In this document: positions 1 to 64,000 of the stretch, piece by piece
How the letters are laid out: every line of letters begins with the position of its first letter
Position numbering within the stretch: the stretch's first letter is position 1
Assembly (NCBI GenBank): GCA_025210525.1
Contig: JAOARP010000047.1
Span: 124,001 to 188,000, forward strand
Direction of reading: 5' to 3'
Length of the DNA: 64,000 bases
Source of the DNA: Marinisporobacter sp.
GTDB lineage: Bacteria; Bacillota; Clostridia; Peptostreptococcales; Thermotaleaceae
Made by a program: the position numbers and the translations under genes
The notes under the pieces: model-generated
Told to the model about the DNA's origin: nothing
The model's input: only the letters and a program-made list of their open reading frames with translations
Database searches by the model: none

Positions 1-3000
1 TGTTGTTCTTTTAAATTCTTGTGAATATCTTTCAACGTTAAAATATATTTATGTTTTTTTAGCTTTGCAGGGATACTCTTAAGTATTTTATCACCTTTTA
101 CAGCTATAATCTTAGATTGACCGCTCTCATCAACTTCAATATTTACTAATGTCCCCTCTATATCATGTGGATTAAAATATGGCTTCATTTCCTTCATAAG
201 ACTCGCTTCCATATTTAGAGTAAGTCTAGTTACATCAGAAAAGCCAGCATTTCGTGCAAGGTTTTCCATAGAAATTGAAACTGCTTTAGCTTCACTAGCA
301 CGTCTTTGAGCTCCAAACTGCTTACTTTCCTTAAGGAAGTTTTGTAAAAATTTATATCTAGTTAAAAGAGCTTTTTCACGATTTTTACCTAGAGGAATAA
401 GACCATAACTCATGACCAAATCTTTATTTCTCTTATCTATGATCTTCTCTTCAGCCTGCTTTATTTTAATCTTCCCATTTACAGCATCCGCAAACATTCT
501 AGCTCTTGAGTGCTTTGTACCATCAGAAATATATTTTGCAGCATCATATAAAACTTCAAACTTTTTCTTCCCAAGCTCCTTATAAGCAGACTTAAACCAA
601 CTTATATCAAATGCTCCTAATGATAAATCTTCTATTGCAATAGGAGTGAACTTGGCAAATAATGCACTTTGTTTTTCATTAACATTACTCATATGAGCCA
701 TAAAATAGTAGCACCCACTAGAAAAACCTTTCCAACCAAGATATTCTTGAATCATGTCAATCCACTTATGAGAATACATGGCAACTTCAACTAGTCGTTC
801 CTTTGAAATATTTTTATCTTTTATTAGCTTCTTTAATTTTTTAGCATCATCCTCTTTATTTGGAGAAGATACATGTAACAAATGACTAAGGGTAGATTTT
901 TTAGTATCTCCACTATAACTACTTCTATCTAATTTTTCAGTATTTAAGGCCAAGAGAATTTGAACCATATTTTCTAGACCTTTAACAGATTTTATTCTTG
1001 ATATTACCTTAGAAAATATTGTTGGGGTATCCCCTCTATTTAATTCAACATCTACAATCTTTTGGATTATTATATTTCCATTCTTATTTAAAATATTTAA
1101 GTCTTCTTTATTTATTTTATTTTCATCAATATTAAATCTTTTAAAATCACCTGTTAAAATTGACGATATAAAATCAACACTGCGAAGCAATTTATTTCTC
1201 TCAAATACTTCTTTGTATAATTCATCTTTTTCTATAATACCAAGTTTTATAGCTCTTGAAAATTCTAGTAGATCTATTAAGTTTGTATCCTCGTGAAGGT
1301 CATCTTTTTTAGCATTAAAATTGAAAATATCATAAAGTTTATACCTTAAACTAAAAGAAATCATAAAATCTTTATCATCTGAAAGACATTCTAACTCCTT
1401 ATTTAAAGTTCTAAACCAACTATCATGAAGTATACTAACAAGCTCTGTTTCATCATGATCTTTACTCCAGCTATAACGTTTTCTTCGCATAGTCATATCC
1501 TCTAAAGTATATTGACTTACTAGCTTTGAATATATTGATACAGAGGTTTTAAAAGTATAACTTTTATCTTTATATTCTCTATATAATACCTCTACAATTC
1601 GTGTAATATAATATTTGTATTCTAAATCAAATACTTTCTTTTTAATTTTAGATAAAGAAATACCAACAAAATTATCCCAAAAAACCATCAATTTGTTTGT
1701 ATCTTCTTCTTTATCATAAATTCCTACCTGTAACATCATATACAATTGATACAAAGTCTCAAAATCTTTAATTTCTTTTTTATAAAACTCAGTCCATAGC
1801 TCAGGAAATGGATAATCATTTAATTTTTCTTTATTGTAAGCAGTATATCGAATACTAGTTAAGCCACTAGAAAGCATTGTTTGTTCACCATATCTTGTGG
1901 TATACTCCCTATCCTCATTTTCCTTGTAAAGGTTATTTAATTTTTCAAAAATATCCAAATAATCTTTTTCTTTTAATGTAAATATCCATTTGATATTAGC
2001 ATCCGTTTTAGATATCTCAAATTTTTTATAAAAATCAGCCATATATTCATTATTATATATACCAAAACCATTTTCCATGCTATTTTCATCTTTATCGTCA
2101 GACCCAAAAATCTGTTTTATTAATATTTCCTCACTAGATATTGGCTCATTAATATCTTTAACTAATTCCCTTGATTTTTCAAATAAACTTTGCCGATTTT
2201 CATCATCAAGTAATTTCAAAATTATATCTAATGCTCCAAGTCGCTTACTAGCATTTTTCTCAGCAATGAGTCTACTAATCGTTTCAAATAAAGCATCATC
2301 ATTTTGTTTAATTAAAAGATTTATGACATTACTTCTCAAATCACCAGCTTTTAAGCGTAACATATTCTCTATTTCCATATAGTATTCATTGACTAGGTTC
2401 ATTTTATCAGCTATTTTAAAAGCTACATGCCGAGTTCCTTCACTTCGATTAGAAAGCATTGAGACTAATGTATCTTTTTGTTTATTTGTAGATGGCTCAT
2501 CAAGTAGTTTTTTTACAAAGCGGTCTCTACTCCAAGGATCTATATTATCAAAATACTCACATGCAGAGTCTATTTTATCCTCTTTCAAGAGCATTGCTAT
2601 ATAGCATAGCTTTCTAGCAACATCTTCTTTCTTTAGTTTTTCTTCATGCCAAGGGAAAATACATGGATTATAGGTAAGAACTTTTTTATCCATATTATCA
2701 ATTATTGAAATTAGATTATTAAAATGTTTATTAGCTTCTTCTTTTGATTCAAAATATTTTATAATATCTTTTTCAATTAATTCAAAGTTATAATTAGAAA
2801 TTTCATTCAAATAACAATCGTTAAAGCAAGCTAAAACCTCATAATCATCATGATATTCAATGAAAATTTTATTAGCAATTCTATTTTGTATATGGTTTTC
2901 TTGCGTATGAATTAAATAGTATGAAACTAAAAGTTTTTGATGTCTTTCTCCATTATCAATAATATTTTCAATTACTTTAGTAGCATCTAAAACATTGTAA

Positions 3001-4007
3001 AAGCCAACTGCCCAAAGACCCATATACAGCTCAACATTGTCTTTGCTAGTTAAAAGCTTTTCTCTAAATTCTATACTTTCAAGAGCATTTTTAATAAGAA
3101 TCATCTCTTTTTTAGTAATTCTATCACCGTTTTCCTCTCCAATGCCTGTCCATGTTCCAACAGCACGTTTTACAGATGAAAAACGAATCAGATTTTCTGA
3201 ATCTACAATATTAAATAGATACTTAAATGCTTCAATTGTACCAGAATCCATACTTTCGCAAATACTTTGGCGAATTCCTTCTTGAAGCTTAGCAGCTAGG
3301 AGTAACTCACCTAAAAGCTTATGTAGCTTCTCATTACTTGACCTAACGATTCCACGAATCATCTCATAAGACACTTTTGCAACATTATTGTCACCCAGTA
3401 TTATTTCTTTTATTAAATCAATGATTTTCTGATTATTATTATCTATTTCAACTGCCAACCAATCCTTATAATCCACTGAATAATCAAGTTCACCTTTTAT
3501 GTGAGCTTCTAAATGAGTAGCCGATGCTTTATAGAACATAAATAATTCCAATAAGTATTTAATTGATGATAGGTGACTTCTAATATCCTGACTTCTAATA
3601 GGTCTACGATAATAACCTTTTGTATAAGGGTATTTTATCTGATTATAAACAGCTTCTAAAAATTTTTCTTTCAATTCATCGCCAAGTAACAATTTAAAAA
3701 CAGGATGAATTTCTTTTGGAAATAGTTCATCTACTGTGATAATTTCTTTATTTGGAAATTTTTCATTAAGCTTTCCCTCCAAATAACCTGCATAATCTCC
3801 TCTTCCACCTTTTTTGAAAAAAGATATGATTTCATCAAGAAAATTTATTTGCTCTTTTGTTTTAAGTATTTTTTTATTTTTCTCAATATATTCTGAATAA
3901 TTTTCTGCGATTTCTTTTGGTACTCCATAAAAATGAAACATAATATTATAATCCCTTTCTACTTTTTTCTTTTTAAATAAGTTACTAATAAGATGAAAAT
4001 CAAACAT
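1..4007 (-). CDS. Large DUF5724/DUF4132-type protein, C-terminus cut by window edge
   Basis: One open frame runs from an ATG at 4007 down to base 1 without a stop, giving about 1335 codons; the C-terminus lies outside the window. The start has an AAAGGA ribosome binding site about 10 bases upstream, and an in-frame stop at 4062-4064 limits any longer start. The protein is mostly helical, with HEAT-like stretches and no signal peptide or membrane segment, so it is probably cytoplasmic. The part nearest the window edge (for example GKNREKALLTRY and ENLARNAGFSDVTRLTL) resembles the conserved region of clostridial DUF5724/DUF4132 proteins as I remember them. The biochemical role of that family is not known to me. 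It follows the small gene at 4062-4481 by 54 bases in the same direction, so the two are probably cotranscribed. The length agrees with this family, whose members often exceed 1500 residues. Confidence 0.75.
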   Translation of the reverse strand, partial: MFDFHLISNLFKKKKVERDYNIMFHFYGVPKEIAENYSEYIEKNKKILKTKEQINFLDEIISFFKKGGRGDYAGYLEGKLNEKFPNKEIITVDELFPKEIHPVFKLLLGDELKEKFLEAVYNQIKYPYTKGYYRRPIRSQDIRSHLSSIKYLLELFMFYKASATHLEAHIKGELDYSVDYKDWLAVEIDNNNQKIIDLIKEIILGDNNVAKVSYEMIRGIVRSSNEKLHKLLGELLLAAKLQEGIRQSICESMDSGTIEAFKYLFNIVDSENLIRFSSVKRAVGTWTGIGEENGDRITKKEMILIKNALESIEFREKLLTSKDNVELYMGLWAVGFYNVLDATKVIENIIDNGERHQKLLVSYYLIHTQENHIQNRIANKIFIEYHDDYEVLACFNDCYLNEISNYNFELIEKDIIKYFESKEEANKHFNNLISIIDNMDKKVLTYNPCIFPWHEEKLKKEDVARKLCYIAMLLKEDKIDSACEYFDNIDPWSRDRFVKKLLDEPSTNKQKDTLVSMLSNRSEGTRHVAFKIADKMNLVNEYYMEIENMLRLKAGDLRSNVINLLIKQNDDALFETISRLIAEKNASKRLGALDIILKLLDDENRQSLFEKSRELVKDINEPISSEEILIKQIFGSDDKDENSMENGFGIYNNEYMADFYKKFEISKTDANIKWIFTLKEKDYLDIFEKLNNLYKENEDREYTTRYGEQTMLSSGLTSIRYTAYNKEKLNDYPFPELWTEFYKKEIKDFETLYQLYMMLQVGIYDKEEDTNKLMVFWDNFVGISLSKIKKKVFDLEYKYYITRIVEVLYREYKDKSYTFKTSVSIYSKLVSQYTLEDMTMRRKRYSWSKDHDETELVSILHDSWFRTLNKELECLSDDKDFMISFSLRYKLYDIFNFNAKKDDLHEDTNLIDLLEFSRAIKLGIIEKDELYKEVFERNKLLRSVDFISSILTGDFKRFNIDENKINKEDLNILNKNGNIIIQKIVDVELNRGDTPTIFSKVISRIKSVKGLENMVQILLALNTEKLDRSSYSGDTKKSTLSHLLHVSSPNKEDDAKKLKKLIKDKNISKERLVEVAMYSHKWIDMIQEYLGWKGFSSGCYYFMAHMSNVNEKQSALFAKFTPIAIEDLSLGAFDISWFKSAYKELGKKKFEVLYDAAKYISDGTKHSRARMFADAVNGKIKIKQAEEKIIDKRNKDLVMSYGLIPLGKNREKALLTRYKFLQNFLKESKQFGAQRRASEAKAVSISMENLARNAGFSDVTRLTLNMEASLMKEMKPYFNPHDIEGTLVNIEVDESGQSKIIAVKGDKILKSIPAKLKKHKYILTLKDIHKNLKEQ

Positions 4008-4061
4008 ACTATTATGATTCCTTTCATATTTTGAGATTAATTGTGCTATATAAAACGTTAG

Positions 4062-4481
4062 TTACCACATTCTACCTGCTAACATAGTAAGCCTTATAAA
4101 TGTCAATGTGGAGTTTTCAATTATTTTAATTTCATCATGCAAAGCCCCCACTTCATCATCATCTATAAAAATACGAAAAATACCATCTTCATAACTTTGC
4201 ATCGCATTTTCAATAGCTTGATCTATATCCTGTTTATCTCCTCTGTTATCTTCATTAAAAGAAATTTTCCCCACTTGAGCATGGTTATTGATTTCTTCTT
4301 TTGATAAGTATGTAATAATTTTCTTATTATCCACTCTATCATTGAAGTCTTTGACACATATAGTAACAAAGCTCTTTATTAACGCTTCAACAGTTGAAGG
4401 TTTATTTTCAAGGAAATATAACTTTTTATCTATTATATTTCTCCTTTTCCCAAGTTGTTTTAGATTTACAAATACATTCAA
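4062..4481 (-). CDS. Small conserved partner of the DUF5724/DUF4132 protein
   Basis: This 139-residue protein is soluble and acidic, with an N-terminus reading MNVFVNLKQLGKR and a conserved-looking end LTFIRLTMLAGRMW. The start at 4481 follows an AGAGGTGG ribosome binding site. I recognise it only as a type of small protein found beside DUF4132-family genes. The arrangement of a short strand pair, a helix (TVEALIKSFVTICVKDFN), an acidic middle (FIDDDEVGAL) and a final hydrophobic strand resembles a ubiquitin-like beta-grasp fold. That is inference from the pattern, not a recognised domain. It is 54 bases upstream of the large gene on the same strand, which suggests that the two products act together. 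Confidence 0.7.
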   Translation of the reverse strand: MNVFVNLKQLGKRRNIIDKKLYFLENKPSTVEALIKSFVTICVKDFNDRVDNKKIITYLSKEEINNHAQVGKISFNEDNRGDKQDIDQAIENAMQSYEDGIFRIFIDDDEVGALHDEIKIIENSTLTFIRLTMLAGRMW

Positions 4482-4530
4482 AGTACCACCTCTTCTTTTA
4501 TGGTGATTTTCTCAGTCTCTTTCAGATTTT

Positions 4531-4536
4531 ATTATA
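4531..4536 (-). promoter_or_regulatory. Probable -10 box for the 4062-4481 gene
   Basis: On the minus strand a TATAAT hexamer lies about 50 bases upstream of the start at 4481, in a T/A-rich region. No strong -35 hexamer is visible. Confidence 0.4.
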
Positions 4537-4675
4537 CAGAATTTTGAATTTAAACCATTATAAAATTATACCATATATTTTTTCCCATTCTTTAAAGCAT
4601 CAAAAAACAAAGACTAACAATTAAAAATATTAGAGAATAAAATAAAGACCGTAAATTTTTTAATAATCTCTGTAA

Positions 4676-4709
4676 TTGACAAGATAAAACGAATAGTTTA
4701 CTCTAAACT
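4676..4709 (+). promoter_or_regulatory. Promoter and TetR-type operator of the 4743 regulator
   Basis: A consensus TTGACA -35 lies at 4676-4681. About 17 bases on, the weak -10 region overlaps a perfect inverted repeat, AGTTTA-CTC-TAAACT (4695-4709). A palindrome over the -10 of a TetR gene suggests autorepression. The sequence differs from the palindrome found in front of the flavodoxin gene. Confidence 0.5.
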
Positions 4710-4742
4710 AAAAGACTAGCGTAAAGTTTGGAGCTGATTTTA

Positions 4743-5315
4743 GTGATTCATGAAAGTGTAGATAAAAGAAAAAAAGTATTGAATACAGCTTTAAAAATGA
4801 TCCTTGAAAATGGTACACAAGGTGCATCCATGGGAAAAATATCTAAACAATCAGGCGTAGCTGTTGGTACAATATATCATCATTTTTCAAGTAAAGAAGA
4901 ATTAATTACAGAGCTTTATAAAGAGTTAAAGTTAAAAATGCTACAAGCAATTAAGTACGTATCTCAAGAAGAAACACCTTACCAATCCTTTTATACTATG
5001 ATAAAAAAATTTATTGAATATGCTTTAAATTATCCTGATGAATATGAATTTATAGAACGATATTGTAATTCACCCATCATAGATAACAATGTAAAAAAAG
5101 AAATTGAAGCATCTTTTAAAGATACTATTGATGATTTTCTGACTTTTATTAAATCTAAAAAATTTATAAAGGAAATACCAGAAGATTTACTTTTTCTTTA
5201 TATCAACGGGGCACTTTCTGGATTTTTGCGTGCCCAAATATCTGGTGAGATTAAATTAGAGAAAAAATTTGTTGATCTATACATTCGAATGATTTGGGAA
5301 GGTTTAACTAAGTAA
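4743..5315 (+). CDS. TetR/AcrR family transcriptional regulator
   Basis: A DNA-binding repressor of about 190 residues. The N-terminal helix-turn-helix is typical: residues GASMGKISKQSGVAVGTIYHHFSS include the GTIYHHF recognition helix. The C-terminal three quarters is a helical ligand-binding domain with TM-like helices (LLFLYINGALSGFLRAQI). I prefer the GTG start at 4743 because GGAG at 4730-4733 sits 9 bases before it; a TTG at 4728 in the same frame lies over the ribosome binding site. The gene is followed after 138 bases by a flavodoxin gene in the same direction, which has its own promoter and palindrome, so that gene is the likely target. Confidence 0.9.
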   Translation: MIHESVDKRKKVLNTALKMILENGTQGASMGKISKQSGVAVGTIYHHFSSKEELITELYKELKLKMLQAIKYVSQEETPYQSFYTMIKKFIEYALNYPDEYEFIERYCNSPIIDNNVKKEIEASFKDTIDDFLTFIKSKKFIKEIPEDLLFLYINGALSGFLRAQISGEIKLEKKFVDLYIRMIWEGLTK

Positions 5316-5334
5316 TTTATTTTTTAGAAACCTA

Positions 5335-5388
5335 TTGAAATTTAATCATTACATGTGTATAATAGCACTATAAACCGAATGAACATTC
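5335..5388 (+). promoter_or_regulatory. Promoter with GAATG-CATTC palindrome before the flavodoxin gene
   Basis: A good promoter is visible: TTGAAA at 5335-5340, a 17-base spacer, and TATAAT at 5358-5363. Just downstream, at 5377-5388, is the inverted repeat GAATG-AA-CATTC, a common TetR-family operator shape. It would lie at about the start of transcription, where a bound repressor blocks initiation. Confidence 0.6.
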
Positions 5389-5453
5389 AATCTAATCATC
5401 GCCAAATAATTTTCCCTAGATGTAAAAAATCTTAAAGAAAGAAGGTTTTGTAG

Positions 5454-5933
5454 ATGACTGATAAAAAAGCAATTGTGATATACTATTCTCTACAAGGAAA
5501 TACAAAGAAACTAGGAAACATTATTACAGATCAAATAAATGCAGATGTTTTAGAACTTCAATTACAAAAGCCCTATAATTTAGCAACAGCAGCGACTATA
5601 GGCTTAGCTCATATAAAGTCTGGTCATACACCAGCATTAAAGCAGTATGCCTTAAATTTAGCAGATTATAATTATATCTTTATTGGTACTCCTGTTTGGT
5701 GGTATACAATCACGCCTCCTGTAAGTACATTTTTACAACAAAATAATTTTAAAGGGAAAAAGGTTATTTTATTTAGCACCCATGCTGGAAATAATGGGAA
5801 AACCTTTGAAGTTATGAAAAATCATTTGGAGGGTGCTGAAATTATAGGACAGAAGGATTTCTATAAGGTAAATAAACAAAACTTAGAAGCTTTAAAAAAA
5901 GATGCACAAGCTTTATTAACTTTTTTTAAATAG
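5454..5933 (+). CDS. Flavodoxin
   Basis: A 159-residue FMN-binding electron carrier or small flavin reductase. The N-terminal phosphate-binding loop YYSLQGNTKK follows the first beta strand (AIVIYYS), and GTPVWWYTITPPV is the typical second flavin loop with aromatic residues. HAGNNGKTFEVMKNHL forms the third conserved loop. The length is normal for a flavodoxin. The ribosome binding site AAAGAAGG precedes the ATG. It lies downstream of a TetR regulator and has a palindrome in its own promoter, suggesting induction by a small molecule or redox-active compound. Confidence 0.85.
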   Translation: MTDKKAIVIYYSLQGNTKKLGNIITDQINADVLELQLQKPYNLATAATIGLAHIKSGHTPALKQYALNLADYNYIFIGTPVWWYTITPPVSTFLQQNNFKGKKVILFSTHAGNNGKTFEVMKNHLEGAEIIGQKDFYKVNKQNLEALKKDAQALLTFFK

Positions 5934-6031
5934 CAAATTTAAATTTATAAAAATTTATCTTTTTATATTATTTGTAAAAACTCTACTAGTAGTACAATGC
6001 TTCCTTTAAAAAAGAAGTTATATTGATCCAT

Positions 6032-7063
6032 TTAAACTACTAATGGTAGTTTAATGGTAAATATAACCTCACCTTTTAAACTCTCAATACAAACACTTCC
6101 TTTGTGAAATTCTATGATTTTCTTAGTAATGTAAAGCCCTAATCCAAAATTTCCATTTAATCCCTTATAAAATTTATTAAATAAATGGGTCCTTACTTCT
6201 TTTGGAATATCATCGCCATCATTGATAATAGAGATTTCAACAAAAAAGCCTTCGTATTGGCTAGCACTTACCTTTCTAGTTTGAATTTTGATATAAGTCT
6301 TTGCATATCTTACACAATTATCTAAAATATTTTCTATTGCAACCTGTAATTTTTCTTCTATACCCATGACAAAGCACTTTTCTAAATTTAATTCTAATTC
6401 TATTCCTTCATTAAAATGACAAAGTCGATCTGTAAGATGTTCTATCATTCCTTTTAATTCTATACAGTTGAAGTTATCTTCTTTTTCTAACACATATTCA
6501 AGAGAACTGATGTATAAGAGCTTACTAATCTTTGTTCCTAAAGCATTAGCTTCTTCCTCAATCACATTGATTGTATCATTCATAGAATCATTTATATACA
6601 CGCCATCATGGAGTGCTTGACAATAATTTTTAATAACCATAATAGGTGTTTTCAATTCATGGGATAAACTTTGTAGGAAAAATTCTTCTTCTTTATCTAG
6701 TTTTTCTAAATTATCTTGCATCTTACTTATAGAATAAGCTAGTTTCCCAATTTCATCTTTCCTATCAAGCTTAATGTTTTTTATCCATTTCTTATTTGCA
6801 ATCAATCTAACTTTTCTTTCTAAAAAACGTATGGGCTCAGTTACTGTATTTGAAATCATTTTTGCTGCTATAATACTTATGATAACAATGCAGATCATAA
6901 GTTTAAAAAGACTTCCAAATAATTTTTTATCAAAAATATTAATATCTAAGTTACTTGTTTTATTTATAGTAATAATCGTTGTAACAGAAACAATAGCAGT
7001 AATCAAAACAATAAATATAGTAATGATGATCCATATTTGAAACCCTAAGGGTTTATTTTTCAT
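6032..7063 (-). CDS. OmpR-partner sensor histidine kinase
   Basis: A membrane histidine kinase that pairs with the regulator at 7065. It has two transmembrane helices near the N-terminus flanking a very short extracellular segment, then a HAMP domain, a HisKA domain with the phosphoacceptor in SLSHELKTPI, and a HATPase domain with N-box ENILDNCVRYA and a C-terminal FGLGLYITKKI G2 box. The start is uncertain: the ATG at 7063 is one base past the stop of the regulator, while in-frame ATGs at 7078 and 7090 and a TTG at 7108 would overlap it. The minimal sensor region suggests detection of a membrane signal or a partner protein, as in the BceS or VraS-like intramembrane kinases, but no transporter gene is adjacent. 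Confidence 0.85.
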   Translation of the reverse strand: MKNKPLGFQIWIIITIFIVLITAIVSVTTIITINKTSNLDINIFDKKLFGSLFKLMICIVIISIIAAKMISNTVTEPIRFLERKVRLIANKKWIKNIKLDRKDEIGKLAYSISKMQDNLEKLDKEEEFFLQSLSHELKTPIMVIKNYCQALHDGVYINDSMNDTINVIEEEANALGTKISKLLYISSLEYVLEKEDNFNCIELKGMIEHLTDRLCHFNEGIELELNLEKCFVMGIEEKLQVAIENILDNCVRYAKTYIKIQTRKVSASQYEGFFVEISIINDGDDIPKEVRTHLFNKFYKGLNGNFGLGLYITKKIIEFHKGSVCIESLKGEVIFTIKLPLVV

Positions 7064-7064
7064 A

Positions 7065-7718
7065 CTATTTTCTTTCATATGTATACCCATATCCGTAAAC
7101 AGTTTCAATCTTTAATCCTGGCATTTTTTTCCTAACTCTTCTTATAGTATCATCTACAACTCTTTGAGACCCTTGATAAGCGTCGTCCCAAACTCGTTCT
7201 AAAATTTGTTCTCTAGAGAGGGCTATATTGGGGTTTTGAAGAAAATAAAGTAAAAGATCATATTCTTTCGCAGAAAATTCGATCTCTTTTTTGTCACAAA
7301 AAACTTTATGCCGATTTATACATATTTCATATTTTCCTGCTTTTAATATACTTCGATCCTTGACGGGTGCTTTTAATAATTTATTCACTCTTATGATCAG
7401 TTCTCTTGTCATAAAAGGCTTTGAGATATAATCATCACATCCCATTTCAAGACCAACCACTCGATCTATGTCTTGATTCCTAGCAGAAATAAAAATAGTA
7501 TATACATGCGGTGTAGCTTCCTTTATTTTATTAAAAATAGTAAATCCATTTGTATCAGGTAGCATAATATCTATCACCCACAAATCCGTTTCTAAACCTA
7601 TAGCTTCAATAGCATCATTGCCATTTAAAAAACTTCTCACAGAGTACCCCTCTTTTTCTAAATAAGTTTTCAAAATAGCATTTAAATTTTTTTCATCTTC
7701 AATAATATTAATCCACAT
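7065..7718 (-). CDS. OmpR/PhoB family response regulator
   Basis: A 217-residue two-domain regulator. The receiver domain has the acidic pocket (IIEDE) and phosphoacceptor Asp50 in LWVIDIMLPD, with the conserved lysine in DYISKPF. The C-terminal winged helix is of the PhoB type (SAKEYDLLLYFLQNPN, then RRVRKKMPGLKIETVYGYGY). The ribosome binding site AAAGGAG precedes the start. It is the first gene of a two-gene operon with the kinase at 6032. A TATAAT hexamer on the minus strand at 7752-7757 could be its -10. Confidence 0.92.
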   Translation of the reverse strand: MWINIIEDEKNLNAILKTYLEKEGYSVRSFLNGNDAIEAIGLETDLWVIDIMLPDTNGFTIFNKIKEATPHVYTIFISARNQDIDRVVGLEMGCDDYISKPFMTRELIIRVNKLLKAPVKDRSILKAGKYEICINRHKVFCDKKEIEFSAKEYDLLLYFLQNPNIALSREQILERVWDDAYQGSQRVVDDTIRRVRKKMPGLKIETVYGYGYTYERK

Positions 7719-7822
7719 ATAAGCTTAACTCCTTTTAGTAAATTCTAATTCATTATAACATTTTCTAATCAAATAAGTCCTATGAGTCTTTTGAAGATGA
7801 GTCTTTAAATATTATAAAATAA

Positions 7823-7875
7823 AACAGACTACTCAATTTTAGTAAATTTACATTTCTAAAATCAAGAGGTCTGTT
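7823..7875 (-). terminator. Terminator of the 7917 symporter gene
   Basis: AACAGAC (7823-7829) and GTCTGTT (7869-7875) pair at the base of a longer interrupted stem containing complementary GATTTTA and TAAAAT segments. On the minus strand it is followed by TTATTTTAT. It lies 40 bases beyond the stop of the symporter. Confidence 0.6.
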
Positions 7876-7916
7876 ATCATACACCATCTCATAGCCTATT
7901 TGCAAAATTCAATTGT

Positions 7917-9392
7917 CTAGCTTATTTTACTTTCAAATTTCCTATTTTCACTTATATCATCTTCATAAAATAATTTACAATTTGAATCTACCTTTCCAAT
8001 CCCTAAATATCTAGCTTTGTAATCCTTTAATAGTTCAAAGAATTTATTAGATAAAAATAATACTGCAAAGATATTTACAAAGGTTGGCACAGCTGATGAA
8101 ATATCTGCAAAATACCATACATACTTTCCTGGAAGCCCATAGCTTACAGCATATAATACCATTAAAACTCCAGGAATCTGGTACAATAATCTATAAACCT
8201 TCAAGATTTTATTTTTAATGTCTGATCTTTCTTTAAAAACATGTCTTAAAATAATTTCATAATATGAATACCAGCCAGAAGAAGTTGTTATTCCAAATAG
8301 AAATACACCTACAGCTAAAATATTTTTACCTAAAGAGCCTACTCCTATTTCAAATGCAGATAAGGTAAGTGTTGCACCAGATAAGCCTGAAGACCACTGG
8401 CCTGTAATAATAATTGCAAGGGCTGTCATGGTACATACAACCATCGTATCTACAAACACCTCAAATCCACCCCATAATCCCTGTCTTACTGGATGATCTG
8501 TTTTTGAAGTAGAGTGAATCATAGGTGATGTACCCCAACCTGCTTCATTTGAATAAACACTTCTAGAAACTCCCAATCTTATTACTTGGGAAATCCCTGC
8601 ACCTGTAAATCCTCCTACAGCAGCTGTTCCAGAAAATGCAGATTTAAATATAAGACCTAATGCCTCTGGAAGTGCAGCTATATTTGTACCTATAATAATC
8701 AAGCAAGATACAATATAAAATAAACACATAATAGGAACGATTTTACCAGCCACTTTACCTACATGCTTTATTCCTCCAAAGATCATAGCATAAGTTAATA
8801 CACAATATATTAAAGATGCTGGTATCATACCTATTCCAAAAGCTGAATCTAAAGCTTCTGAAACAGTATAGTTTTGTAAGGTAATGAAAAAAGTTGCAAA
8901 TATACCTCCACCAAATAAAACTGCTAATACAGGCCAAAATTTAAAACCTTTTTCTTCTCCTAACCCTTTTTCAATATAATAGGTAGGTCCTCCAAATGGA
9001 TTTCCATCTTCATCAGTATTTCTATAATGAACTGCTAAAGTTACCTCAGCTGTTTTTATAATCATCCCAATTAAAGAACAAATCCACATCCAAAATACTG
9101 CACCAGGGCCACCTGTAGCTATAGCTGTAGCAACCCCTCCTATATTTCCTACCCCTACAGATCCTCCTATAGCAGTTGAAACAGCTTCTATTGGCGATAA
9201 AAGGCCCTTATCTCCATGACTATCATCTTTACCTTTTATCATTTTTCTAAAAGTATTTTTCATTATATGACCAAAGAAAGCAAACTGAAAAAATCCACTT
9301 CTAATTGTAATATAAAAACCAGTAAAAAGAATTCCTACTATAAGCGGTGTTCCCCACAAAAAACCGACTATAGCATCTAAAATTTTTTCCAT
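7917..9392 (-). CDS. Sodium:alanine/glycine symporter (AGCS family)
   Basis: A 491-residue integral membrane protein of the AGCS family (TC 2.A.25), which brings alanine, glycine or related small amino acids into the cell with sodium. Family features are clear: an N-terminal helix with FLWGTPLIVGILFTGFYIT, the glycine-rich stretch AIGGSVGVGNIGGVATA, the pair GGPGAVFWMW, and the most conserved block SVYSNEAGWGTSPMIHS. Around ten or eleven hydrophobic helices are visible. It has a strong GGGGGAG ribosome binding site. A second symporter lies directly upstream on the same strand; the two differ enough in sequence to have different substrates. Confidence 0.93.
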   Translation of the reverse strand: MEKILDAIVGFLWGTPLIVGILFTGFYITIRSGFFQFAFFGHIMKNTFRKMIKGKDDSHGDKGLLSPIEAVSTAIGGSVGVGNIGGVATAIATGGPGAVFWMWICSLIGMIIKTAEVTLAVHYRNTDEDGNPFGGPTYYIEKGLGEEKGFKFWPVLAVLFGGGIFATFFITLQNYTVSEALDSAFGIGMIPASLIYCVLTYAMIFGGIKHVGKVAGKIVPIMCLFYIVSCLIIIGTNIAALPEALGLIFKSAFSGTAAVGGFTGAGISQVIRLGVSRSVYSNEAGWGTSPMIHSTSKTDHPVRQGLWGGFEVFVDTMVVCTMTALAIIITGQWSSGLSGATLTLSAFEIGVGSLGKNILAVGVFLFGITTSSGWYSYYEIILRHVFKERSDIKNKILKVYRLLYQIPGVLMVLYAVSYGLPGKYVWYFADISSAVPTFVNIFAVLFLSNKFFELLKDYKARYLGIGKVDSNCKLFYEDDISENRKFESKIS

Positions 9393-9495
9393 TAAAAAAC
9401 TCCCCCTTATGTTTCTTTATTTTATTCCTTAGGGAGAGTATAAAAAACAAATGTCAAATGCAAATCAAATCTTCGTGTGTATTTTCACACAATTA

Positions 9496-10947
9496 CTAAA
9501 AATCGTAATATTTATCGTCTTCTTCCTTGAAAAAGACTGGTATTCTTTCCTCCGGCTCGACTTTTTTAATATACCTTAGCTCATAATCTTCTAATAAATC
9601 AAAGAATTTATTAGATAGTATCAAAACAGCAAATATATTTATAAACGTTGGAAGTCCTGCTAATATATCAGAATAAGCCCAAAGTAGTTTTCCTGGTACT
9701 CCGTTTTTGCTAACATATAAAACCATAACAAATCCTGGTAATGGGTAAATATACTTCATCACTTTTATTAGGGGTAATACATCAATACTTGATCGTTTAT
9801 GTATATACTTAAATATAGTCTCATAATAAGAGTACCATCCTATAGAAGTAGTTAATCCAAACAAGAAAATGATAATCGGTATAATTATTTTTGCTCCATT
9901 TCCTATTCCCATAGAAAAAGCTTTTATAACCATTTCATTTCCAATACTTAAGTTCCCAGAAACTATAGAAATTACAACAACTAGCCCCGTTGTAGCACAT
10001 ATAATAATCGTATCAAAAAAAACTTCTATAGCACCCCAAAATCCTATTTTTATTGGATGATCTGTATTGGCTTTTGCATGAATCATAGGTGTAGTTCCCC
10101 ATCCAGCTTCATTCGAGTATACAGCCCTAGATACCCCTTGTCTTATGACTTCTGCAATACCTTTTCCTGCAACCCCTCCAAATAATGCATTTACATTAAA
10201 TGCATCTATAAAAATTAGCTTTATAGATGGCAAAAATAAATTTAAATTCTTTAAAACTACTAAAATTCCTGATCCTATGTAAATCAAAGAAATGATAGGA
10301 ATCATTATTTTAAATATTTTACTGACAGCTTTAATCCCTTTATAAATTGCTATGTATAATATAGCTAAATATATAAATGCAATATATACTACATTCATGT
10401 TAAAAATACCTGAAATCGCAACAGATGCATGATAATTTTGTATGGTTATAAATAAAGTAGACATGATCCCAACACAAAAAATAGCAATAGGTACATGAAG
10501 TTTTCCAAAATTCATGCAAACACCTATCCCTTTTTCTATATATTGCATGGGACCACTATCAAAGCTACCATCTTCATTTTCATCCCTATAATAAACGGCA
10601 AGAGTTACCTCTGCCATCTTTATGATCATACCGATCATTCCAGTTATAATCATCCAAAATAAAGCACCTGGTCCGCCTAGTGAAATGGCCGTTGCAACGC
10701 CTGTTATATTTCCAATCCCTGAGGTAGTAGCAATTACTGTAAAAAAGGTCTCTACTGTAGTAAGAGAATTTGCATTATGCTCTTTTGCATTTTCACTACT
10801 TCCCAACGTACTTTTACAAATATGCTTAAAATACTTGATTTGAAAATATTTACATGTTAATGTATAGTAAATACCAGTTGAAAGAATCGTTACAATTAGC
10901 GGCCAATCCCACAGAAAGTCTGCTATATAATGTATAATCAGTTCCAT
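9496..10947 (-). CDS. Sodium:amino acid symporter (AGCS family), second copy
   Basis: A second AGCS-family carrier of about 483 residues, with the same order of motifs: FLWDWPLIVTILSTGIYYT, GIGNITGVATAI, GGPGALFWM and AVYSNEAGWGTTPMIHA. The ATG at 10947 is preferred because GGGAGG lies 5 bases before it; an in-frame TTG at 10962 precedes the ribosome binding site. Compared with its neighbour at 7917, the central helices are more diverged, so the substrate may be a different small amino acid. It is the first gene on the minus strand after the divergent amidohydrolase, with only 89 bases between the two start codons for both promoters. Confidence 0.92.
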   Translation of the reverse strand: MELIIHYIADFLWDWPLIVTILSTGIYYTLTCKYFQIKYFKHICKSTLGSSENAKEHNANSLTTVETFFTVIATTSGIGNITGVATAISLGGPGALFWMIITGMIGMIIKMAEVTLAVYYRDENEDGSFDSGPMQYIEKGIGVCMNFGKLHVPIAIFCVGIMSTLFITIQNYHASVAISGIFNMNVVYIAFIYLAILYIAIYKGIKAVSKIFKIMIPIISLIYIGSGILVVLKNLNLFLPSIKLIFIDAFNVNALFGGVAGKGIAEVIRQGVSRAVYSNEAGWGTTPMIHAKANTDHPIKIGFWGAIEVFFDTIIICATTGLVVVISIVSGNLSIGNEMVIKAFSMGIGNGAKIIIPIIIFLFGLTTSIGWYSYYETIFKYIHKRSSIDVLPLIKVMKYIYPLPGFVMVLYVSKNGVPGKLLWAYSDILAGLPTFINIFAVLILSNKFFDLLEDYELRYIKKVEPEERIPVFFKEEDDKYYDF

Positions 10948-11036
10948 ATATTCCTCCCACAAATTTTAGTTTTCAAAATTTCTTTATTTTTATTTCATTA
11001 TATCAAATAAAATTTTTAAAAATAGGAGATTTTACT

Positions 11037-12635
11037 ATGAAAACATTATTGATTAACGGAAAAATAGCATCACTTGACTCTCAAAATACATTTTATGAGG
11101 CTATAGGTATTAATGGTAATAAAATTGATTTCTTAGGTTCTAACAAAGCTGCGAAGAAAATAACAACTACTTATGATGAAGTCATTTCTCTTGATGGAAA
11201 ACTACTCCTTCCAGGCTTTAACGATAGTCATATGCATCTTTTAAATTATGGCTATACATTAAAAAAGATGGATTTGACTAAATTCGCTTCTATTGAAAAT
11301 ATGATAGAAAAAGCAAAAGATTTTATAAAATCTCATTCCATTGCAGGTGAAAAATGGCTCCTAGGTCGTGGATGGAACCAAGATAAGCTTATGGAAAATA
11401 GATTTCCTAAGAGAGCTGATTTAGATACAATTTCAAAAGATATTCCTATTCTATTTACTCGTACTTGTGGTCATATAAGTGTATGTAATACAGCTGCACT
11501 AAATATTATTGACATAGAGCATTTAGATGAAAACGACCCTAATATCCATATAGAAGACGGAATTTTTCAAGAAGACGCACTCAACATTTTATATAACGCA
11601 GTACCATCTCCTTCTCTAGAGGATATCAAGGAAATGATTTTAACTACATGTGATCATCTCCTTGAAAGCGGAATCACTTCAGTCCAAACAGATGATTTAT
11701 GTACTATGCCCGATCAAGATTATAAAAAAGTTCTTACAGCATACGAAGAGCTTAACCAAGAAAAAAAGCTACCTGTTCGAATTTATCAGCAATGCTTATT
11801 TTTTGACAAACCTTCATTTAAAGAATTTGTTGAATCAGAATATAAAACAGGTATGGGGGATACATTTTTTAAGATCGGTCCTCTTAAACTTCTTTTAGAT
11901 GGCTCCTTAGGTGCTAGAACAGCACTACTTCGAGAAGATTATAGCGACTGCCCTAAAAATAAAGGCATTGCTAGTTTTAAACAAGAGGAACTGAACGACC
12001 TATTTGATTATTCTCAAAAACATGGTTTCCAAGTTGCTGCTCACGCTATAGGAGACAAAGCTATGGATATGTTTATAGATGCTATAAAAAAATCTTCCTC
12101 CTATAATGAAAATAAAGATAATAGACATGGTATTGTCCATGCACAAATAACAAATTCAGATATCCTTCATTCCATGAAAGATTTAAATCTAATTGCTTAT
12201 GTTCAACCTATTTTCTTAGATTATGATTTACATATTGTCCGTGACCGAGTGGGGAATCGTGCTGATGAATCCTATGCCTTTAAAACTATGTACGATTTAG
12301 GTATCAAAGTTTCTGGTGGATCTGATGCACCCGTTGTAGATTTCAATCCCTTTGAGAATATCTATTCAGCAGTAGTAAGAAAAGATTTAAACCTTATGCC
12401 TAGTGAAGCCTATCTTCCAAAGGAAAAATTATCTGTAACAGAAGCTTTAAAAGCATTTACTATAAACGGAGCCTATAGTTCTTTTGAAGAGAAAATAAAA
12501 GGTTCTTTAGAGGTTGGCAAACTTGCTGATTTAGTAGTTTTAAGTGAAGATATCTTCAATATTAATGAGAACAAAATTAAAGATATTTATGCTGCAATAA
12601 CAATTGTTGATGGAAAAATTGTATATAAAAAATAG
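11037..12635 (+). CDS. YtcJ-type amidohydrolase
   Basis: A 532-residue metal-dependent amidohydrolase of the YtcJ/AepA group (COG1574). The metal-binding HxH is in NDSHMHLLNYG; later conserved segments are LLDGSLGARTALL, VAAHAIGDKAMD, HGIVHAQI and SGGSDAPVVDFNPF, the last carrying the catalytic aspartate. The C-terminal composite beta domain ends with GSLEVGKLADLVVLSEDIFNI. No signal peptide is present. Family members hydrolyse N-substituted amides or formamides, but the substrate cannot be read from the sequence. The ribosome binding site is AGGAG. Its divergent pairing with two small-amino-acid symporters suggests use of acylated or formylated amino acids; this is inference. Confidence 0.9.
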   Translation: MKTLLINGKIASLDSQNTFYEAIGINGNKIDFLGSNKAAKKITTTYDEVISLDGKLLLPGFNDSHMHLLNYGYTLKKMDLTKFASIENMIEKAKDFIKSHSIAGEKWLLGRGWNQDKLMENRFPKRADLDTISKDIPILFTRTCGHISVCNTAALNIIDIEHLDENDPNIHIEDGIFQEDALNILYNAVPSPSLEDIKEMILTTCDHLLESGITSVQTDDLCTMPDQDYKKVLTAYEELNQEKKLPVRIYQQCLFFDKPSFKEFVESEYKTGMGDTFFKIGPLKLLLDGSLGARTALLREDYSDCPKNKGIASFKQEELNDLFDYSQKHGFQVAAHAIGDKAMDMFIDAIKKSSSYNENKDNRHGIVHAQITNSDILHSMKDLNLIAYVQPIFLDYDLHIVRDRVGNRADESYAFKTMYDLGIKVSGGSDAPVVDFNPFENIYSAVVRKDLNLMPSEAYLPKEKLSVTEALKAFTINGAYSSFEEKIKGSLEVGKLADLVVLSEDIFNINENKIKDIYAAITIVDGKIVYKK

Positions 12636-12655
12636 TTTTAATTACAAATCATACA

Positions 12656-12688
12656 AACCCACTAGCGTCTAAAAGATTCTAGTGGGTT
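12656..12688. terminator. Stem-loop after the amidohydrolase gene
   Basis: A perfect 10-bp stem, AACCCACTAG with CTAGTGGGTT, and a 13-base loop lie 20 bases after the stop at 12635. The downstream sequence is A/T-rich but lacks a clean T-run. It may act for the convergent lipoprotein gene as well. Confidence 0.55.
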
Positions 12689-12746
12689 AAAATATTTATA
12701 ATTTTCTGTATAGTCTGTTTTAAATTGTTTTATTCTCCTGTTCCTT

Positions 12747-13532
12747 TTACTCTTTAGGTCCGTCAAATATATCATCTAATGAATAATTCATAAATTTCAC
12801 ATCCGATGGAGGAGTAAAATAATCATCGTCTACTGCTACATCTGCCTCTATCTTCGTTATAACTGAGCTTAGCATACGCTTTCCATTCATATGGAATTCA
12901 TATTTTAGGGGTACAGAATATTTAGGACTATACCACATATAAACAGTAGCTTCTCCTTCAGCCCCTTCTGATTCTTTAGTTTCTATATAAATTACTTCCT
13001 CTCCATCTAACTTTTCAACTCTTGCTACTATATTTTCTGAGGATTCATCAACTAGATCTGCAAAAGTAGGTGTGGCCATACCCATTTCCATTGCATCTTC
13101 ATCTTCTCCGTCTAACATAACAATTCCCTGAGCATCCCCTTCTTTATACTGATATGTTGCTCCCTCATCAGCATTGTATATAACTATTTGTTTTCCTACA
13201 TCAGCTCCTTCTGTCTCCATCCGACTATTCTGCCCTTTGTTGTAAGTAATAGTCTTTGAAACAAATCCTTCAAAACCAGTTACTTCAGCCTCCATTATTA
13301 AGCTTTTTGGAGCTTTATACTGAACCGATTTAAGTAACTCAAGTCCTGTAATGCTACTATCTAATTTATTCTCTTTTGTTTCTTTTGTTTCTTCTGCTTG
13401 TGTATTACTTTGTTCTACCTGCTGATTCACTTCCCCACTATCCGTTCCCTTTTCGGTAGTTTTTTCATTAGAGCATCCTGTAATACTTAACATAAGAACC
13501 ATTGCAATCAAAATCATTATATTCTTTTTCAC
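12747..13532 (-). CDS. Lipoprotein with LolA/LppX-like domain
   Basis: A 261-residue secreted lipoprotein. The signal peptide ends in the lipobox LSITGC, followed by an acidic, Q/E/T-rich linker (to about residue 60). The rest is beta-rich and resembles the LolA/LppX-like fold seen in clostridial outer-layer lipoproteins: YKAPKSLIMEAEVTGFEGF, YNADEGATYQYKEG, VYMWYSPKYSVPLKYEFHMNG. The same kind of domain, with a closely matching WYS...P...E segment and an end of the form VDDDYFTPPSD, forms the C-terminal third of the RCC1 protein at 25609. The gene stands alone after the signalling block, with direct repeats of GTAGTCATTT in its upstream region. Confidence 0.75.
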   Translation of the reverse strand: MKKNIMILIAMVLMLSITGCSNEKTTEKGTDSGEVNQQVEQSNTQAEETKETKENKLDSSITGLELLKSVQYKAPKSLIMEAEVTGFEGFVSKTITYNKGQNSRMETEGADVGKQIVIYNADEGATYQYKEGDAQGIVMLDGEDEDAMEMGMATPTFADLVDESSENIVARVEKLDGEEVIYIETKESEGAEGEATVYMWYSPKYSVPLKYEFHMNGKRMLSSVITKIEADVAVDDDYFTPPSDVKFMNYSLDDIFDGPKE

Positions 13533-13614
13533 TAATAATCCTCCTCTTTATTTAGTTTATTTTACCTATACAGTTTTATTTTAATAGATTTTATTTTTAT
13601 GCGAAATATACTAG

Positions 13615-13675
13615 TAGTCATTTCCATAGTAACTTTAGTAACTAATTTTTTGTATTCTTAACCCGTAGTCATTTT
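13615..13675. promoter_or_regulatory. Direct repeats of GTAGTCATTT upstream of the 12747 lipoprotein
   Basis: The decamer GTAGTCATTT occurs at 13615-13624 and again at 13666-13675, 51 bases apart (start to start), with AGTAACT repeats between. The first copy is about 83 bases upstream of the lipoprotein start. GTCATT elements also crowd upstream of 28578. A NarL-type regulator binding site is plausible but unproven. Confidence 0.35.
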
Positions 13676-13687
13676 GGATAAACAAAA

Positions 13688-13710
13688 AGGCTATCTTTTT
13701 TAGATAACCT
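13688..13710 (-). terminator. Terminator of the duplicated signalling block
   Basis: On the minus strand AGGTTATCT pairs with AGATAGCCT (one G:T) across a 5-base loop and is followed by TTTTTG. It lies 14 bases past the stop of the kinase at 13724. Confidence 0.75.
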
Positions 13711-13723
13711 CATCAAAATTTAT

Positions 13724-15415
13724 TTACTTTACAGGAATTTTTATATTTGCAATAAATCCCTCTCCACTACTAGCTTCATATGTAGCCCTTCCTTCAATTA
13801 GCTCTAGTCTACTATCTATCCCTTTTAGACCGTTACCTTTTTTGATTTTTTTATTTCCAATACCATTGTCCATGAATTGCACATGAATCTCTCTTTCTAA
13901 AAAGTTTAGAGAAAGTAAAATACTGCTAGCCTTAGCATGTTTTAATGTATTGGTTACAAGCTCTGTAGATACCTTCTTGATAATGTCGAAAACTTTTCCA
14001 TCTAATTTATCCGCCTTTCCTCTTAAGTAAAAATTAACCTTCATCCCACTAACCTCTACCACTTTAAGCATACTTTTAAGTTCTCCCTCTAGGAGGGTAG
14101 AACTATAGATCCTATGATTATCTTTTCTAGTGGTTATTTCTTTCATTTCACTAAAGCCATTTTTCACTGATTGTCTTGCTTTTTCTAGACTTTCTAATAC
14201 TCTTTCTGTATTTTTTTTATAAAATATTTTTGAAACTTCAAGTAACTTCATCGTCACTACAAGGGAATGACCAATGATATCATGAAGCTCTCGTGCAACA
14301 TAGTTTCTAGCACCTATACGAGAAGTTTCTTTAAGCATTTGAATTTGATTCTCAAGTTTCTTATTTGCTTCATTAAGCTCTACATTTTTGTTATGTAACT
14401 GATTTCTAACAATCTGATAGGAGGTTATATCATTGAAAGTCACTATATACTGTATTCCACCTATGCCTTTCAAGGTTTTAATACTATATTTAAAATATTT
14501 ATCATTATATTTGATTAAATAATTATCTGTACTATTTTTTTTCATTTCCTTGTGGTTTATTAGCTCTTTTAGTTTTTGATAGTCATCAAAAATCTCAAAG
14601 CTATGTTTAAGCTGTTCATTAACAAATATTATGTTTCTAGCTGCATCCATGATTAGAATAGGTGTATCAAGTCTATGAGTTACCTCATGTTTCATGATTG
14701 GCGTAAGATCAAAAAATTCATACTTAAAGGTAGCATATACAAAAACTAGAAGAGACCAGGTAAATACAATAGGTGTAATATCAAATACCTGAATACCTAA
14801 TATTTCAAAAAAACTTTCAAGCATTCTTGTTATATAGATAAAATTAAAAATAATAGGCATTAGTATAGCAGATCCAATAATATATTTTTGTAATGGATCT
14901 TTGTATTTTACCTGCTGTCTAAACTTTTTACTGCAATAAAGCATCCCTATAATCATATAAATATAATAAATAGCTGCATATGGGTAAAAAAGTATTCCAA
15001 AGTCATCCCCCCAAAAACTATATCTACTATAAAAAAGATAATGGCAAGGATTAGTGAGTACAATAATAAATTGGGTCAGTGCAATGAAATAAATAACTAT
15101 TCTATTCACTTTTTTCATAGGTCTACCTTTATTATAAATATATGCAAAGTCAAGAAAAGCAACCTCTAAAAGACATGCGCCAAAATAGTAAAATACAATA
15201 AATGCCCATCTTAAATCTTCCGTTGGTGAAACTGTTTTAAATACTTTTCCAATAAGCCAAATTAGCATACCAAACTGCACAAGAAAAAAGGCTTTTAGGG
15301 AAGCATTTCTATTTGCTTTCATATAAAGTATTATAAAAGCTATAACATTAACAATAATGGCTGCATAATTCCAAAGAGAAATTGTAGCCACTTTAACTTG
15401 TACTGCAAAATCCAT
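13724..15415 (-). CDS. 7TM sensor histidine kinase, NarL-partner type (copy 1)
   Basis: A 563-residue sensor kinase. Residues 1-235 hold about seven or eight transmembrane helices of the histidine-kinase 7TM type, 245-350 a PAS-like domain (PILIMDAARNIIFVNEQL), then a coiled coil. The HisKA_3 domain has RELHDIIGHS with His378 as phosphoacceptor, and the HATPase domain has ELVTNTLKHA (485) and DNGIG (516). It is therefore predicted to be an active kinase for the NarL-type regulator directly upstream (11-base gap). It is a close paralogue of the kinase at 17425, about half identical by eye and aligned over the whole length. It is the last gene of the block. Confidence 0.9.
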   Translation of the reverse strand: MDFAVQVKVATISLWNYAAIIVNVIAFIILYMKANRNASLKAFFLVQFGMLIWLIGKVFKTVSPTEDLRWAFIVFYYFGACLLEVAFLDFAYIYNKGRPMKKVNRIVIYFIALTQFIIVLTNPCHYLFYSRYSFWGDDFGILFYPYAAIYYIYMIIGMLYCSKKFRQQVKYKDPLQKYIIGSAILMPIIFNFIYITRMLESFFEILGIQVFDITPIVFTWSLLVFVYATFKYEFFDLTPIMKHEVTHRLDTPILIMDAARNIIFVNEQLKHSFEIFDDYQKLKELINHKEMKKNSTDNYLIKYNDKYFKYSIKTLKGIGGIQYIVTFNDITSYQIVRNQLHNKNVELNEANKKLENQIQMLKETSRIGARNYVARELHDIIGHSLVVTMKLLEVSKIFYKKNTERVLESLEKARQSVKNGFSEMKEITTRKDNHRIYSSTLLEGELKSMLKVVEVSGMKVNFYLRGKADKLDGKVFDIIKKVSTELVTNTLKHAKASSILLSLNFLEREIHVQFMDNGIGNKKIKKGNGLKGIDSRLELIEGRATYEASSGEGFIANIKIPVK

Positions 15416-15426
15416 ACGAATACCAC

Positions 15427-16062
15427 CTATACGATACCATTTTCTATAGCAAAAATTGCAATCTGCATTCTATCTGACATATGAAGCTTTTCTAGTATTT
15501 TGCTAACTTTATTTTTGATGGTTCCTTCTGAGTAATTAAGCGTAGCAGCTATTTGTTTATTGCTCTTTCCACTAGCTATAAGCCTAATAATTTTTATTTC
15601 TTTCTCATTTAAAATATCTTCATATTGGGACTTATATTCACCTAACCCCTTGAATCTATCTACCATAATTTTCTTAACACTTTCATGTATTACCGTAAGC
15701 CCACTTGCTACACATTTTACTGTAAGTACAAGATCCTTATGACTTATATTTTTCACAATATATCCATCCGCAAGAGCAACAAAAGATTCCATTATATTAT
15801 CTGGATTTTCAAAGGTTGTAAGTATAATAACTTTTATATCATTATATTTTTCTTTTATTCTCTTCGTTGCTTTTACACCATCAAGCTCGGGCATTTCAAT
15901 ATCCATAAGTACCACATCCGGGTGCAGTTCATTACACATCTTTATTACTTCATTTCCATCTTCTGCCATACCTATAACATTGATTTCCTCATCATTATCT
16001 AAGATATATCCAATAGATTCTCTAAGTAAAACCTGATCATCTGCTATAATGACATTTATCAT
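15427..16062 (-). CDS. NarL/LuxR family response regulator (copy 1)
   Basis: A 211-residue DNA-binding regulator. The receiver domain has DD at positions 8-9, phosphoacceptor Asp54 in VLMDIEMPELDG and the conserved lysine in DGYIVKN. The C-terminal LuxR-type helix-turn-helix has EKEIKIIRLIASGKSNKQIA followed by YSEGTIKNKVSKILEKL. It begins 3 bases after the stop of the sensor-like gene at 16066 and ends 11 bases before its kinase. This tight order (sensor-like gene, regulator, kinase) is repeated in the second module. Confidence 0.93.
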   Translation of the reverse strand: MINVIIADDQVLLRESIGYILDNDEEINVIGMAEDGNEVIKMCNELHPDVVLMDIEMPELDGVKATKRIKEKYNDIKVIILTTFENPDNIMESFVALADGYIVKNISHKDLVLTVKCVASGLTVIHESVKKIMVDRFKGLGEYKSQYEDILNEKEIKIIRLIASGKSNKQIAATLNYSEGTIKNKVSKILEKLHMSDRMQIAIFAIENGIV

Positions 16063-16065
16063 AGC

Positions 16066-17394
16066 TTACCCTCCATAATGTTCTCTATATGTTGTTACTG
16101 CTTGCCTTACATCATTTAAAATATCTCCATTATGTTTAATCGCATCCTCTATATAACTTTCAAAATCATCCTGCCCTAGCTTAGACTCTAAATTATTGAT
16201 TCTAATAATTAACTTCTCCATTGCTTTTTCTCTTGTTTTAATGATTTCTTCAAGCAATAAACTGATCTGTTTTTCCTTTTCTAAATGATAAACCACTTTT
16301 GAATAATTTTTTAACTGCTTATTAGCTTCCTCAGCCTTTTCTTTTCTTTCTTTTAAGGAATAAACTAGCTTCATCAGCTCTGTTATGTCCGTAATTGTTA
16401 TCATATATCCAATTAATTTATCTTCATTTTTAAGGTCTTTTAATTTATATGTAAAATAATATTGTTTATTATCTTTTATCAGTTTTATATACGTATTCCC
16501 TAAAGCATTCTTTTTTTCTTCAATGCTTCCTCTGAATAAACTTTTTATTTTAAAAACATCAACATTTTCATTCTTTACAAAAAACTTTGTATCATTTGTA
16601 GCCTTATTCTTATAGATCATGTTACTATTTGTATCCACTACAAATACATAGTCTACTATCATATCTCCAATTTTATCAAAAGCAAGAGTAGTAAGTCCAA
16701 AGGGGGTAGTAGAGTAGCTCATGGTATTGATGGCAATACAAAAAATAAAATATACAAAAAGTTCAATAAAATCTATGCAATCACTTTTTTTCATAAGAGC
16801 TAAAATATATATAAATATAGGAGTAGTAAATAATAGAGTAATCCATATAAAAATCTTTTTATTTGTATATATTTTATGCATTTGATTCTCAGACTTAAAA
16901 ATAACAGCCGATGAAATCACTATCATTCCAAGTAAAGAACATAATAATCCTATATAAAAAAAGCTATAAACTACATTAAAAAAGGAATAACTTTCTATCA
17001 AAAATGTACCTTTTGTATTGATTCCTAGAAATATTAATACTATTAGAAACATGATCTTCATCTTATTGTAAAAGCCATCACTTCCATTTCTATACAAGGG
17101 AAACATATATACAAATAAATAATAATAAAAAGTGGCAGTGGCAATGATTAACATCATGCTCTCAAAATATCTCAGTCCCTTTGCTACATAAATACTTGGA
17201 AGTACTGTTTCGAAAACCCTTCCTATTACTATAAGTGTTATATCTAAAAAGGTAACTGTTATATATTTACCTCCCCTTATTTCTTTGTTTCTATAGTGAC
17301 TCATCACCATACTCGCTACCGTAAACATTGTTAGGAATGTGAGTATTATTATATTAAAAAATTGATAATACGTATAATATCTACCATCACCCAT
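16066..17394 (-). CDS. 7TM-PAS protein with degenerate kinase dimerisation domain (copy 1)
   Basis: A 442-residue membrane protein. It has about seven hydrophobic helices (to about residue 225), then a PAS-like domain (IVDYVFVVDTNSNMIYKNKA) and a coiled C-terminal segment. The last 75 residues follow the layout of a HisKA_3 domain, including the second-helix motif NDVRQAV (compare EVRRAV in active kinases), but where a RELHD box is expected the sequence reads IIKTREKAMEK. There is no phosphoacceptor histidine and no ATPase domain. I infer a kinase-dead sensor or scaffold that could pair with the neighbouring kinase. It starts the second three-gene module, 30 bases after the stop of the kinase at 17425. 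Confidence 0.75.
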   Translation of the reverse strand: MGDGRYYTYYQFFNIIILTFLTMFTVASMVMSHYRNKEIRGGKYITVTFLDITLIVIGRVFETVLPSIYVAKGLRYFESMMLIIATATFYYYLFVYMFPLYRNGSDGFYNKMKIMFLIVLIFLGINTKGTFLIESYSFFNVVYSFFYIGLLCSLLGMIVISSAVIFKSENQMHKIYTNKKIFIWITLLFTTPIFIYILALMKKSDCIDFIELFVYFIFCIAINTMSYSTTPFGLTTLAFDKIGDMIVDYVFVVDTNSNMIYKNKATNDTKFFVKNENVDVFKIKSLFRGSIEEKKNALGNTYIKLIKDNKQYYFTYKLKDLKNEDKLIGYMITITDITELMKLVYSLKERKEKAEEANKQLKNYSKVVYHLEKEKQISLLLEEIIKTREKAMEKLIIRINNLESKLGQDDFESYIEDAIKHNGDILNDVRQAVTTYREHYGG

Positions 17395-17424
17395 TGCTTA
17401 ACTCCTCATATTAATAATGATTTC

Positions 17425-19125
17425 TTATCTTTCCTTTATAACTATATTACTCATAAATCCTTCTCCTTTAGAAGTATTGAATTGTACTTCTCCTCCTACA
17501 AGTTTTAATCTATCTTCAATCCCTGTAAGTCCATTTCCCTTTACAAGCTGCTCACTTCCTATGCCATTGTCAACAAATAAAACATCTATAGATGTTTTTT
17601 TTATATTTACTGATATAAACACCTCACTTGCCTGTGAATGTTTTAGGGAGTTTGTAACAAGCTCTGTGCAAACCTTTTTTATAATATCAAATACCTTTTC
17701 TTCAATTATATATAGTGTTCCTTTAAAGTGCAGTTTTGTCTTGACGCCTACTTTTTCCACATGTTCTATCATCTTTGTAAGATCTTTTTTTAACAACTCT
17801 CCTGTATAAGTATTATTTAAACTTTCTTTTGTAGATACACCGTTCATATCCTTTATTCCTGTATCTATAGATAATGTTGCATTATTAAGAGCTTCTATAC
17901 TTAATTTTTTATCCTTATTAAAATAAAGCTTTGCCACTTCTAGTAGTTTAATAGTTACTACAAGAGAATGTCCTATAATATCATGTAACTCTCTTGCTAC
18001 ATAATTTCTAGCACCAGCCTTTGAAGTTTCTTTAAGTACTTTAATCGTATCCTCTAATTTTTTATTGGCAGCATTCAAATCATTTTGCTTATTTATAATT
18101 TTTGTTTCTATACTTTTGTATGGTGATATATCCCTTATAATAAGTGCATATTGTGTTTCTTGGATAGATTTTATTACTTTTATTGTTACAATAAGCATTA
18201 ACTTATTAAAAACTATTTCTTTTTGAATTTCATCCTTTTTCCTTAATTCTTTTTTTATATCCTCACTAAAAATCTCTTTTGCAAGATTTTCTATATCCTC
18301 ACTGATCATGGTTTCTAATCTTTCGTTAATGTAAGATACCTCAAAAGCCGAATTTAATATACCTATTGGCGTATCAAGCTTATGGACTATTTCATGCCTC
18401 ATGATTGGTGATAAACTGAAAAAGTCATGTTTAAATGTGGCATATACAAAAATCAAGCTAGCCCATGTAAATACAATAGGTGTTATATCAAAAATCACAA
18501 AGATTCCTAAAGAAAAAATAACACTGTGTATCACCTTTGTAATATATAAAAAATTTAAAATAAGTGGCACAACAATGGCTGATACTACCAAATATTTATA
18601 AAAAACATTTTTATTTTTAAAATGCTCTTTAAACACTTTTGAACAAAAATATGTACCTACTAATATAAATATATATTCAAGTGCTGTATGTATATAAAAT
18701 AATATACCAAAGCTATCACCCCAAAAATCATAGGTCTTATAAAACAAATAATGATATGGATTCGTAAGGACAAATAAAAACTGTACAATAGGGAGTATGT
18801 ATATAAAAAATCTTATTTTCTTAGATAATGGCTTCCCCTTATAATAGGCATAGCCAAATTCTAAAAAAGCTACCTCTAAAATACAGGTACAAGCATAATA
18901 AGCTACAATAAAACTCCATCTAATCATTTCTGTATGAGATACGGTTTTAAATATCTTAAATACCATCCAAGCAATCATACTTATTTGAAGGACTAAAAAT
19001 GATTTAAGAGCATGGTCTCTATTTGCCTTCATATAAAGAATTACAAAGGCTATTATAGAAATGATAATAGCTATTATATGCACTATACAGATAGTAGCTA
19101 TTTCTTGTTTTAATATAAGATCCAT
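17425..19125 (-). CDS. 7TM sensor histidine kinase, NarL-partner type (copy 2)
   Basis: A 566-residue paralogue of the kinase at 13724 with the same domain order: 7TM sensor (to about 235), PAS-like domain, coiled coil, HisKA_3 with RELHDIIGHS (His381) and HATPase with ELVTNSLKHS and DNGIG. All catalytic boxes are intact. The transmembrane half is also similar (for instance YHYLFYKTYDFWGDSFGILFY against CHYLFYSRYSFWGDDFGILFY), so the two kinases probably sense related signals. Its regulator ends 9 bases upstream. Confidence 0.9.
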   Translation of the reverse strand: MDLILKQEIATICIVHIIAIIISIIAFVILYMKANRDHALKSFLVLQISMIAWMVFKIFKTVSHTEMIRWSFIVAYYACTCILEVAFLEFGYAYYKGKPLSKKIRFFIYILPIVQFLFVLTNPYHYLFYKTYDFWGDSFGILFYIHTALEYIFILVGTYFCSKVFKEHFKNKNVFYKYLVVSAIVVPLILNFLYITKVIHSVIFSLGIFVIFDITPIVFTWASLIFVYATFKHDFFSLSPIMRHEIVHKLDTPIGILNSAFEVSYINERLETMISEDIENLAKEIFSEDIKKELRKKDEIQKEIVFNKLMLIVTIKVIKSIQETQYALIIRDISPYKSIETKIINKQNDLNAANKKLEDTIKVLKETSKAGARNYVARELHDIIGHSLVVTIKLLEVAKLYFNKDKKLSIEALNNATLSIDTGIKDMNGVSTKESLNNTYTGELLKKDLTKMIEHVEKVGVKTKLHFKGTLYIIEEKVFDIIKKVCTELVTNSLKHSQASEVFISVNIKKTSIDVLFVDNGIGSEQLVKGNGLTGIEDRLKLVGGEVQFNTSKGEGFMSNIVIKER

Positions 19126-19134
19126 AAAGACTCC

Positions 19135-19770
19135 TTATTCTATGCCATTTTCCACTGCATAAACTGCAAGCTGCAATCTATCTTTTATTTTTAATTTTTC
19201 ATAGATTCTACTTACCTTATTTTTAATCGTCCCTTCCGTATAGCTAAAAGCTTTCCCTATTTCCTTATTACTTTTTCCTGCAACAATCAACCGAATCATA
19301 TCAATTTCTTCTAAAGATAATAAATCTGTATACGTTTTTTTACTATTACTCATTTTCTTAAACTTTTCCACCATAATTTTTTTAACACTCTTATGTACAA
19401 CAGTGAGTCCATAATTTACACATTTGATAGTTGTAATCAGCTCTTCACAATCAATATCCTTGACAATATATCCATCTGCTTCACTCAAAAAAGATTCTAC
19501 TATGTTTTCTGCATTATCAAAGGTAGTCAGTATAATCACCTTAATATCTGGATATTTTTCTTTAATTATTTTAAGTGCTGATATGCCATCCATTTGAGGC
19601 ATTTCTATATCCATCAAAACAATATCCGGCTTATTTTTTTCACAAGACGCTATCGCATCTTTACCAGAACCTACCATATCTGCTACAATAATCTCTTCAT
19701 CTGTGCTAATAATTTGTCCTAAAGATTTTCTTAGTAATACCTGATCATCTGCTATTATTATTTTAATCAT
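19135..19770 (-). CDS. NarL/LuxR family response regulator (copy 2)
   Basis: A 211-residue paralogue of the regulator at 15427: DD at 8-9, Asp54 in VLMDIEMPQMDG, and the LuxR-type helix-turn-helix EEIDMIRLIVAGKSNKEIG followed by YTEGTIKNKVSRIYEKL. The recognition helices of the two regulators are almost the same, so their binding sites may overlap. The ATG at 19770 is preferred because GGAGGG lies just before it; the in-frame ATG at 19782 sits on that ribosome binding site. The start overlaps the last codons of the upstream sensor-like gene, which implies translational coupling. Confidence 0.92.
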   Translation of the reverse strand: MIKIIIADDQVLLRKSLGQIISTDEEIIVADMVGSGKDAIASCEKNKPDIVLMDIEMPQMDGISALKIIKEKYPDIKVIILTTFDNAENIVESFLSEADGYIVKDIDCEELITTIKCVNYGLTVVHKSVKKIMVEKFKKMSNSKKTYTDLLSLEEIDMIRLIVAGKSNKEIGKAFSYTEGTIKNKVSRIYEKLKIKDRLQLAVYAVENGIE

Positions 19771-21109
19771 TTTGCCCTCCATAATAACTCATATACGCTG
19801 ACACTGCCTGCCTTACATCAAACAAATCCTTTTTGGCCTCTTGAATTATTTTTTCTATGTCTACTATAAAAGGATCATCATCACTATTCTCAACGAGATT
19901 TTCTATATTTTCTTTTAACTTTTCCATAGATTTTTCTCTCGTACTAGCAATTTCCTCAAGAAGTGCATTGATTTCCTTTTCCTTTTCAAGATCATAAACA
20001 ATTTTTGAGTAATGAGAAAGCTCTCTATAGGTTTTTTCTGTCTCTATTTGCTGTTCTTTTAATTTATCTAGCATTTTTATGAGAGCAGTTCTATCAATAA
20101 ATGTTATTATTTTACCAACAACAGCTCCTTTATTTTTGATCTCTTTTTCATTATAAGATAAATATCTATTCGTTTGATCTATATACTTTATCAATAGCTT
20201 ATTGTAATCATTTCTTTTAATAACCTCTTTTGAAAAAATCTCTTCTATCTTTTCCTCATGAATGCTTCCTATATCTTTAAAAATTTTACTTTCCTCTACT
20301 CTTTTATTTCTATACATAATTTTACCATTTGCATCAATAATGAATACATAATCAAGAACCAAATCTTTAACATTTGAAAAAATCGGTGTAGTAACTCGAT
20401 AAGGCATAAAATAATTGCTCACCACACTTAAATTGATTGAAAGGAATAAATACATGATAAGTTCAACAATATAAATATTAAGCCTATGGGTTACTATAGC
20501 TATACTGTAAAAAATTAGTGGTATCCCCCATAAAAAAAATTGAATAGTAGCAAAAAATCTATTATTGAATTTAAACCTTTTCATATCTCTATTAGGACTC
20601 AACAAAAGTAGGAAAGTATTGATGAAAAGTATGAGTAGTAAGCATATAATAATCATATGCTTATATACAAATCCAAATCTGATATAAAAAAAAGAGTAAC
20701 TATTTATTATAAGTTCTTTATTCAAAACACCTATTGTCAAACCAGCAAACAATACAACATAAATCATATTCTTTAAAATTTTCATTAGTATTTTATTATG
20801 CTTATAAAATTCCTTTAAGACATATTTTATTAAAAAATAAATTAACATATAATTAACTACTACAAATACTACACTAGAAACATATCTCATAACGTATGCC
20901 GTACTCTGTGATACAATGACTTCTTCTATAAATCTTGTAATCATTACAATTGCCAAACCTATATATACAAATATTATATTTTTTATTCCTTTATTTCCTG
21001 AACCTTTATATAAGCATAGCATGATACTTATTACAACAAATATAATCAATGTAGTTAAAGCTATAATATTTAAAAATTGATGTGCTGTATAATACCTGCC
21101 ATCATTCAT
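19763..21109 (-). CDS. 7TM-PAS protein with degenerate kinase dimerisation domain (copy 2)
   Basis: A 448-residue paralogue of the protein at 16066. Both begin with a DGRYYT-x-x-QF-x-NII segment, have about seven membrane helices, a PAS-like domain (LVLDYVFIIDANGKIMYRNK) and a coiled C-terminus. The end again follows the HisKA_3 pattern, with FDVRQAVSAYMSYYGG as second helix, while the histidine box is replaced by IASTREKSMEK. No ATPase domain follows. The gene is the first of the signalling block; its 5' region contains a short stretch ACTAGTAGTTTC resembling the repeats near 13615. Confidence 0.75.
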   Translation of the reverse strand: MNDGRYYTAHQFLNIIALTTLIIFVVISIMLCLYKGSGNKGIKNIIFVYIGLAIVMITRFIEEVIVSQSTAYVMRYVSSVVFVVVNYMLIYFLIKYVLKEFYKHNKILMKILKNMIYVVLFAGLTIGVLNKELIINSYSFFYIRFGFVYKHMIIICLLLILFINTFLLLLSPNRDMKRFKFNNRFFATIQFFLWGIPLIFYSIAIVTHRLNIYIVELIMYLFLSINLSVVSNYFMPYRVTTPIFSNVKDLVLDYVFIIDANGKIMYRNKRVEESKIFKDIGSIHEEKIEEIFSKEVIKRNDYNKLLIKYIDQTNRYLSYNEKEIKNKGAVVGKIITFIDRTALIKMLDKLKEQQIETEKTYRELSHYSKIVYDLEKEKEINALLEEIASTREKSMEKLKENIENLVENSDDDPFIVDIEKIIQEAKKDLFDVRQAVSAYMSYYGGQND

Positions 21110-21289
21110 AAATTGCTCCTCCGATAGAATGAAACTTTGTATTTTCTTCTATTATACGATATTCTTAAATCATTTTAAAGTAACTGTACTAGTAGTTTCT
21201 ATATATATCCAATAGATTATTTTACAATACCAACAATCTCATAAAAAATTCGCATTATGCTCTCGCATATTCTCATGTGGCAAATAAAA

Positions 21290-21323
21290 ATAAGAGAACA
21301 TACTAAAAAGTACGTCCTCTTAT
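21290..21323 (-). terminator. Terminator of the surface-protein operon
   Basis: Arms of 15 bases (21290-21304 and 21309-21323) pair with two mismatches across a 4-base loop, and on the minus strand the stem is followed by TTTTTATTTG. It lies 20 bases past the stop of the LRR/SLH gene. Confidence 0.8.
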
Positions 21324-21342
21324 CAATCCTAAACCTTATTGT

Positions 21343-24300
21343 TTATTGTTCATTTAACATTTTTATTAGGTTGTAGAAGATCTGAGCCACCTCTGCTCTT
21401 GTTGATTTACCAGTAGGATTGATCTTTCTATCATATCCATGAATAATATCTCTTGCTATTAGGTACTCTGCTCCTTTTACTGCATAATCTGATATAGTAT
21501 CTTTATCAGTAAATGCACTTATACTCATACCTTTGTCTGATAAATCATCACTTTTTCCTGTTCGTACTAATGCTTTATGAAGAATAAATAGCATCTCTTC
21601 ACGAGTAATTGCTTCAGTTGGCTTAAACTCATTGCCATATATAGCTGGTAGCAATTCTAATTTTTTTGCAGTCGCAACTGATTTTGTATACCACATATCA
21701 TCCTTTACATCTACATAACTTGTAGTAGCATCACTCTTTAAGTCAAAATATGAAGTGATTAGTGTTACAAATTCTGCTCTTGTGATAGTCTTTTCTGGTG
21801 AAAATGTAGTTTTACTAGTTCCTTTAGTTATATTTCTTATTGCTAAAGCTTCAACAGCTTCTTTGCTCCAATGATTCATTGTATCTTCAAAACTTTTATC
21901 TACATACATAACACTATATTTGCTCAAATGCTTCGTTGTAAATTTAATGCTTTCACCATCAAAGAAGCTATCTTTTAAAATTTCCACATTACCACTATCA
22001 TCAATATAAACTGCAACTAATTTGTAATTATCATCATTCTCTTTTTTTATCTTAAATTTTATCTTAATATTAGTATCAGATGACCAATCTACTTTCTTAC
22101 CATCAATCTTTAAGCTTATATCATAAACTGGATGATCACCTATTTGTTTCTTAACTTCATCTGACAGTTTTGTTTTTTCTAATTTCTTTGGCTTTATTTC
22201 AAGGGCAACACTTCTTTTATGATCTTTGAACATCTTCCCATTAAGCGTTACATTTACATCATCCGTTTTAGCTGTGAATGCTACTTTTTTACCTATAAAA
22301 TTATCTGAAAGCTCAATTTCGGCTTTACCGCTTTTATCCATCTTTACTTCATATATAACTTCCTTTGCACCTTCATCATTCTTCATAGCTTTTTCAATAG
22401 CTTTTTCAAGTGAAGATTTGCTACTTTCACTTGATGCCGAACCGCCACCGCCAGAGCCACCACTTCCTGAACTACTACTTCCTGATCCACCGCTTGATGA
22501 TTTTTTATTCGTTGTTACAGTTAATGGATCACTGCCCAAAGATACAGTAGAGACTTTTGTTTCTTTTACTCTTTGGATGAATATATAATTCGTTGAAGGG
22601 CTAAGCTTATTGAAAATATTACTCTCTTGCCAAGTATCACCATTATTTATAGAGTATTCATTTCCCAATGTAGCAACTAATGTAATACTGTTGTGGGTTT
22701 TGCTACTAAGTGCAGGTGCACTTGGAGTAGCTGGAGTAGATTTTACTACCACAAATTTAAATGTATCAGTAACCGTACCACTCTTACCATCATTTGCTGT
22801 TACTGTTACACTCACCGTTCCTTCAGTAATAGGAGTCCCATTAAAACTTCTTGTATCACTATCAAAAGTTATTCCTGCTGGTGTAGTATTAACGGTATAC
22901 GTTAATGGATTCCCATCATTATCTGTAAAAGTATTCTCTGGAAATTGATAACTATATATTTCACCCATATTGGCCTTTTGATCAGGGATCTCATTGGCTA
23001 CTATTGGCGCTGTATTTGTTGATGAACCATCATCGCCACCACCCGACTCTTCTTCCTTAGTTGTTACCTTTAATTTATCACTAGCCAAAGATGCAGTAGC
23101 CAATTCAGTTTCCTTTACCCTTTGGATAAACGTATATTCTGTTGAAGGGCTCAGCTCCGTAAAGATATTGCTATCTTGCCAAGTATCACCATTATCTATA
23201 GAATATTCATTCCCCTCTGTATAGACTAACGTAATACTGTTATGGGTTTTACTACTAAGGGTAGGTACACTCGGTGTAGCCGGAGTAGACTTTACTACCA
23301 CAAAATCAAATGTATCAGTAATGCTACCACCATTACCATCATTTGCTGTTACTGTTATACTCACCGTTCCTTCAGTAGTAGGAATCCCACTAAAACTTCT
23401 TGTATCACTATCAAAAGTTATTCCTGCTGGTGTAGTATTAACTGTATACGTTAATGGATTCCCATCACTATCTGTAAAAGTATTCTCTGGGAATTCATAG
23501 CTATATCTTTCACCCATATTCGCCTTTTGGTCAGGAATTTCGTTGGCTACTATTGGCGTTGTATTAGTAGGTGTAGCTGATAAATCTACAAAATCAATTA
23601 GATCAGTAGCATCATTCGCATTACTATCTTTATCTGCATAAGTTTGTGCAGTAGAATTAGCGTAGCCATGTATAGCTAAATCCACATGACAATTTTCTAT
23701 AGCATTGTCATGAAAAGTCATGGATTCATTCAGTACAGTAATTTTCTTCAGCTTTGTCATATTTCTAAAAGCACTTTTCCCAATATTTTCTACGCTCCTT
23801 GGAAGTGAAATTTCTTCTATATTTTCACAACCGTTAAAAGCAAAATCACCTATAGTTTTTAATCCATCCGGTAGTGTAATACTTGTTAATCCCTTACAAT
23901 TTGCAAAGGCCTCTTCTTCTATACTCGTAACACTACTTGGAATAACAATAGCACTAAGTTTTTCACAATTTATAAATAACGTTTCCCTAATTGTTGTTAG
24001 ATTGCTTGGTAATTTTACATTGGATACTTCTGGACAATATCTAAATATTTGTTTTCCTATAGTCGTATCATCCCCCATAAATATAACCTGAGATAGATGA
24101 TCACAATGGTTAAAGACATAATCTCCCATAGTCATGACATTATCTGGTATTGTAACGGTAGTTAAATTATTACAATCACCAAAGGCATAATTTCCCATTA
24201 AAGTAACCTTTGTAAGGAGTGAATTAATATTACTAAAACCTGTTTTAGAAAAGGCATTTGATCCTATTTCTGTAACATTTCCTTCAAATGTTAAGGTATC

Positions 24301-25599
24301 AAGGGAAGTACAATTATAAAATAGATTGTATCCTATTGTGGTTACACCTGAGGGAATAACCATATTATTAATTTTAGAACAATCCTTGAAGGCTGATCCT
24401 TCAATACTATTTAAATTGTTCGGTAAATCTACAGATGGTAAAAAACTACATCTTAAAAAAGCATTTGCTTTAATAGTAGTTATATGATCATTTAATTTGA
24501 CATTTTCTAATTTCTTACAATCTTTAAATATTTTTTCTTCTATAGCATTCAGTCCAGAAGGAAGGGAAATATCAGCTGTTTTTAAATTATCACAGCTTTC
24601 AAATGCTCCTTCCCCAAGAGTAGTCACAGTCCTTGGAAGTGTAAAATTAACCAGATTGTCACAATCCTTAAAAGCAGATTCTTTTATCGTGTGAATAGTA
24701 GATCCATTATTAAATATTATGGACGTGATACCATCGCAATTTCTAAAAGCACTTAGTCCAATAGATTTTACTGATGAAGTAATGCTTAAACCACTACTTC
24801 CAAGGGATGAACAATCCCTAAAGGCTTCACTTTCAATAATTTCAACCTTATTAAAATTCACGTTATCAAGGGACGTACATCCTTCAAAGGCATTTATCCA
24901 TATATATTTTATATTATCTGGAAAAGAAATACTATTTAGGCTCGTGCAATTCCTAAACATACTATCTGTAATAGTATCTATAGAGTTATTATTAGGTAAT
25001 GTAACATTTTTGAGGTTTTGGCAATTATAAAAGATATCTTTTTCTATTCTATTAATCGTATTCGGTAATGATACATTATCAAGTTGATCACATCCTAAAA
25101 AAGCAGCTTCTCCTATCTCCTTTAATCCATGTTTCACACCATTAATCTCTACTTCATTAGGAAAATTAATATTCCTTAAATTATCACAATCACTAAAAGC
25201 ACCTTCATCTATATAGCTAAGACCCTTGTATTTTCCACCATCATTTATACCATTTTCTATATTTACAGTTACAAGGCCATCGCAGCTTTGAAAAGCATCT
25301 TCACCAATTCTTGCCACTGAATTAGGTATTGTAATTGAAGTGATATTATCTTTATTGTCCGTTCCAAAAGATTTAAAAGCTTCATCTCCAATATATTTTA
25401 CAGGTTTTCCGTAAACCACTTCAGGTATGGTTAAATTTCCAGCGGTACCCGTATAACCTGTTATCCTTACACAATCACCATTAAGCTCTGATATCACTTC
25501 ATACTCTAATCCTTCTGTAGTTGTTTTTGTTCCATAGGTAGTAATTGTCAATCCTAACATACATATGAGTATAGTTATTAAAAAATATATTTTCTTCAT
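21343..25599 (-). CDS. SLH-anchored surface protein with BspA-type leucine-rich repeats
   Basis: A 1418-residue exported protein. After a signal peptide (to about residue 23) come more than twenty BspA-type (LRR_5) repeats, roughly residues 40-650, of the pattern I-x-x-x-AF-x-x-C-x-x-L-x-x-I-x-LP. Then come two nearly identical 183-residue units, each a putative Ig/cadherin-like domain (NEIPDQKANMGE...) plus a second beta domain (STPATPS.P.LSSKTHNSITLV), a Ser/Gly-rich linker, a beta domain, and three C-terminal SLH domains (from about 1235; SFEDTMNHWSKEAVEAL, then the ITRAEF and ITREEM motifs). SLH domains bind pyruvylated cell-wall polymers, so the protein sits on the cell surface, where LRRs mediate adhesion or binding. 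It follows the RCC1 gene by 9 bases. Confidence 0.9.
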   Translation of the reverse strand: MKKIYFLITILICMLGLTITTYGTKTTTEGLEYEVISELNGDCVRITGYTGTAGNLTIPEVVYGKPVKYIGDEAFKSFGTDNKDNITSITIPNSVARIGEDAFQSCDGLVTVNIENGINDGGKYKGLSYIDEGAFSDCDNLRNINFPNEVEINGVKHGLKEIGEAAFLGCDQLDNVSLPNTINRIEKDIFYNCQNLKNVTLPNNNSIDTITDSMFRNCTSLNSISFPDNIKYIWINAFEGCTSLDNVNFNKVEIIESEAFRDCSSLGSSGLSITSSVKSIGLSAFRNCDGITSIIFNNGSTIHTIKESAFKDCDNLVNFTLPRTVTTLGEGAFESCDNLKTADISLPSGLNAIEEKIFKDCKKLENVKLNDHITTIKANAFLRCSFLPSVDLPNNLNSIEGSAFKDCSKINNMVIPSGVTTIGYNLFYNCTSLDTLTFEGNVTEIGSNAFSKTGFSNINSLLTKVTLMGNYAFGDCNNLTTVTIPDNVMTMGDYVFNHCDHLSQVIFMGDDTTIGKQIFRYCPEVSNVKLPSNLTTIRETLFINCEKLSAIVIPSSVTSIEEEAFANCKGLTSITLPDGLKTIGDFAFNGCENIEEISLPRSVENIGKSAFRNMTKLKKITVLNESMTFHDNAIENCHVDLAIHGYANSTAQTYADKDSNANDATDLIDFVDLSATPTNTTPIVANEIPDQKANMGERYSYEFPENTFTDSDGNPLTYTVNTTPAGITFDSDTRSFSGIPTTEGTVSITVTANDGNGGSITDTFDFVVVKSTPATPSVPTLSSKTHNSITLVYTEGNEYSIDNGDTWQDSNIFTELSPSTEYTFIQRVKETELATASLASDKLKVTTKEEESGGGDDGSSTNTAPIVANEIPDQKANMGEIYSYQFPENTFTDNDGNPLTYTVNTTPAGITFDSDTRSFNGTPITEGTVSVTVTANDGKSGTVTDTFKFVVVKSTPATPSAPALSSKTHNSITLVATLGNEYSINNGDTWQESNIFNKLSPSTNYIFIQRVKETKVSTVSLGSDPLTVTTNKKSSSGGSGSSSSGSGGSGGGGSASSESSKSSLEKAIEKAMKNDEGAKEVIYEVKMDKSGKAEIELSDNFIGKKVAFTAKTDDVNVTLNGKMFKDHKRSVALEIKPKKLEKTKLSDEVKKQIGDHPVYDISLKIDGKKVDWSSDTNIKIKFKIKKENDDNYKLVAVYIDDSGNVEILKDSFFDGESIKFTTKHLSKYSVMYVDKSFEDTMNHWSKEAVEALAIRNITKGTSKTTFSPEKTITRAEFVTLITSYFDLKSDATTSYVDVKDDMWYTKSVATAKKLELLPAIYGNEFKPTEAITREEMLFILHKALVRTGKSDDLSDKGMSISAFTDKDTISDYAVKGAEYLIARDIIHGYDRKINPTGKSTRAEVAQIFYNLIKMLNEQ
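22496..23565 (-). repeat. Tandem 549-bp duplication inside the LRR/SLH gene
   Basis: Two adjacent units with a period of 549 bases (183 codons) encode the Ig-like domain pair; the first starts at 23565 and the second at 23016. The units are alike at both the DNA and protein levels, and the codons differ at only a modest number of positions, which points to a recent duplication or continuing conversion. Confidence 0.8.
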
Positions 25600-25608
25600 A
25601 TCTTCCCC

Positions 25609-27393
25609 CTAATTTAATTCTCTAGCACTTTCAGGGATGTGAAATAGACTATCATCAATAGGTGTATGATCGTCAATTTCTTCTGTCCACCAATCTATGG
25701 TTTCCGTTACTTTACCATCCTCATCCATCCATTCCTCATGTAAGGTATTTGGTATACAGTACATAAGGGAATACCACAGCTTAGCTTTTACTCCATTTTT
25801 TGATGATGTTTCTATGAAAAACTCGTTATCTTTTATTTCTGCATGGAAATATTCATGATCATTATCTATTTCTAGTCCCTCTAAATAGGCTAAATCTAAT
25901 CTTCTTATAGGAAGATAATTTCCTTCTAAATATTCAGCATACATGGGTACGTCTGTAAGATAGGTATAAGTTGCATTTTCTTTTTCGTTATAGATTGACG
26001 TACTACGCCCATTAATTCCCCAGTTTGTTTCTATTCTCACATTTTTTCCTTTGAAATAAACTGTATAGTCTAAATCCTTTTCGTATTCTTCTGTCTTGGT
26101 TTTACCTTTTATTTTTACAGTGAGTTCATCCTTTGCTGGAACGATTTCACTGATTCTTTTCTTTATTTCTTTAAAATCAGTATAATCCGTTTTAGGATGA
26201 TCCCCAGCAGGTAACTCTGGTTTTATTTTTTCTGTACTAACTTCATCTTTACCATCATCTTTAACTTCTTTATTCACCAAGTTTACTTGTGCATCTTGAA
26301 TATTATCAAGAATTTTCGTAAGAGGAGTATACCAAGTTTCTTTCGAGTCATAACCTAACCCATATCTATAGTTTCCACCCATAGTCCACAAGGTATTGTC
26401 AGTTTTTATTACAGCTGCATGTCTTTCTCCAATTGAAACATTTACTACATTGTCTGCATATTTATAAGGTACTTTTTTATTAACACTTGCTCCTGTATAG
26501 CTATATCCCCATCCCCATAGAGTATTATCTGTTTTTACAATAAATGCATTATCTCCATCTATTGCACATGTTTTTACATGATCCATTATTTTCTGTGGTG
26601 AATCTGCGTTTTTGATCCAGCCATTTTCTGTGTAAATATCACTTTTTCCCCATCCATAAAGGCTATTATCCATACGAACAGCTAATACATTTCTATCACT
26701 TGAAGTTACAAAACAAACATTGTCAAGGATTTTAGTCATAGAAAGCTCAGCATTTGTATTTGTATCTCCTTTGTCAGTGCCATTGCCAAGCTGTGCATGA
26801 GAATTATCGCCCCATCCCCATAAGCTATTATCTTCTTTTATCACAAATACAGTATCTTTTCCTGCATGAACTGATTTCACACCATCTAGTATTTTTACAA
26901 AGCCACCACTTCCATCAGCTTGAGTCTTTGTTCCATCACCAAGATACATTGCTCCACATAACCAAAGCGAATGATCATTTTTAACTACCATAATATAGTC
27001 TTTACCATTGGCTGCTATCTTTACATCCTCCATTATTTTTACTGGAGTTAAGAATGTAGGATCTTGTTTTTCACCAGTAGGGTATCCATCAAAACACCCC
27101 CACCCCCATAATGTATCATCATTCTTAACAGCTACACCAGAAAAACTATTAGCAGATACACTTCTAGCATTATCGAGTATTTTCACTGGAGTTACTTGTG
27201 GTTTTCTATATCCATTACCACTACCATTGTACATATTTCCCCAACCCCAAAGAGAGCCATCATCTTTTATAACATAGGTACTTCCATGTCCTGCCGATAA
27301 TAAATCTCCACTTTCCCCTTCAGCAAAACCAATCATATTCATACTTATAATCAATATGAAACTCAATATAAAAGTTAAACTCGTTTTTCTCAT
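25609..27393 (-). CDS. Exported RCC1-repeat protein with LolA-like C-terminal domain
   Basis: A 594-residue protein with a signal peptide (cleavage near residue 24, after GFAEG). Residues 30-385 are RCC1-like repeats with the pattern V-x-x-D-x-S-L-W-G-W-G repeated seven or so times (SLWGWGNM, TLWGWGCF, SLWLCGAM, SLWGWGDN, SLYGWGKS, TLWGWGYS, TLWTMGGN), predicting a seven-bladed propeller. Residues 400-594 form a beta-rich LolA-like domain (KLWYSLMYCIPNTLHEEWM, then HTPIDDSLFHIPESA) related to the lipoprotein at 12747. No lipobox, sortase site or SLH domain is seen, so it may be released or held by the neighbouring SLH protein. It ends 9 bases before the LRR/SLH gene. Confidence 0.85.
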   Translation of the reverse strand: MRKTSLTFILSFILIISMNMIGFAEGESGDLLSAGHGSTYVIKDDGSLWGWGNMYNGSGNGYRKPQVTPVKILDNARSVSANSFSGVAVKNDDTLWGWGCFDGYPTGEKQDPTFLTPVKIMEDVKIAANGKDYIMVVKNDHSLWLCGAMYLGDGTKTQADGSGGFVKILDGVKSVHAGKDTVFVIKEDNSLWGWGDNSHAQLGNGTDKGDTNTNAELSMTKILDNVCFVTSSDRNVLAVRMDNSLYGWGKSDIYTENGWIKNADSPQKIMDHVKTCAIDGDNAFIVKTDNTLWGWGYSYTGASVNKKVPYKYADNVVNVSIGERHAAVIKTDNTLWTMGGNYRYGLGYDSKETWYTPLTKILDNIQDAQVNLVNKEVKDDGKDEVSTEKIKPELPAGDHPKTDYTDFKEIKKRISEIVPAKDELTVKIKGKTKTEEYEKDLDYTVYFKGKNVRIETNWGINGRSTSIYNEKENATYTYLTDVPMYAEYLEGNYLPIRRLDLAYLEGLEIDNDHEYFHAEIKDNEFFIETSSKNGVKAKLWYSLMYCIPNTLHEEWMDEDGKVTETIDWWTEEIDDHTPIDDSLFHIPESARELN

Positions 27394-27402
27394 AATATCC
27401 TC

Positions 27403-28254
27403 CTATTCAAAGTAACCATATTCAACCTTTGTTATTTCATCCCCATCTTCATTATCTATTACTACACCTACATCTTTACCATTTATTGTTCCTGTAATAG
27501 ATGCCCCCTCAACTCCTGGATACGTAACAATAGTATAATTAGGTGTTCCTTCTAACATGTCTTTGAAATAAGCTACAATATCATCACACTTAGCAAGGGA
27601 TGTATATGCTACTTCATAGACTCCCTCTTCACTGTTTTCCTTTGAAACTTCAGATACTTCATATTTACCAAGCTCTTTTATATCACCCGTAACCACCTTA
27701 TCACCACTGCTACCCTGCATGGCTTGCATTTGATTCATAATTTCCTTACTTTGATTTTGAAAAGCTTCCATGTCTATATTCTCGAGTTCTTTTGCAGCAT
27801 TATTCATGCCTGCCATTGTTTCTTTTTGTTCCTCTGTAATATTCGCTGCATTAGCTTTTTCATACTCATAGTATTCTTTTATAGTAATCTCCATATGGTC
27901 AGCAGCTACTACAAATTCATCAAATGGTGTTTTCCCATCTTTTTTTAATGTTTCAATATATTCTTCCTTTGTAGAACCATACTTCTCAGCCGTCATAATT
28001 GTTAGTTCGTCAATCATTTTTTCCATTTCACTAACAGATAACCCTTCCTTATCTGCTCTAGCTTCTAGTCCACTATTTGTATTATTGGTACTTGTATTTT
28101 CTATATCATTGTTACTTTGTTCAGTTTCGGTATTTTCAGCAGGTGGATTAATTACCTCATCCATTTTTTCACTTGCATCACCACAACCTATTAAAACTAA
28201 ACTTACCATCAAAACATATATCATAACTAAAAATATTTTATTTCTTATTTTCAT
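27403..28254 (-). CDS. Lipoprotein of unknown function
   Basis: A 283-residue lipoprotein. The signal peptide ends in LVLIGC (lipobox), followed by a low-complexity N/T/E-rich linker to about residue 60. The middle is helical (EGLSVSEMEKMIDELT, then a Glu/Met-rich stretch), and the last 90 residues form a beta-rich domain (KYEVSEVSKENSEEGVYEV, YTIVTYPGVEGASITGTING). I do not recognise the family. It is the second gene of the operon that continues with the RCC1 and LRR/SLH genes (9-base gap). Confidence 0.75.
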   Translation of the reverse strand: MKIRNKIFLVMIYVLMVSLVLIGCGDASEKMDEVINPPAENTETEQSNNDIENTSTNNTNSGLEARADKEGLSVSEMEKMIDELTIMTAEKYGSTKEEYIETLKKDGKTPFDEFVVAADHMEITIKEYYEYEKANAANITEEQKETMAGMNNAAKELENIDMEAFQNQSKEIMNQMQAMQGSSGDKVVTGDIKELGKYEVSEVSKENSEEGVYEVAYTSLAKCDDIVAYFKDMLEGTPNYTIVTYPGVEGASITGTINGKDVGVVIDNEDGDEITKVEYGYFE

Positions 28255-28281
28255 AGCTAATAACCTCCCTATATAATTTCC

Positions 28282-28578
28282 TTATTTAATTAATCTATAT
28301 TTTCCTATAATTGGAATTTCCTTCATTCTTTCATTATAGGCATTCACCATACCCATAATTGCTAATACAAGGCAGAAAATCTCACCAATAGGAAGTATAA
28401 TAAACCAACCAATAACGGGTACAAAAGAACCTATAATACTGATTGCAAACGCAAATATAAAAAGATTTAGCCCTTGATTCGTATGGAATTTATACTCCTC
28501 ATTGTTTCCGTCCACTAAGATAGGTATAAAAAATATTATGTATGCTAAAACACATATCCATTTATTAGTATCTTTCAC
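28282..28578 (-). CDS. Small DUF4870-like membrane protein
   Basis: A 98-residue membrane protein with about three hydrophobic helices: WICVLAYIIFFIPILV, a long one from LNLFIFAFAISIIGSFVPVIGWF, and EIFCLVLAIMGMVNAYN. The pattern, including FHTNQGLNLFIFA and the final short charged tail, fits DUF4870/Tic20-like small proteins. It is the first gene of the surface-protein operon, 27 bases before the lipoprotein; its upstream region has several GTCAT elements. Confidence 0.7.
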   Translation of the reverse strand: MKDTNKWICVLAYIIFFIPILVDGNNEEYKFHTNQGLNLFIFAFAISIIGSFVPVIGWFIILPIGEIFCLVLAIMGMVNAYNERMKEIPIIGKYRLIK

Positions 28579-28650
28579 GTCTTCACCCCTCCTTCTAATT
28601 TGTTACTTTTATATTATTCAAGGCGGAAGTTATTCTCAATATAGGGAGAG

Positions 28651-28705
28651 TCACTGACTTTTATCCTGAAGTCATTCATTTCGTCATAAAAATGACTTGC
28701 GTCAT
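28651..28705. promoter_or_regulatory. Cluster of GTCAT elements upstream of the surface-protein operon
   Basis: GTCAT occurs at 28671, 28683 and 28701, with an ATGAC at 28692-28696 forming the inverted pair GTCAT-aaaa-ATGAC; a further TCACTGAC is at 28651. The cluster is 75-130 bases upstream of the operon start at 28578 and shares GTCATT with the repeats before the 12747 lipoprotein. Confidence 0.35.
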
Positions 28706-28785
28706 TAGTTTAATTGTAAAATCACTTTTAACTATAAATACTGGTCAAAACTAAACATTTTGAAATTAAATTTACTACCTAATTA

Positions 28786-28829
28786 AAAATTAATCCAGTA
28801 AGAGAATTAACTCTTACTGGATTAATTTT
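28786..28829. terminator. Bidirectional terminator after the ECF/ABC operon
   Basis: Perfect 19-bp arms (28786-28804 and 28811-28829) enclose a 6-base loop, with T-runs on both strands. On the minus strand it ends the transcript that leaves the ECF ATPase gene at 29042. Between 28706 and 29041 I see nothing else of note. Confidence 0.85.
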
Positions 28830-29041
28830 TTAGATTCATCTGATTTACCTATAAATTAGATAGTATCCAAATCTTCTCTTTCATTAATATACTTACTATA
28901 TCTCATGGATAAACCCCTAACACAAATCCAATCAATTACCTATATACGCTATCCTTCTATAGCTTTTCGAATCATTAAAAATCCTTTGTATTGTTCTTTT
29001 GGAAAAAGAATAAATAAACCGATTCACCCCTTACTCATAAT

Positions 29042-30541
29042 TCATTGAACCGCTGAGATTTTGGCTTGCTCAGTAAAAAAATCCTTTAATAAAGCCATTG
29101 CCTCAAAATCCATAGGTCTATGCCATGAAACTTTTCCTTTTTCAATGAATAGAACATAAGTACAACTTTTACAAATTAACTCTAGGTCATGGGTAATAAT
29201 AAAAATACTTTTCCCTAGTTGTTGTAACTTTTGTAAATTCCCTCCTACCTCTAACATATGTCTATAATCTAATCCGCTTGTTGGTTCATCAAGAATTAAA
29301 ATCTTATTATTAGATGCAATAGCACTTCCAATGGCAACACGTTGTTTTTGGCCACCAGATAAGGACATAGGATGAAGTTCTTGATGATCTATTAGATCCA
29401 GACTGTTTAGTATTTGTTTTGCTTTTTGTATGTTGTCATCTTCACTTTCATCATTGTCCATACTGAGTAATATTTCATCTAAAACACTTTCAGTAAAAAG
29501 TTGATGATTTACATCTTGCATTACCATATAGGAAAGTTTATTACGCTGTTTTGTGCTATAACTTTTACCATCAAGTTGCAATACTCCTTTTGTGGTTTTA
29601 TCAAGTCCACAAAGAGCTCTTGCAAAGGTTGATTTACCAGCACCATTATTTCCAATAATAGCAATAATTTCATTTTTAGGTATTTCTAGTGATGGAATAT
29701 CTAATTGTAAATCACCACGTCTTTTATATGAGAAACGAAAATTATTTATGGATATTTTATTAAAATTTTCATTTAATTTTGTTTCTGGTTTTAAATCAAA
29801 TGGCTTTAAGGAGCGTAGTCCCATTTTTTCAATTTCATTAGGAGATAATCTATTAAATTCTTCTCTTGTATATTCCTTTGTGATTTCTCCTTTTTGCATA
29901 TAGATAATCCGATCAGCCATTGGAACAAGAAAATGTAACCTATGCTCTGCAATGACAATAGTTTTTTTCTCTTTTTTCCAAGATGAAATAACCTGAGCTA
30001 AATCATCTATTGTGTTCATATCTAAATTGGATGAAGGTTCATCTAATACCATAATTTGTGGCGAAGTAGTATCAACGCAAGCACAAGCAATTCTTTGCTT
30101 TTCTCCACCTGATAAGGAAAATAAACTACGATCCATCAAATGATTTAAATGAAGCTTTCTCTTTGTCTTTTCTAGTCGATCTAATATTTCTGGTACAGGT
30201 AATGCTCTGTTTTCACAACCGAATACAATTTCACTAGTAGTTTCTACATTATAGAATTGTGTTCGAGGATTTTGAAATACAGAACCAACTTTTTCAGAAA
30301 TTTTATAAAGAGGCTGTTCTAACAAATTTTCACCTTCAATCAGAACTTCACCTTCTAAATTACCATCATAATAGTGTGGAATCAATCCATTTATTAAACG
30401 AGTAAGTGTTGTTTTACCACAACCTGATTCTCCACATATTAAAATGGTTTCTCCTTCATTTACTTTTAAGTTAATGTTTTTAAGTCCATTTTCATTACCA
30501 CCACTTTGATAATGAAATGAGATATTTTTAAATTCAATCAA
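29042..30541 (-). CDS. ECF transporter ATPase, two fused ABC domains
   Basis: A 499-residue energy-coupling-factor ATPase in which the EcfA1- and EcfA2-like halves are fused. First half: Walker A CGESGCGKTT (about 35-44), signature LSGGEKQRIA, Walker B IMVLDEPSSNLD. Second half: Walker A IGNNGAGKST, signature LSGGQKQRVAI, Walker B ILILDEPTSGLD, and the switch histidine in ITHDLEL. It drives import together with the EcfT (30560) and S-component (31282) genes directly upstream. It is the last gene of the operon. Confidence 0.93.
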   Translation of the reverse strand: MIEFKNISFHYQSGGNENGLKNINLKVNEGETILICGESGCGKTTLTRLINGLIPHYYDGNLEGEVLIEGENLLEQPLYKISEKVGSVFQNPRTQFYNVETTSEIVFGCENRALPVPEILDRLEKTKRKLHLNHLMDRSLFSLSGGEKQRIACACVDTTSPQIMVLDEPSSNLDMNTIDDLAQVISSWKKEKKTIVIAEHRLHFLVPMADRIIYMQKGEITKEYTREEFNRLSPNEIEKMGLRSLKPFDLKPETKLNENFNKISINNFRFSYKRRGDLQLDIPSLEIPKNEIIAIIGNNGAGKSTFARALCGLDKTTKGVLQLDGKSYSTKQRNKLSYMVMQDVNHQLFTESVLDEILLSMDNDESEDDNIQKAKQILNSLDLIDHQELHPMSLSGGQKQRVAIGSAIASNNKILILDEPTSGLDYRHMLEVGGNLQKLQQLGKSIFIITHDLELICKSCTYVLFIEKGKVSWHRPMDFEAMALLKDFFTEQAKISAVQ

Positions 30542-30559
30542 TTAAAATTCCTCCTATCA

Positions 30560-31282
30560 CTACCTAAATGCAAAGAAACTAAATAATAACAATGCAATAC
30601 TAAAAGTAATTGCCATAAAATCATTAGCAGTAAATCTAATCTTAGTTATATTTGTTCTAGTTACAGGATTATCAAGTCCTCGCGTCAATGCTGCAGCAGA
30701 GAGTTCATCTCCAATCTTTACAACTGAAACTATAAGAGGAATAAATCTGTATTCTATGAAAGTAATTGGATTTTGCCAGAATTTCTTTGTACCAAATTCT
30801 ATTCCTCTCATTTTCATTGCAGCTTTAATTGAGGAAGACTCCTCTCCCATAGTAGGTAAAAAACGAAAAATGATAGAAACAGGTATGGTGAATTTTCGCG
30901 TTATGTGCATTTTTCCCATAGCTGAAACAAATTCGCTTGCTTTGGTAGAGTTTATAACATATGTGCCCATTGCAAATGCTGGAAATAGCCTTAAAACTAC
31001 TCCTACCAAAAATATAATAAACATATTGATTACTATATTAAAATGGATAAAATTTTGTACTTCTTTTGCAATTAAAGAGAGACTAAATAAGACTCCAAAC
31101 CAAATACCAAATTTATATTGTTTATTTATCATTAATAATATAAAAGGAATAGCTGCAACTACAATCATAAAACTTATATTATCACTCATTAACATTTCGC
31201 AAGTGGATATGATAGCCATTATCAATATTTTGGTGCGCGGATCTAAATGAAACTTTTTTTTATTTAATGACTGAATAACCAT
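30560..31282 (-). CDS. ECF transporter T component (EcfT)
   Basis: A 240-residue membrane protein with five or six hydrophobic helices and the coupling-helix motifs of the EcfT family (AMKMRGIEFG near residue 150 and the second A-LTRGLD motif). It couples ATP hydrolysis by the fused ATPase to substrate release from the S component. Its start overlaps the stop of the S-component gene by one base, and the ATPase follows after 18 bases. Confidence 0.9.
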   Translation of the reverse strand: MVIQSLNKKKFHLDPRTKILIMAIISTCEMLMSDNISFMIVVAAIPFILLMINKQYKFGIWFGVLFSLSLIAKEVQNFIHFNIVINMFIIFLVGVVLRLFPAFAMGTYVINSTKASEFVSAMGKMHITRKFTIPVSIIFRFLPTMGEESSSIKAAMKMRGIEFGTKKFWQNPITFIEYRFIPLIVSVVKIGDELSAAALTRGLDNPVTRTNITKIRFTANDFMAITFSIALLLFSFFAFR

Positions 31283-31869
31283 TACGCAATACCTGCTCTA
31301 ACAAAGTGTTTTTTTAGTGTTCTATATCCAAATAATGCACCACAAAATCCACCTGCAAATAAGATAATAAAGCCTGCATAAAGCATCCAATGTGGCATCA
31401 TTTTCATTAAGGTATCAGCGTATTGATCTCCCATTCCTTTACGAATATTATCCCAATATGATTGTCCAGCTAAAAATAATGGTGCATGGCAGCCCATTTC
31501 GCCAAGACAATATATACAATAACTTAAAAGAGTAAATTTAAATTGGTTATAATTACCAAATCTTAAAATAACATCCGCTAGGAATCCAAAAGGAATCCAA
31601 AATGCAATGGCCATCCAAGTATATCCAATAAAGAAAAAGAAAAGACCGTTAATAACACCTGTAATAGTAAGCATACCAAATTTTCTAATTTTTGTGTAAT
31701 AAAGCATCATAGGAATACCACAAATGAATGGCAGTAAAAATAGTAAAAATGGATATACTACAGGAAGTGTAGTTAGTAATCCTCCTACAAAGAAAACTGA
31801 AATATACATAGCTGTATAAATACCTACATTAATTAAATCCTTACCATTTAATTTATTTGTATTGTTCAT
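31282..31869 (-). CDS. MptD/Trep_Strep-family ECF substrate-binding (S) component
   Basis: A 195-residue membrane protein with about five or six helices, matching the MptD (Trep_Strep) family of putative S components (for example NGLFFFFIGYTWMAIAFWIPFGFLADVILR). The substrate of this family is not settled. It is the first ECF gene after the ABC exporter pair and is followed without a gap by EcfT. Clusters of this kind with YbtPQ-like ABC half-transporters and a TetR regulator are found in Firmicutes; import of a siderophore or another complex nutrient is a reasonable guess. Confidence 0.85.
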   Translation of the reverse strand: MNNTNKLNGKDLINVGIYTAMYISVFFVGGLLTTLPVVYPFLLFLLPFICGIPMMLYYTKIRKFGMLTITGVINGLFFFFIGYTWMAIAFWIPFGFLADVILRFGNYNQFKFTLLSYCIYCLGEMGCHAPLFLAGQSYWDNIRKGMGDQYADTLMKMMPHWMLYAGFIILFAGGFCGALFGYRTLKKHFVRAGIA

Positions 31870-31975
31870 GTTTAAATCTCCTTTTTTTATAATATTTGGA
31901 CAATGTATCTTTTCCTTTAATTTTATGTTTTGATCATTTGATTATCCTCCTTATTAATTGCTTAAAATACTTTCG

Positions 31976-33703
31976 TTAAATCTGCCATCCAGCAGACTTC
32001 TGTCTTATATCAATGAATCTCTTATAGATTCCTTCTTTACTAATCAATTCATTATGTGTACCCATTTGGTTAATCCTTCCATCCTTCATAACCACAATAT
32101 GATTTGCTTCCTTAACCGTTGATAATCTATGGGCAATGCTGATAACAGTCTTATCCCTTGTCAATTCATCAAGAGCTTTTAAAAGTTCATGTTCATTTTC
32201 TGGATCAACACTAGATGTTGCCTCATCTAAAATAACAATAGAAGCATCCTTTAACATTGCTCTAGCAATAGAAATTCTTTGCTTCTCCCCTCCAGAAAGT
32301 GTAGATCCACTTTCTCCTACAACAGTATCAAAGCCTTTTGGCAAGTCCATTATGAAATCATAGCAACACGCTTTCTTAGCAGCCTCTATCACTTCTTCAT
32401 GTGTTGCATGTGGCTTTCCAAACTTTATATTATTTTCTATGGTATCGTGAAAAAGATAAACTTTCTGGAATACAGTACTAATATGACTCATTAAGCTGTC
32501 TGTGGATATATTTTTCACATCTTCACCACCGAATTTAATACTACCCCTATCCACATCCCAAAAACGCATCATAAGATTACACAAAGTGGTTTTACCACAG
32601 CCTGAAGGTCCTACAATGGCTGTTTTTGAACCCTGTGGGATTTTAAGGCTCACATCATGGATAATTTTCCTGTCTTTTTCATATCCAAAGGATACATCAG
32701 ACATTTCAATATCATAATCCTTTACAATCAATTCCTCATCTTTTCCATTCATTTCTGGAATCTCTGTCACCTCTTCCAAACGATCTAATCCCTTTTCAAT
32801 CATAGGAAGTAAGAATGCACTATTTCCCATAGTTTTCATATGTTGATAAATCACAAAGGCAGAGATTAAAAATAACACTGCAATTGGAAATGTTAATTTC
32901 TCATCTAGAAAAAGATAACCTGTCATCATAATCATAATACCGCTACCCACATCAAATACACCTTTATATATATTTACCCACGGCATCACTTTTTTTTCTG
33001 TAGCAATACTGGCTTTCTTCTCTCCTTCTAATGATTCATCAAACTCCTGTAGAAGACCCGTATCTACTCCAAAGGTTCTAACAATAGTAATTCCTCTAAT
33101 ATATTCAATAACTCTTGAAACCATAGTTTCCTTAGCATTTTGCATATCTACGGCATGACTAGCAGTCCTTTTACTAATAACCTTCAAAATCAACTGAGAA
33201 ATAATAAGACCAGTCAGTGTAATCAGCCCTATTTCCCATCTGAAGTATAATAAAATAAGCGTTGTGAGAAAGGCTTGCACAATTCCAACGACTATGTTTT
33301 CTACCGCCACCATACTAAAATTCTCCATAAATGTCATAGAAGACGTTAAAGCTGAACTAATATTTCCTAAAGTTTGATCACTAAAGTAACCCATTGGTGC
33401 TTTTTTTAGTTCTTTACCAATTTCTAATCGCTTCTCACCATATACATAATAACCATTACCCGTCATTTTGATAGTTATTAACCATTTGCATATAAATTGC
33501 CCAATAAAGGCTACCAGCAAAATGAAGAATCCATTACGGATAATAGCTGATGTCAAACTTTCAACATGATTCAATATATATAGAAGTGCAAACAACGATA
33601 CACTTCCAAAGGCTGAATAAAGCATGCTAAAGATTATTCCAGAAATAAGATTTCTCTTATATGTACCACAAATATCTATAATTCTTTTTATTGTATGAAA
33701 CAT
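31976..33703 (-). CDS. ABC transporter ATP-binding/permease half-transporter (second)
   Basis: A 575-residue half-transporter: six transmembrane helices (residues 1-310), then an ABC domain with Walker A GPSGCGKTT, signature LSGGEKQRIS, Walker B IVILDEATSSVD and the H-loop ISIAHRLST. It pairs with the similar protein at 33719, 15 bases upstream. The pair is of the YbtP/YbtQ or drug/lipid type. In this gene order (next to ECF genes) it more likely acts with the importer, or removes its product, than as a general drug pump; direction of transport is not shown by the sequence. Confidence 0.9.
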   Translation of the reverse strand: MFHTIKRIIDICGTYKRNLISGIIFSMLYSAFGSVSLFALLYILNHVESLTSAIIRNGFFILLVAFIGQFICKWLITIKMTGNGYYVYGEKRLEIGKELKKAPMGYFSDQTLGNISSALTSSMTFMENFSMVAVENIVVGIVQAFLTTLILLYFRWEIGLITLTGLIISQLILKVISKRTASHAVDMQNAKETMVSRVIEYIRGITIVRTFGVDTGLLQEFDESLEGEKKASIATEKKVMPWVNIYKGVFDVGSGIMIMMTGYLFLDEKLTFPIAVLFLISAFVIYQHMKTMGNSAFLLPMIEKGLDRLEEVTEIPEMNGKDEELIVKDYDIEMSDVSFGYEKDRKIIHDVSLKIPQGSKTAIVGPSGCGKTTLCNLMMRFWDVDRGSIKFGGEDVKNISTDSLMSHISTVFQKVYLFHDTIENNIKFGKPHATHEEVIEAAKKACCYDFIMDLPKGFDTVVGESGSTLSGGEKQRISIARAMLKDASIVILDEATSSVDPENEHELLKALDELTRDKTVISIAHRLSTVKEANHIVVMKDGRINQMGTHNELISKEGIYKRFIDIRQKSAGWQI

Positions 33704-33718
33704 TTCTTTACCTCCCTT

Positions 33719-35461
33719 CTATAAGGCCGATACGGCTATATGTTTATTCCACATATTCCTGTAAAGATCACAGTGCTTTAGCAGTTCACTTTGCGTCCCT
33801 TTATCAACAATTCTTCCATCTTCAACTACCACAATCTGATCAGCTTTTTGAATAGTTGTAAGTCTATGGGCAATAACAATCAATGTTTTACCTTTAATGA
33901 GCCTACTCAATGCCTCTTGTATTAAATCCTCATTTTCAGGATCCGCAAAAGCTGTGGCCTCATCCAATAAAATAACATTGGAATTTTTTAAAATAGCTCT
34001 TGCTAGTGTAATTCTTTGTCTTTCACCACCAGAAAGTTTACCTCCAGCATCCCCTACTTTAGTGTCATAGTCTTGGCTTAGCTTCATTATAAAATCATGA
34101 CAACAAGCTTTTTTTGCTGCACTGATAATCTCTTCATCAGTAGATTTTGGATTTCCAATACGTATATTTTCTCTAATGCTACAGTCAAATAAGAAATTAT
34201 CCTGTGACACATAACTAATTTCTTTCATCAATTGATTAGTTGGAATCTTTCGTATATCCTCATTGCCATATAGTACAGTTCCTTTATCAACATCCCAGAA
34301 TCCTGCCATTAATTTCATAATTGTAGATTTTCCACCGCCAGAAGGTCCCACAATGGCAGTTACCCCCTGTGGTATAGTACTTAGACTCACATCATGGAGA
34401 ACTTTCTTATCTCCGTATCCAAAGGAAACACCATCTAAGCGAAATGCTTCTTTATTAAAAACTACTTCCTTATTAGGTCTCTCAAGCTCTGGAGTATCCA
34501 AAAATTTATTAACTTGTTCAATACTTTGATAAACAACAGCAAAATCTTCAATAAAATGAAAAGCTGCTAAAATAGGACCTGCTATTCCCATGGATAAAAT
34601 GATACAGGTAATAAATGTATCAAATTCAATATTTCCCTTCATAAAAAGCGTACTGCCTACAGGCAAACTGACTAAAAGGGTTGAAGGGATCAATGCATAT
34701 CCTGCTGCTGAAAATCCCCAACAACGTCTCCACCAGCTAAGTGTGAAATCTCTAAAATATTCAACAGTTTTTGTAAATTTCTCATAAGAACTACCTGATT
34801 GATTAAAGGCTTTTATTACTTCAATACCATTGACATATTCTATAAGTGCTTCGTTCATATCACTTCCTGCCTTCATGTATTTTACAGAGTTTTCCTTATA
34901 GCCAATCATCTGTCCCATCATAATAATGAAACCTAAAGGTATAGTAGCAATGCCTGCTAAAGCCATTCTCCAATCAAGAACAAAAAGAACAATGATAATA
35001 GCAATAGGCCCTAAAACATTTGAAGTCATTTCTGGAAGAATATGTGCCAAAGGCTTTTCTAGTTTTTCAACCGTATCAACAACAAGTGTTTTCAATTCTC
35101 CTGTAGAAGACTCTACCATAACGCCTAATGGAACTTTAGTCATCTTCTCAGAAAGACTTGAACGTATATTTTTTAAAATTGTAAATGCTGCTTCATGAGA
35201 TGTCATGGTTGAAAGTGTAGTAAAAATAACCTTACCCACAAACCCCACCATAGCAACTAAAGACCATTTCAAAATATCTTGCTCTCTTATACTATGATCA
35301 AAAAAACCAGCACTTAACCTTGCCACACTTAAATAGGATAACATTCCTAAAAGCACACCAACTACTGCTAAAAAAATAGAAACTTTAACTTTTCCCCTAC
35401 TACTTCCAGCAAACTTTAATAACTCAGCAAGTGAATTATTTTTCTTCTTTTCTTCATCCAT
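33719..35461 (-). CDS. ABC transporter ATP-binding/permease half-transporter (first)
   Basis: A half-transporter of about 580 residues: six helices followed by an ABC domain with Walker A GPSGGGKST, signature LSGGERQRIT, Walker B VILLDEATAFADPENE and H-loop IVIAHRLTT. The ATG at 35461 is chosen because GAAGGGGG lies 7 bases before it. A longer reading from 35575 would start inside the regulator gene and cover the operator at 35483-35510. It begins the transport operon (two ABC genes, S component, EcfT, ATPase). Confidence 0.9.
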   Translation of the reverse strand: MDEEKKKNNSLAELLKFAGSSRGKVKVSIFLAVVGVLLGMLSYLSVARLSAGFFDHSIREQDILKWSLVAMVGFVGKVIFTTLSTMTSHEAAFTILKNIRSSLSEKMTKVPLGVMVESSTGELKTLVVDTVEKLEKPLAHILPEMTSNVLGPIAIIIVLFVLDWRMALAGIATIPLGFIIMMGQMIGYKENSVKYMKAGSDMNEALIEYVNGIEVIKAFNQSGSSYEKFTKTVEYFRDFTLSWWRRCWGFSAAGYALIPSTLLVSLPVGSTLFMKGNIEFDTFITCIILSMGIAGPILAAFHFIEDFAVVYQSIEQVNKFLDTPELERPNKEVVFNKEAFRLDGVSFGYGDKKVLHDVSLSTIPQGVTAIVGPSGGGKSTIMKLMAGFWDVDKGTVLYGNEDIRKIPTNQLMKEISYVSQDNFLFDCSIRENIRIGNPKSTDEEIISAAKKACCHDFIMKLSQDYDTKVGDAGGKLSGGERQRITLARAILKNSNVILLDEATAFADPENEDLIQEALSRLIKGKTLIVIAHRLTTIQKADQIVVVEDGRIVDKGTQSELLKHCDLYRNMWNKHIAVSAL

Positions 35462-35482
35462 TTCTAATCCCCCTTCTACTAC

Positions 35483-35510
35483 GATAACTATGATAGCTAA
35501 CTTAGTTATC
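35483..35510. promoter_or_regulatory. TetR operator before the transport operon
   Basis: Inverted arms GATAACTA (35483-35490) and TAGTTATC (35503-35510) are spaced by 12 bases, with a further GATAGCTAA half-site between. The same half-sites form the palindrome at 36191-36205 in front of the TetR gene. Confidence 0.6.
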
Positions 35511-35550
35511 ACAAGCCTAAAAAAAGAATATCCTAAAGACAATTCTTTTT

Positions 35551-36168
35551 CTACAACCCTAAAATAACTCGCCATCCAGGATTGAAAAATTTAACTAGTG
35601 TCTTTGAATAAGATAATGCATCCTCTTTAGGATAATCATGCATAACAACTTCAAAAATAGAAGAAAAATATGCTTGAATTAACATGTGAATTTCATTCTT
35701 ATTGATTTTAACAGTTTCATAACCCTTTTCTCTTATGGCTATAAGATACTTACAAGTCTTTTCTGTTTCTACAGATGCAATCTTATGAATAAAATCTCCA
35801 TATTTTGTGCCATCTGAATACATCAAAAGTAATTTCATCTCTGTATAATTCTCATAAATAAACTCTATAAATGGAACAAGAGAATCTTCATTCATCTCCC
35901 AAATTTTTTCAATCTCCTTCGTATCAAGAACTTCATAGTATTGATTCTCGTTCTCACGATACATGTCTTTTAATTGATCCACAACTGGCTTTACTAACTC
36001 AACAAAAACAGCTTCCTTATCTTCAAAATGACGATAGAAGGCACCTGTTGTTATCTTTGCATCTTTGCATATTTTTCTAAGATTCGATCGTTCAAAGCCA
36101 TTTTTCAAAAAGTTTTCTTTGGCACTATTCAAAATATCTATATGTGTTTTCTCATAGCTACTTCCCAC
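35551..36168 (-). CDS. TetR family regulator of the ECF/ABC operon
   Basis: A repressor with the N-terminal helix-turn-helix (SNLRKICKDAKITTGAFYRHFEDKEAVF) and a helical effector domain. A reading from 36249 would be 232 residues, but codons 15-20 would then lie on the operator at 36191-36205. The GTG at 36168, with AAGGAGAGG about 12 bases upstream, is more credible and leaves the palindrome in the leader (about 205 residues). The gene is upstream of, and in the same direction as, the transport operon; matching palindromes in front of both support regulation of the operon and of itself. Confidence 0.85.
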   Translation of the reverse strand: MGSSYEKTHIDILNSAKENFLKNGFERSNLRKICKDAKITTGAFYRHFEDKEAVFVELVKPVVDQLKDMYRENENQYYEVLDTKEIEKIWEMNEDSLVPFIEFIYENYTEMKLLLMYSDGTKYGDFIHKIASVETEKTCKYLIAIREKGYETVKINKNEIHMLIQAYFSSIFEVVMHDYPKEDALSYSKTLVKFFNPGWRVILGL

Positions 36169-36190
36169 AGAATTATCATCCCTCTCCTTC

Positions 36191-36205
36191 GATAACTTAG
36201 TTATC
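36191..36205. promoter_or_regulatory. TetR palindromic operator GATAACT-T-AGTTATC
   Basis: A perfect palindrome, GATAACTTAGTTATC, lies 23 bases upstream of the preferred GTG start of the TetR gene. Its half-sites recur at 35483-35510. Confidence 0.7.
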
Positions 36206-36247
36206 ATTTTAGCACAATCGTTCTGTTTCTTCAATTCTTTTTTTACC

Positions 36248-36275
36248 AAGTTATAAGGATTTTTCCTTATAACTT
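36248..36275. promoter_or_regulatory. Second inverted repeat upstream of the TetR gene
   Basis: Arms AAGTTATAAGGA and TCCTTATAACTT are perfectly complementary and are spaced by TTTT. They include the AGTTAT half of the operator motif. It may be an extra operator or an RNA hairpin in the leader. Confidence 0.5.
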
Positions 36276-36352
36276 AGCATATTCTATAATCAAAATCATG
36301 GCATATTCAATTATTTACCGATTTATTCATTCCTATTAGATCTAATCAAAAC

Positions 36353-37624
36353 TTATTTTAAATCTTTCACTAGAATATCTTTATCTGTAAATCTCAATAT
36401 TTCAATTTCTTTTAATGTATCTTTCCCATCACCATTCAATTGATCTTCAATAATAGCTATATTGTCCTTCAATTCTATTTTATAATTCTCTGATTTACCT
36501 GCAAATTGAACGATATCTACCCCTTCTTTTCCGTCAATTTCATTATTCCCACTATTACCCATTAGAATATTGCTCTCTGAATTTCCGATTAGTCCTGTGT
36601 TTTTATTGCCTAATAGCCTTGCATTTTTCAGATACTTTGATTTATGTGTATAAGGTTCTTTTTCATCATAGTACATTTTAAAAGTACCACTAAATTCCGA
36701 ATCAACTCTAGCCATATAGGTAATAGAACTTGGTAAAAATTCACTTACGATTTTATAACCCATAGGATCATTTTTCTTGATATCTTCTCTAGTCTTTGAA
36801 GTATATATTCCCCACATACCACCATCATTTTCTGTATATGGTGCCCAAAGTCCATAATAAGAATCTACTACCGATGCTAAATATTCTTGTTCAAGACTTC
36901 CTTCCTTTTCAAGTTCTAATAACCAATCCTTTGAATCAAGTCCCCACAATCCTTTTTTGCCCCAATCACTTTTATTTTTAGGAAGTGAACTTTTCATAGC
37001 CTTGTAAATTTCTTTTTGTAAATCAGGAAGTGCTCCCGGATTACTTTTTATTCCAATCCCATAATCATGAACCATATGAAGTATTTCCTCATAAGCTGCA
37101 TCTCTATGTTCATAGTCATTTTTTGTATACCATTTACTGCCTACAGTTGGCACTTCCATTTGATATAAAGGTTGTCCCTGCACTGCCTCTTCTGGAATAT
37201 CAGATTTTCCATCAGCCCCATTTGGCATAACTAAAACTGCACTATTTTCAGCCATTTTGTTTGCAACATGACCTTTTTTATATGCTCCAAAATCCTCTAG
37301 ATAAAAGCTTAGTTGATTATAAGCCTTTAAAACTTGTTCATCGGTTACTTGATCCTGAGCTACAATTGTAATAGGCTTTCCATTTGGTGCCATATATTGA
37401 ATGTACTTAGAATAATACTTCTTATAAACACCACCCAGCTTAGAAGTATCTCTACTAATATCTTTTTCACTTACATATCTTTTATAATTTGGATTTGATA
37501 TCTCAATTTGCTTTTTAATATCTATCCCTTCTTTATCTTTTAAATCTGATGCTGAACTGTTGTTATATATGCAACCTGTACAAAGTACAGCTACACATAT
37601 AATTTTCATAAGTATTTTTTTCAT
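36353..37624 (-). CDS. Lipoprotein with a C-terminal RTX-like segment
   Basis: A 423-residue lipoprotein; signal peptide with lipobox LCTGC. Its central domain (about residues 60-300) carries YEEILHMVHDYGIG and is related to the protein at 37748, which has EHILHTVTDVGL at the same place. The C-terminal 90 residues contain GNSESNILMGNSGNNEIDGKE followed by VDIVQFAGKSENYKIEL. This is the glycine/asparagine-rich calcium-roll and M10-type C-terminal pattern usually seen in secreted proteins of Gram-negative bacteria. I do not recognise an enzymatic motif. Upstream is a direct-repeat motif shared with the neighbour gene. Confidence 0.75.
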   Translation of the reverse strand: MKKILMKIICVAVLCTGCIYNNSSASDLKDKEGIDIKKQIEISNPNYKRYVSEKDISRDTSKLGGVYKKYYSKYIQYMAPNGKPITIVAQDQVTDEQVLKAYNQLSFYLEDFGAYKKGHVANKMAENSAVLVMPNGADGKSDIPEEAVQGQPLYQMEVPTVGSKWYTKNDYEHRDAAYEEILHMVHDYGIGIKSNPGALPDLQKEIYKAMKSSLPKNKSDWGKKGLWGLDSKDWLLELEKEGSLEQEYLASVVDSYYGLWAPYTENDGGMWGIYTSKTREDIKKNDPMGYKIVSEFLPSSITYMARVDSEFSGTFKMYYDEKEPYTHKSKYLKNARLLGNKNTGLIGNSESNILMGNSGNNEIDGKEGVDIVQFAGKSENYKIELKDNIAIIEDQLNGDGKDTLKEIEILRFTDKDILVKDLK

Positions 37625-37690
37625 TTTTTTCTCTCCTTTTTTTATTAATATTAAACCGATCTACGACTTTAAATACAGTTTAATTGAATG

Positions 37691-37710
37691 ATGTATCCAC
37701 CGTGTATCCA
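37691..37710 (-). promoter_or_regulatory. Direct repeat TGGATACA, 11-bp phase, before the 36353 gene
   Basis: On the minus strand TGGATACACGG is followed directly by TGGATACAT, two copies of TGGATACA with an 11-bp step, 67-86 bases upstream of the start. This is the spacing expected for a dimeric OmpR-type regulator. Confidence 0.5.
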
Positions 37711-37747
37711 TTTTAAAAGATATTTATTTCTCTATTAAATTTAGGTT

Positions 37748-38632
37748 TTATTCATTAAAGCTATCTAAAGTTTCTTTAGATGGTACAGTCATGATTTTGG
37801 GTATATTCATTTCATACAAATTATAAGCTGAAAGTAAAGATTCTTTGAGTGTTTCTCTATTTTTTAGACTCCATTCTTCTTCTCCAAGCCCATAAGATTC
37901 TTGAACATTCCATGCAGATGAGATTACCCAATAGGCAAACTCTTGGATTAAGATACGCTCTTTTGTACTACCTTCAGGTATGTCTTCGTATCCAGAGATG
38001 TTATAATAGTTTTTATCAATTGCTTCCTGCATACTCTTATATACCATAGACTCCTTTGTCAGTCCCCATTGATCTGTCAGTGCATAGTGAAGACCTACAT
38101 CTGTAACTGTATGAAGGATATGCTCAACTACCTCCAACGTTTGGTACTCACTACCTTCCATAATGATGTCACATATACTGTTTTCTCTTTCAATTTTAGA
38201 AAACTTTTCCATTTCTTTATTTGATGATTCTAGGTTGAATTCTCCTTTTACAACTGGTATTAACGCATTATACTTATATAAATTTTGTAACACATTTTCC
38301 TGTAAATTTAAGTCAATTCCTTCTTTTTGTGTAAACATTTCTTTCATTGTTTTTGCAACCTTTAACATGAATTCATCTGATACATCATCTTTTGCAACAA
38401 AAGTTATGCCATAGACTACCATTTTCTTAGTAAAAGGCTTATACTCATTGGTTTGAATAATCCCACTGTCTTCATATATACTATTAGCAGCCTCTCTTAC
38501 AGCTTCTTTTAATACGGCTCTACCAATATGTGTTTCTTTTAGTTCTGATTCTTCTGCTATTAAATTCTTATTCGTGGTACATCCCACACAAAATACAACC
38601 ACACATAAAAACAATAAAATTATTTTTTTCAT
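37748..38632 (-). CDS. Lipoprotein, paralogue of the 36353 protein without RTX segment
   Basis: A lipoprotein of 294 residues from the ATG at 38632 (signal peptide with VFCVGC lipobox). A longer frame from 38722 would place the upstream motif inside the coding region. GGAG lies 10 bases before the ATG. The central domain (YGITFVAKDDVSDEFMLKVAKTMKEM, EHILHTVTDVGL, and VYKSMQEAIDKNYYNISGYEDIP) aligns with the neighbour gene, but it stops before the RTX-like C-terminus. The two genes are 123 bases apart on the same strand, each with the same upstream motif. Confidence 0.75.
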   Translation of the reverse strand: MKKIILLFLCVVVFCVGCTTNKNLIAEESELKETHIGRAVLKEAVREAANSIYEDSGIIQTNEYKPFTKKMVVYGITFVAKDDVSDEFMLKVAKTMKEMFTQKEGIDLNLQENVLQNLYKYNALIPVVKGEFNLESSNKEMEKFSKIERENSICDIIMEGSEYQTLEVVEHILHTVTDVGLHYALTDQWGLTKESMVYKSMQEAIDKNYYNISGYEDIPEGSTKERILIQEFAYWVISSAWNVQESYGLGEEEWSLKNRETLKESLLSAYNLYEMNIPKIMTVPSKETLDSFNE

Positions 38633-38701
38633 CACTTGCCAACTCCTTTTCATTGATTTAGAACGATTATATGTAAATCTTGATAAGAGTATATTAAAAT
38701 C

Positions 38702-38721
38702 ATGTATCCATCGTGTGTCCA
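38702..38721 (-). promoter_or_regulatory. Direct repeat TGGA[C/T]ACA before the 37748 gene
   Basis: On the minus strand TGGACACACGA precedes TGGATACAT. This is the same arrangement as at 37691-37710, again 70-89 bases upstream of the start, with a TATAAT hexamer about 30 bases downstream. Confidence 0.5.
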
Positions 38722-38767
38722 TTTTTAAACTTATATATATTTAGCTACAAAAGTTTTTTCATAAAAA

Positions 38768-38793
38768 ATAAACCCCGACTCATCAGGGTTTAT
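38768..38793 (-). terminator. Terminator of the 38905 kinase operon
   Basis: On the minus strand ATAAACCC pairs with GGGTTTAT, and the second arm is followed by TTTTTTAT. It lies beyond the kinase stop and after a short helix-turn-helix remnant. Confidence 0.75.
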
Positions 38794-38821
38794 AAACCAT
38801 CATATTTGGTATTGGAATTAA

Positions 38822-38915
38822 TCAATTATACTTGATTAATTTTTTCACTGTATTCTTAGACATTCCAAGCTCTCTTGCAATTTTCTTTATAGGATTTTTT
38901 TCTTTTAGAATTTGA
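38822..38915 (-). pseudogene. Transposase-like helix-turn-helix remnant
   Basis: In a different frame from the kinase, about 30 codons after its stop read GQILKEKNPIKKIARELG, then MSKNTVKKLIKYN and a TGA at 38822-38824. This is the N-terminal helix-turn-helix of an IS21/IS3-type transposase or integrase. No catalytic region follows, and the start lies within the last codons of the kinase. It is a short leftover rather than a gene. Confidence 0.5.
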
Positions 38916-40704
38916 CCTTTAATGAAAAATAAAATTCCACGCCATTGTTGATATTCTTAACGCCATAATCTGATTCATGTAACTCTAGGATATTTTTCAC
39001 TATTGTAAGTCCTAATCCACTTCCTCCCAAGCTTCGATTTCTTGATTTTTCTGTTCTATAAAACCTATCCCAAATTTTGTCTAAATCATCATCATCAATT
39101 AGAACTCCATAATTTCTGATGGAAACATATAAATTATCTTTTTGAAGTTCAGAAGTTACTTCAATCCTTTCACCATTAGGCGAATACCGAATCCCATTAC
39201 TTAAAAGATTAATCATAACTTGCTCAATCTTATTTATGTCTCCAATTACCGTTTGATCTTCTATCCCAAATTCAAATTTCATGCTTTTGTCTCCAAATCG
39301 CTTCTCAAATTTATTTACCAAAGTTTCAATAAACGCCTTAATTTCAAATTCGCTTAAACTCAATTTATAACTGCCTGTTTCAAGTTTGGATAACTCAATC
39401 GTCTCAAGTACAAGTCCATTAAGTTTATCAATTTCATTCGAGATTACATTTATATAATACTCTGGCTCTTTTTCATAAACACCATCACTTATGATTTCTA
39501 AAAAACCAGATATGATACCAAGAGGTGTCTTAAATTCATGAGATAAACTGGTTAATAAATTCCTCATTCTTTCTTCATTCTCTGCTCTTTTGATTGCTTC
39601 AATAGCCAATTGATCATTTGACGATTCTAATTTTTCAATTGTTGTTGATAAATTATTTGAAATATTATTCAAACTATCAGATAACGTACTCAATTCATCA
39701 TTTGTACTTATATCTGTTCTTTTTGTAAAATCAAGCTCTGATATACTCTTAGCCGAATCGATAAGCTTTATTAGCGGATTTGTAATCCACTTAGAATAAA
39801 AAAATACAAGCACTAAAACTAATGCTAATTGAAATGCAAAAATATAGTAATAATATCCGTTTAATATTTGAAATGCATCATGAATGTTTTCAAGAGTAAA
39901 TAGTGAAAATGCATAGGTAGAAGTGCCATCTAGCCCTTCTACTTTTTTTATTAATACGATGATTAATAAGCCTGAATATTCCTCAGTAAACTCATATCTA
40001 CCTTTTTCAAAGATTTCCTTGACATTTTGAGGATTTTTACTCGTTTCAATCCAATAGCTTTTTACTTCGTTTAATAATTTTTCTTGCTGATAACTTAAAA
40101 CCCCTTGATCTCTAACAACAAAGTTTCTAGCTATTACTTCACCCCTTATTTCAATAATGGCATAAGGATTTTTTTTATATAATTCATCCCAAGTTGCATA
40201 TCCTTCATCGCTGATAAGTGCAGTATTCATTTTTTTTATTTCTAAAGGTTCTATAAAATTTGTACCTTTAATACACATACCTATAACTTTAATTTGTTCA
40301 TCATCATTTATTTTATTATTAGGATTTCTAAAATTCCCTTCTTCATCAATCAGAAAATCTGTAATAATTTTAAATTCTTTTTCTTTGCTATCTCTTATAG
40401 TTATATAATTAAAACCTTTAAAAAAAGAATCATCTAGGATTTCCCTATTTTCATTGAAAATAAGGATTGAAGCGCCATTTTCATTTTCATAATCAATTGC
40501 TTCTTCATTTAATTGTGAATGCGTCCATTTCTCATTACTATAATCTTCACAAAGCTCAATGAAACTCTTTTCTATTTTAGAAATTTTCATGTTTGCATAT
40601 ATATCTTCTAGAAAAAAATTTTGAAGCACAAGTTGAATAAGCATAATCAAAACAAATATACCTACTATGGTTGAAAATATTTTTTTCACAATACTATTAA
40701 GCAT
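38905..40704 (-). CDS. Sensor histidine kinase with large extracellular sensor domain
   Basis: A kinase of about 599 residues that pairs with the regulator at 40697. An N-terminal transmembrane helix is followed by about 260 extracellular residues, a second helix (YYIFAFQLALVLVLVFFYS), a HAMP domain, HisKA (LTSLSHEFKTPLGIISGF) and HATPase (MINLLSNGIRYSPNG, then GLGLTIVKNI). The ATG at 40704 is chosen (GAGG 9 bases upstream); a longer frame reaches 40731 inside the regulator gene. It ends the operon metallophosphoesterase, regulator, kinase. Confidence 0.9.
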   Translation of the reverse strand: MLNSIVKKIFSTIVGIFVLIMLIQLVLQNFFLEDIYANMKISKIEKSFIELCEDYSNEKWTHSQLNEEAIDYENENGASILIFNENREILDDSFFKGFNYITIRDSKEKEFKIITDFLIDEEGNFRNPNNKINDDEQIKVIGMCIKGTNFIEPLEIKKMNTALISDEGYATWDELYKKNPYAIIEIRGEVIARNFVVRDQGVLSYQQEKLLNEVKSYWIETSKNPQNVKEIFEKGRYEFTEEYSGLLIIVLIKKVEGLDGTSTYAFSLFTLENIHDAFQILNGYYYYIFAFQLALVLVLVFFYSKWITNPLIKLIDSAKSISELDFTKRTDISTNDELSTLSDSLNNISNNLSTTIEKLESSNDQLAIEAIKRAENEERMRNLLTSLSHEFKTPLGIISGFLEIISDGVYEKEPEYYINVISNEIDKLNGLVLETIELSKLETGSYKLSLSEFEIKAFIETLVNKFEKRFGDKSMKFEFGIEDQTVIGDINKIEQVMINLLSNGIRYSPNGERIEVTSELQKDNLYVSIRNYGVLIDDDDLDKIWDRFYRTEKSRNRSLGGSGLGLTIVKNILELHESDYGVKNINNGVEFYFSLKVKF

Positions 40705-41377
40705 ATTCGTGTACCTCAAATTTGTACCCAACAGATATTACTGTTTCAATGAATCTAGAATAATTTTCTAATTTACTTCTTAACTTTTTAATATGATTAT
40801 CAACAACTCTAGTTTCTCCCTCGAAATCATATCCCCATACATTTTCTAGAATTTGGTTTCTTGTTAGGGCAATTCCTTTATTTATTACAAGATATTCAAG
40901 TAATTCAAATTCTTTCGGAGCAAGCTTGACTTTACTCCCATTTATGATAACTTGTCTACCTTCCAAATCTATTTTAAGTTTGTCATATGTATAAACATCT
41001 TTATCAATCTCTTCTCTAAGTCTTTCAAATAATCTTTTAATCTTTGCTATCAAAATTTTTGCTTTAAAAGGTTTTGTTATATAGTCATCTGCTCCCATTT
41101 CATATCCCTTTATATGATCCCTTTCTTCTTCGATTGCCGTTAATATAATAATAGGTACTTTTGAATGCTCTCTAATCTTTTTGCAAACCTCAAAACCATC
41201 CAATTTAGGCATCATCACATCAAGAATAGTAAGGTCAATTTTATTGTTATTAAATTTTTCTAGCCCTTTTTCACCATCACACGCTTCAATGACTTCATAT
41301 CCTTCTTTTCTTAAATACAAGCTAATAAATTCACGCATTTTACTCTCATCTTCAACAACTAATATGCTTTTTCCCAT
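40697..41377 (-). CDS. OmpR/PhoB family response regulator
   Basis: A 226-residue regulator: receiver with VVEDE, phosphoacceptor Asp53 in LTILDVMMPKLDG and lysine in DYITKPF, then the PhoB-type winged helix (LAPKEFELLEYLVINKG, VWGYDFEGETRVVDNHIKKL). Its stop overlaps the start of the kinase by 8 bases. Its target may be the two lipoprotein genes at 36353 and 37748, whose upstream motif has OmpR-type 11-bp repeats. Confidence 0.93.
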   Translation of the reverse strand: MGKSILVVEDESKMREFISLYLRKEGYEVIEACDGEKGLEKFNNNKIDLTILDVMMPKLDGFEVCKKIREHSKVPIIILTAIEEERDHIKGYEMGADDYITKPFKAKILIAKIKRLFERLREEIDKDVYTYDKLKIDLEGRQVIINGSKVKLAPKEFELLEYLVINKGIALTRNQILENVWGYDFEGETRVVDNHIKKLRSKLENYSRFIETVISVGYKFEVHEYA

Positions 41378-41395
41378 AACATCATCACCTTTCCT

Positions 41396-42562
41396 TTAGA
41401 AGGTTTTAAAATGAATAAATAATTCCACAATCTCACTTTGATTCATCACTCTTATGGGTGGACCCCATGTTCCATAACCAGAAGAAACAACTACATGAAA
41501 ATCTTCCTTTTTCAAAATCCCATAGTCTATTTCAAAAATTATTTTTGTTATGAAGTGGTTTGGAAAAAACTGCCCCTTATGGGTATGTCCTGATAATTGT
41601 AAATCTACACCTTCTTCCATAGCCTCATTTAAATTTCTAGGTTGATGGTCAAGTAAAATCAAAGGTAAAGATTTATCTATTTCTCCTGTTATTTCACCAA
41701 GAACTTTTCTTTTTTTATGGCTTGTCATTTCTAAGGCTATATCTTCCCTACCAATAACATAAAACCGATTGTCTATATTTACATAATCATCCCTTAATAC
41801 ATTAATCCCGCATTTTTCAAGATTTGAAACTACCTCTTCAATCCTACCTCCATAATAATCATGATTGCCAAGCACTGCATACACCCCTAATGGTGGATTA
41901 AGCTTTTTAAAAGTTTCTCCCATTTTATTTGTAATAAAAGGATTAATGTCACTGTCTATTATATCCCCCGCAATAAATACGATTTCAGGCTCTATTTCAT
42001 TTATTTTGCTAACCATTTCCTCAAGTCTTTTATTATCAATAATATCACCAAGATGTATATCTGAAATCAATACAGCATGAATACTTCTTGAATGGTCACT
42101 TACTTTGTTTATTTCTATATTATAAGTATTTACAATAGGACGTTTTGCATTGATCGTACCATAAACAAGGATGACAATAAGAACGATTATAACAAATAGA
42201 CCTTTTCCTATGATAAACCTTGTATCATTTATTCCTTCCTTTGAAATGAATCCTAATATTCTACTACAAAAAACAATGACATCCATCACCACTATCAGCA
42301 TTAAGAGATAAACAATACATGCTATCCAATAGCTTCCTAATAATGTAAAGAAATAATGAATTTTAGTAGGCAAAATTTTCACACCTATTCTGCTTATTAC
42401 ATAGGAAAATGCAATGATCCAAAACAACACCCAATATACCTTATGATCTACAACTGGAAAAGCTTTTGTAAAAAATTTTTTTCCTCTTACTCCTAAGAAA
42501 TAATTAAGTACAGTGTAGATGAATATAAATACAATAAAAAAAGCAATATTTATTCGTTTCAT
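41396..42562 (-). CDS. Membrane-bound metallophosphoesterase (YkuE/YaeI-like)
   Basis: A protein of about 388 residues: four or five N-terminal membrane helices (to about residue 145), then a calcineurin-like phosphoesterase domain with all metal motifs, ISDIHLGDIID, GDIIDSD, GNHDYYGG, LLDHQP and LSGHTHKGQFFP. Relatives hydrolyse UDP-sugar or lipid phosphates; the substrate is unknown here. The ATG at 42562 (AAAGGGGCTGAG ribosome binding site) is preferred to an in-frame start at 42589. It precedes the two-component genes by 18 bases and is probably transcribed with them. Confidence 0.9.
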   Translation of the reverse strand: MKRINIAFFIVFIFIYTVLNYFLGVRGKKFFTKAFPVVDHKVYWVLFWIIAFSYVISRIGVKILPTKIHYFFTLLGSYWIACIVYLLMLIVVMDVIVFCSRILGFISKEGINDTRFIIGKGLFVIIVLIVILVYGTINAKRPIVNTYNIEINKVSDHSRSIHAVLISDIHLGDIIDNKRLEEMVSKINEIEPEIVFIAGDIIDSDINPFITNKMGETFKKLNPPLGVYAVLGNHDYYGGRIEEVVSNLEKCGINVLRDDYVNIDNRFYVIGREDIALEMTSHKKRKVLGEITGEIDKSLPLILLDHQPRNLNEAMEEGVDLQLSGHTHKGQFFPNHFITKIIFEIDYGILKKEDFHVVVSSGYGTWGPPIRVMNQSEIVELFIHFKTF

Positions 42563-42683
42563 TTTCTCAGCCCCTTTAATCAATTGCAAAATAAAGCATC
42601 TTCATTTTTGCATTTTTTTACGTAATAGCTATCAATGTATCATTTCATTACATTTATATCATTTATTTTTCCTCTAAATATGA

Positions 42684-42720
42684 CTATCCTCTACTATGAT
42701 TCTATCATAGTAGAGGATAG
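42684..42720. terminator. Strong stem-loop between RibD-like and phosphoesterase genes
   Basis: Perfect 16-bp arms (42684-42699 and 42705-42720) flank a 5-base loop. It is downstream of the RibD-like gene on the minus strand, and upstream of the phosphoesterase. There is no clear T-run, so it may be a terminator helped by A/T-rich sequence, or an operator-like palindrome. Confidence 0.45.
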
Positions 42721-42815
42721 CAATTGATACTAAAATTTGTTTTTTTACAAATTATCTGAAAATACGAATTTCCCTTTTCTTGACTCTCATCATACCAATT
42801 TACAAACTTAAACTT

Positions 42816-43346
42816 CTATCTCTTCGAATATCTTAATATTGTAATACCTTCGTTTACAGTACATTCATCTAAATGTAATTTAATTGTTGGATTTTTACCT
42901 GAAAATAATGGTATCCCCTTCCCTAATATAATCGGTATAATTCCGATTATGTATTCATCAACAATATCTGCTTTAATAAATGCATCTGTAAGACCAGCTC
43001 CTCCAAACAACCATATATCTTTACCATCTTCCTTTCGTAATTCTAAAACTTTACTACAAATATCACCATTAATAAACGCTACATTTTTATCTCCCTTAAG
43101 CTCTCTAGATGTGGCAACAAGAATCTTCTTCTCTTTAAAAGATTCTATGGTTTCTATTGGACAATCTTCATAAGCTTTTGATCCCATAACAATAGTATCT
43201 ACTGTATTTACAAACTCTGGAAAATTAAAAGATTTTTCTGTATTTTGGCTGCTATCACCATCTCCTTCTATCCAATCAAACCCTCCATCAACATCTGCAA
43301 TAAATCCATCTAAGCTAATCGCTAAATTAAGAATTATTTTTCTCAT
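42816..43346 (-). CDS. RibD C-terminal / dihydrofolate-reductase-like protein
   Basis: A 176-residue NADPH-binding protein of the RibD_C (DHFR-like) family: MRKIILNLAISLDGFIADVDG at the start, then SKAYEDCP, LVATSRELKG and WLFGGAGLTDAFIKADIVDEYIIGIIPIILGKGIPLF. Family members often reduce unknown small substrates. The ATG at 43346 is chosen because GGAGG lies 7 bases before it. It follows the UvrA-like gene on the same strand. Confidence 0.88.
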   Translation of the reverse strand: MRKIILNLAISLDGFIADVDGGFDWIEGDGDSSQNTEKSFNFPEFVNTVDTIVMGSKAYEDCPIETIESFKEKKILVATSRELKGDKNVAFINGDICSKVLELRKEDGKDIWLFGGAGLTDAFIKADIVDEYIIGIIPIILGKGIPLFSGKNPTIKLHLDECTVNEGITILRYSKR

Positions 43347-43449
43347 TTTATATCCTCCATCAGTTTCATTTTTATATGTTTTTATAGTGCCACGTGACAT
43401 ATTATCTATTACCCTTATTATCATAAACTCTAAAGCTATTTAATAACTT

Positions 43450-45921
43450 TTATGATAAAAAAGCTCCTGTATAGCTCTCTGGACACTTAGCAATTTCTGC
43501 TGGTGGACCTTCTACAATAATAGTTCCACCCTTTGATCCACCTTCTGGACCTAAATCAATAATCCAATCACTTTGTGAAATCACTTCAAGTGCATGCTCG
43601 ATAACAACGACTGAATGACCACGTCCTACCAGTTTTCGAAGTAATTTTATTAGCTTATCTATATCACTTGGATGTAATCCTGTTGTTGGCTCATCTAATA
43701 GATACAGTGTATTTCCTTCACAAATCCTTCCTAATTCTTTGGAAAGTTTTATTCTCTGACATTCTCCGCCAGATAATGTAGATGTTGATTGACCTAACGC
43801 CAAGTACTCCAATCCAACTTCATTGAGAACACTTAATCTTTTAAAAACATCTTTATTATCTTTAAAAATTTCCATATTCTGCTTTACCGTCATATCAAGA
43901 ATTTCAGAAATATTATATCCTTTATACTTCACTTCTAATACACTTTTATTGAATCTCTTACCATGACATACTGGACAACTCACTTCAATATCATCCAAAA
44001 AATGCATATCAAGTGAAATCGAACCAAGTCCCTGACATTTCTCACAACGTCCACCTTTAACATTAAATGAAAAATCACTACTTTTAAGCTTTCGTTCTTT
44101 TGCCTTTTTTTGTTTTGAAAATATAGTTCTAATACTTGTAAAAATATCTGTATAGGTTGCCACTGTTGACCTTGATGATTTTCCAATTCTTTGCTGATTC
44201 ACTTGGATGATGCGATTTAACTGATTCATGCCTTTAATTTCATGAGCACCTTTTTTCTCACCATCAGTAAAACCAGCCAGTACATCAAATACTAATGTTG
44301 ATTTTCCTGAACCTGATAGTCCAGTGAATGTAACAAGTCTGTTTAAAGGTATATTTACATCAATGTTCTTAAGATTATGTTCATACGCATTTATTATCTG
44401 AATATCATTATCGTATTCCCTCTTAACACGAAATTTAGCTTCATATGATTTATACAAGTATTTTCCTGTTAATGATTGTCCAAAGTTAGACATCTCTTTT
44501 GGCTCACCGTATGCCACAATATGACCACCTTTACTTCCTGAATGTGGTCCAAAATCAATAACATAATCACACTTACTGACAAAATCCATATCATGTTCTA
44601 TAACTAAAACTGTATTACCAACATCCCTGAGTTTTTTCAACGCATCTAATATTTTCATTGTATCTTTAGGATGAAGTCCAGTTGTTGGTTCATCCAAAAT
44701 ATAAAGTACACCTGTAAGTCCTGAATCCAGTAAACTTGCCATTCTAAGGCGCTGTGCTTCACCACCTGATAATGACTTTATCATTCTGTCAATAGTTAAA
44801 TAACCTAATCCAATATTCGCTATACTTTCTATTCGTCTCTGAATATCAATAATCATCGATTCCACAACTTCACGATTTGCTACACCTAATTTTTCAGGTA
44901 ATGCTCCCACCCATTCCTTTAGATCATCAATGGTATAGGTAGATATTTCAATGATAGATTTTCCATCAATAACTACATTTCTTGCCTGTTTATTTAGTCG
45001 TGCACCATGACACTCTGGACATATTATTCTTTTAAAACACGCCTCAATGTTTTTATTAGATGTACCTCTTCGAATATTTTCCGCTGATTTTTTCTTAAGG
45101 AATGTAAGTATCCCCTCAAAATATCCATCACTTACTTTCTTGGGTCTAGCTATTTTAGGAAATAGTTCTTTAAACTTATTATTATTAACACCATGATAAA
45201 AGATCATACGTTCTAATTCATTATAGTCTTTTATTGGTTTCTTCACATTAAAATCTAGGTTATAATGCTTTGATAATGCTATCAGAACATATTCATAATG
45301 TTCAGCCATTACCCCCTGCCACATCTGAACTGCTCCCTGTCCAATAGCCAAAGCGTTATTAACAATTCCACTTGGATCAACTTCATTAACTTCCCCTAAA
45401 CCACTGCAGTGTTCACAAAAACCTTCTGTTTTATTGAAAGAAAAATGTGCCATGGTTAATTTAGATATTATCTCACCACAATGTGGACAATTAGCTGTTT
45501 TCTTTTCTGAAGCTCCTATTTCAATATCATCAGTTGTAAAAATGGGTTTTATTTTCTGATTACAATGAGGACAGTAACGTTCACCACATTTAGCATAAAG
45601 CAATCTTAAGTAAGTTAACACCTCCGTAAATGTACCAACTGTTGATCTTGGATTTCTGTTGTTAATGCCTTGTGAAATACTTATGGATGAGGAAAGCCCT
45701 ACAATTTTATCAACTTTTGCTTTATTCATTCCATCTGTTACCATACCCATGGATTCCATGTACTGCCTTTGACACTCTCTTTGCAGGATGTCAAAAGCGA
45801 ATGTTGATTTCCCTGAACCAGAAGGTCCCGTAATTGCTACTAATTTGTTTTTGGGTATTCTCACTGATACATTTTTCAAGTTGTGTTCTTTTGCACCCAT
45901 AACTTCAATATATTCGTACAT
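43450..45921 (-). CDS. UvrA-like ABC protein (short, MerR-controlled class)
   Basis: An 823-residue relative of the excinuclease subunit UvrA, shorter than UvrA proper (about 940). Two ABC modules are present with Walker [10 protein letters not shown] and GLSGSGKST and signatures [11 protein letters not shown] and [11 protein letters not shown]. Zinc-finger cysteine pairs are kept ([41 protein letters not shown]). Proteins of this class, often beside MerR regulators, are linked in other bacteria to resistance against DNA-binding or intercalating antibiotics, as in DrrC-like UvrA relatives. That role is inference here. It is the first gene of an operon with the RibD-like reductase, behind a MerR-type promoter. 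Confidence 0.88.
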
Positions 45922-45959
45922 TTTTCCTCCTTTTAATTATCTTTTTTGATTATAGTGTT

Positions 45960-45990
45960 ATAATAAACTATAAAGTTACTTCATAGTCAA
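45960..45990 (-). promoter_or_regulatory. MerR-type promoter with 19-base spacer for the UvrA-like gene
   Basis: On the minus strand a TTGACT (45985-45990) and TATTAT (45960-45965) are separated by 19 bases. The spacer holds the imperfect dyad ACTATGAAGT-A-ACTTTATAGT. An over-long spacer with a dyad is the hallmark of MerR-activated promoters, and the divergent MerR gene lies next to it. Confidence 0.7.
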
Positions 45991-46002
45991 GGAGGTTTAT
46001 TT

Positions 46003-46824
46003 ATGAACAGAAAATTTTTAATTAGTGAAGTGGCAAAAAGATATAATATATCTAGACCCACGTTAATTTATTATGACAATATTAACCTGTTGAAACCATC
46101 CTATAATGAATCTAACGGATATAGATGCTACACCTATGAAGATATGGATAAACTAGAGCTTATACTCACATTGAAGGAAACAGGGTTGAGCTTAAAGGCA
46201 ATTGAGTCATTCATGTCCAATCCTTCTCATAAAGGAAGTATTGATTTATTAAGTATTCAGAAAAGAAAAATTGATAAAAAAATCAAGGAACTCCAAAAAC
46301 TACAGATCGCCTTAGATAGGCGAATCAGCATGATTTCTGAATATGAAAATGTTCAGCTTTATAAAGGTATAAAATTTGACTATTACCCGAACATCACTAT
46401 CTGTAAATATGATTTAAACTATAACGACCCCACACCCTACGAAACAGCTGCCCGAAAATTAAAAAATATTTTAGATCAATCCCCAACAAGCTATGGTTCT
46501 ATCATTAGTAAATATGGTCTCTGCCTAGGAAAGAATCAACTATTTAGACAAAACTTTGAACACTATAAATATATTTTTAATTATTTGAGTCATCCAATTA
46601 ATGATGGTGACACAATTGAAATACCAGCTAATTATTTTGTTAGATGTCTCCACCATGGTCCATACAATACAGCATCAGAAACCTTCAAACATTTACTCAA
46701 TTATATTACTCAAAATAATTATCGCATTATAGGTGACGCTTATATCATTCCATTAATTGATTTATGGGCAACCACATCTGAAAATGATTATGTAAGTGAA
46801 ATACTAATTCCTGTTGAAACATAA
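46003..46824 (+). CDS. MerR family regulator with GyrI-like effector domain
   Basis: A 273-residue activator: MerR helix-turn-helix at the N-terminus (FLISEVAKRYNISRPTLIYYDN and NGYRCYTYEDMDKLELI), coiled linker, then a GyrI/BmrR-like ligand-binding domain (ITICKYDLNYNDPTPYETAARKL, CLHHGPYNTASETF and a C-terminal LIPVET). Such domains bind hydrophobic or cationic drugs. It is divergent from the UvrA-like gene and shares an 81-base intergenic region with a 19-base-spacer promoter. Confidence 0.9.
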   Translation: MNRKFLISEVAKRYNISRPTLIYYDNINLLKPSYNESNGYRCYTYEDMDKLELILTLKETGLSLKAIESFMSNPSHKGSIDLLSIQKRKIDKKIKELQKLQIALDRRISMISEYENVQLYKGIKFDYYPNITICKYDLNYNDPTPYETAARKLKNILDQSPTSYGSIISKYGLCLGKNQLFRQNFEHYKYIFNYLSHPINDGDTIEIPANYFVRCLHHGPYNTASETFKHLLNYITQNNYRIIGDAYIIPLIDLWATTSENDYVSEILIPVET

Positions 46825-46890
46825 TATCTTCTTTCACACTGTATGAAAACAAGTTATTTTTCTCATTATTCCATAATATTTCTTCATAAT

Positions 46891-46921
46891 AAAAAGCACC
46901 CAACTCAGTTAGATGCTTTTT
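46891..46921. terminator. Bidirectional terminator between the MerR gene and the glycyl radical activase
   Basis: AAAAAGCA (46891-46898) pairs with TGCTTTTT (46914-46921), giving T-runs on both strands. It ends the convergent MerR and activase transcripts. Confidence 0.7.
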
Positions 46922-47053
46922 ATGCTACCTAAATATCCTACTTTATAGCTTTTAATTTAACAATATCAGACCAATTACTTGCTGTAATTACCTCAACATT
47001 ACTTAAATCATTTGATATAAATATTCATTTAAGTTACAATTACTCTGTTTCTG

Positions 47054-47824
47054 TCATTTAATATTTTTTCCATCAACTATAAGACTCGGCTTTAATTCCA
47101 TTCTTTCTACTGATAGAGCTAACTTTTTTAAATCTTCAATTTTAGGTGACTCTATATGAGATAAATCATAATTTCTTCCTAACTTTTTATAGGTATCAAC
47201 ACCAAATTTATGATAAGGTAATAATTCTACATCTCTAATATTAGAAAATTTTTCACAAAATTCTATTGTACTCTGAATATTACTTTTCGTATCATTTATT
47301 GATGGTATTACAGGAATCCTTACATGAATATTTAAATTTGGATTATCTTCACATATTCTCGCAAGATTTTCAAGAATCAAATTATTTGATGTTCCTACCC
47401 ATTTTTTGTGAGATAGGTTATCCATCATTTTAATGTCTACATAAAGACTATTTAAAAATGGAGAAATCTTTTCAAACTCTTCATACTTAGCGTATAAGCT
47501 TGTTTCAATAGCCGTATTAATTCCTAGAAAAATACATTTTTCTAGTATCTCTTTAGCAAAATCTGCCTGCATTAAAACTTCTCCACCACTTAAAGTAACT
47601 CCACCTCCAGAGTGATAGAAAAATACAGCGTCTTTTTCTACTTCTTGTACCACTTCATCAGATGTCATAACTTTACCATATCCATATTCAATTTTCTTTT
47701 CTTGTGATTCTGGAGTTGAACACCACTTACAGGACAATGGACACCCTTTTAAATAAACTACCGTCCGCAAACCATCACCATCATAGATTGATGATTTCTC
47801 AATACGAAGAACTAGGCCTTTCAT
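47054..47824 (-). CDS. Glycyl radical enzyme activase (radical SAM), compact form
   Basis: A 256-residue activase that generates the glycyl radical in the enzyme at 47831. The radical SAM motif is C-PLS-C-KW-C, in GCPLSCKWCSTPESQ. Most activases of this group have WCHNPES at that place. There is no second ferredoxin-like 4Fe-4S domain between the motif and the SAM-binding SGGEVLMQ segment, as in pyruvate formate-lyase activase and unlike the activases of glycerol dehydratase or CutC, which are about 40-50 residues longer. The start overlaps no gene; the enzyme ends 7 bases upstream. Confidence 0.9.
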   Translation of the reverse strand: MKGLVLRIEKSSIYDGDGLRTVVYLKGCPLSCKWCSTPESQEKKIEYGYGKVMTSDEVVQEVEKDAVFFYHSGGGVTLSGGEVLMQADFAKEILEKCIFLGINTAIETSLYAKYEEFEKISPFLNSLYVDIKMMDNLSHKKWVGTSNNLILENLARICEDNPNLNIHVRIPVIPSINDTKSNIQSTIEFCEKFSNIRDVELLPYHKFGVDTYKKLGRNYDLSHIESPKIEDLKKLALSVERMELKPSLIVDGKNIK

Positions 47825-47830
47825 GTCATA

Positions 47831-50212
47831 TCACCCCACTGATATCAATGACTGACTTGTTCTACCTATGATTTCATCTTGAACATCTTTTCCAAGTTCA
47901 ACAAAGTAGGCAGTATATCCAGCTACTCTTACAAGCAGTCCTTTATAATCCTCAGGATTTTTTTGTGCATCTAGTAAGGTCTCTCTATTCACCACATTAA
48001 ACTGTACATGAAACACCCCTAAACTACATACTGATTTCAATAAAGCCATCATTTGCTGAATACCATTTTCACTTTCTAAGAAATCTGGTTCAACTTTCAT
48101 ATTAAGTAGTGTTCCTTGCACAAAACGATCATGTGGCAACTTAGAAACAGATTTGATCACTGAAGTAGGTCCATTAAAATCTGTTCCTGCATTTGGACTA
48201 ACTCCATCAGCTAAAGGATTCCATGCTAATCTACCAGACGGTAAAGCTCCTACTTCTAATCCAAAGGGAGTATTACCAGATACAGGTAAAATACCAGGGG
48301 ACATTTTTCCGAACTTACTTTCATATTGCTCTATTTCATCTGCAATAAAAGTAAACATTTCTCCAGCAATAGCATCTACATAAGGGTCATCATTTCCATA
48401 TTTAGGAGCTTCTATACAAGCATTGAATACTTCTTGATATCCATCAAAATTGTGATCAAGTGCATTCACTAATTGATCCATAGATACCAATTTTTTATCA
48501 AAGACTAAATATTTAACTGCTGCCATACTATTTATTAAATCAGCTACGCCTATCATAATAATACCATTTCCAATATTATATTTTGCTCCACCTCTTGAAT
48601 AATCTAAAGCTTTGTTTATGCATTCACGATGGGTTAAAGACAAAACAGGCACTGGACGATCCATACAAACCTCATCTATAACATGACTTCCTTTCACACA
48701 AGCTTTTACAGAATATGCAATTTGTTTTTTTACAGCATTCTCAAAATCTAAATATGTTTTGAAGCTGTTTGGATTTCCAGAACACGCAGAAATTACTTTT
48801 CCGCTTTTTCTATTTTTACCGTTTGTTAAAGCAAACTCAATAATACTTCCTAAATTGATATCTGCTAGAGCAGTATATTGACGCATTCTTCCTTCAAGAT
48901 TTGTTTCTACACAGCCGCATGGATTCCAGTCAAAAGCTTCTTTTAAAGGAACACCTTTATTCATTACCATTCTAATACCTATATCATCATTATGAAATGC
49001 TGGAAAACCTGTACCCAGTTTGATTAACTCCACAACTTTACGCAAAAATTTAGTTGGATTTTTCGAAAGACTATATCTTACAGATAAAGAAGGCTGATAC
49101 AATTGTACCTCCATAGTTGCTTGTAGAATAAGATATGAAAGCTCATTTACAGCATCTTGACCCCATGTATTCACACCACCAACACAAACATTCTGAAACA
49201 TAGGATATCCAGCAGCAAACTCAGCTGTTACAGCATCTTGAAAAAGACAAGGTTCACTAAATTTTACCCATAGACAATTCAGTAATTCTTGTGCATCTTC
49301 AACACATAATTCTCCAGAATCTATATCCTTCTTATAAAATGGATATAAATATTGATCCATCCTACCAGGATTATAACTAGCTGCATTTTGTTCCATGAAG
49401 AGGCAAATTTGATAAAAATATAAAGACTGTAACGCTTCTCTAAAATTTCTAGCTGGATATTTTGGTACCTGTCTACATACTTTTTCAATAATTAATAATT
49501 CTTCTCTTCTTTTCTCATCCTTTTCACTTAATGCTTGTCTTTTAGCTTCTTCTGCATATCTTTCGGCTAATATTTCCATTCCTTCACAAGTAATCAATAA
49601 AGACTCTAGATAATAATATTTCTCATAATCTCCAGGGTGTGTAATATCCAATTTTTCTTTTTCATTATTAATGTTTTCTCGAATTCCTACAATTCCTTCA
49701 TTAATAATTTGTGAATATCCAGCAGTAGTCTCTCCAAAGCCTCTAACAGCTTTGCGATTAATGTAAATCACACCATGATCTCTTAATTCTTTTGTATCTT
49801 CTGGTACTTGTTTTAACCATGCTTCGTATGTAGAACGCCCTTCCCAAAAAGGCTTAATTTCCGTCTCAAAAACTTTTTTATCTTCAGGTGAGAGATAAAA
49901 GGGATCGTATTTTCTAGTACTAATAGTTTCTAATTCTTCATTTAAGATAGACCAACAAGTATCTGCACAGAGAATACCTCCTCTGATTTTGCTTCCTGAA
50001 CAACCAACAATTAACTCTCTCTCAGCAATTTCTATTGTTTTTTCTATACACTGCTGCCTAAATGCTTTTGCTTTTTGGATTACTAAAGGTTCTCCAGAAG
50101 TTTCTTTAAATACTTTTGTAAGAATTCTTGCATTTTCAAGATCAATTTCAGGTCTGGTGTTTACCACCCTATCTTTTAAATACTTAATTCTTTTCATATA
50201 TTTTTTTTCCAC
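47831..50212 (-). CDS. Glycyl radical enzyme of the CutC/GldH/HPAD class, substrate unknown
   Basis: A 793-residue enzyme. The radical-bearing glycine loop is RVAGYTAYF, with Gly765 near the C-terminus, and the thiyl cysteine is Cys434 in NPCGCVETN, followed by the conserved glutamate (GCVE) of the dehydratase/lyase/decarboxylase clade. Pyruvate formate-lyase itself would have adjacent cysteines. No small partner subunit of the HPA decarboxylase type is seen, and no microcompartment shell genes. Substrate assignment (diol, choline, hydroxyproline, arylacetate or other) is not possible by eye. Control by a divergent AraC regulator with a cupin domain suggests induction by the substrate. Confidence 0.9.
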   Translation of the reverse strand: MEKKYMKRIKYLKDRVVNTRPEIDLENARILTKVFKETSGEPLVIQKAKAFRQQCIEKTIEIAERELIVGCSGSKIRGGILCADTCWSILNEELETISTRKYDPFYLSPEDKKVFETEIKPFWEGRSTYEAWLKQVPEDTKELRDHGVIYINRKAVRGFGETTAGYSQIINEGIVGIRENINNEKEKLDITHPGDYEKYYYLESLLITCEGMEILAERYAEEAKRQALSEKDEKRREELLIIEKVCRQVPKYPARNFREALQSLYFYQICLFMEQNAASYNPGRMDQYLYPFYKKDIDSGELCVEDAQELLNCLWVKFSEPCLFQDAVTAEFAAGYPMFQNVCVGGVNTWGQDAVNELSYLILQATMEVQLYQPSLSVRYSLSKNPTKFLRKVVELIKLGTGFPAFHNDDIGIRMVMNKGVPLKEAFDWNPCGCVETNLEGRMRQYTALADINLGSIIEFALTNGKNRKSGKVISACSGNPNSFKTYLDFENAVKKQIAYSVKACVKGSHVIDEVCMDRPVPVLSLTHRECINKALDYSRGGAKYNIGNGIIMIGVADLINSMAAVKYLVFDKKLVSMDQLVNALDHNFDGYQEVFNACIEAPKYGNDDPYVDAIAGEMFTFIADEIEQYESKFGKMSPGILPVSGNTPFGLEVGALPSGRLAWNPLADGVSPNAGTDFNGPTSVIKSVSKLPHDRFVQGTLLNMKVEPDFLESENGIQQMMALLKSVCSLGVFHVQFNVVNRETLLDAQKNPEDYKGLLVRVAGYTAYFVELGKDVQDEIIGRTSQSLISVG

Positions 50213-50289
50213 AATATAAATCCTCCTTAGGTTGTTATTTCTTTTAGTTAATAATATAATTATATCAACATATTATGTGGCTAAATACA

Positions 50290-50318
50290 AATATATCGCC
50301 TATTTATATAGATATATT
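50290..50318. promoter_or_regulatory. Inverted repeat between the GRE operon and the AraC gene
   Basis: Arms AATATATC and GATATATT spaced by 13 bases lie midway between the two divergent starts. It is a candidate AraC-family site, although such A/T-rich repeats can occur by chance. Confidence 0.3.
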
Positions 50319-50343
50319 AACATTTTAAGGAGGGGAATTTAAA

Positions 50344-51237
50344 ATGACTAAAAGCAAACAATCATTACATGAATCCAATCAATATAATGATCCTTCTTTT
50401 CCCTTTGGAATGTATACTATTAATCGTACAAAATGTATTCCAAAAGGACGTGGCTATAAAGATTTACACTGGCATGAAGAGTTGCAATTTACTTTGGTTA
50501 TTACAGGAGAGATCATCATTAAAGTAAATGGAATTGATTACTCTTTAAAACAAGGAGAAGCCATCTTTATGAATAGCGGCTTACTTCATATTACTACTTA
50601 TATTAGCCAAAATGCAAACTACGTTAGCTTCAATTTTCCCTATAATATGCTTTCATATTTTCCTGGAAGTAGAATGGAACAAAGTTATGTTCTCCCTTAT
50701 ACAAGTAACTACACTTTTCCAGTTACTGTTTTCAAATCTTCTATTCACTGGCAGAATGATTGTCTATGTATTTTATGGAGCTTAAAAGAAATCATGAATA
50801 ATGATAAAGACTTTGGATGGGAGTATATTATTTCTTTGAAAATTACACAATTATGGTTTTTGATGTTAAAAAATACTTTTCAATCCATTAATGAGACTCC
50901 TAAAAGTTTTATACGAAACCAAGAACGCATACAATTGTTGCTTACCTTTATGCATGAGAACTATTCTGAAGATATTTCCCTACAAGATATTGCTAATGCT
51001 GCTCATGTAAGTGTTGGGGAATGTACAAGATGTTTTAAAAATATTATCCATACTACTCCCTATGAATATTTATTAGATTATCGTATCTCTAAGAGTATGG
51101 AATTACTAGCTAGAACAGATTACACGGTTAGTGAAATTGCTGGACGAGTTGGCTTTAATCATGTTAATCATTATATTCAGTCCTTTAAGAAGAGAGAAAA
51201 AACTACTCCTATGAAATATAGACAAGCTCTAAGATAA
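50344..51237 (+). CDS. AraC family regulator with cupin domain
   Basis: A 297-residue activator: N-terminal cupin (LHWHEELQFTLVITGEIIIKVNG, then QGEAIFMNSGLLH), middle linker, then two AraC helix-turn-helix motifs at the C-terminus (DISLQDIANAAHVSVGECTRCFK and DYTVSEIAGRVGFNHVNHYIQSFK). The ribosome binding site is GGAGGGG. Divergent from the glycyl radical enzyme, which is its probable target. Confidence 0.93.
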   Translation: MTKSKQSLHESNQYNDPSFPFGMYTINRTKCIPKGRGYKDLHWHEELQFTLVITGEIIIKVNGIDYSLKQGEAIFMNSGLLHITTYISQNANYVSFNFPYNMLSYFPGSRMEQSYVLPYTSNYTFPVTVFKSSIHWQNDCLCILWSLKEIMNNDKDFGWEYIISLKITQLWFLMLKNTFQSINETPKSFIRNQERIQLLLTFMHENYSEDISLQDIANAAHVSVGECTRCFKNIIHTTPYEYLLDYRISKSMELLARTDYTVSEIAGRVGFNHVNHYIQSFKKREKTTPMKYRQALR

Positions 51238-51248
51238 CATAGGAGTAG
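51203..51248 (+). terminator. Terminator of the AraC gene, overlapping its end
   Basis: CTACTCCTATG (51203-51213) pairs perfectly with CATAGGAGTAG (51238-51248), followed by CTTTTATT. The first arm is inside the coding region and the stop codon is in the loop. Confidence 0.75.
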
Positions 51249-51254
51249 CTTTTA

Positions 51255-51383
51255 TTATAAGTTGAAAAATTCATTTAATTCTTCTTTTTTATCATTTATA
51301 TATCTTGACCACTTAACTTTGCCATTTTCTAAAAATATAAGAAAGTTACAAACTTTATTTATTAATTCAAAATCATGAGTTTT
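51255..51383 (-). pseudogene. C-terminal remnant of an ECF-type ABC ATPase
   Basis: A minus-strand frame with no start reads KTHDFELINKVCNFLIFLENG, then KVKWSRYINDKKEEL and a stop at 51255-51257. It matches the last part of an ECF or sugar-type ABC ATPase, where THD carries the switch histidine (compare ITHDLELICKSCTYVLFIEKGKV at 29042). No upstream ATPase motifs remain, so it is a decayed fragment. I see nothing else between 51384 and 51480. Confidence 0.65.
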
Positions 51384-51480
51384 TCTAATGCAGCGTCTTT
51401 AAATGATACCATTTCCAAATATATTTATTAATATTTTACATGATTTGAATAATAATTATGTTCTGGAGATAAAATAAGTT

Positions 51481-51515
51481 TGGCATGAGTTCACTTGAAT
51501 ATGGAACTCATGCCA
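51481..51515. terminator. Bidirectional stem-loop upstream of YwbE's end
   Basis: Perfect 12-bp arms TGGCATGAGTTC and GAACTCATGCCA with an 11-base loop; a TTTTTT run follows on the plus strand after a few bases. It lies 80 bases past the YwbE stop on the minus strand. Confidence 0.65.
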
Positions 51516-51595
51516 CTTAAGATGTTTTTTATAACAATCTACTTGACAGAGGTATATTTACTTCAAATAAATGCCCTTTATAATATCTATGTATT

Positions 51596-51796
51596 TTATT
51601 TTAATATCTCTTTAACCCTACCTACAATTCCACTCTCAAGCATGACTTTAATCCCATGAGGATGATTAGGCGACTTCGTAAGAAGCTTTTGAACCACACC
51701 TTCTGTTAATTTTCCAGAACGTTGGTCTTGTTTTTGTACCACATTCACCTTTGTACCTATTTTTATATTCTCTCGTTTGTTTCCATCCATATTCAT
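51596..51796 (-). CDS. ywbE: YwbE family protein
   Basis: A 66-residue protein of the YwbE family (DUF2196): NIKIGTKVNVVQKQDQRSGKLTEG, VQKLLTKSPNHPHGIKVMLESG and IVGRVKEIL are the conserved segments. Its function is not known. A GGAGGC ribosome binding site lies upstream. It follows the RNA helicase gene on the same strand after 114 bases. Confidence 0.92.
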   Translation of the reverse strand: MNMDGNKRENIKIGTKVNVVQKQDQRSGKLTEGVVQKLLTKSPNHPHGIKVMLESGIVGRVKEILK

Positions 51797-51910
51797 AGCC
51801 TCCTTTCTCTACTTATGATATAATCCTACCTAATACTTTTTCGACTCATCCTTTTCTACAAATTGTGCAAAAATCTACATTACGACTTCCATTGCATCTG
51901 AATGGACAAC

Positions 51911-53368
51911 TTACCTGTTCCCTCGTCCTATCTCTTTACTTACCTTTCGAAGTCTTCCTTTAATAGGTGTGTTTTGTAACGCCTGAAAAACCAATTCTCC
52001 TTTATTATTTAATATTTCTATGAAAGTAGATATATCCATCACATTGATGATCCCTATATCATCCTTTGTCATCCCTTCAATATTGCAAAGTGTACCTACA
52101 ATGTCTACGGGTCTCATTTTTGTTTTCTTCCCTGCATTGATATGTAATTTCATAATCTCCTTGCTTAATTGTGCACCCTTTGTTTCTTTAATTTTAAGTT
52201 TCGTATTTATTTTTTCAATAAATTCCTGTTTGCAATTTTCCACAGTTTCTTGATTGGGTCTTTCTTTCAAAGGAATCTCTTTTCCAATATATTCATGTAT
52301 TTCCTTTAAAAACTTACTTTCCTTTTGTGTTACAAAAGTAATTGCTCTACCCTTCCTGCTTGCACGTCCAGTTCTTCCAATCCTATGCACATAGCTTTCG
52401 CACTCTTGTGGTATATCATAATTGATTACAAGTGAAATATTGTCTATATCTATCCCTCTAGCTGCAACATCTGTAGCAACCAGATATCTAAAATAACCTT
52501 GTTTAAAATCATTCATGACTCTTAACCGGTCACGTTGTTCCATTCCACCATGAATCTTCCCACAAGTATACTTCAAATTTGATAATTCATCATAAACCAC
52601 TTCCACCATTTGTCTCGTATTGCAAAATATCATACAACTATCGGGGTTTTCTACTATCGTGATATCTCTTAAAAGTTTCATCTTTTCTCTTTGATCTACA
52701 CTATATCTTTCTTGACATATCCTATCTGCTGTTGAATTTTGATCTTCTATTTTAATAAGTACAGGCTCTTTCATATATTTATTACATAAAGCCTCTATGT
52801 CCCTTGGCATGGTGGCTGATAATAACATAGTTACCCGTTCTTTTGGCAAACTATTTATTATGGTCTCTATTTGCTCTATAAATCCCATATTAAGCATTTC
52901 ATCAGCTTCATCTATTACAAGGTATTTTATATTTGATGTATCAAAGGTCCCTCTTTCAATGTGATCTATAATGCGACCCGGTGTGCCTACCACCACATGG
53001 GTCTTTTGTTTCAATTCCTTCTCTTGAATATAAAAAGGAGACTTTCCATAAATTGCAGATACTTTGATCCTTTTAAACCTACCTATATTGAAAATATCTT
53101 CTTTGACCTGAATCGCCAGTTCTCTTGTTGGTGTCATCACTAATGCTTGTGGTTTATTTTCATCCCAATCTACTAATTCGCAAATAGGAATGGCAAATGC
53201 GCCCGTCTTTCCGCTTCCAGTTTGGGACTTTACTATGATATCCTTTTGCTCTAATACAATGGGGATAACTTGTTCTTGAACTTTTGTAGGACTTTTAAAA
53301 TTTAACATATTAATGGATTTTAGTAACTCACTACTTAATGGGTAATCATTAAAATTTGCTTTTATCAT
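51911..53368 (-). CDS. dbpA: DEAD-box RNA helicase, DbpA/YxiN-like
   Basis: A 485-residue ATP-dependent RNA helicase with all motifs: SQTGSGKTGAF, PTRELA, GTPGR, VIDEADEML, SATMP, ATDVAARGIDI and HRIGRTGRA. The C-terminal domain (about 400-480), starting KGAQLSKEIMKLHINAGKKTKM and RPVDIVGTLCNIEG, is the DbpA-type RNA-binding domain that recognises hairpin 92 of 23S rRNA, so the role is ribosome assembly. YxiN of Bacillus has a similar length. Confidence 0.9.
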   Translation of the reverse strand: MIKANFNDYPLSSELLKSINMLNFKSPTKVQEQVIPIVLEQKDIIVKSQTGSGKTGAFAIPICELVDWDENKPQALVMTPTRELAIQVKEDIFNIGRFKRIKVSAIYGKSPFYIQEKELKQKTHVVVGTPGRIIDHIERGTFDTSNIKYLVIDEADEMLNMGFIEQIETIINSLPKERVTMLLSATMPRDIEALCNKYMKEPVLIKIEDQNSTADRICQERYSVDQREKMKLLRDITIVENPDSCMIFCNTRQMVEVVYDELSNLKYTCGKIHGGMEQRDRLRVMNDFKQGYFRYLVATDVAARGIDIDNISLVINYDIPQECESYVHRIGRTGRASRKGRAITFVTQKESKFLKEIHEYIGKEIPLKERPNQETVENCKQEFIEKINTKLKIKETKGAQLSKEIMKLHINAGKKTKMRPVDIVGTLCNIEGMTKDDIGIINVMDISTFIEILNNKGELVFQALQNTPIKGRLRKVSKEIGRGNR

Positions 53369-53460
53369 TTAATCATCTCTTTCTTTCATATTTCTATTAC
53401 AATTATTGTTAGCAATATCTATTTTATTATGTTTCCACGTTCAACGCTACACCTTCTCTT

Positions 53461-53739
53461 TTGTGTATAGAAACCTATGAATATCATACTTCAAATTCAA
53501 TCATAATAAAAGGGATTTCACTATATCTCAGCATATATTCTGAAATAAGTAAAAAATCACAAAAAACTGCTCGAGTAGGCTATTTTGGTGTTGCTTATAC
53601 ATTTGTAACTATGAAGAATGAAGCAAAGCTTGAAGATATTGAAAATTTCATCCATATAAAAATCAAGCGAATCAATATGGGTAATAAAGTAAAACAAAAT
53701 GCAAAAAACTCGTTTTTACACCGTTTAAAGAATTTTTAA
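53461..53739 (+). pseudogene. Decayed C-terminal fragment of a DEAD-box RNA helicase
   Basis: The plus-strand frame from 53461 contains KTARVGYFGVAYTFVTMKNEA followed by KLEDIENFIHIKIKRINMG. These correspond to motif VI and the end of an RhlE/CshA-type helicase (GRTARAGKKGVAYTFVT in intact proteins), with the arginine finger region altered. Residues before it align only weakly with YDIP...HRIGRTAR. There is no N-terminal half. It is a gene remnant next to an intact helicase on the other strand, and not a copy of it. Confidence 0.6.
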
Positions 53740-53872
53740 GAATTTTAATTTTCATAAACTATTATTTTCTATATAACTTTACTACACACTCCACGTGTGC
53801 TGACACACCTGTAACGGCAAAATCGCTTTATACCTATATTTAATCAATCATCCAGCAAGTTATGCGAAACAT

Positions 53873-53929
53873 ATAAGTAAGGATAAGTCTACCTCATAAG
53901 TTTACTGAAACAGACTTATCCTTACTTAT
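53873..53929 (-). terminator. Terminator overlapping the stop of the GNAT gene
   Basis: Perfect 18-bp arms (53873-53890 and 53912-53929) enclose a 21-base loop. The stop codon of the GNAT gene lies within the outer part of the arm. Confidence 0.65.
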
Positions 53930-54456
53930 GCTTGGAAAAATTCAGATGCATATTCAACGACACCATTGAATTCCTTCAAACTATTCTCTTTTAACTCTAG
54001 TACCATAAAGTTCTCATCTGGAACATCAAAAGGTGCTTTGATGCCATATAAACTTGCTTTAACATAGCCGAATCTAGGATAGTATTCTTTATGACCTAAA
54101 AGAACAATTACTTTATACCCAAGTGTTTTCGCAACCTCATGTCCAGCTTTTATCAGTTTTGAGCCTATTCCCGAACCTTGATAATCAGGTAAAACAGCAA
54201 CAGGAGCAAGTGCTAATGCAATTTGTCCACCAATAGTTATCTCTGTGAATAATATATGACCTACTATCTTACCATCAATCTCAGCTACCATAGATAATTC
54301 AGAAATAAAAACATCTGATTTTCTCAACCTGCCAACTAGGTTATGCTCATCTTTGTCAGAATACTTCTCGTTCTCAAAGGCCATTTTGACAACTTTAAAA
54401 ACTTGTTTATAATCACTTTCTTGTTCTTGTCTAATTATTACATTATTCATATTCAT
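53926..54456 (-). CDS. GNAT family N-acetyltransferase (YhbS-like)
   Basis: A protein of about 176 residues of the GNAT fold. The acetyl-CoA-binding motif is VLPDYQGSGIGSKLIKAG and earlier strands are IIRQEQESDYKQVFKVV and VGHILFTEITIGGQIALALAPVAV; the YPRFGYVKA segment matches the YhbS-type subgroup. The substrate is not known. The ATG at 54456 (or 54450) behind GGAGGGG is chosen because a longer reading to 54519 would run through a terminator hairpin at 54504-54534. Confidence 0.88.
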   Translation of the reverse strand: MNMNNVIIRQEQESDYKQVFKVVKMAFENEKYSDKDEHNLVGRLRKSDVFISELSMVAEIDGKIVGHILFTEITIGGQIALALAPVAVLPDYQGSGIGSKLIKAGHEVAKTLGYKVIVLLGHKEYYPRFGYVKASLYGIKAPFDVPDENFMVLELKENSLKEFNGVVEYASEFFQA

Positions 54457-54503
54457 TACCCCTCCTGAAATCAATTCTTTATTGTCACTAATAAAAACAT
54501 GCA

Positions 54504-54534
54504 GAAGGCTCAATCTCAATAAACTAGAGCCTTC
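54504..54534 (-). terminator. Stem-loop downstream of the 54777 gene
   Basis: GAAGGCTC (54504-54511) pairs with GAGCCTTC (54527-54534); on the minus strand it is followed after a few bases by TTTTT. It separates the SLH operon from the GNAT gene. Confidence 0.5.
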
Positions 54535-54776
54535 CGCTTAGACCCGAACTTAATGTACTTATTTTTTCACAAAAACCTCTTTCGTCTTAAAATAAAAATT
54601 TTTACTACTTGTTTTGTATTAATTTCTCATAACATTCTTGTCCTTTTTTCAATCCTATTATCCTTAGGTCATTATTTATTATTTAACTAACTTTGCTCTC
54701 TTTAACATTTTGAAGATAGATAGTTTTGATTAGGAATTAACAGCATTTTTTTTATAAATTAGTTTCTTTGATTATT

Positions 54777-55541
54777 CTATTTAGTGAAATTCACACTCTC
54801 TCTTGCATATATTTTTACTGAATAACTACCTGCCGAATGAATTTCAGCTGTGACAAAAGGCTTAAAATTCTCAGAATCAAGAAGCTTCATGTTTGGAATT
54901 ATAAAACTTCCATTATCAAATATTAATTCCTTTTCATATCTATCATATATTGAATTGTTATCTATTTCCATATAAATGAATACATCTTTCTCTTCAACTG
55001 GTTTTTGATCCTTAGTCCACTCCATTACTAGATCCACTTCCATTCCATCTATTTTCTCAGATAAAGTAGCTTTATAGCTAACATCAACTTTAGTAAATCC
55101 ATATACCTTTTCAATCACTGAACTTGGATCACCCTCCGTCCAACTTAGAGTTACCGGTGCTGACACTATAACAAATTCCTTGGATTCAATTGGATCTATT
55201 TTTTCAATCTTAGTAATGTTAGTCTCGTCAAAAGTACCTACAATAATGACCTTGCCTTGAGCCTCAAGTTCAATATTTTTACTAGAGCTTATATCTTCAG
55301 AATACATTCCTGATGCCACATAAACTTTTCCATCTGCAGCTGTATTCTCCATTGCCTTACTTATTGAAGAATAGATATCCTTTTCGCCTTCAATTCCTTT
55401 ATATTTTACATCTGCATAGGCTACATCCTTAACTATAATTGATGCTGTTAGAGTATTTGATATAATACCTGCATAGCCTATTGTTGGAATAATAACTAAC
55501 AAAGCACTTAACAAAATTAAAGATACAACTTTTTTGTTCAT
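54777..55541 (-). CDS. Exported protein, partner of the second SLH protein
   Basis: A 254-residue protein with an N-terminal signal or membrane helix (VVSLILLSALLVIIPTIGYA). The middle is beta-rich (KVYVASGMYSEDISSSKNIELEAQ resembles a pectate-lyase/Pbx-like strand repeat). The C-terminal 110 residues (VDLVMEWTKDQKPVEEKDV, then FKPFVTAEIHSAGSYSVKIYARESVNF) match the C-terminal domain of the SLH protein upstream. I do not know its function; it may associate with that protein. It follows it by 32 bases with a GGAGG ribosome binding site. Confidence 0.7.
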   Translation of the reverse strand: MNKKVVSLILLSALLVIIPTIGYAGIISNTLTASIIVKDVAYADVKYKGIEGEKDIYSSISKAMENTAADGKVYVASGMYSEDISSSKNIELEAQGKVIIVGTFDETNITKIEKIDPIESKEFVIVSAPVTLSWTEGDPSSVIEKVYGFTKVDVSYKATLSEKIDGMEVDLVMEWTKDQKPVEEKDVFIYMEIDNNSIYDRYEKELIFDNGSFIIPNMKLLDSENFKPFVTAEIHSAGSYSVKIYARESVNFTK

Positions 55542-55573
55542 TTAGAGCACCTCCTGAATTTTTGTAACAATCA

Positions 55574-58165
55574 TTAGTTAATTTCTTGAGCATATATACT
55601 CATTTGATATAAACCTGCCTTTTCAAATCTTGGCTTTATATTTACTTCTTTTAGTTGATCCTTTGTTAAGGACACTCTGATGATGTGTATTCCATCAGAT
55701 AATTTACTATTTAAAACATTGTCATGAATTACTGTTATATCACCCTCCTTTAAATAATCATTCTCTTTTTTCCACTCTAAAACAATAGTGATATTGCGAT
55801 CCTCAACATCACTATTCGTAAAAACTGTAAAGAATAAATCTATTTCTTCTCCCTTTTCAACTGTAACATTAGTTATAGGTTCTCTAGCCCAAGAGAGGAC
55901 TATATTAATATCATCTTCCGAGTTTTCCCCAGAGTCATTTTCGTTATTACTTCCACCTGATGAGCTAGAATTATCATCATTCTGTTCTCTTTCATTATTT
56001 ATATCTTGGCTAAAAATATCTGAATCCTGTGATTCTATATCTCCTAAAATAGAGCTTATAACTTCTTTTATACGTGATTCAATAAGCAATTCAGTATTTT
56101 CATAATCATTATCTACAGGAATATCTATACCAACTTCTGCATTTTTACCATTGATTATAACTTCAACAGCTAAATTATTTACTGTATTGACTTCTCCTTC
56201 GGCCCTTATATTTGACCCTCTAGCATTCACATTAATTTGCAATTCATGAGTAACTGATCCTTTATCAGTTTCGACCACTACATCAGCATTTAGTGTCAAG
56301 GTACCTGTCTCAGAGTTATTTACAGCAGCAAAATACCCCTCTGAATTCATGTTAATCTCTTCTACATTAGATTCACTCATTATAACCTCAGCACCTGTGG
56401 CTGTATTTGTTACAGTAACACGATTTACCATAGAACTATCAAGCAATGCAGTAGCAGTAGACTGTAATATAACATCTTTTATTTCTGAATTTCTTGCTAT
56501 TATTTGAAATCTGTTAGGATTTTGAGAATCAGATATATTATCAGAACTTATTACGGTTACTGAATCTACTGACGTATTCTCTAGGATAAGAGTTGGTCTT
56601 GAGTCCCCATTTTCTTCGAATGATTGTTCTTCACTTTCAGTTCCATCTTCTGATTCAGATTGTTCTTGATCACCTGGTTCCAGTGGTTCTTCAATTTCAG
56701 CTCTATCTCCTTCTCTATTTTGCATTATTTCTTGTTCTTGTCTTATATTTTCAGGAACATTTTCGCTAGATGGTTTAATATCCGGTGGAAGAATAGAACT
56801 CATCGAACCTTCAGATGATTGTTGTTCACTTTCAGTTCTATCTCCTAATTCAGGCTGTCCTTCATTTTCATATGGTTGTTCTCCTTCTGATTCAGATTGT
56901 TGTTCATCTTGTTGTTCCTCTTGCTGTTCATCTTCTTCTCTCCTTTGTTGCATTATCTCTTGTTCTTGTCTTATATTTGCAGGAGCAATCTCTCTAAATG
57001 AATTCAATATCTGAGATGACAGAGGACGAACCGGACTGAGTATACCACTAGATGATATATCACTCATTTGACCACTAAATAGTTGTCTTATCTCTCCAGT
57101 TGCCTTCGACTGAAGTAACATAGCCTTACCAGCATGTATTTCTTCAACTCCATGTTTTTCTCCATCTGCTCCAACTTCACTAAGTATAATCGTAGCTAAT
57201 TCCCAACTATCTATACTATCAAAATCTCTTTTCACAATACTCAATACAGTCTGATCATCTGCCGATGCAACAAGCTTTGGTATCTTTGATAGTATTTCAT
57301 CTTCTTTCACAGTAACCTTGGCATTAGATTTTAAGTACAGTTTTTTGCAGTATGCATTTATAATATTAATGTTATCTCCTTCACATTCAATATTTATACT
57401 CTCAGTTGCTATTGTATTTAGAAGAGTAACATTACCATCATCTATTCCCTTTGTTAAATATATATTTCCTTCTACTGCTAGGTTATTGATAGAAATATTT
57501 TCAGAACAGACAAGCACATTCCCTTTTATTATTTTTTTATTAGGATATTCAAAAGTACCTGGTGAATCATAAATATGTGTAACCATATTATCTAGTAGTG
57601 TAAAAATCTCTCCCCTTGTCATAGGAAGCTTTGGTCTTATTGTTTTATCTGTATATCCTTTTACATACTCCCTTGCAACTAGTTCATTGACAGATTTTTC
57701 ACTCCACTTAGATATTTTATCCCTATCTTCAAAATCCGAAAGATAATCTTCTTCATAATCATTAAAACCAAATAACTGTGCAAGTATTGTTATTACTTCT
57801 TCCCTTGTTATATTTTCATCTGGTCTGACTTTATATCCTTCAAAATACATTAGATATCCTGCAACATGAGCTTTTTGTATTTCCTTGTAATACCACTTAT
57901 CCTCTGAAACATCATTAGCATAAATCTTTCCAAGCTTTTCAAACCCAAAGATATTATTTACAAATGTATAAAACTCTGCTTTAGTCATCAACTGATTTTG
58001 TTTTATACCCCCATTTTCATATCCATTGATATAACCCTCTTCAATCCATCTTCCAATTGAATCATTAGCCCAATGATCTTTCGTTTCTTCACCATATGCA
58101 ATCATATTAAATGTAAGTATAAATACTAATGGTATCCAACATAATAATCCTCTTTTGAAAATCAT
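55574..58165 (-). CDS. SLH-domain surface protein with tandem acidic repeat
   Basis: A protein of about 863 residues. After a signal peptide come three SLH domains (residues 25-75, 85-140 and 148-200; KDHWANDSIGRWIEEGYINGY, VSEDKWYYKEIQKAHVAGY, MTRGEIFTLL). Then come a beta-rich domain to about 330, an acidic Q/E/S-rich region (about 390-520) with two copies of a NIRQEQEIMQ-containing repeat spaced by 76 codons, a second beta region (about 530-700), an Asn/Ser-rich linker and a C-terminal Ig-like domain shared with the protein at 54777. The ATG at 58165 behind GGAGG is chosen over a TTG at 58177. It is surface-anchored; its partner is unknown. Confidence 0.85.
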   Translation of the reverse strand: MIFKRGLLCWIPLVFILTFNMIAYGEETKDHWANDSIGRWIEEGYINGYENGGIKQNQLMTKAEFYTFVNNIFGFEKLGKIYANDVSEDKWYYKEIQKAHVAGYLMYFEGYKVRPDENITREEVITILAQLFGFNDYEEDYLSDFEDRDKISKWSEKSVNELVAREYVKGYTDKTIRPKLPMTRGEIFTLLDNMVTHIYDSPGTFEYPNKKIIKGNVLVCSENISINNLAVEGNIYLTKGIDDGNVTLLNTIATESINIECEGDNINIINAYCKKLYLKSNAKVTVKEDEILSKIPKLVASADDQTVLSIVKRDFDSIDSWELATIILSEVGADGEKHGVEEIHAGKAMLLQSKATGEIRQLFSGQMSDISSSGILSPVRPLSSQILNSFREIAPANIRQEQEIMQQRREEDEQQEEQQDEQQSESEGEQPYENEGQPELGDRTESEQQSSEGSMSSILPPDIKPSSENVPENIRQEQEIMQNREGDRAEIEEPLEPGDQEQSESEDGTESEEQSFEENGDSRPTLILENTSVDSVTVISSDNISDSQNPNRFQIIARNSEIKDVILQSTATALLDSSMVNRVTVTNTATGAEVIMSESNVEEINMNSEGYFAAVNNSETGTLTLNADVVVETDKGSVTHELQINVNARGSNIRAEGEVNTVNNLAVEVIINGKNAEVGIDIPVDNDYENTELLIESRIKEVISSILGDIESQDSDIFSQDINNEREQNDDNSSSSGGSNNENDSGENSEDDINIVLSWAREPITNVTVEKGEEIDLFFTVFTNSDVEDRNITIVLEWKKENDYLKEGDITVIHDNVLNSKLSDGIHIIRVSLTKDQLKEVNIKPRFEKAGLYQMSIYAQEIN

Positions 58166-58326
58166 ATGCACCTCCAAATTTAGACATTTGTTTTATTTCA
58201 CCATATTTCGAAACACTTTTTTGAAATATACCTAATCAAAATAATTCTGTCAAACTATTTATGTCACAACATATTTTCTAAAAATTAATTTCATGTTTTT
58301 ACATTTCGCATATCCCCCCTTAAGAA

Positions 58327-58480
58327 TTATTTTTTGAGATTTTCTGCATATTCAACCCAAATTATTTGTTCCGTATCAACTACTACCATAATTAATACGA
58401 TCCTTTGCTCACCATTATTTAGTTCCACATCATTAAAATTAACCTCTACTACTTTTTACCTTATATTTACTAATATCCAT
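58327..58480 (-). pseudogene. Small gene with a frameshift at an A5 run, unknown
   Basis: From the ATG at 58480 the frame reads MDISKYKVKSSRG and stops. Removing one base at the A5 run (T5 at 58453-58457 on the plus strand) restores a continuous frame of about 50 codons, continuing EVNFNDVELNNGEQRIVLIMV and ending WVEYAENLKK at 58327. The composition looks like real protein. I do not recognise the family. It may be a pseudogene, a sequencing error, or a programmed frameshift site. Confidence 0.45.
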
Positions 58481-58525
58481 TTTTTTGTATTTTAATCAAA
58501 TAAATTCCACTACCCTTTAACTAAA

Positions 58526-58565
58526 ATAAGTCTAGTTCTATGGAATCATACTGAACTAGACTTAT
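58526..58565 (-). terminator. Terminator of the radical SAM operon
   Basis: Perfect 13-bp arms (ATAAGTCTAGTTC and GAACTAGACTTAT) with a 14-base loop; on the minus strand the stem is followed by TTTTAG. It is 37 bases beyond the stop of the 27-codon ORF at 58603. Confidence 0.8.
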
Positions 58566-58602
58566 GCTTTATTTATACTATTATTATTCTAAATAATTAT
58601 TG

Positions 58603-58686
58603 CTATTTTTTATCTGTTACAGTTATTAACAGGTTATAGCTTATGTCTGCTTCATCTATTTTATAGTCGTCATAATACTCAAGCAT
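58603..58686 (-). CDS. Short peptide resembling the N-terminus of the 59897 protein
   Basis: A 27-codon ORF with ATG at 58684-58686 and TAG at 58603-58605. It begins MLEYYDDYKIDEADISYN, which aligns to MFEYYDGYEIDGSDTSYN, the start of the 374-residue protein at 59897-61021; the DNA matches at about three quarters of positions over 70 bases. It starts 8 bases after the stop of the radical SAM gene, so translation could be coupled. Only a weak ATAGG precedes the ATG. Similarity ends after about 20 residues, and the tail reads LITVTDKK. Options: a RiPP-type substrate of the radical SAM enzyme, or the stump of a duplicated copy of the 374-residue gene. It has no cysteine. Confidence 0.45.
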   Translation of the reverse strand: MLEYYDDYKIDEADISYNLLITVTDKK

Positions 58687-58694
58687 AACCTATT

Positions 58695-59870
58695 CTACTT
58701 ATATATAGGACACTCTATCGTTCCACTCTTTGCATCTTTAAAAAGTGCCTCATAAATAGCCATACATCCACCACATACATCTATATATCCACATGTATAG
58801 CACAAACGTTCTACATGATATACTTTATTTTTTAACGACTGTATAAATTTACCTTCTGTATAGTATTCATAGATTGAATTAGCTCTCTCTTTCATTTTAA
58901 TATGACTACAAGGTTTAAAAGAACCATCAGCATGAATAGCTATAAAACTTTTACCCGCCATACAACCTGAACGTTCTTTATTAACACGTCCATTATTAAG
59001 ATATATTAATAGGTTAGAATAGGCTGAGTCCACTTTAACTTTAATTCCCTTAACTTGTTTGATCCATTCAGCCAATTGGTAAAACTCGTCACTAGAGAGT
59101 GCATAATCTTTATAGACCTCTGCAGGAGATGGTTTATATCGCAAAAGATTGATGTTTTCTGCACCCATTCTTTTTGCATACTCAACTGTTTCTAAAAAAG
59201 TATCTAGATTATCTTTACGTATAACCATATTAATACCAAAAGATAAATCTGTACGCCTTAAAATTTGGATTGCATGAACAGCATGATGAAAACCATCTCG
59301 AGATTTCTCATTAACTAATTGTACAATTGAATTAAGGGAAATCTGCATATGGTTTAATCCTGCTTTAATAAGTTTATCTAGTAGTTCCTGTGATAACCCA
59401 TAACCACTGGTAGTCATTGTAGCAGACATTTCTGTCTTTGAAATATACTCAACAAAATCTACAATTTGAGGATGAACTAATGGTTCCCCACCACCAATGG
59501 CAATCTGAAAAATTTTAAGTTTCTGTGCTTCATCAATATATGACTGAAATACTTTTAATGACATCTCAAGTACATTAGTATCCCCTTTATAACATTGTGG
59601 ACAGGTTAATGGACATGCGGTTGTGATATCAATATGTAGAGCATCAAGACGTAAATAATCTTGCTCTTTCTCTAGTGCTTTTATAACCTCATTGGGATGA
59701 AAAGCTTTTGTAAGTATTCCAAGATGGTATAGGCGATCTATAAACGGTGTTTTTACACCATCTTTTGCATATTCTACTAACATTTCTTTTTCCTTATTTG
59801 AAAACACCCCAGTCATTCCTGTGCTTTTTTCAAACAAATACAGTTTTTCATTATATAGTTTAACTTGCAT
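58695..59870 (-). CDS. Radical SAM protein with SPASM domain
   Basis: A 391-residue enzyme. The N-terminal 80 residues form a small domain that may recognise a substrate peptide (similar in place to an RRE/PqqD-like domain; this is inference). The radical SAM motif is CPLTCPQC with Cys86, Cys90 and Cys93 (LHIDITTACPLTCPQCYKG), followed by the SAM-binding IGGGEPLVHP. The C-terminal SPASM domain has Cys303, 321, 357, 360, 366, 369 and 387, enough for two auxiliary 4Fe-4S clusters. Enzymes of this layout mostly modify ribosomal peptides or protein side chains (as in AnSME, PqqE, AlbA). The ATG at 59870 is preferred to in-frame TTG/GTG codons at 59888 and 59882. The neighbouring 374-residue gene precedes it by 26 bases. 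Confidence 0.9.
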   Translation of the reverse strand: MQVKLYNEKLYLFEKSTGMTGVFSNKEKEMLVEYAKDGVKTPFIDRLYHLGILTKAFHPNEVIKALEKEQDYLRLDALHIDITTACPLTCPQCYKGDTNVLEMSLKVFQSYIDEAQKLKIFQIAIGGGEPLVHPQIVDFVEYISKTEMSATMTTSGYGLSQELLDKLIKAGLNHMQISLNSIVQLVNEKSRDGFHHAVHAIQILRRTDLSFGINMVIRKDNLDTFLETVEYAKRMGAENINLLRYKPSPAEVYKDYALSSDEFYQLAEWIKQVKGIKVKVDSAYSNLLIYLNNGRVNKERSGCMAGKSFIAIHADGSFKPCSHIKMKERANSIYEYYTEGKFIQSLKNKVYHVERLCYTCGYIDVCGGCMAIYEALFKDAKSGTIECPIYK

Positions 59871-59896
59871 AATATCTGTCACCCTCAATCAATTCG

Positions 59897-61021
59897 TCAA
59901 AGTATACGTTCCACATATTCTCTGAGCTTTTGTGATACAAGTAGTTTTAACTGAATATCGTTATTTTTTCTACTAAAATATATTTCCCCATAATGAGAAC
60001 AATTTGAATTAGTCCTATATATTTTCAGTCCTATGGATGTACATCTATGAAAGATTTCATCTGTAACGAATCCTAATGGTGCAATCTTTTTAGCAAATTC
60101 AATATGACCTCTTAATGTTTTATCATGATATTTTTCACATATATCCATCAAACATTCTAACTCCGTATCAATCTGACCTAAAACTCTAGGCTCTTTTTCT
60201 TTATAGGAAATTGAATCATAACGATATTTTTGATACTTTTTCTTATCGTTACAATGATAGGTATTTATAAATGGATTTTCATGATATGTTTTGACACATT
60301 CAAGATTTAATATATGATCAATTTTCATATATAAATCCTTTGATGAACAGTCGATCTCTTCATACAAAAAATTTTCTGAATAAATCTCATACCATGATAC
60401 ATTTTCTAAATTAGCTTCCGCATCAATTTCTAATTCTGGGAAAGCCAATGACATCTTCTTTAATGCGTAGTATTTTAAAACATTAGGCCCTCCTAAAAAA
60501 CAATCAACCTCTACAAACCTAATAGGTTTATCTTGCTTTCGATTACAATAATCATCTCCACATATTTCATTGAAATCTGTATATCTTTTCTTTGCTGAAT
60601 ATGGTTCTAGATGAATTTCTAGATAACCTTGAGTATAAGCATTGGGATATAAAACTGGTTGTATCATATCTTTTTCTTTTATACCAAAGTTATTGACTAT
60701 ACTTGTAATTAACTCTCGTTTCACTTCTGGATAGAGATTATAGGGATTAACATATTTATAAGAAATCTCAAATGATTTAACTGATGAACTAAGTACATCT
60801 TCCCACATCAAATCCAATTCATGCTTATAATAAGATTTATTACATAATTCTCCTTTTCTTTTTGTATTAACTTTTGTTATTTTAATAGGTATATCTTTTC
60901 TTATTATTTTCAACTGTAAATAATAATTAACAACCTCTTTCAACTTCTCTATTTCAGGTGTTAAAATGTTATAACTTGTATCTGACCCATCTATTTCATA
61001 GCCATCATAATACTCAAACAT
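59897..61021 (-). CDS. Protein of unknown family in the radical SAM operon
   Basis: A 374-residue soluble protein without recognisable domain. It starts at 61021 with MFEYYDGYEIDGSDTSYN behind a perfect AGGAGG 6 bases upstream; a reading to 61036 only adds residues over the ribosome binding site. The N-terminal stretch recurs as the 27-codon ORF at 58603. It has about ten scattered cysteines and many aromatic and charged residues, and segments such as IRFVEVDCFLGGPNVLKYYA and FAKKIAPLGFVTDEIFHRC; no catalytic signature stands out. It is the first gene of the operon, before the SPASM enzyme, so it could be a substrate, a chaperone or a second maturation enzyme. Confidence 0.75.
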   Translation of the reverse strand: MFEYYDGYEIDGSDTSYNILTPEIEKLKEVVNYYLQLKIIRKDIPIKITKVNTKRKGELCNKSYYKHELDLMWEDVLSSSVKSFEISYKYVNPYNLYPEVKRELITSIVNNFGIKEKDMIQPVLYPNAYTQGYLEIHLEPYSAKKRYTDFNEICGDDYCNRKQDKPIRFVEVDCFLGGPNVLKYYALKKMSLAFPELEIDAEANLENVSWYEIYSENFLYEEIDCSSKDLYMKIDHILNLECVKTYHENPFINTYHCNDKKKYQKYRYDSISYKEKEPRVLGQIDTELECLMDICEKYHDKTLRGHIEFAKKIAPLGFVTDEIFHRCTSIGLKIYRTNSNCSHYGEIYFSRKNNDIQLKLLVSQKLREYVERIL

Positions 61022-61217
61022 AGCTAGCCTCCTCATATATATCTTTCTAGTTTACTTTAGTTGATATCTGCTATGTTACTATCAATATGTTCAAATATAG
61101 ATTTACCATTTTACAAAGACACCCCTCCATTTTTATTAAACAGCTATAGTATTTTTATCTTCTTCCTCTCAATTTTACTGCTATTTAGCTTGTATATCAA
61201 ATTGTAAAATAACACAT

Positions 61218-61245
61218 ATTATACCATGCATTCAATAACTGTAAA
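61218..61245 (-). promoter_or_regulatory. Promoter of the radical SAM operon
   Basis: On the minus strand TTTACA (61240-61245) and TATAAT (61218-61223) are spaced by 16 bases, about 200 bases before the start at 61021. Confidence 0.6.
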
Positions 61246-61363
61246 TTCCTCATTTTTTACCAATTCTGCCCTTTTCCGTAAAAATTACTAACTCCTCATT
61301 AAAATGTTTTTCTATGGACAACTCATAAACTTTAAATAAAAGTACAACTGATCAAACTAAAAA

Positions 61364-61389
61364 ATCCCCCAAACTAATGTCAGAGGGAA
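61364..61389 (-). terminator. Terminator downstream of the 61624 lipoprotein
   Basis: On the minus strand TTCCCTCTGAC pairs with GT-TTGGGGGA in an imperfect stem followed by TTTTTT. The same sequence pattern (CCCCCAAAC...GAGGGAA) recurs at 63766-63794. It is 230 bases after the gene's stop. Confidence 0.6.
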
Positions 61390-61623
61390 CACATAATATA
61401 TATTTAAATTTACCTATCATTTAGAAAAACTTGTGATTAATAGATTTGTCCTCTATTTTGAAATGTAAAAACTCCAATGTTATTTTTTTAATACTGTTTA
61501 CAATTATGTAGGCGAGTATCACCTATCCAAATAATGTAAGTATGCCCTTTCTATAATTTGTTTTTTTAGTGTTCGGATTTTCGTATCTACATTGCTATGC
61601 TAACATTATAGTATAATGTCTTT

Positions 61624-62412
61624 TTACTTAGGCTGCATATCATATTCATCTGCAACAAAATCTTTTAAATTCAAAAGTTGTTTTTTCCCTATATTCTTTT
61701 TTATAGTTTTAATTTTTCCATCTTCTAATTTTTCTCCTATATAATCACCTGTAATTAGGTTATAATCATCCTCAAGACAATCCATTGAATCACCAATAGA
61801 TTCATATGAGCCTTCTGTAAATCCAATTAAATACCAGCCATTATCTTGATAGCGAAATCTAAAATACCTATGCCATCTACTAGCCCCGCCCATGAACTTT
61901 ATCAAAACAGAACCTCTATCTATAACTATATCTTCAAAAGGATCTCCAAAAGTTCCTCCTTCATTTGCAAGAAGAATAGCTTTTTCCGCTCTTATTGATA
62001 GTTTATAGGTATTATCTTTATTTCCAAAAGCTATTAATAAATTTCTTGGAGGTGCATATTCAGATTGATTATTTTGCTCAATTACAAAGGCTTTATCCAT
62101 TACTCCATCTTTATTTAAATCTCCTTCTGCTATGGCTAATTCACCATCACATTTTTTTAAGGCTTCCCACCCTTTAGGTATGAATGGTTCTATATCTTGA
62201 ACATCATTATCTATTTTATTTTTAGTTTCACTTTCTGGCTCAATGCTACTATCGCTATTTAAATCTATTTCTTGTTTTTCTTTAGTTAAATCTTTATCTA
62301 TAGTTGAAACTGATTTTTCAACTTGCGATATACACATTTCATTCTTATTCGCACATCCAACCGCCCAAAATACGCTAGATAATAATACTATTAATAATAC
62401 AAACTTTTTCAT
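61624..62412 (-). CDS. Lipoprotein with a calcium-loop-like repeat
   Basis: A 262-residue lipoprotein; signal peptide with lipobox WAVGC, followed by an acidic linker to about residue 75. The domain starts with WEALKKCDGELAIAEGDLNKDG, in which DLNKDGVMD is an EF-hand or FG-GAP-like calcium loop, and continues with KAFVIEQNNQSEYAPPRNLLIAFGN and GGTFGDPFEDIVIDRGSVLIKFMGGASRWHRYFRFRYQDNGWYLIG. This fits exported clostridial proteins with a beta-propeller-like VCBS/FG-GAP unit. Function unknown. It stands alone. Confidence 0.75.
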   Translation of the reverse strand: MKKFVLLIVLLSSVFWAVGCANKNEMCISQVEKSVSTIDKDLTKEKQEIDLNSDSSIEPESETKNKIDNDVQDIEPFIPKGWEALKKCDGELAIAEGDLNKDGVMDKAFVIEQNNQSEYAPPRNLLIAFGNKDNTYKLSIRAEKAILLANEGGTFGDPFEDIVIDRGSVLIKFMGGASRWHRYFRFRYQDNGWYLIGFTEGSYESIGDSMDCLEDDYNLITGDYIGEKLEDGKIKTIKKNIGKKQLLNLKDFVADEYDMQPK

Positions 62413-62533
62413 ATAATACTCACCCTATCCCTCCAAAATAAATCTCCTTTTCAAATGGACATTAATGTGATTTTAGATATAAGCATTTACATACTTTTAC
62501 TCACCATACAAAACATATCCCATATTTATATGT

Positions 62534-63532
62534 CTAACTTCCTATATCACTTTGTAATACCTCCATCTTTTCCATTCTTAATTCATGCAATGTCTTATTA
62601 CTTCCTTTTAAAATAGTCCATTCATAAATATTTACAGATGACCACTCTGTTATTTTTTCTCCCCATCGATTGAAAGACATTACTTCATCTTTATATTTCA
62701 CTTTTTGAAGATCTATAACCTGTGCTTCTGAATCAGGATAATTTTTAATTTCAACTATATCTCCAGCTTTAATAATACTCCATTCAAATAACTTATTCAT
62801 TCTAGGTAAATATTTCCTAGTTATTTTACTTTGTCCACCTGTAGTAGTCTTTTTGTCCTCTATTTCAACATAGTAATCATCTAGTTTTTGTAATGGCAGT
62901 ATCTGATTTGACTGTAGCAAAGTTTGCTCACCTATCTTTACTGGCACAATTTCAATACAATTTATATCAACACCATTTTCGATTAACCAAGCTACTGCTG
63001 ATAAAGTTTGAGCATCAAATCCTGAAGCAACTAGAATAATTCTCTGCCTTCTATTAAATGTCTTCAAAGCATTATTCTTTTCAAGAAATTCATTGAGTAT
63101 CCTCTTTCCTTTTTCCTCTGAAGTTAATTCTCCTAGTTCAAACTCATCATTATACTTCAATATATAAGGTGCAAATATTTTTTCTACTGCTTCATCAACA
63201 TTTTTTATCTTTGCATAACTTGCTGCATATCTAATAGCTTGAAATTCAAATGGTTCCTTTCTCATTTTAATATCATCTAAATCTCTTTTTATTTCGATCA
63301 AAACTAAATTCCCATCTTTATCTATTGCTGTTAAATCACTTCTACCTTTTTCTATATTTCTAACTTGTCTTCCTATTACTAATAGGGTTTCATCATCAAT
63401 AATTATTTCAATATTTTTTCTTAAGAATTCTTCTATATGCTCTTCTTTGATACCTAAATCTTTAAATTGTAAAATTTCTATATCTAAGTTATTTACTTCG
63501 ATTGAACTGTTTATATTTACAGGAATTAACAT
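62534..63532 (-). CDS. NucS-like PD-(D/E)XK nuclease with C-terminal RAMA-like domain
   Basis: A 332-residue protein. The N-terminal half is of the DUF91/NucS endonuclease type: GRSDLTAIDKDGNLVLIEIKRD carries the D...E-x-K metal-binding motif of PD-(D/E)XK nucleases. The middle (ERGRRIILVASGFDAQTLSAVAWL in form) continues the DUF91 fold. The C-terminal part, from about residue 240, resembles a RAMA-type or similar DNA-modification-associated domain (FEWSIIKAGDIVEIK, EVMSFNRWGEKITEWSSVNIYEW). It may act in defence or repair on mismatched or modified DNA; the target is not known. No methylase or helicase gene is adjacent. Confidence 0.8.
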   Translation of the reverse strand: MLIPVNINSSIEVNNLDIEILQFKDLGIKEEHIEEFLRKNIEIIIDDETLLVIGRQVRNIEKGRSDLTAIDKDGNLVLIEIKRDLDDIKMRKEPFEFQAIRYAASYAKIKNVDEAVEKIFAPYILKYNDEFELGELTSEEKGKRILNEFLEKNNALKTFNRRQRIILVASGFDAQTLSAVAWLIENGVDINCIEIVPVKIGEQTLLQSNQILPLQKLDDYYVEIEDKKTTTGGQSKITRKYLPRMNKLFEWSIIKAGDIVEIKNYPDSEAQVIDLQKVKYKDEVMSFNRWGEKITEWSSVNIYEWTILKGSNKTLHELRMEKMEVLQSDIGS

Positions 63533-63765
63533 GAATTTACCTCCAAATTCTTTCTTATGTATCCATTATAATCCAATACACTAAATTTCTCCATGTTTTT
63601 CATGATAGAATTCTCCATAAGCATATATAAACTAAGACAAGAACAAGAAAGAAGTCATCGTCATGAGAAATTTGTAATATTTTTAACTATTGATTGCCGG
63701 ATTGCAAAATATCACCCTTTCGAAAATTTCTAATTTCAAGAAATTATTTTCCCCTACAACCAAAA

Positions 63766-63794
63766 CTTCCCCCAAACCGTAAGTCTGAGGGAAG
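63766..63794 (-). terminator. Terminator of the RlmD-type gene
   Basis: On the minus strand CTTCCCTCAGAC pairs with GGTTTGGGGGAAG in an imperfect stem followed by TTTTGG. It resembles the element at 61364-61389 and lies 54 bases after the gene's stop. Confidence 0.6.
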
Positions 63795-63847
63795 ATAAAA
63801 CACACATCTATATTTACTTAAAACCCTTCAAAGCCTTTGAAACAAGG

Positions 63848-64000
63848 CTATTTCTTCTCTATCCTCACAACAACCTCCACATGTGGTGTATGCGGGAACA
63901 TGTCCATACACTTCACCGTTTTCACTTTATATCCTGCCTTTTGTACATCTTTAAGATTTTCTGCTAAGCTTCTTGGATTACAAGATACATAGATAATCTC
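63848..64000 (-). CDS. rlmD: RlmD/RumA-type 23S rRNA uracil-5-methyltransferase, C-terminus only
   Basis: The last 50 codons of a gene that enters from beyond the window; stop at 63848-63850. The fragment reads EIIYVSCNPRSLAENLKDVQ and ends CMDMFPHTPHVEVVVRIEKK. YVSCNP holds the catalytic-cysteine-adjacent motif near the C-terminus of the TrmA/RlmCD family, and DMFPHTPHVE is diagnostic of it. The family methylates uridines in 23S rRNA using SAM. Whether it is RlmD, RlmC or RlmCD cannot be told from this end. Confidence 0.9.
   Translation of the reverse strand, partial: EIIYVSCNPRSLAENLKDVQKAGYKVKTVKCMDMFPHTPHVEVVVRIEKK

Follow-up and report, generated by a model that had tools for sequence, protein, structure and literature searches.

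A probable remnant of a second partner-protein gene behind a SPASM radical SAM enzyme gene in Marinisporobacter

Gene order, signals and the SPASM enzyme

Here, we analyze a locus in Marinisporobacter sp. at which a gene for a large protein (LP) precedes a gene for a SPASM radical SAM enzyme and a short ORF whose beginning resembles that of the LP gene. The locus lies in a window of 64,000 nucleotides, by which we mean the whole stretch of DNA analyzed. On the minus strand, the order is LP gene, SPASM gene, short ORF and terminator-like hairpin (Table 1), and the short ORF starts 8 bases past the SPASM stop; both the order and this spacing, described in the initial annotation, were confirmed from the ORFs. 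The strong terminator proposed at the operon end is upheld in part: the 17-bp hairpin is present, but its 3' run reads TTATTTTAGTT and has no clean T tract. Shine-Dalgarno pairing is strong for the LP and SPASM genes (−11.5 and −10.4 kcal/mol, respectively) and weak for the short ORF (−5.0 kcal/mol). Based on comparison with relatives, the SPASM gene more likely starts at the ATG at 59870 than at the TTG at 59888. Elsewhere in the window, translations judged by eye suggest that 47054-50212 encodes a likely glycyl radical enzyme of 793 aa together with its activating enzyme, beside an AraC-type regulator (50344-51237). At 55574-58177, a secreted protein is encoded that combines three S-layer homology domains with long stretches rich in Glu, Gln and Ser.

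Table 1. Coordinates of the features at the LP/SPASM locus (positions in the window)
Feature	Position	Strand	Basis
LP gene	59897..61021	minus	ORF of 374 codons; orphan family with conserved N-terminal tag
LP tag, MFEYYDGYEIDGSDTSYNI	60965..61021	minus	Invariant-position count over 13 LPs; low-pLDDT start
LP ribosome-binding site AGGAGG	61028..61033	minus	Anti-SD duplex of −11.5 kcal/mol
Radical SAM/SPASM gene	58695..59888 (TTG) or 59870 (ATG)	minus	PF04055; cysteine motifs
27-codon short ORF, probable 5'-end relic of a second LP gene	58603..58686	minus	44/54 nt identical to LP; orthologous broken relics; tag invariants lost
18 relic codons still alignable to the LP tag	58633..58686	minus	Nucleotide comparison with LP
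Terminator-like hairpin at the operon end	58526..58565	minus	17-bp stem; 101-nt stretch folds at −19.5 kcal/mol

The enzyme matches the Radical_SAM family PF04055 (E = 3.6e-20), and its CxxxCxxC motif (C92, C96 and C99), invariant with its relatives, places it in the radical SAM superfamily. The SPASM cysteines (C309, C327, C363, C366, C372, C375 and C393) are invariant among the three intact enzymes aligned. The nearest curated profiles are NirJ2, MftC and PqqE, with NCBIfam scores below cut-off (112.6 of 500, 101 of 265 and 95 of 381 bits, respectively) and thus no equivalog assignment, and the solved structural relatives are PqqE, the CteB-like 5wgg and SkfB. The conserved N-terminal extra domain of ∼75 residues has no Pfam match and, by sequence comparison only, no RRE among solved structures. 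Matches to viperin in PADLOC were attributed to the common radical SAM core. The maturases PqqE, MftC, CteB and SkfB resemble the enzyme in combining a radical SAM core with a seven-cysteine SPASM region, and also in having an N-terminal extra domain of ∼75 residues and an operonic partner. By contrast with SPASM peptide maturases, the partner here is a protein of 356 to 420 residues and no short precursor peptide, and the enzyme reaches no curated subfamily cut-off.

LP, its genomic distribution and its N-terminal tag

LP and its relatives match no family in Pfam or NCBIfam. In whole-genome searches, LP relatives are sparse and occur in Bacillota, Bacteroidota and Desulfobacterota; none was found in phages, plasmids or viral contigs, and a scan of genome contigs with the window LP alone as query gave no match. 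The LP of G015, which belongs to the same family as the window genome, is 82% identical. Further LP holders are G270, G310, G864 (Anaerobacterium chartisolvens) and G869, from another order of the class, as well as two Oceanirhabdus genomes, a Tannerella MAG with two copies, Desulfobacterales MAGs and Family XIII, and additional LP genomes came from the Bacteroidales and Clostridia searches. A first AlphaFold model of LP was poor; a second one, with a mean pLDDT of 75.7, has no confident fold match in the PDB or among viral folds and no recognizable enzyme fold. The top VIA match, to a CdiI immunity protein (Z 6.3, 132 residues, rmsd 4.6), lies within the range of unrelated folds and was rejected.

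A close relative of the enzyme is encoded beside LP at every intact locus, in either order. The LP gene comes first in the window, G015, both Oceanirhabdus genomes, L087, L088 and L094, and the enzyme gene comes first in G270, G310, G864, G869, L060, L062, L089 and Tannerella; at L060, one gene separates the two, and the L089 contig includes just the end of the enzyme gene. The enzyme gene of L087 is frameshifted, fragments of the module are found in G363, G412 and G470, and in G011, nothing but the enzyme gene's end remains. Decayed copies are common, and the module is thus accessory and frequently lost. The G011 remnant (L025, 7411-7515) is a lone stretch of ∼28 codons from the enzyme C-terminus with no LP nearby. 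In G015 (L002, 1-1541), the SPASM gene carries a frameshift close to its 3' end, and Tyr replaces one SPASM cysteine (FKPYSH), while LP is still open; decay there seems to have begun with the enzyme gene. At L058 (4335-11490) and L060 (1813-5995), the module sits among small unknown genes, which in Tannerella are accompanied by one DUF5984 protein and one ankyrin protein; these surroundings may represent a polymorphic-toxin immunity neighborhood.

LP starts with a tag of the consensus M-F-x-Y-x-x-G-Y-E-I-D-G-S-D-T-x-Y-N. Across 13 LPs, 9 of 19 tag positions are invariant versus 4 of the 334 alignable positions elsewhere, a count that is biased because some of these LPs were fetched with tag-derived patterns. 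When only the six LPs obtained by whole-protein searches are counted, the first 19 positions include 14 invariant ones, versus 35 in the rest of the protein, and E-I-D-G-S-D-T is kept in the members found later by a full-length profile. Between the two Tannerella LPs, TanA and TanB, identity is 89% in the tag, where several differences are synonymous, but only 17% in the body. Near-equal tags that differ synonymously on such divergent bodies indicate that the tag is maintained by selection and not by recent copying. In the second LP model, residues 1 to 14 have a pLDDT under 50 and lie ahead of the first strand, and the tag is predicted to be disordered.

Origin of the short ORF

The initial annotation had described the short ORF as a repeat of the LP N-terminus, and this likeness is borne out. 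Over the first 54 bases, 44 are identical to the LP gene (12 of 18 residues), whereas the next-best ungapped 54-base match to the repeat on both strands of the whole window (128 kb) is 32/54. In addition, when all six-frame ORFs of the fetched loci were searched with a profile of 12 LP relatives, the short ORF was recovered (E = 5e-4). The likeness ends at about codon 18 to 21; the remaining tail, LLITVTDKK, matches nothing, and no convincing remnants of the LP body follow. Members of the LP family combine the tag with a body of at least 350 residues, while only ∼18 codons of the short ORF can be aligned. Relative to the tag, the short ORF is altered at F2, G7, E9, G12, S13 and T15, and E9, G12, S13 and T15 are kept in every intact LP of our alignments. 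Ka/Ks between the two copies is 0.27 (pN 0.13, pS 0.49), a value not near 1 that has no power over 18 codons; 4 of the 10 changes are synonymous, which fits neutrality if transitions dominate (p ∼0.34) and barely does so without that bias (p ∼0.06).

In relatives, the same place behind the SPASM stop is occupied in different ways. In Oceanirhabdus seepicola, it reads ATG TTT GAG TAT TAT GAC GGT TAA GAT ATA GAT ATT TAA, i.e., MFEYYDG, a stop at codon 8, DIDI and a second stop at codon 13. In Oceanirhabdus W0125-5, ∼11 codons are alike (MFEYFGEYDLE), after which the sequence diverges and the frame stays open for 91 codons. The relics of the window and the two Oceanirhabdus genomes are mutually 79 to 83% identical over 33 to 35 nt, and codon 6 is GAC in the window and O. 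seepicola relics but GAT or GAA in the LP copies. Based on this alignment and the common GAC codon, the relics most likely have a common origin in a single old second copy. The 91-codon ORF with the MFEYFGEYDLE start and an unknown body lies at L059 (10333-10608) upstream of a TnpB-like gene. An origin of the W0125-5 ORF as an internally deleted LP was considered and rejected, the weak tblastn match being no better than that of shuffled sequences.

No trace of the short ORF is found behind the SPASM gene of G015, the nearest relative, and it is also absent in A. chartisolvens, the DTU079 and SKW182 MAGs, G310 and the Bacteroidales locus L088. Searches with full-length and tag-only profiles recovered no conserved short peptide in homologous operons. 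With the tag profile over 11 LP-holding genomes, the short ORF is the sole free-standing copy of the tag, all others being full LPs; none of the 10 other genomes has such a copy, and the remaining matches were weak and partial (E above 0.2). A full LP directly follows the SPASM gene in A. chartisolvens, DTU079, G310 and SKW182, and two LPs follow the enzyme gene in Tannerella; in these enzyme-first lineages, LP starts right at the enzyme stop, which is the position of the relic. In the LP-first Clostridia lineage itself, the enzyme gene was not seen to be followed by a full second LP.

Judged from these sequence comparisons, which show homology to LP, orthology of the relics and the loss of residues kept by intact LPs, the short ORF is very probably what is left of the 5' part of a decaying second LP gene. 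The missing or broken ORF in homologous operons favors this reading, which the initial annotation had offered as its alternative, a truncated LP duplicate. Points against it are the open frame of the short ORF, the Ka/Ks value not near 1, the lack of a full second LP behind the enzyme gene in the LP-first Clostridia lineage and the 91-codon ORF of W0125-5, with a body unrecognizable as LP.

Among the rivals, it is unlikely that the 54-base repeats arose by recombination between LP copies, through cassette exchange or through tandem duplication and deletion, with no independent decayed LP involved. Direct repeats on both sides of the enzyme gene, the occurrence of both gene orders, the locus with two LPs and the partial module copies scattered among relatives would all fit such events; however, the GAC codon 6 common to the window and O. 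seepicola relics, and not found in the LP copies, argues that the relic is old and not a fresh partial copy.

We consider it quite improbable that the short ORF encodes a functional peptide, i.e., a RiPP-like substrate or decoy that has the same recognition segment as LP and undergoes modification by the enzyme. The initial annotation had suggested the short peptide, the large protein or both as the substrate. Such a peptide would agree with the open frame between the SPASM stop and the hairpin, with the real similarity to the LP start, with the retention of ATG-[TC]TT-GAG-TAT at this place in all three relics and with the MFEYFGEYDLE start of the 91-codon ORF in W0125-5. However, the frame is interrupted at codon 8 in O. 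seepicola and is missing in G015 and all enzyme-first operons, the ribosome-binding site is weak, and invariants of the tag are altered. While a short RiPP precursor would be kept beside its maturase across operons, and a recognition peptide was expected to recur with the same segment and a variable tail, the ORF is missing or broken in homologous operons, which speaks against the short peptide as the substrate. Finally, a coincidental likeness, or an ORF arising by chance in intergenic sequence, can be dismissed as refuted: although the ORF has only 27 codons, the 44/54 match stands far above the next best one in 128 kb, the profile finds it (E = 5e-4), and orthologous relics occupy the same position in two other genomes.

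In the favored reading, the locus is a two-gene module of LP and SPASM enzyme. An ancestor common to the window lineage and Oceanirhabdus would have had a second LP immediately after the enzyme gene, and the same remnant would have been broken in other ways in Oceanirhabdus. The short ORF could be expressed through translational coupling, given its frame open for 27 codons; the relic probably does nothing now.

The tag as a candidate site of enzyme action

The tag is the best-conserved part of LP, is common to LPs with bodies that are 17% identical, and belongs to a protein always encoded next to the enzyme. These observations make LP, not the short peptide, the plausible target; the proposal that the shared segment is a recognition element thus retains its LP part and loses the short peptide. 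A recognition or modification site would be expected to take this form, with an invariant but flexible tail attached to divergent bodies. We suggest, with slightly less than even confidence, that the enzyme binds, and probably modifies, the flexible N-terminal tag of LP. Tag distances correlate with those of LP bodies (partial r 0.48) and of the enzyme (partial r 0.31; permutation p 0.012, uncorrected for phylogeny); in these sequence distances, the tag follows the LP body at least as well as the enzyme, and tag-enzyme coevolution is suggestive only.

The tag has no invariant cysteine, L089 alone having a Cys (position 16), and neither the window tag nor the short ORF contains one. A thioether in the window tag is therefore unlikely, and the candidate chemistry would be on Tyr, Glu, Asp, Ser or Thr. 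Sactipeptide and ranthipeptide systems likewise have a SPASM maturase beside a gene with a putative recognition segment; they differ in that the modified segment contains Cys and the precursor is short and cysteine-rich, whereas the short ORF here is not conserved. Anaerobic sulfatase-maturating enzymes and QhpD are radical SAM enzymes that work on full-length proteins. As in those systems, the enzyme gene here lies by that of one large partner protein, and the target would likewise be a short stretch within a folded protein; by contrast, the segment here is at the extreme N-terminus and lacks an invariant cysteine, and LP has no recognizable enzyme fold.

The module as a unit is absent from Pfam, NCBIfam and PADLOC, and the tag sequence is not printed in the literature searched. 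It is conceivable, though less likely than not, that the module represents an undescribed class of radical SAM protein modification in three phyla, in which the nearly invariant N-terminal tail of large partner proteins with otherwise divergent bodies receives a modification or crosslink from a SPASM enzyme. On its own, the short ORF represents ordinary gene decay, and the module behind it is of moderate interest. If the enzyme modifies the tag, the module would be a case of SPASM chemistry directed at a large protein's tail instead of at a small precursor, and because the candidate site of action is already confined to ∼15 residues, this idea is directly testable.
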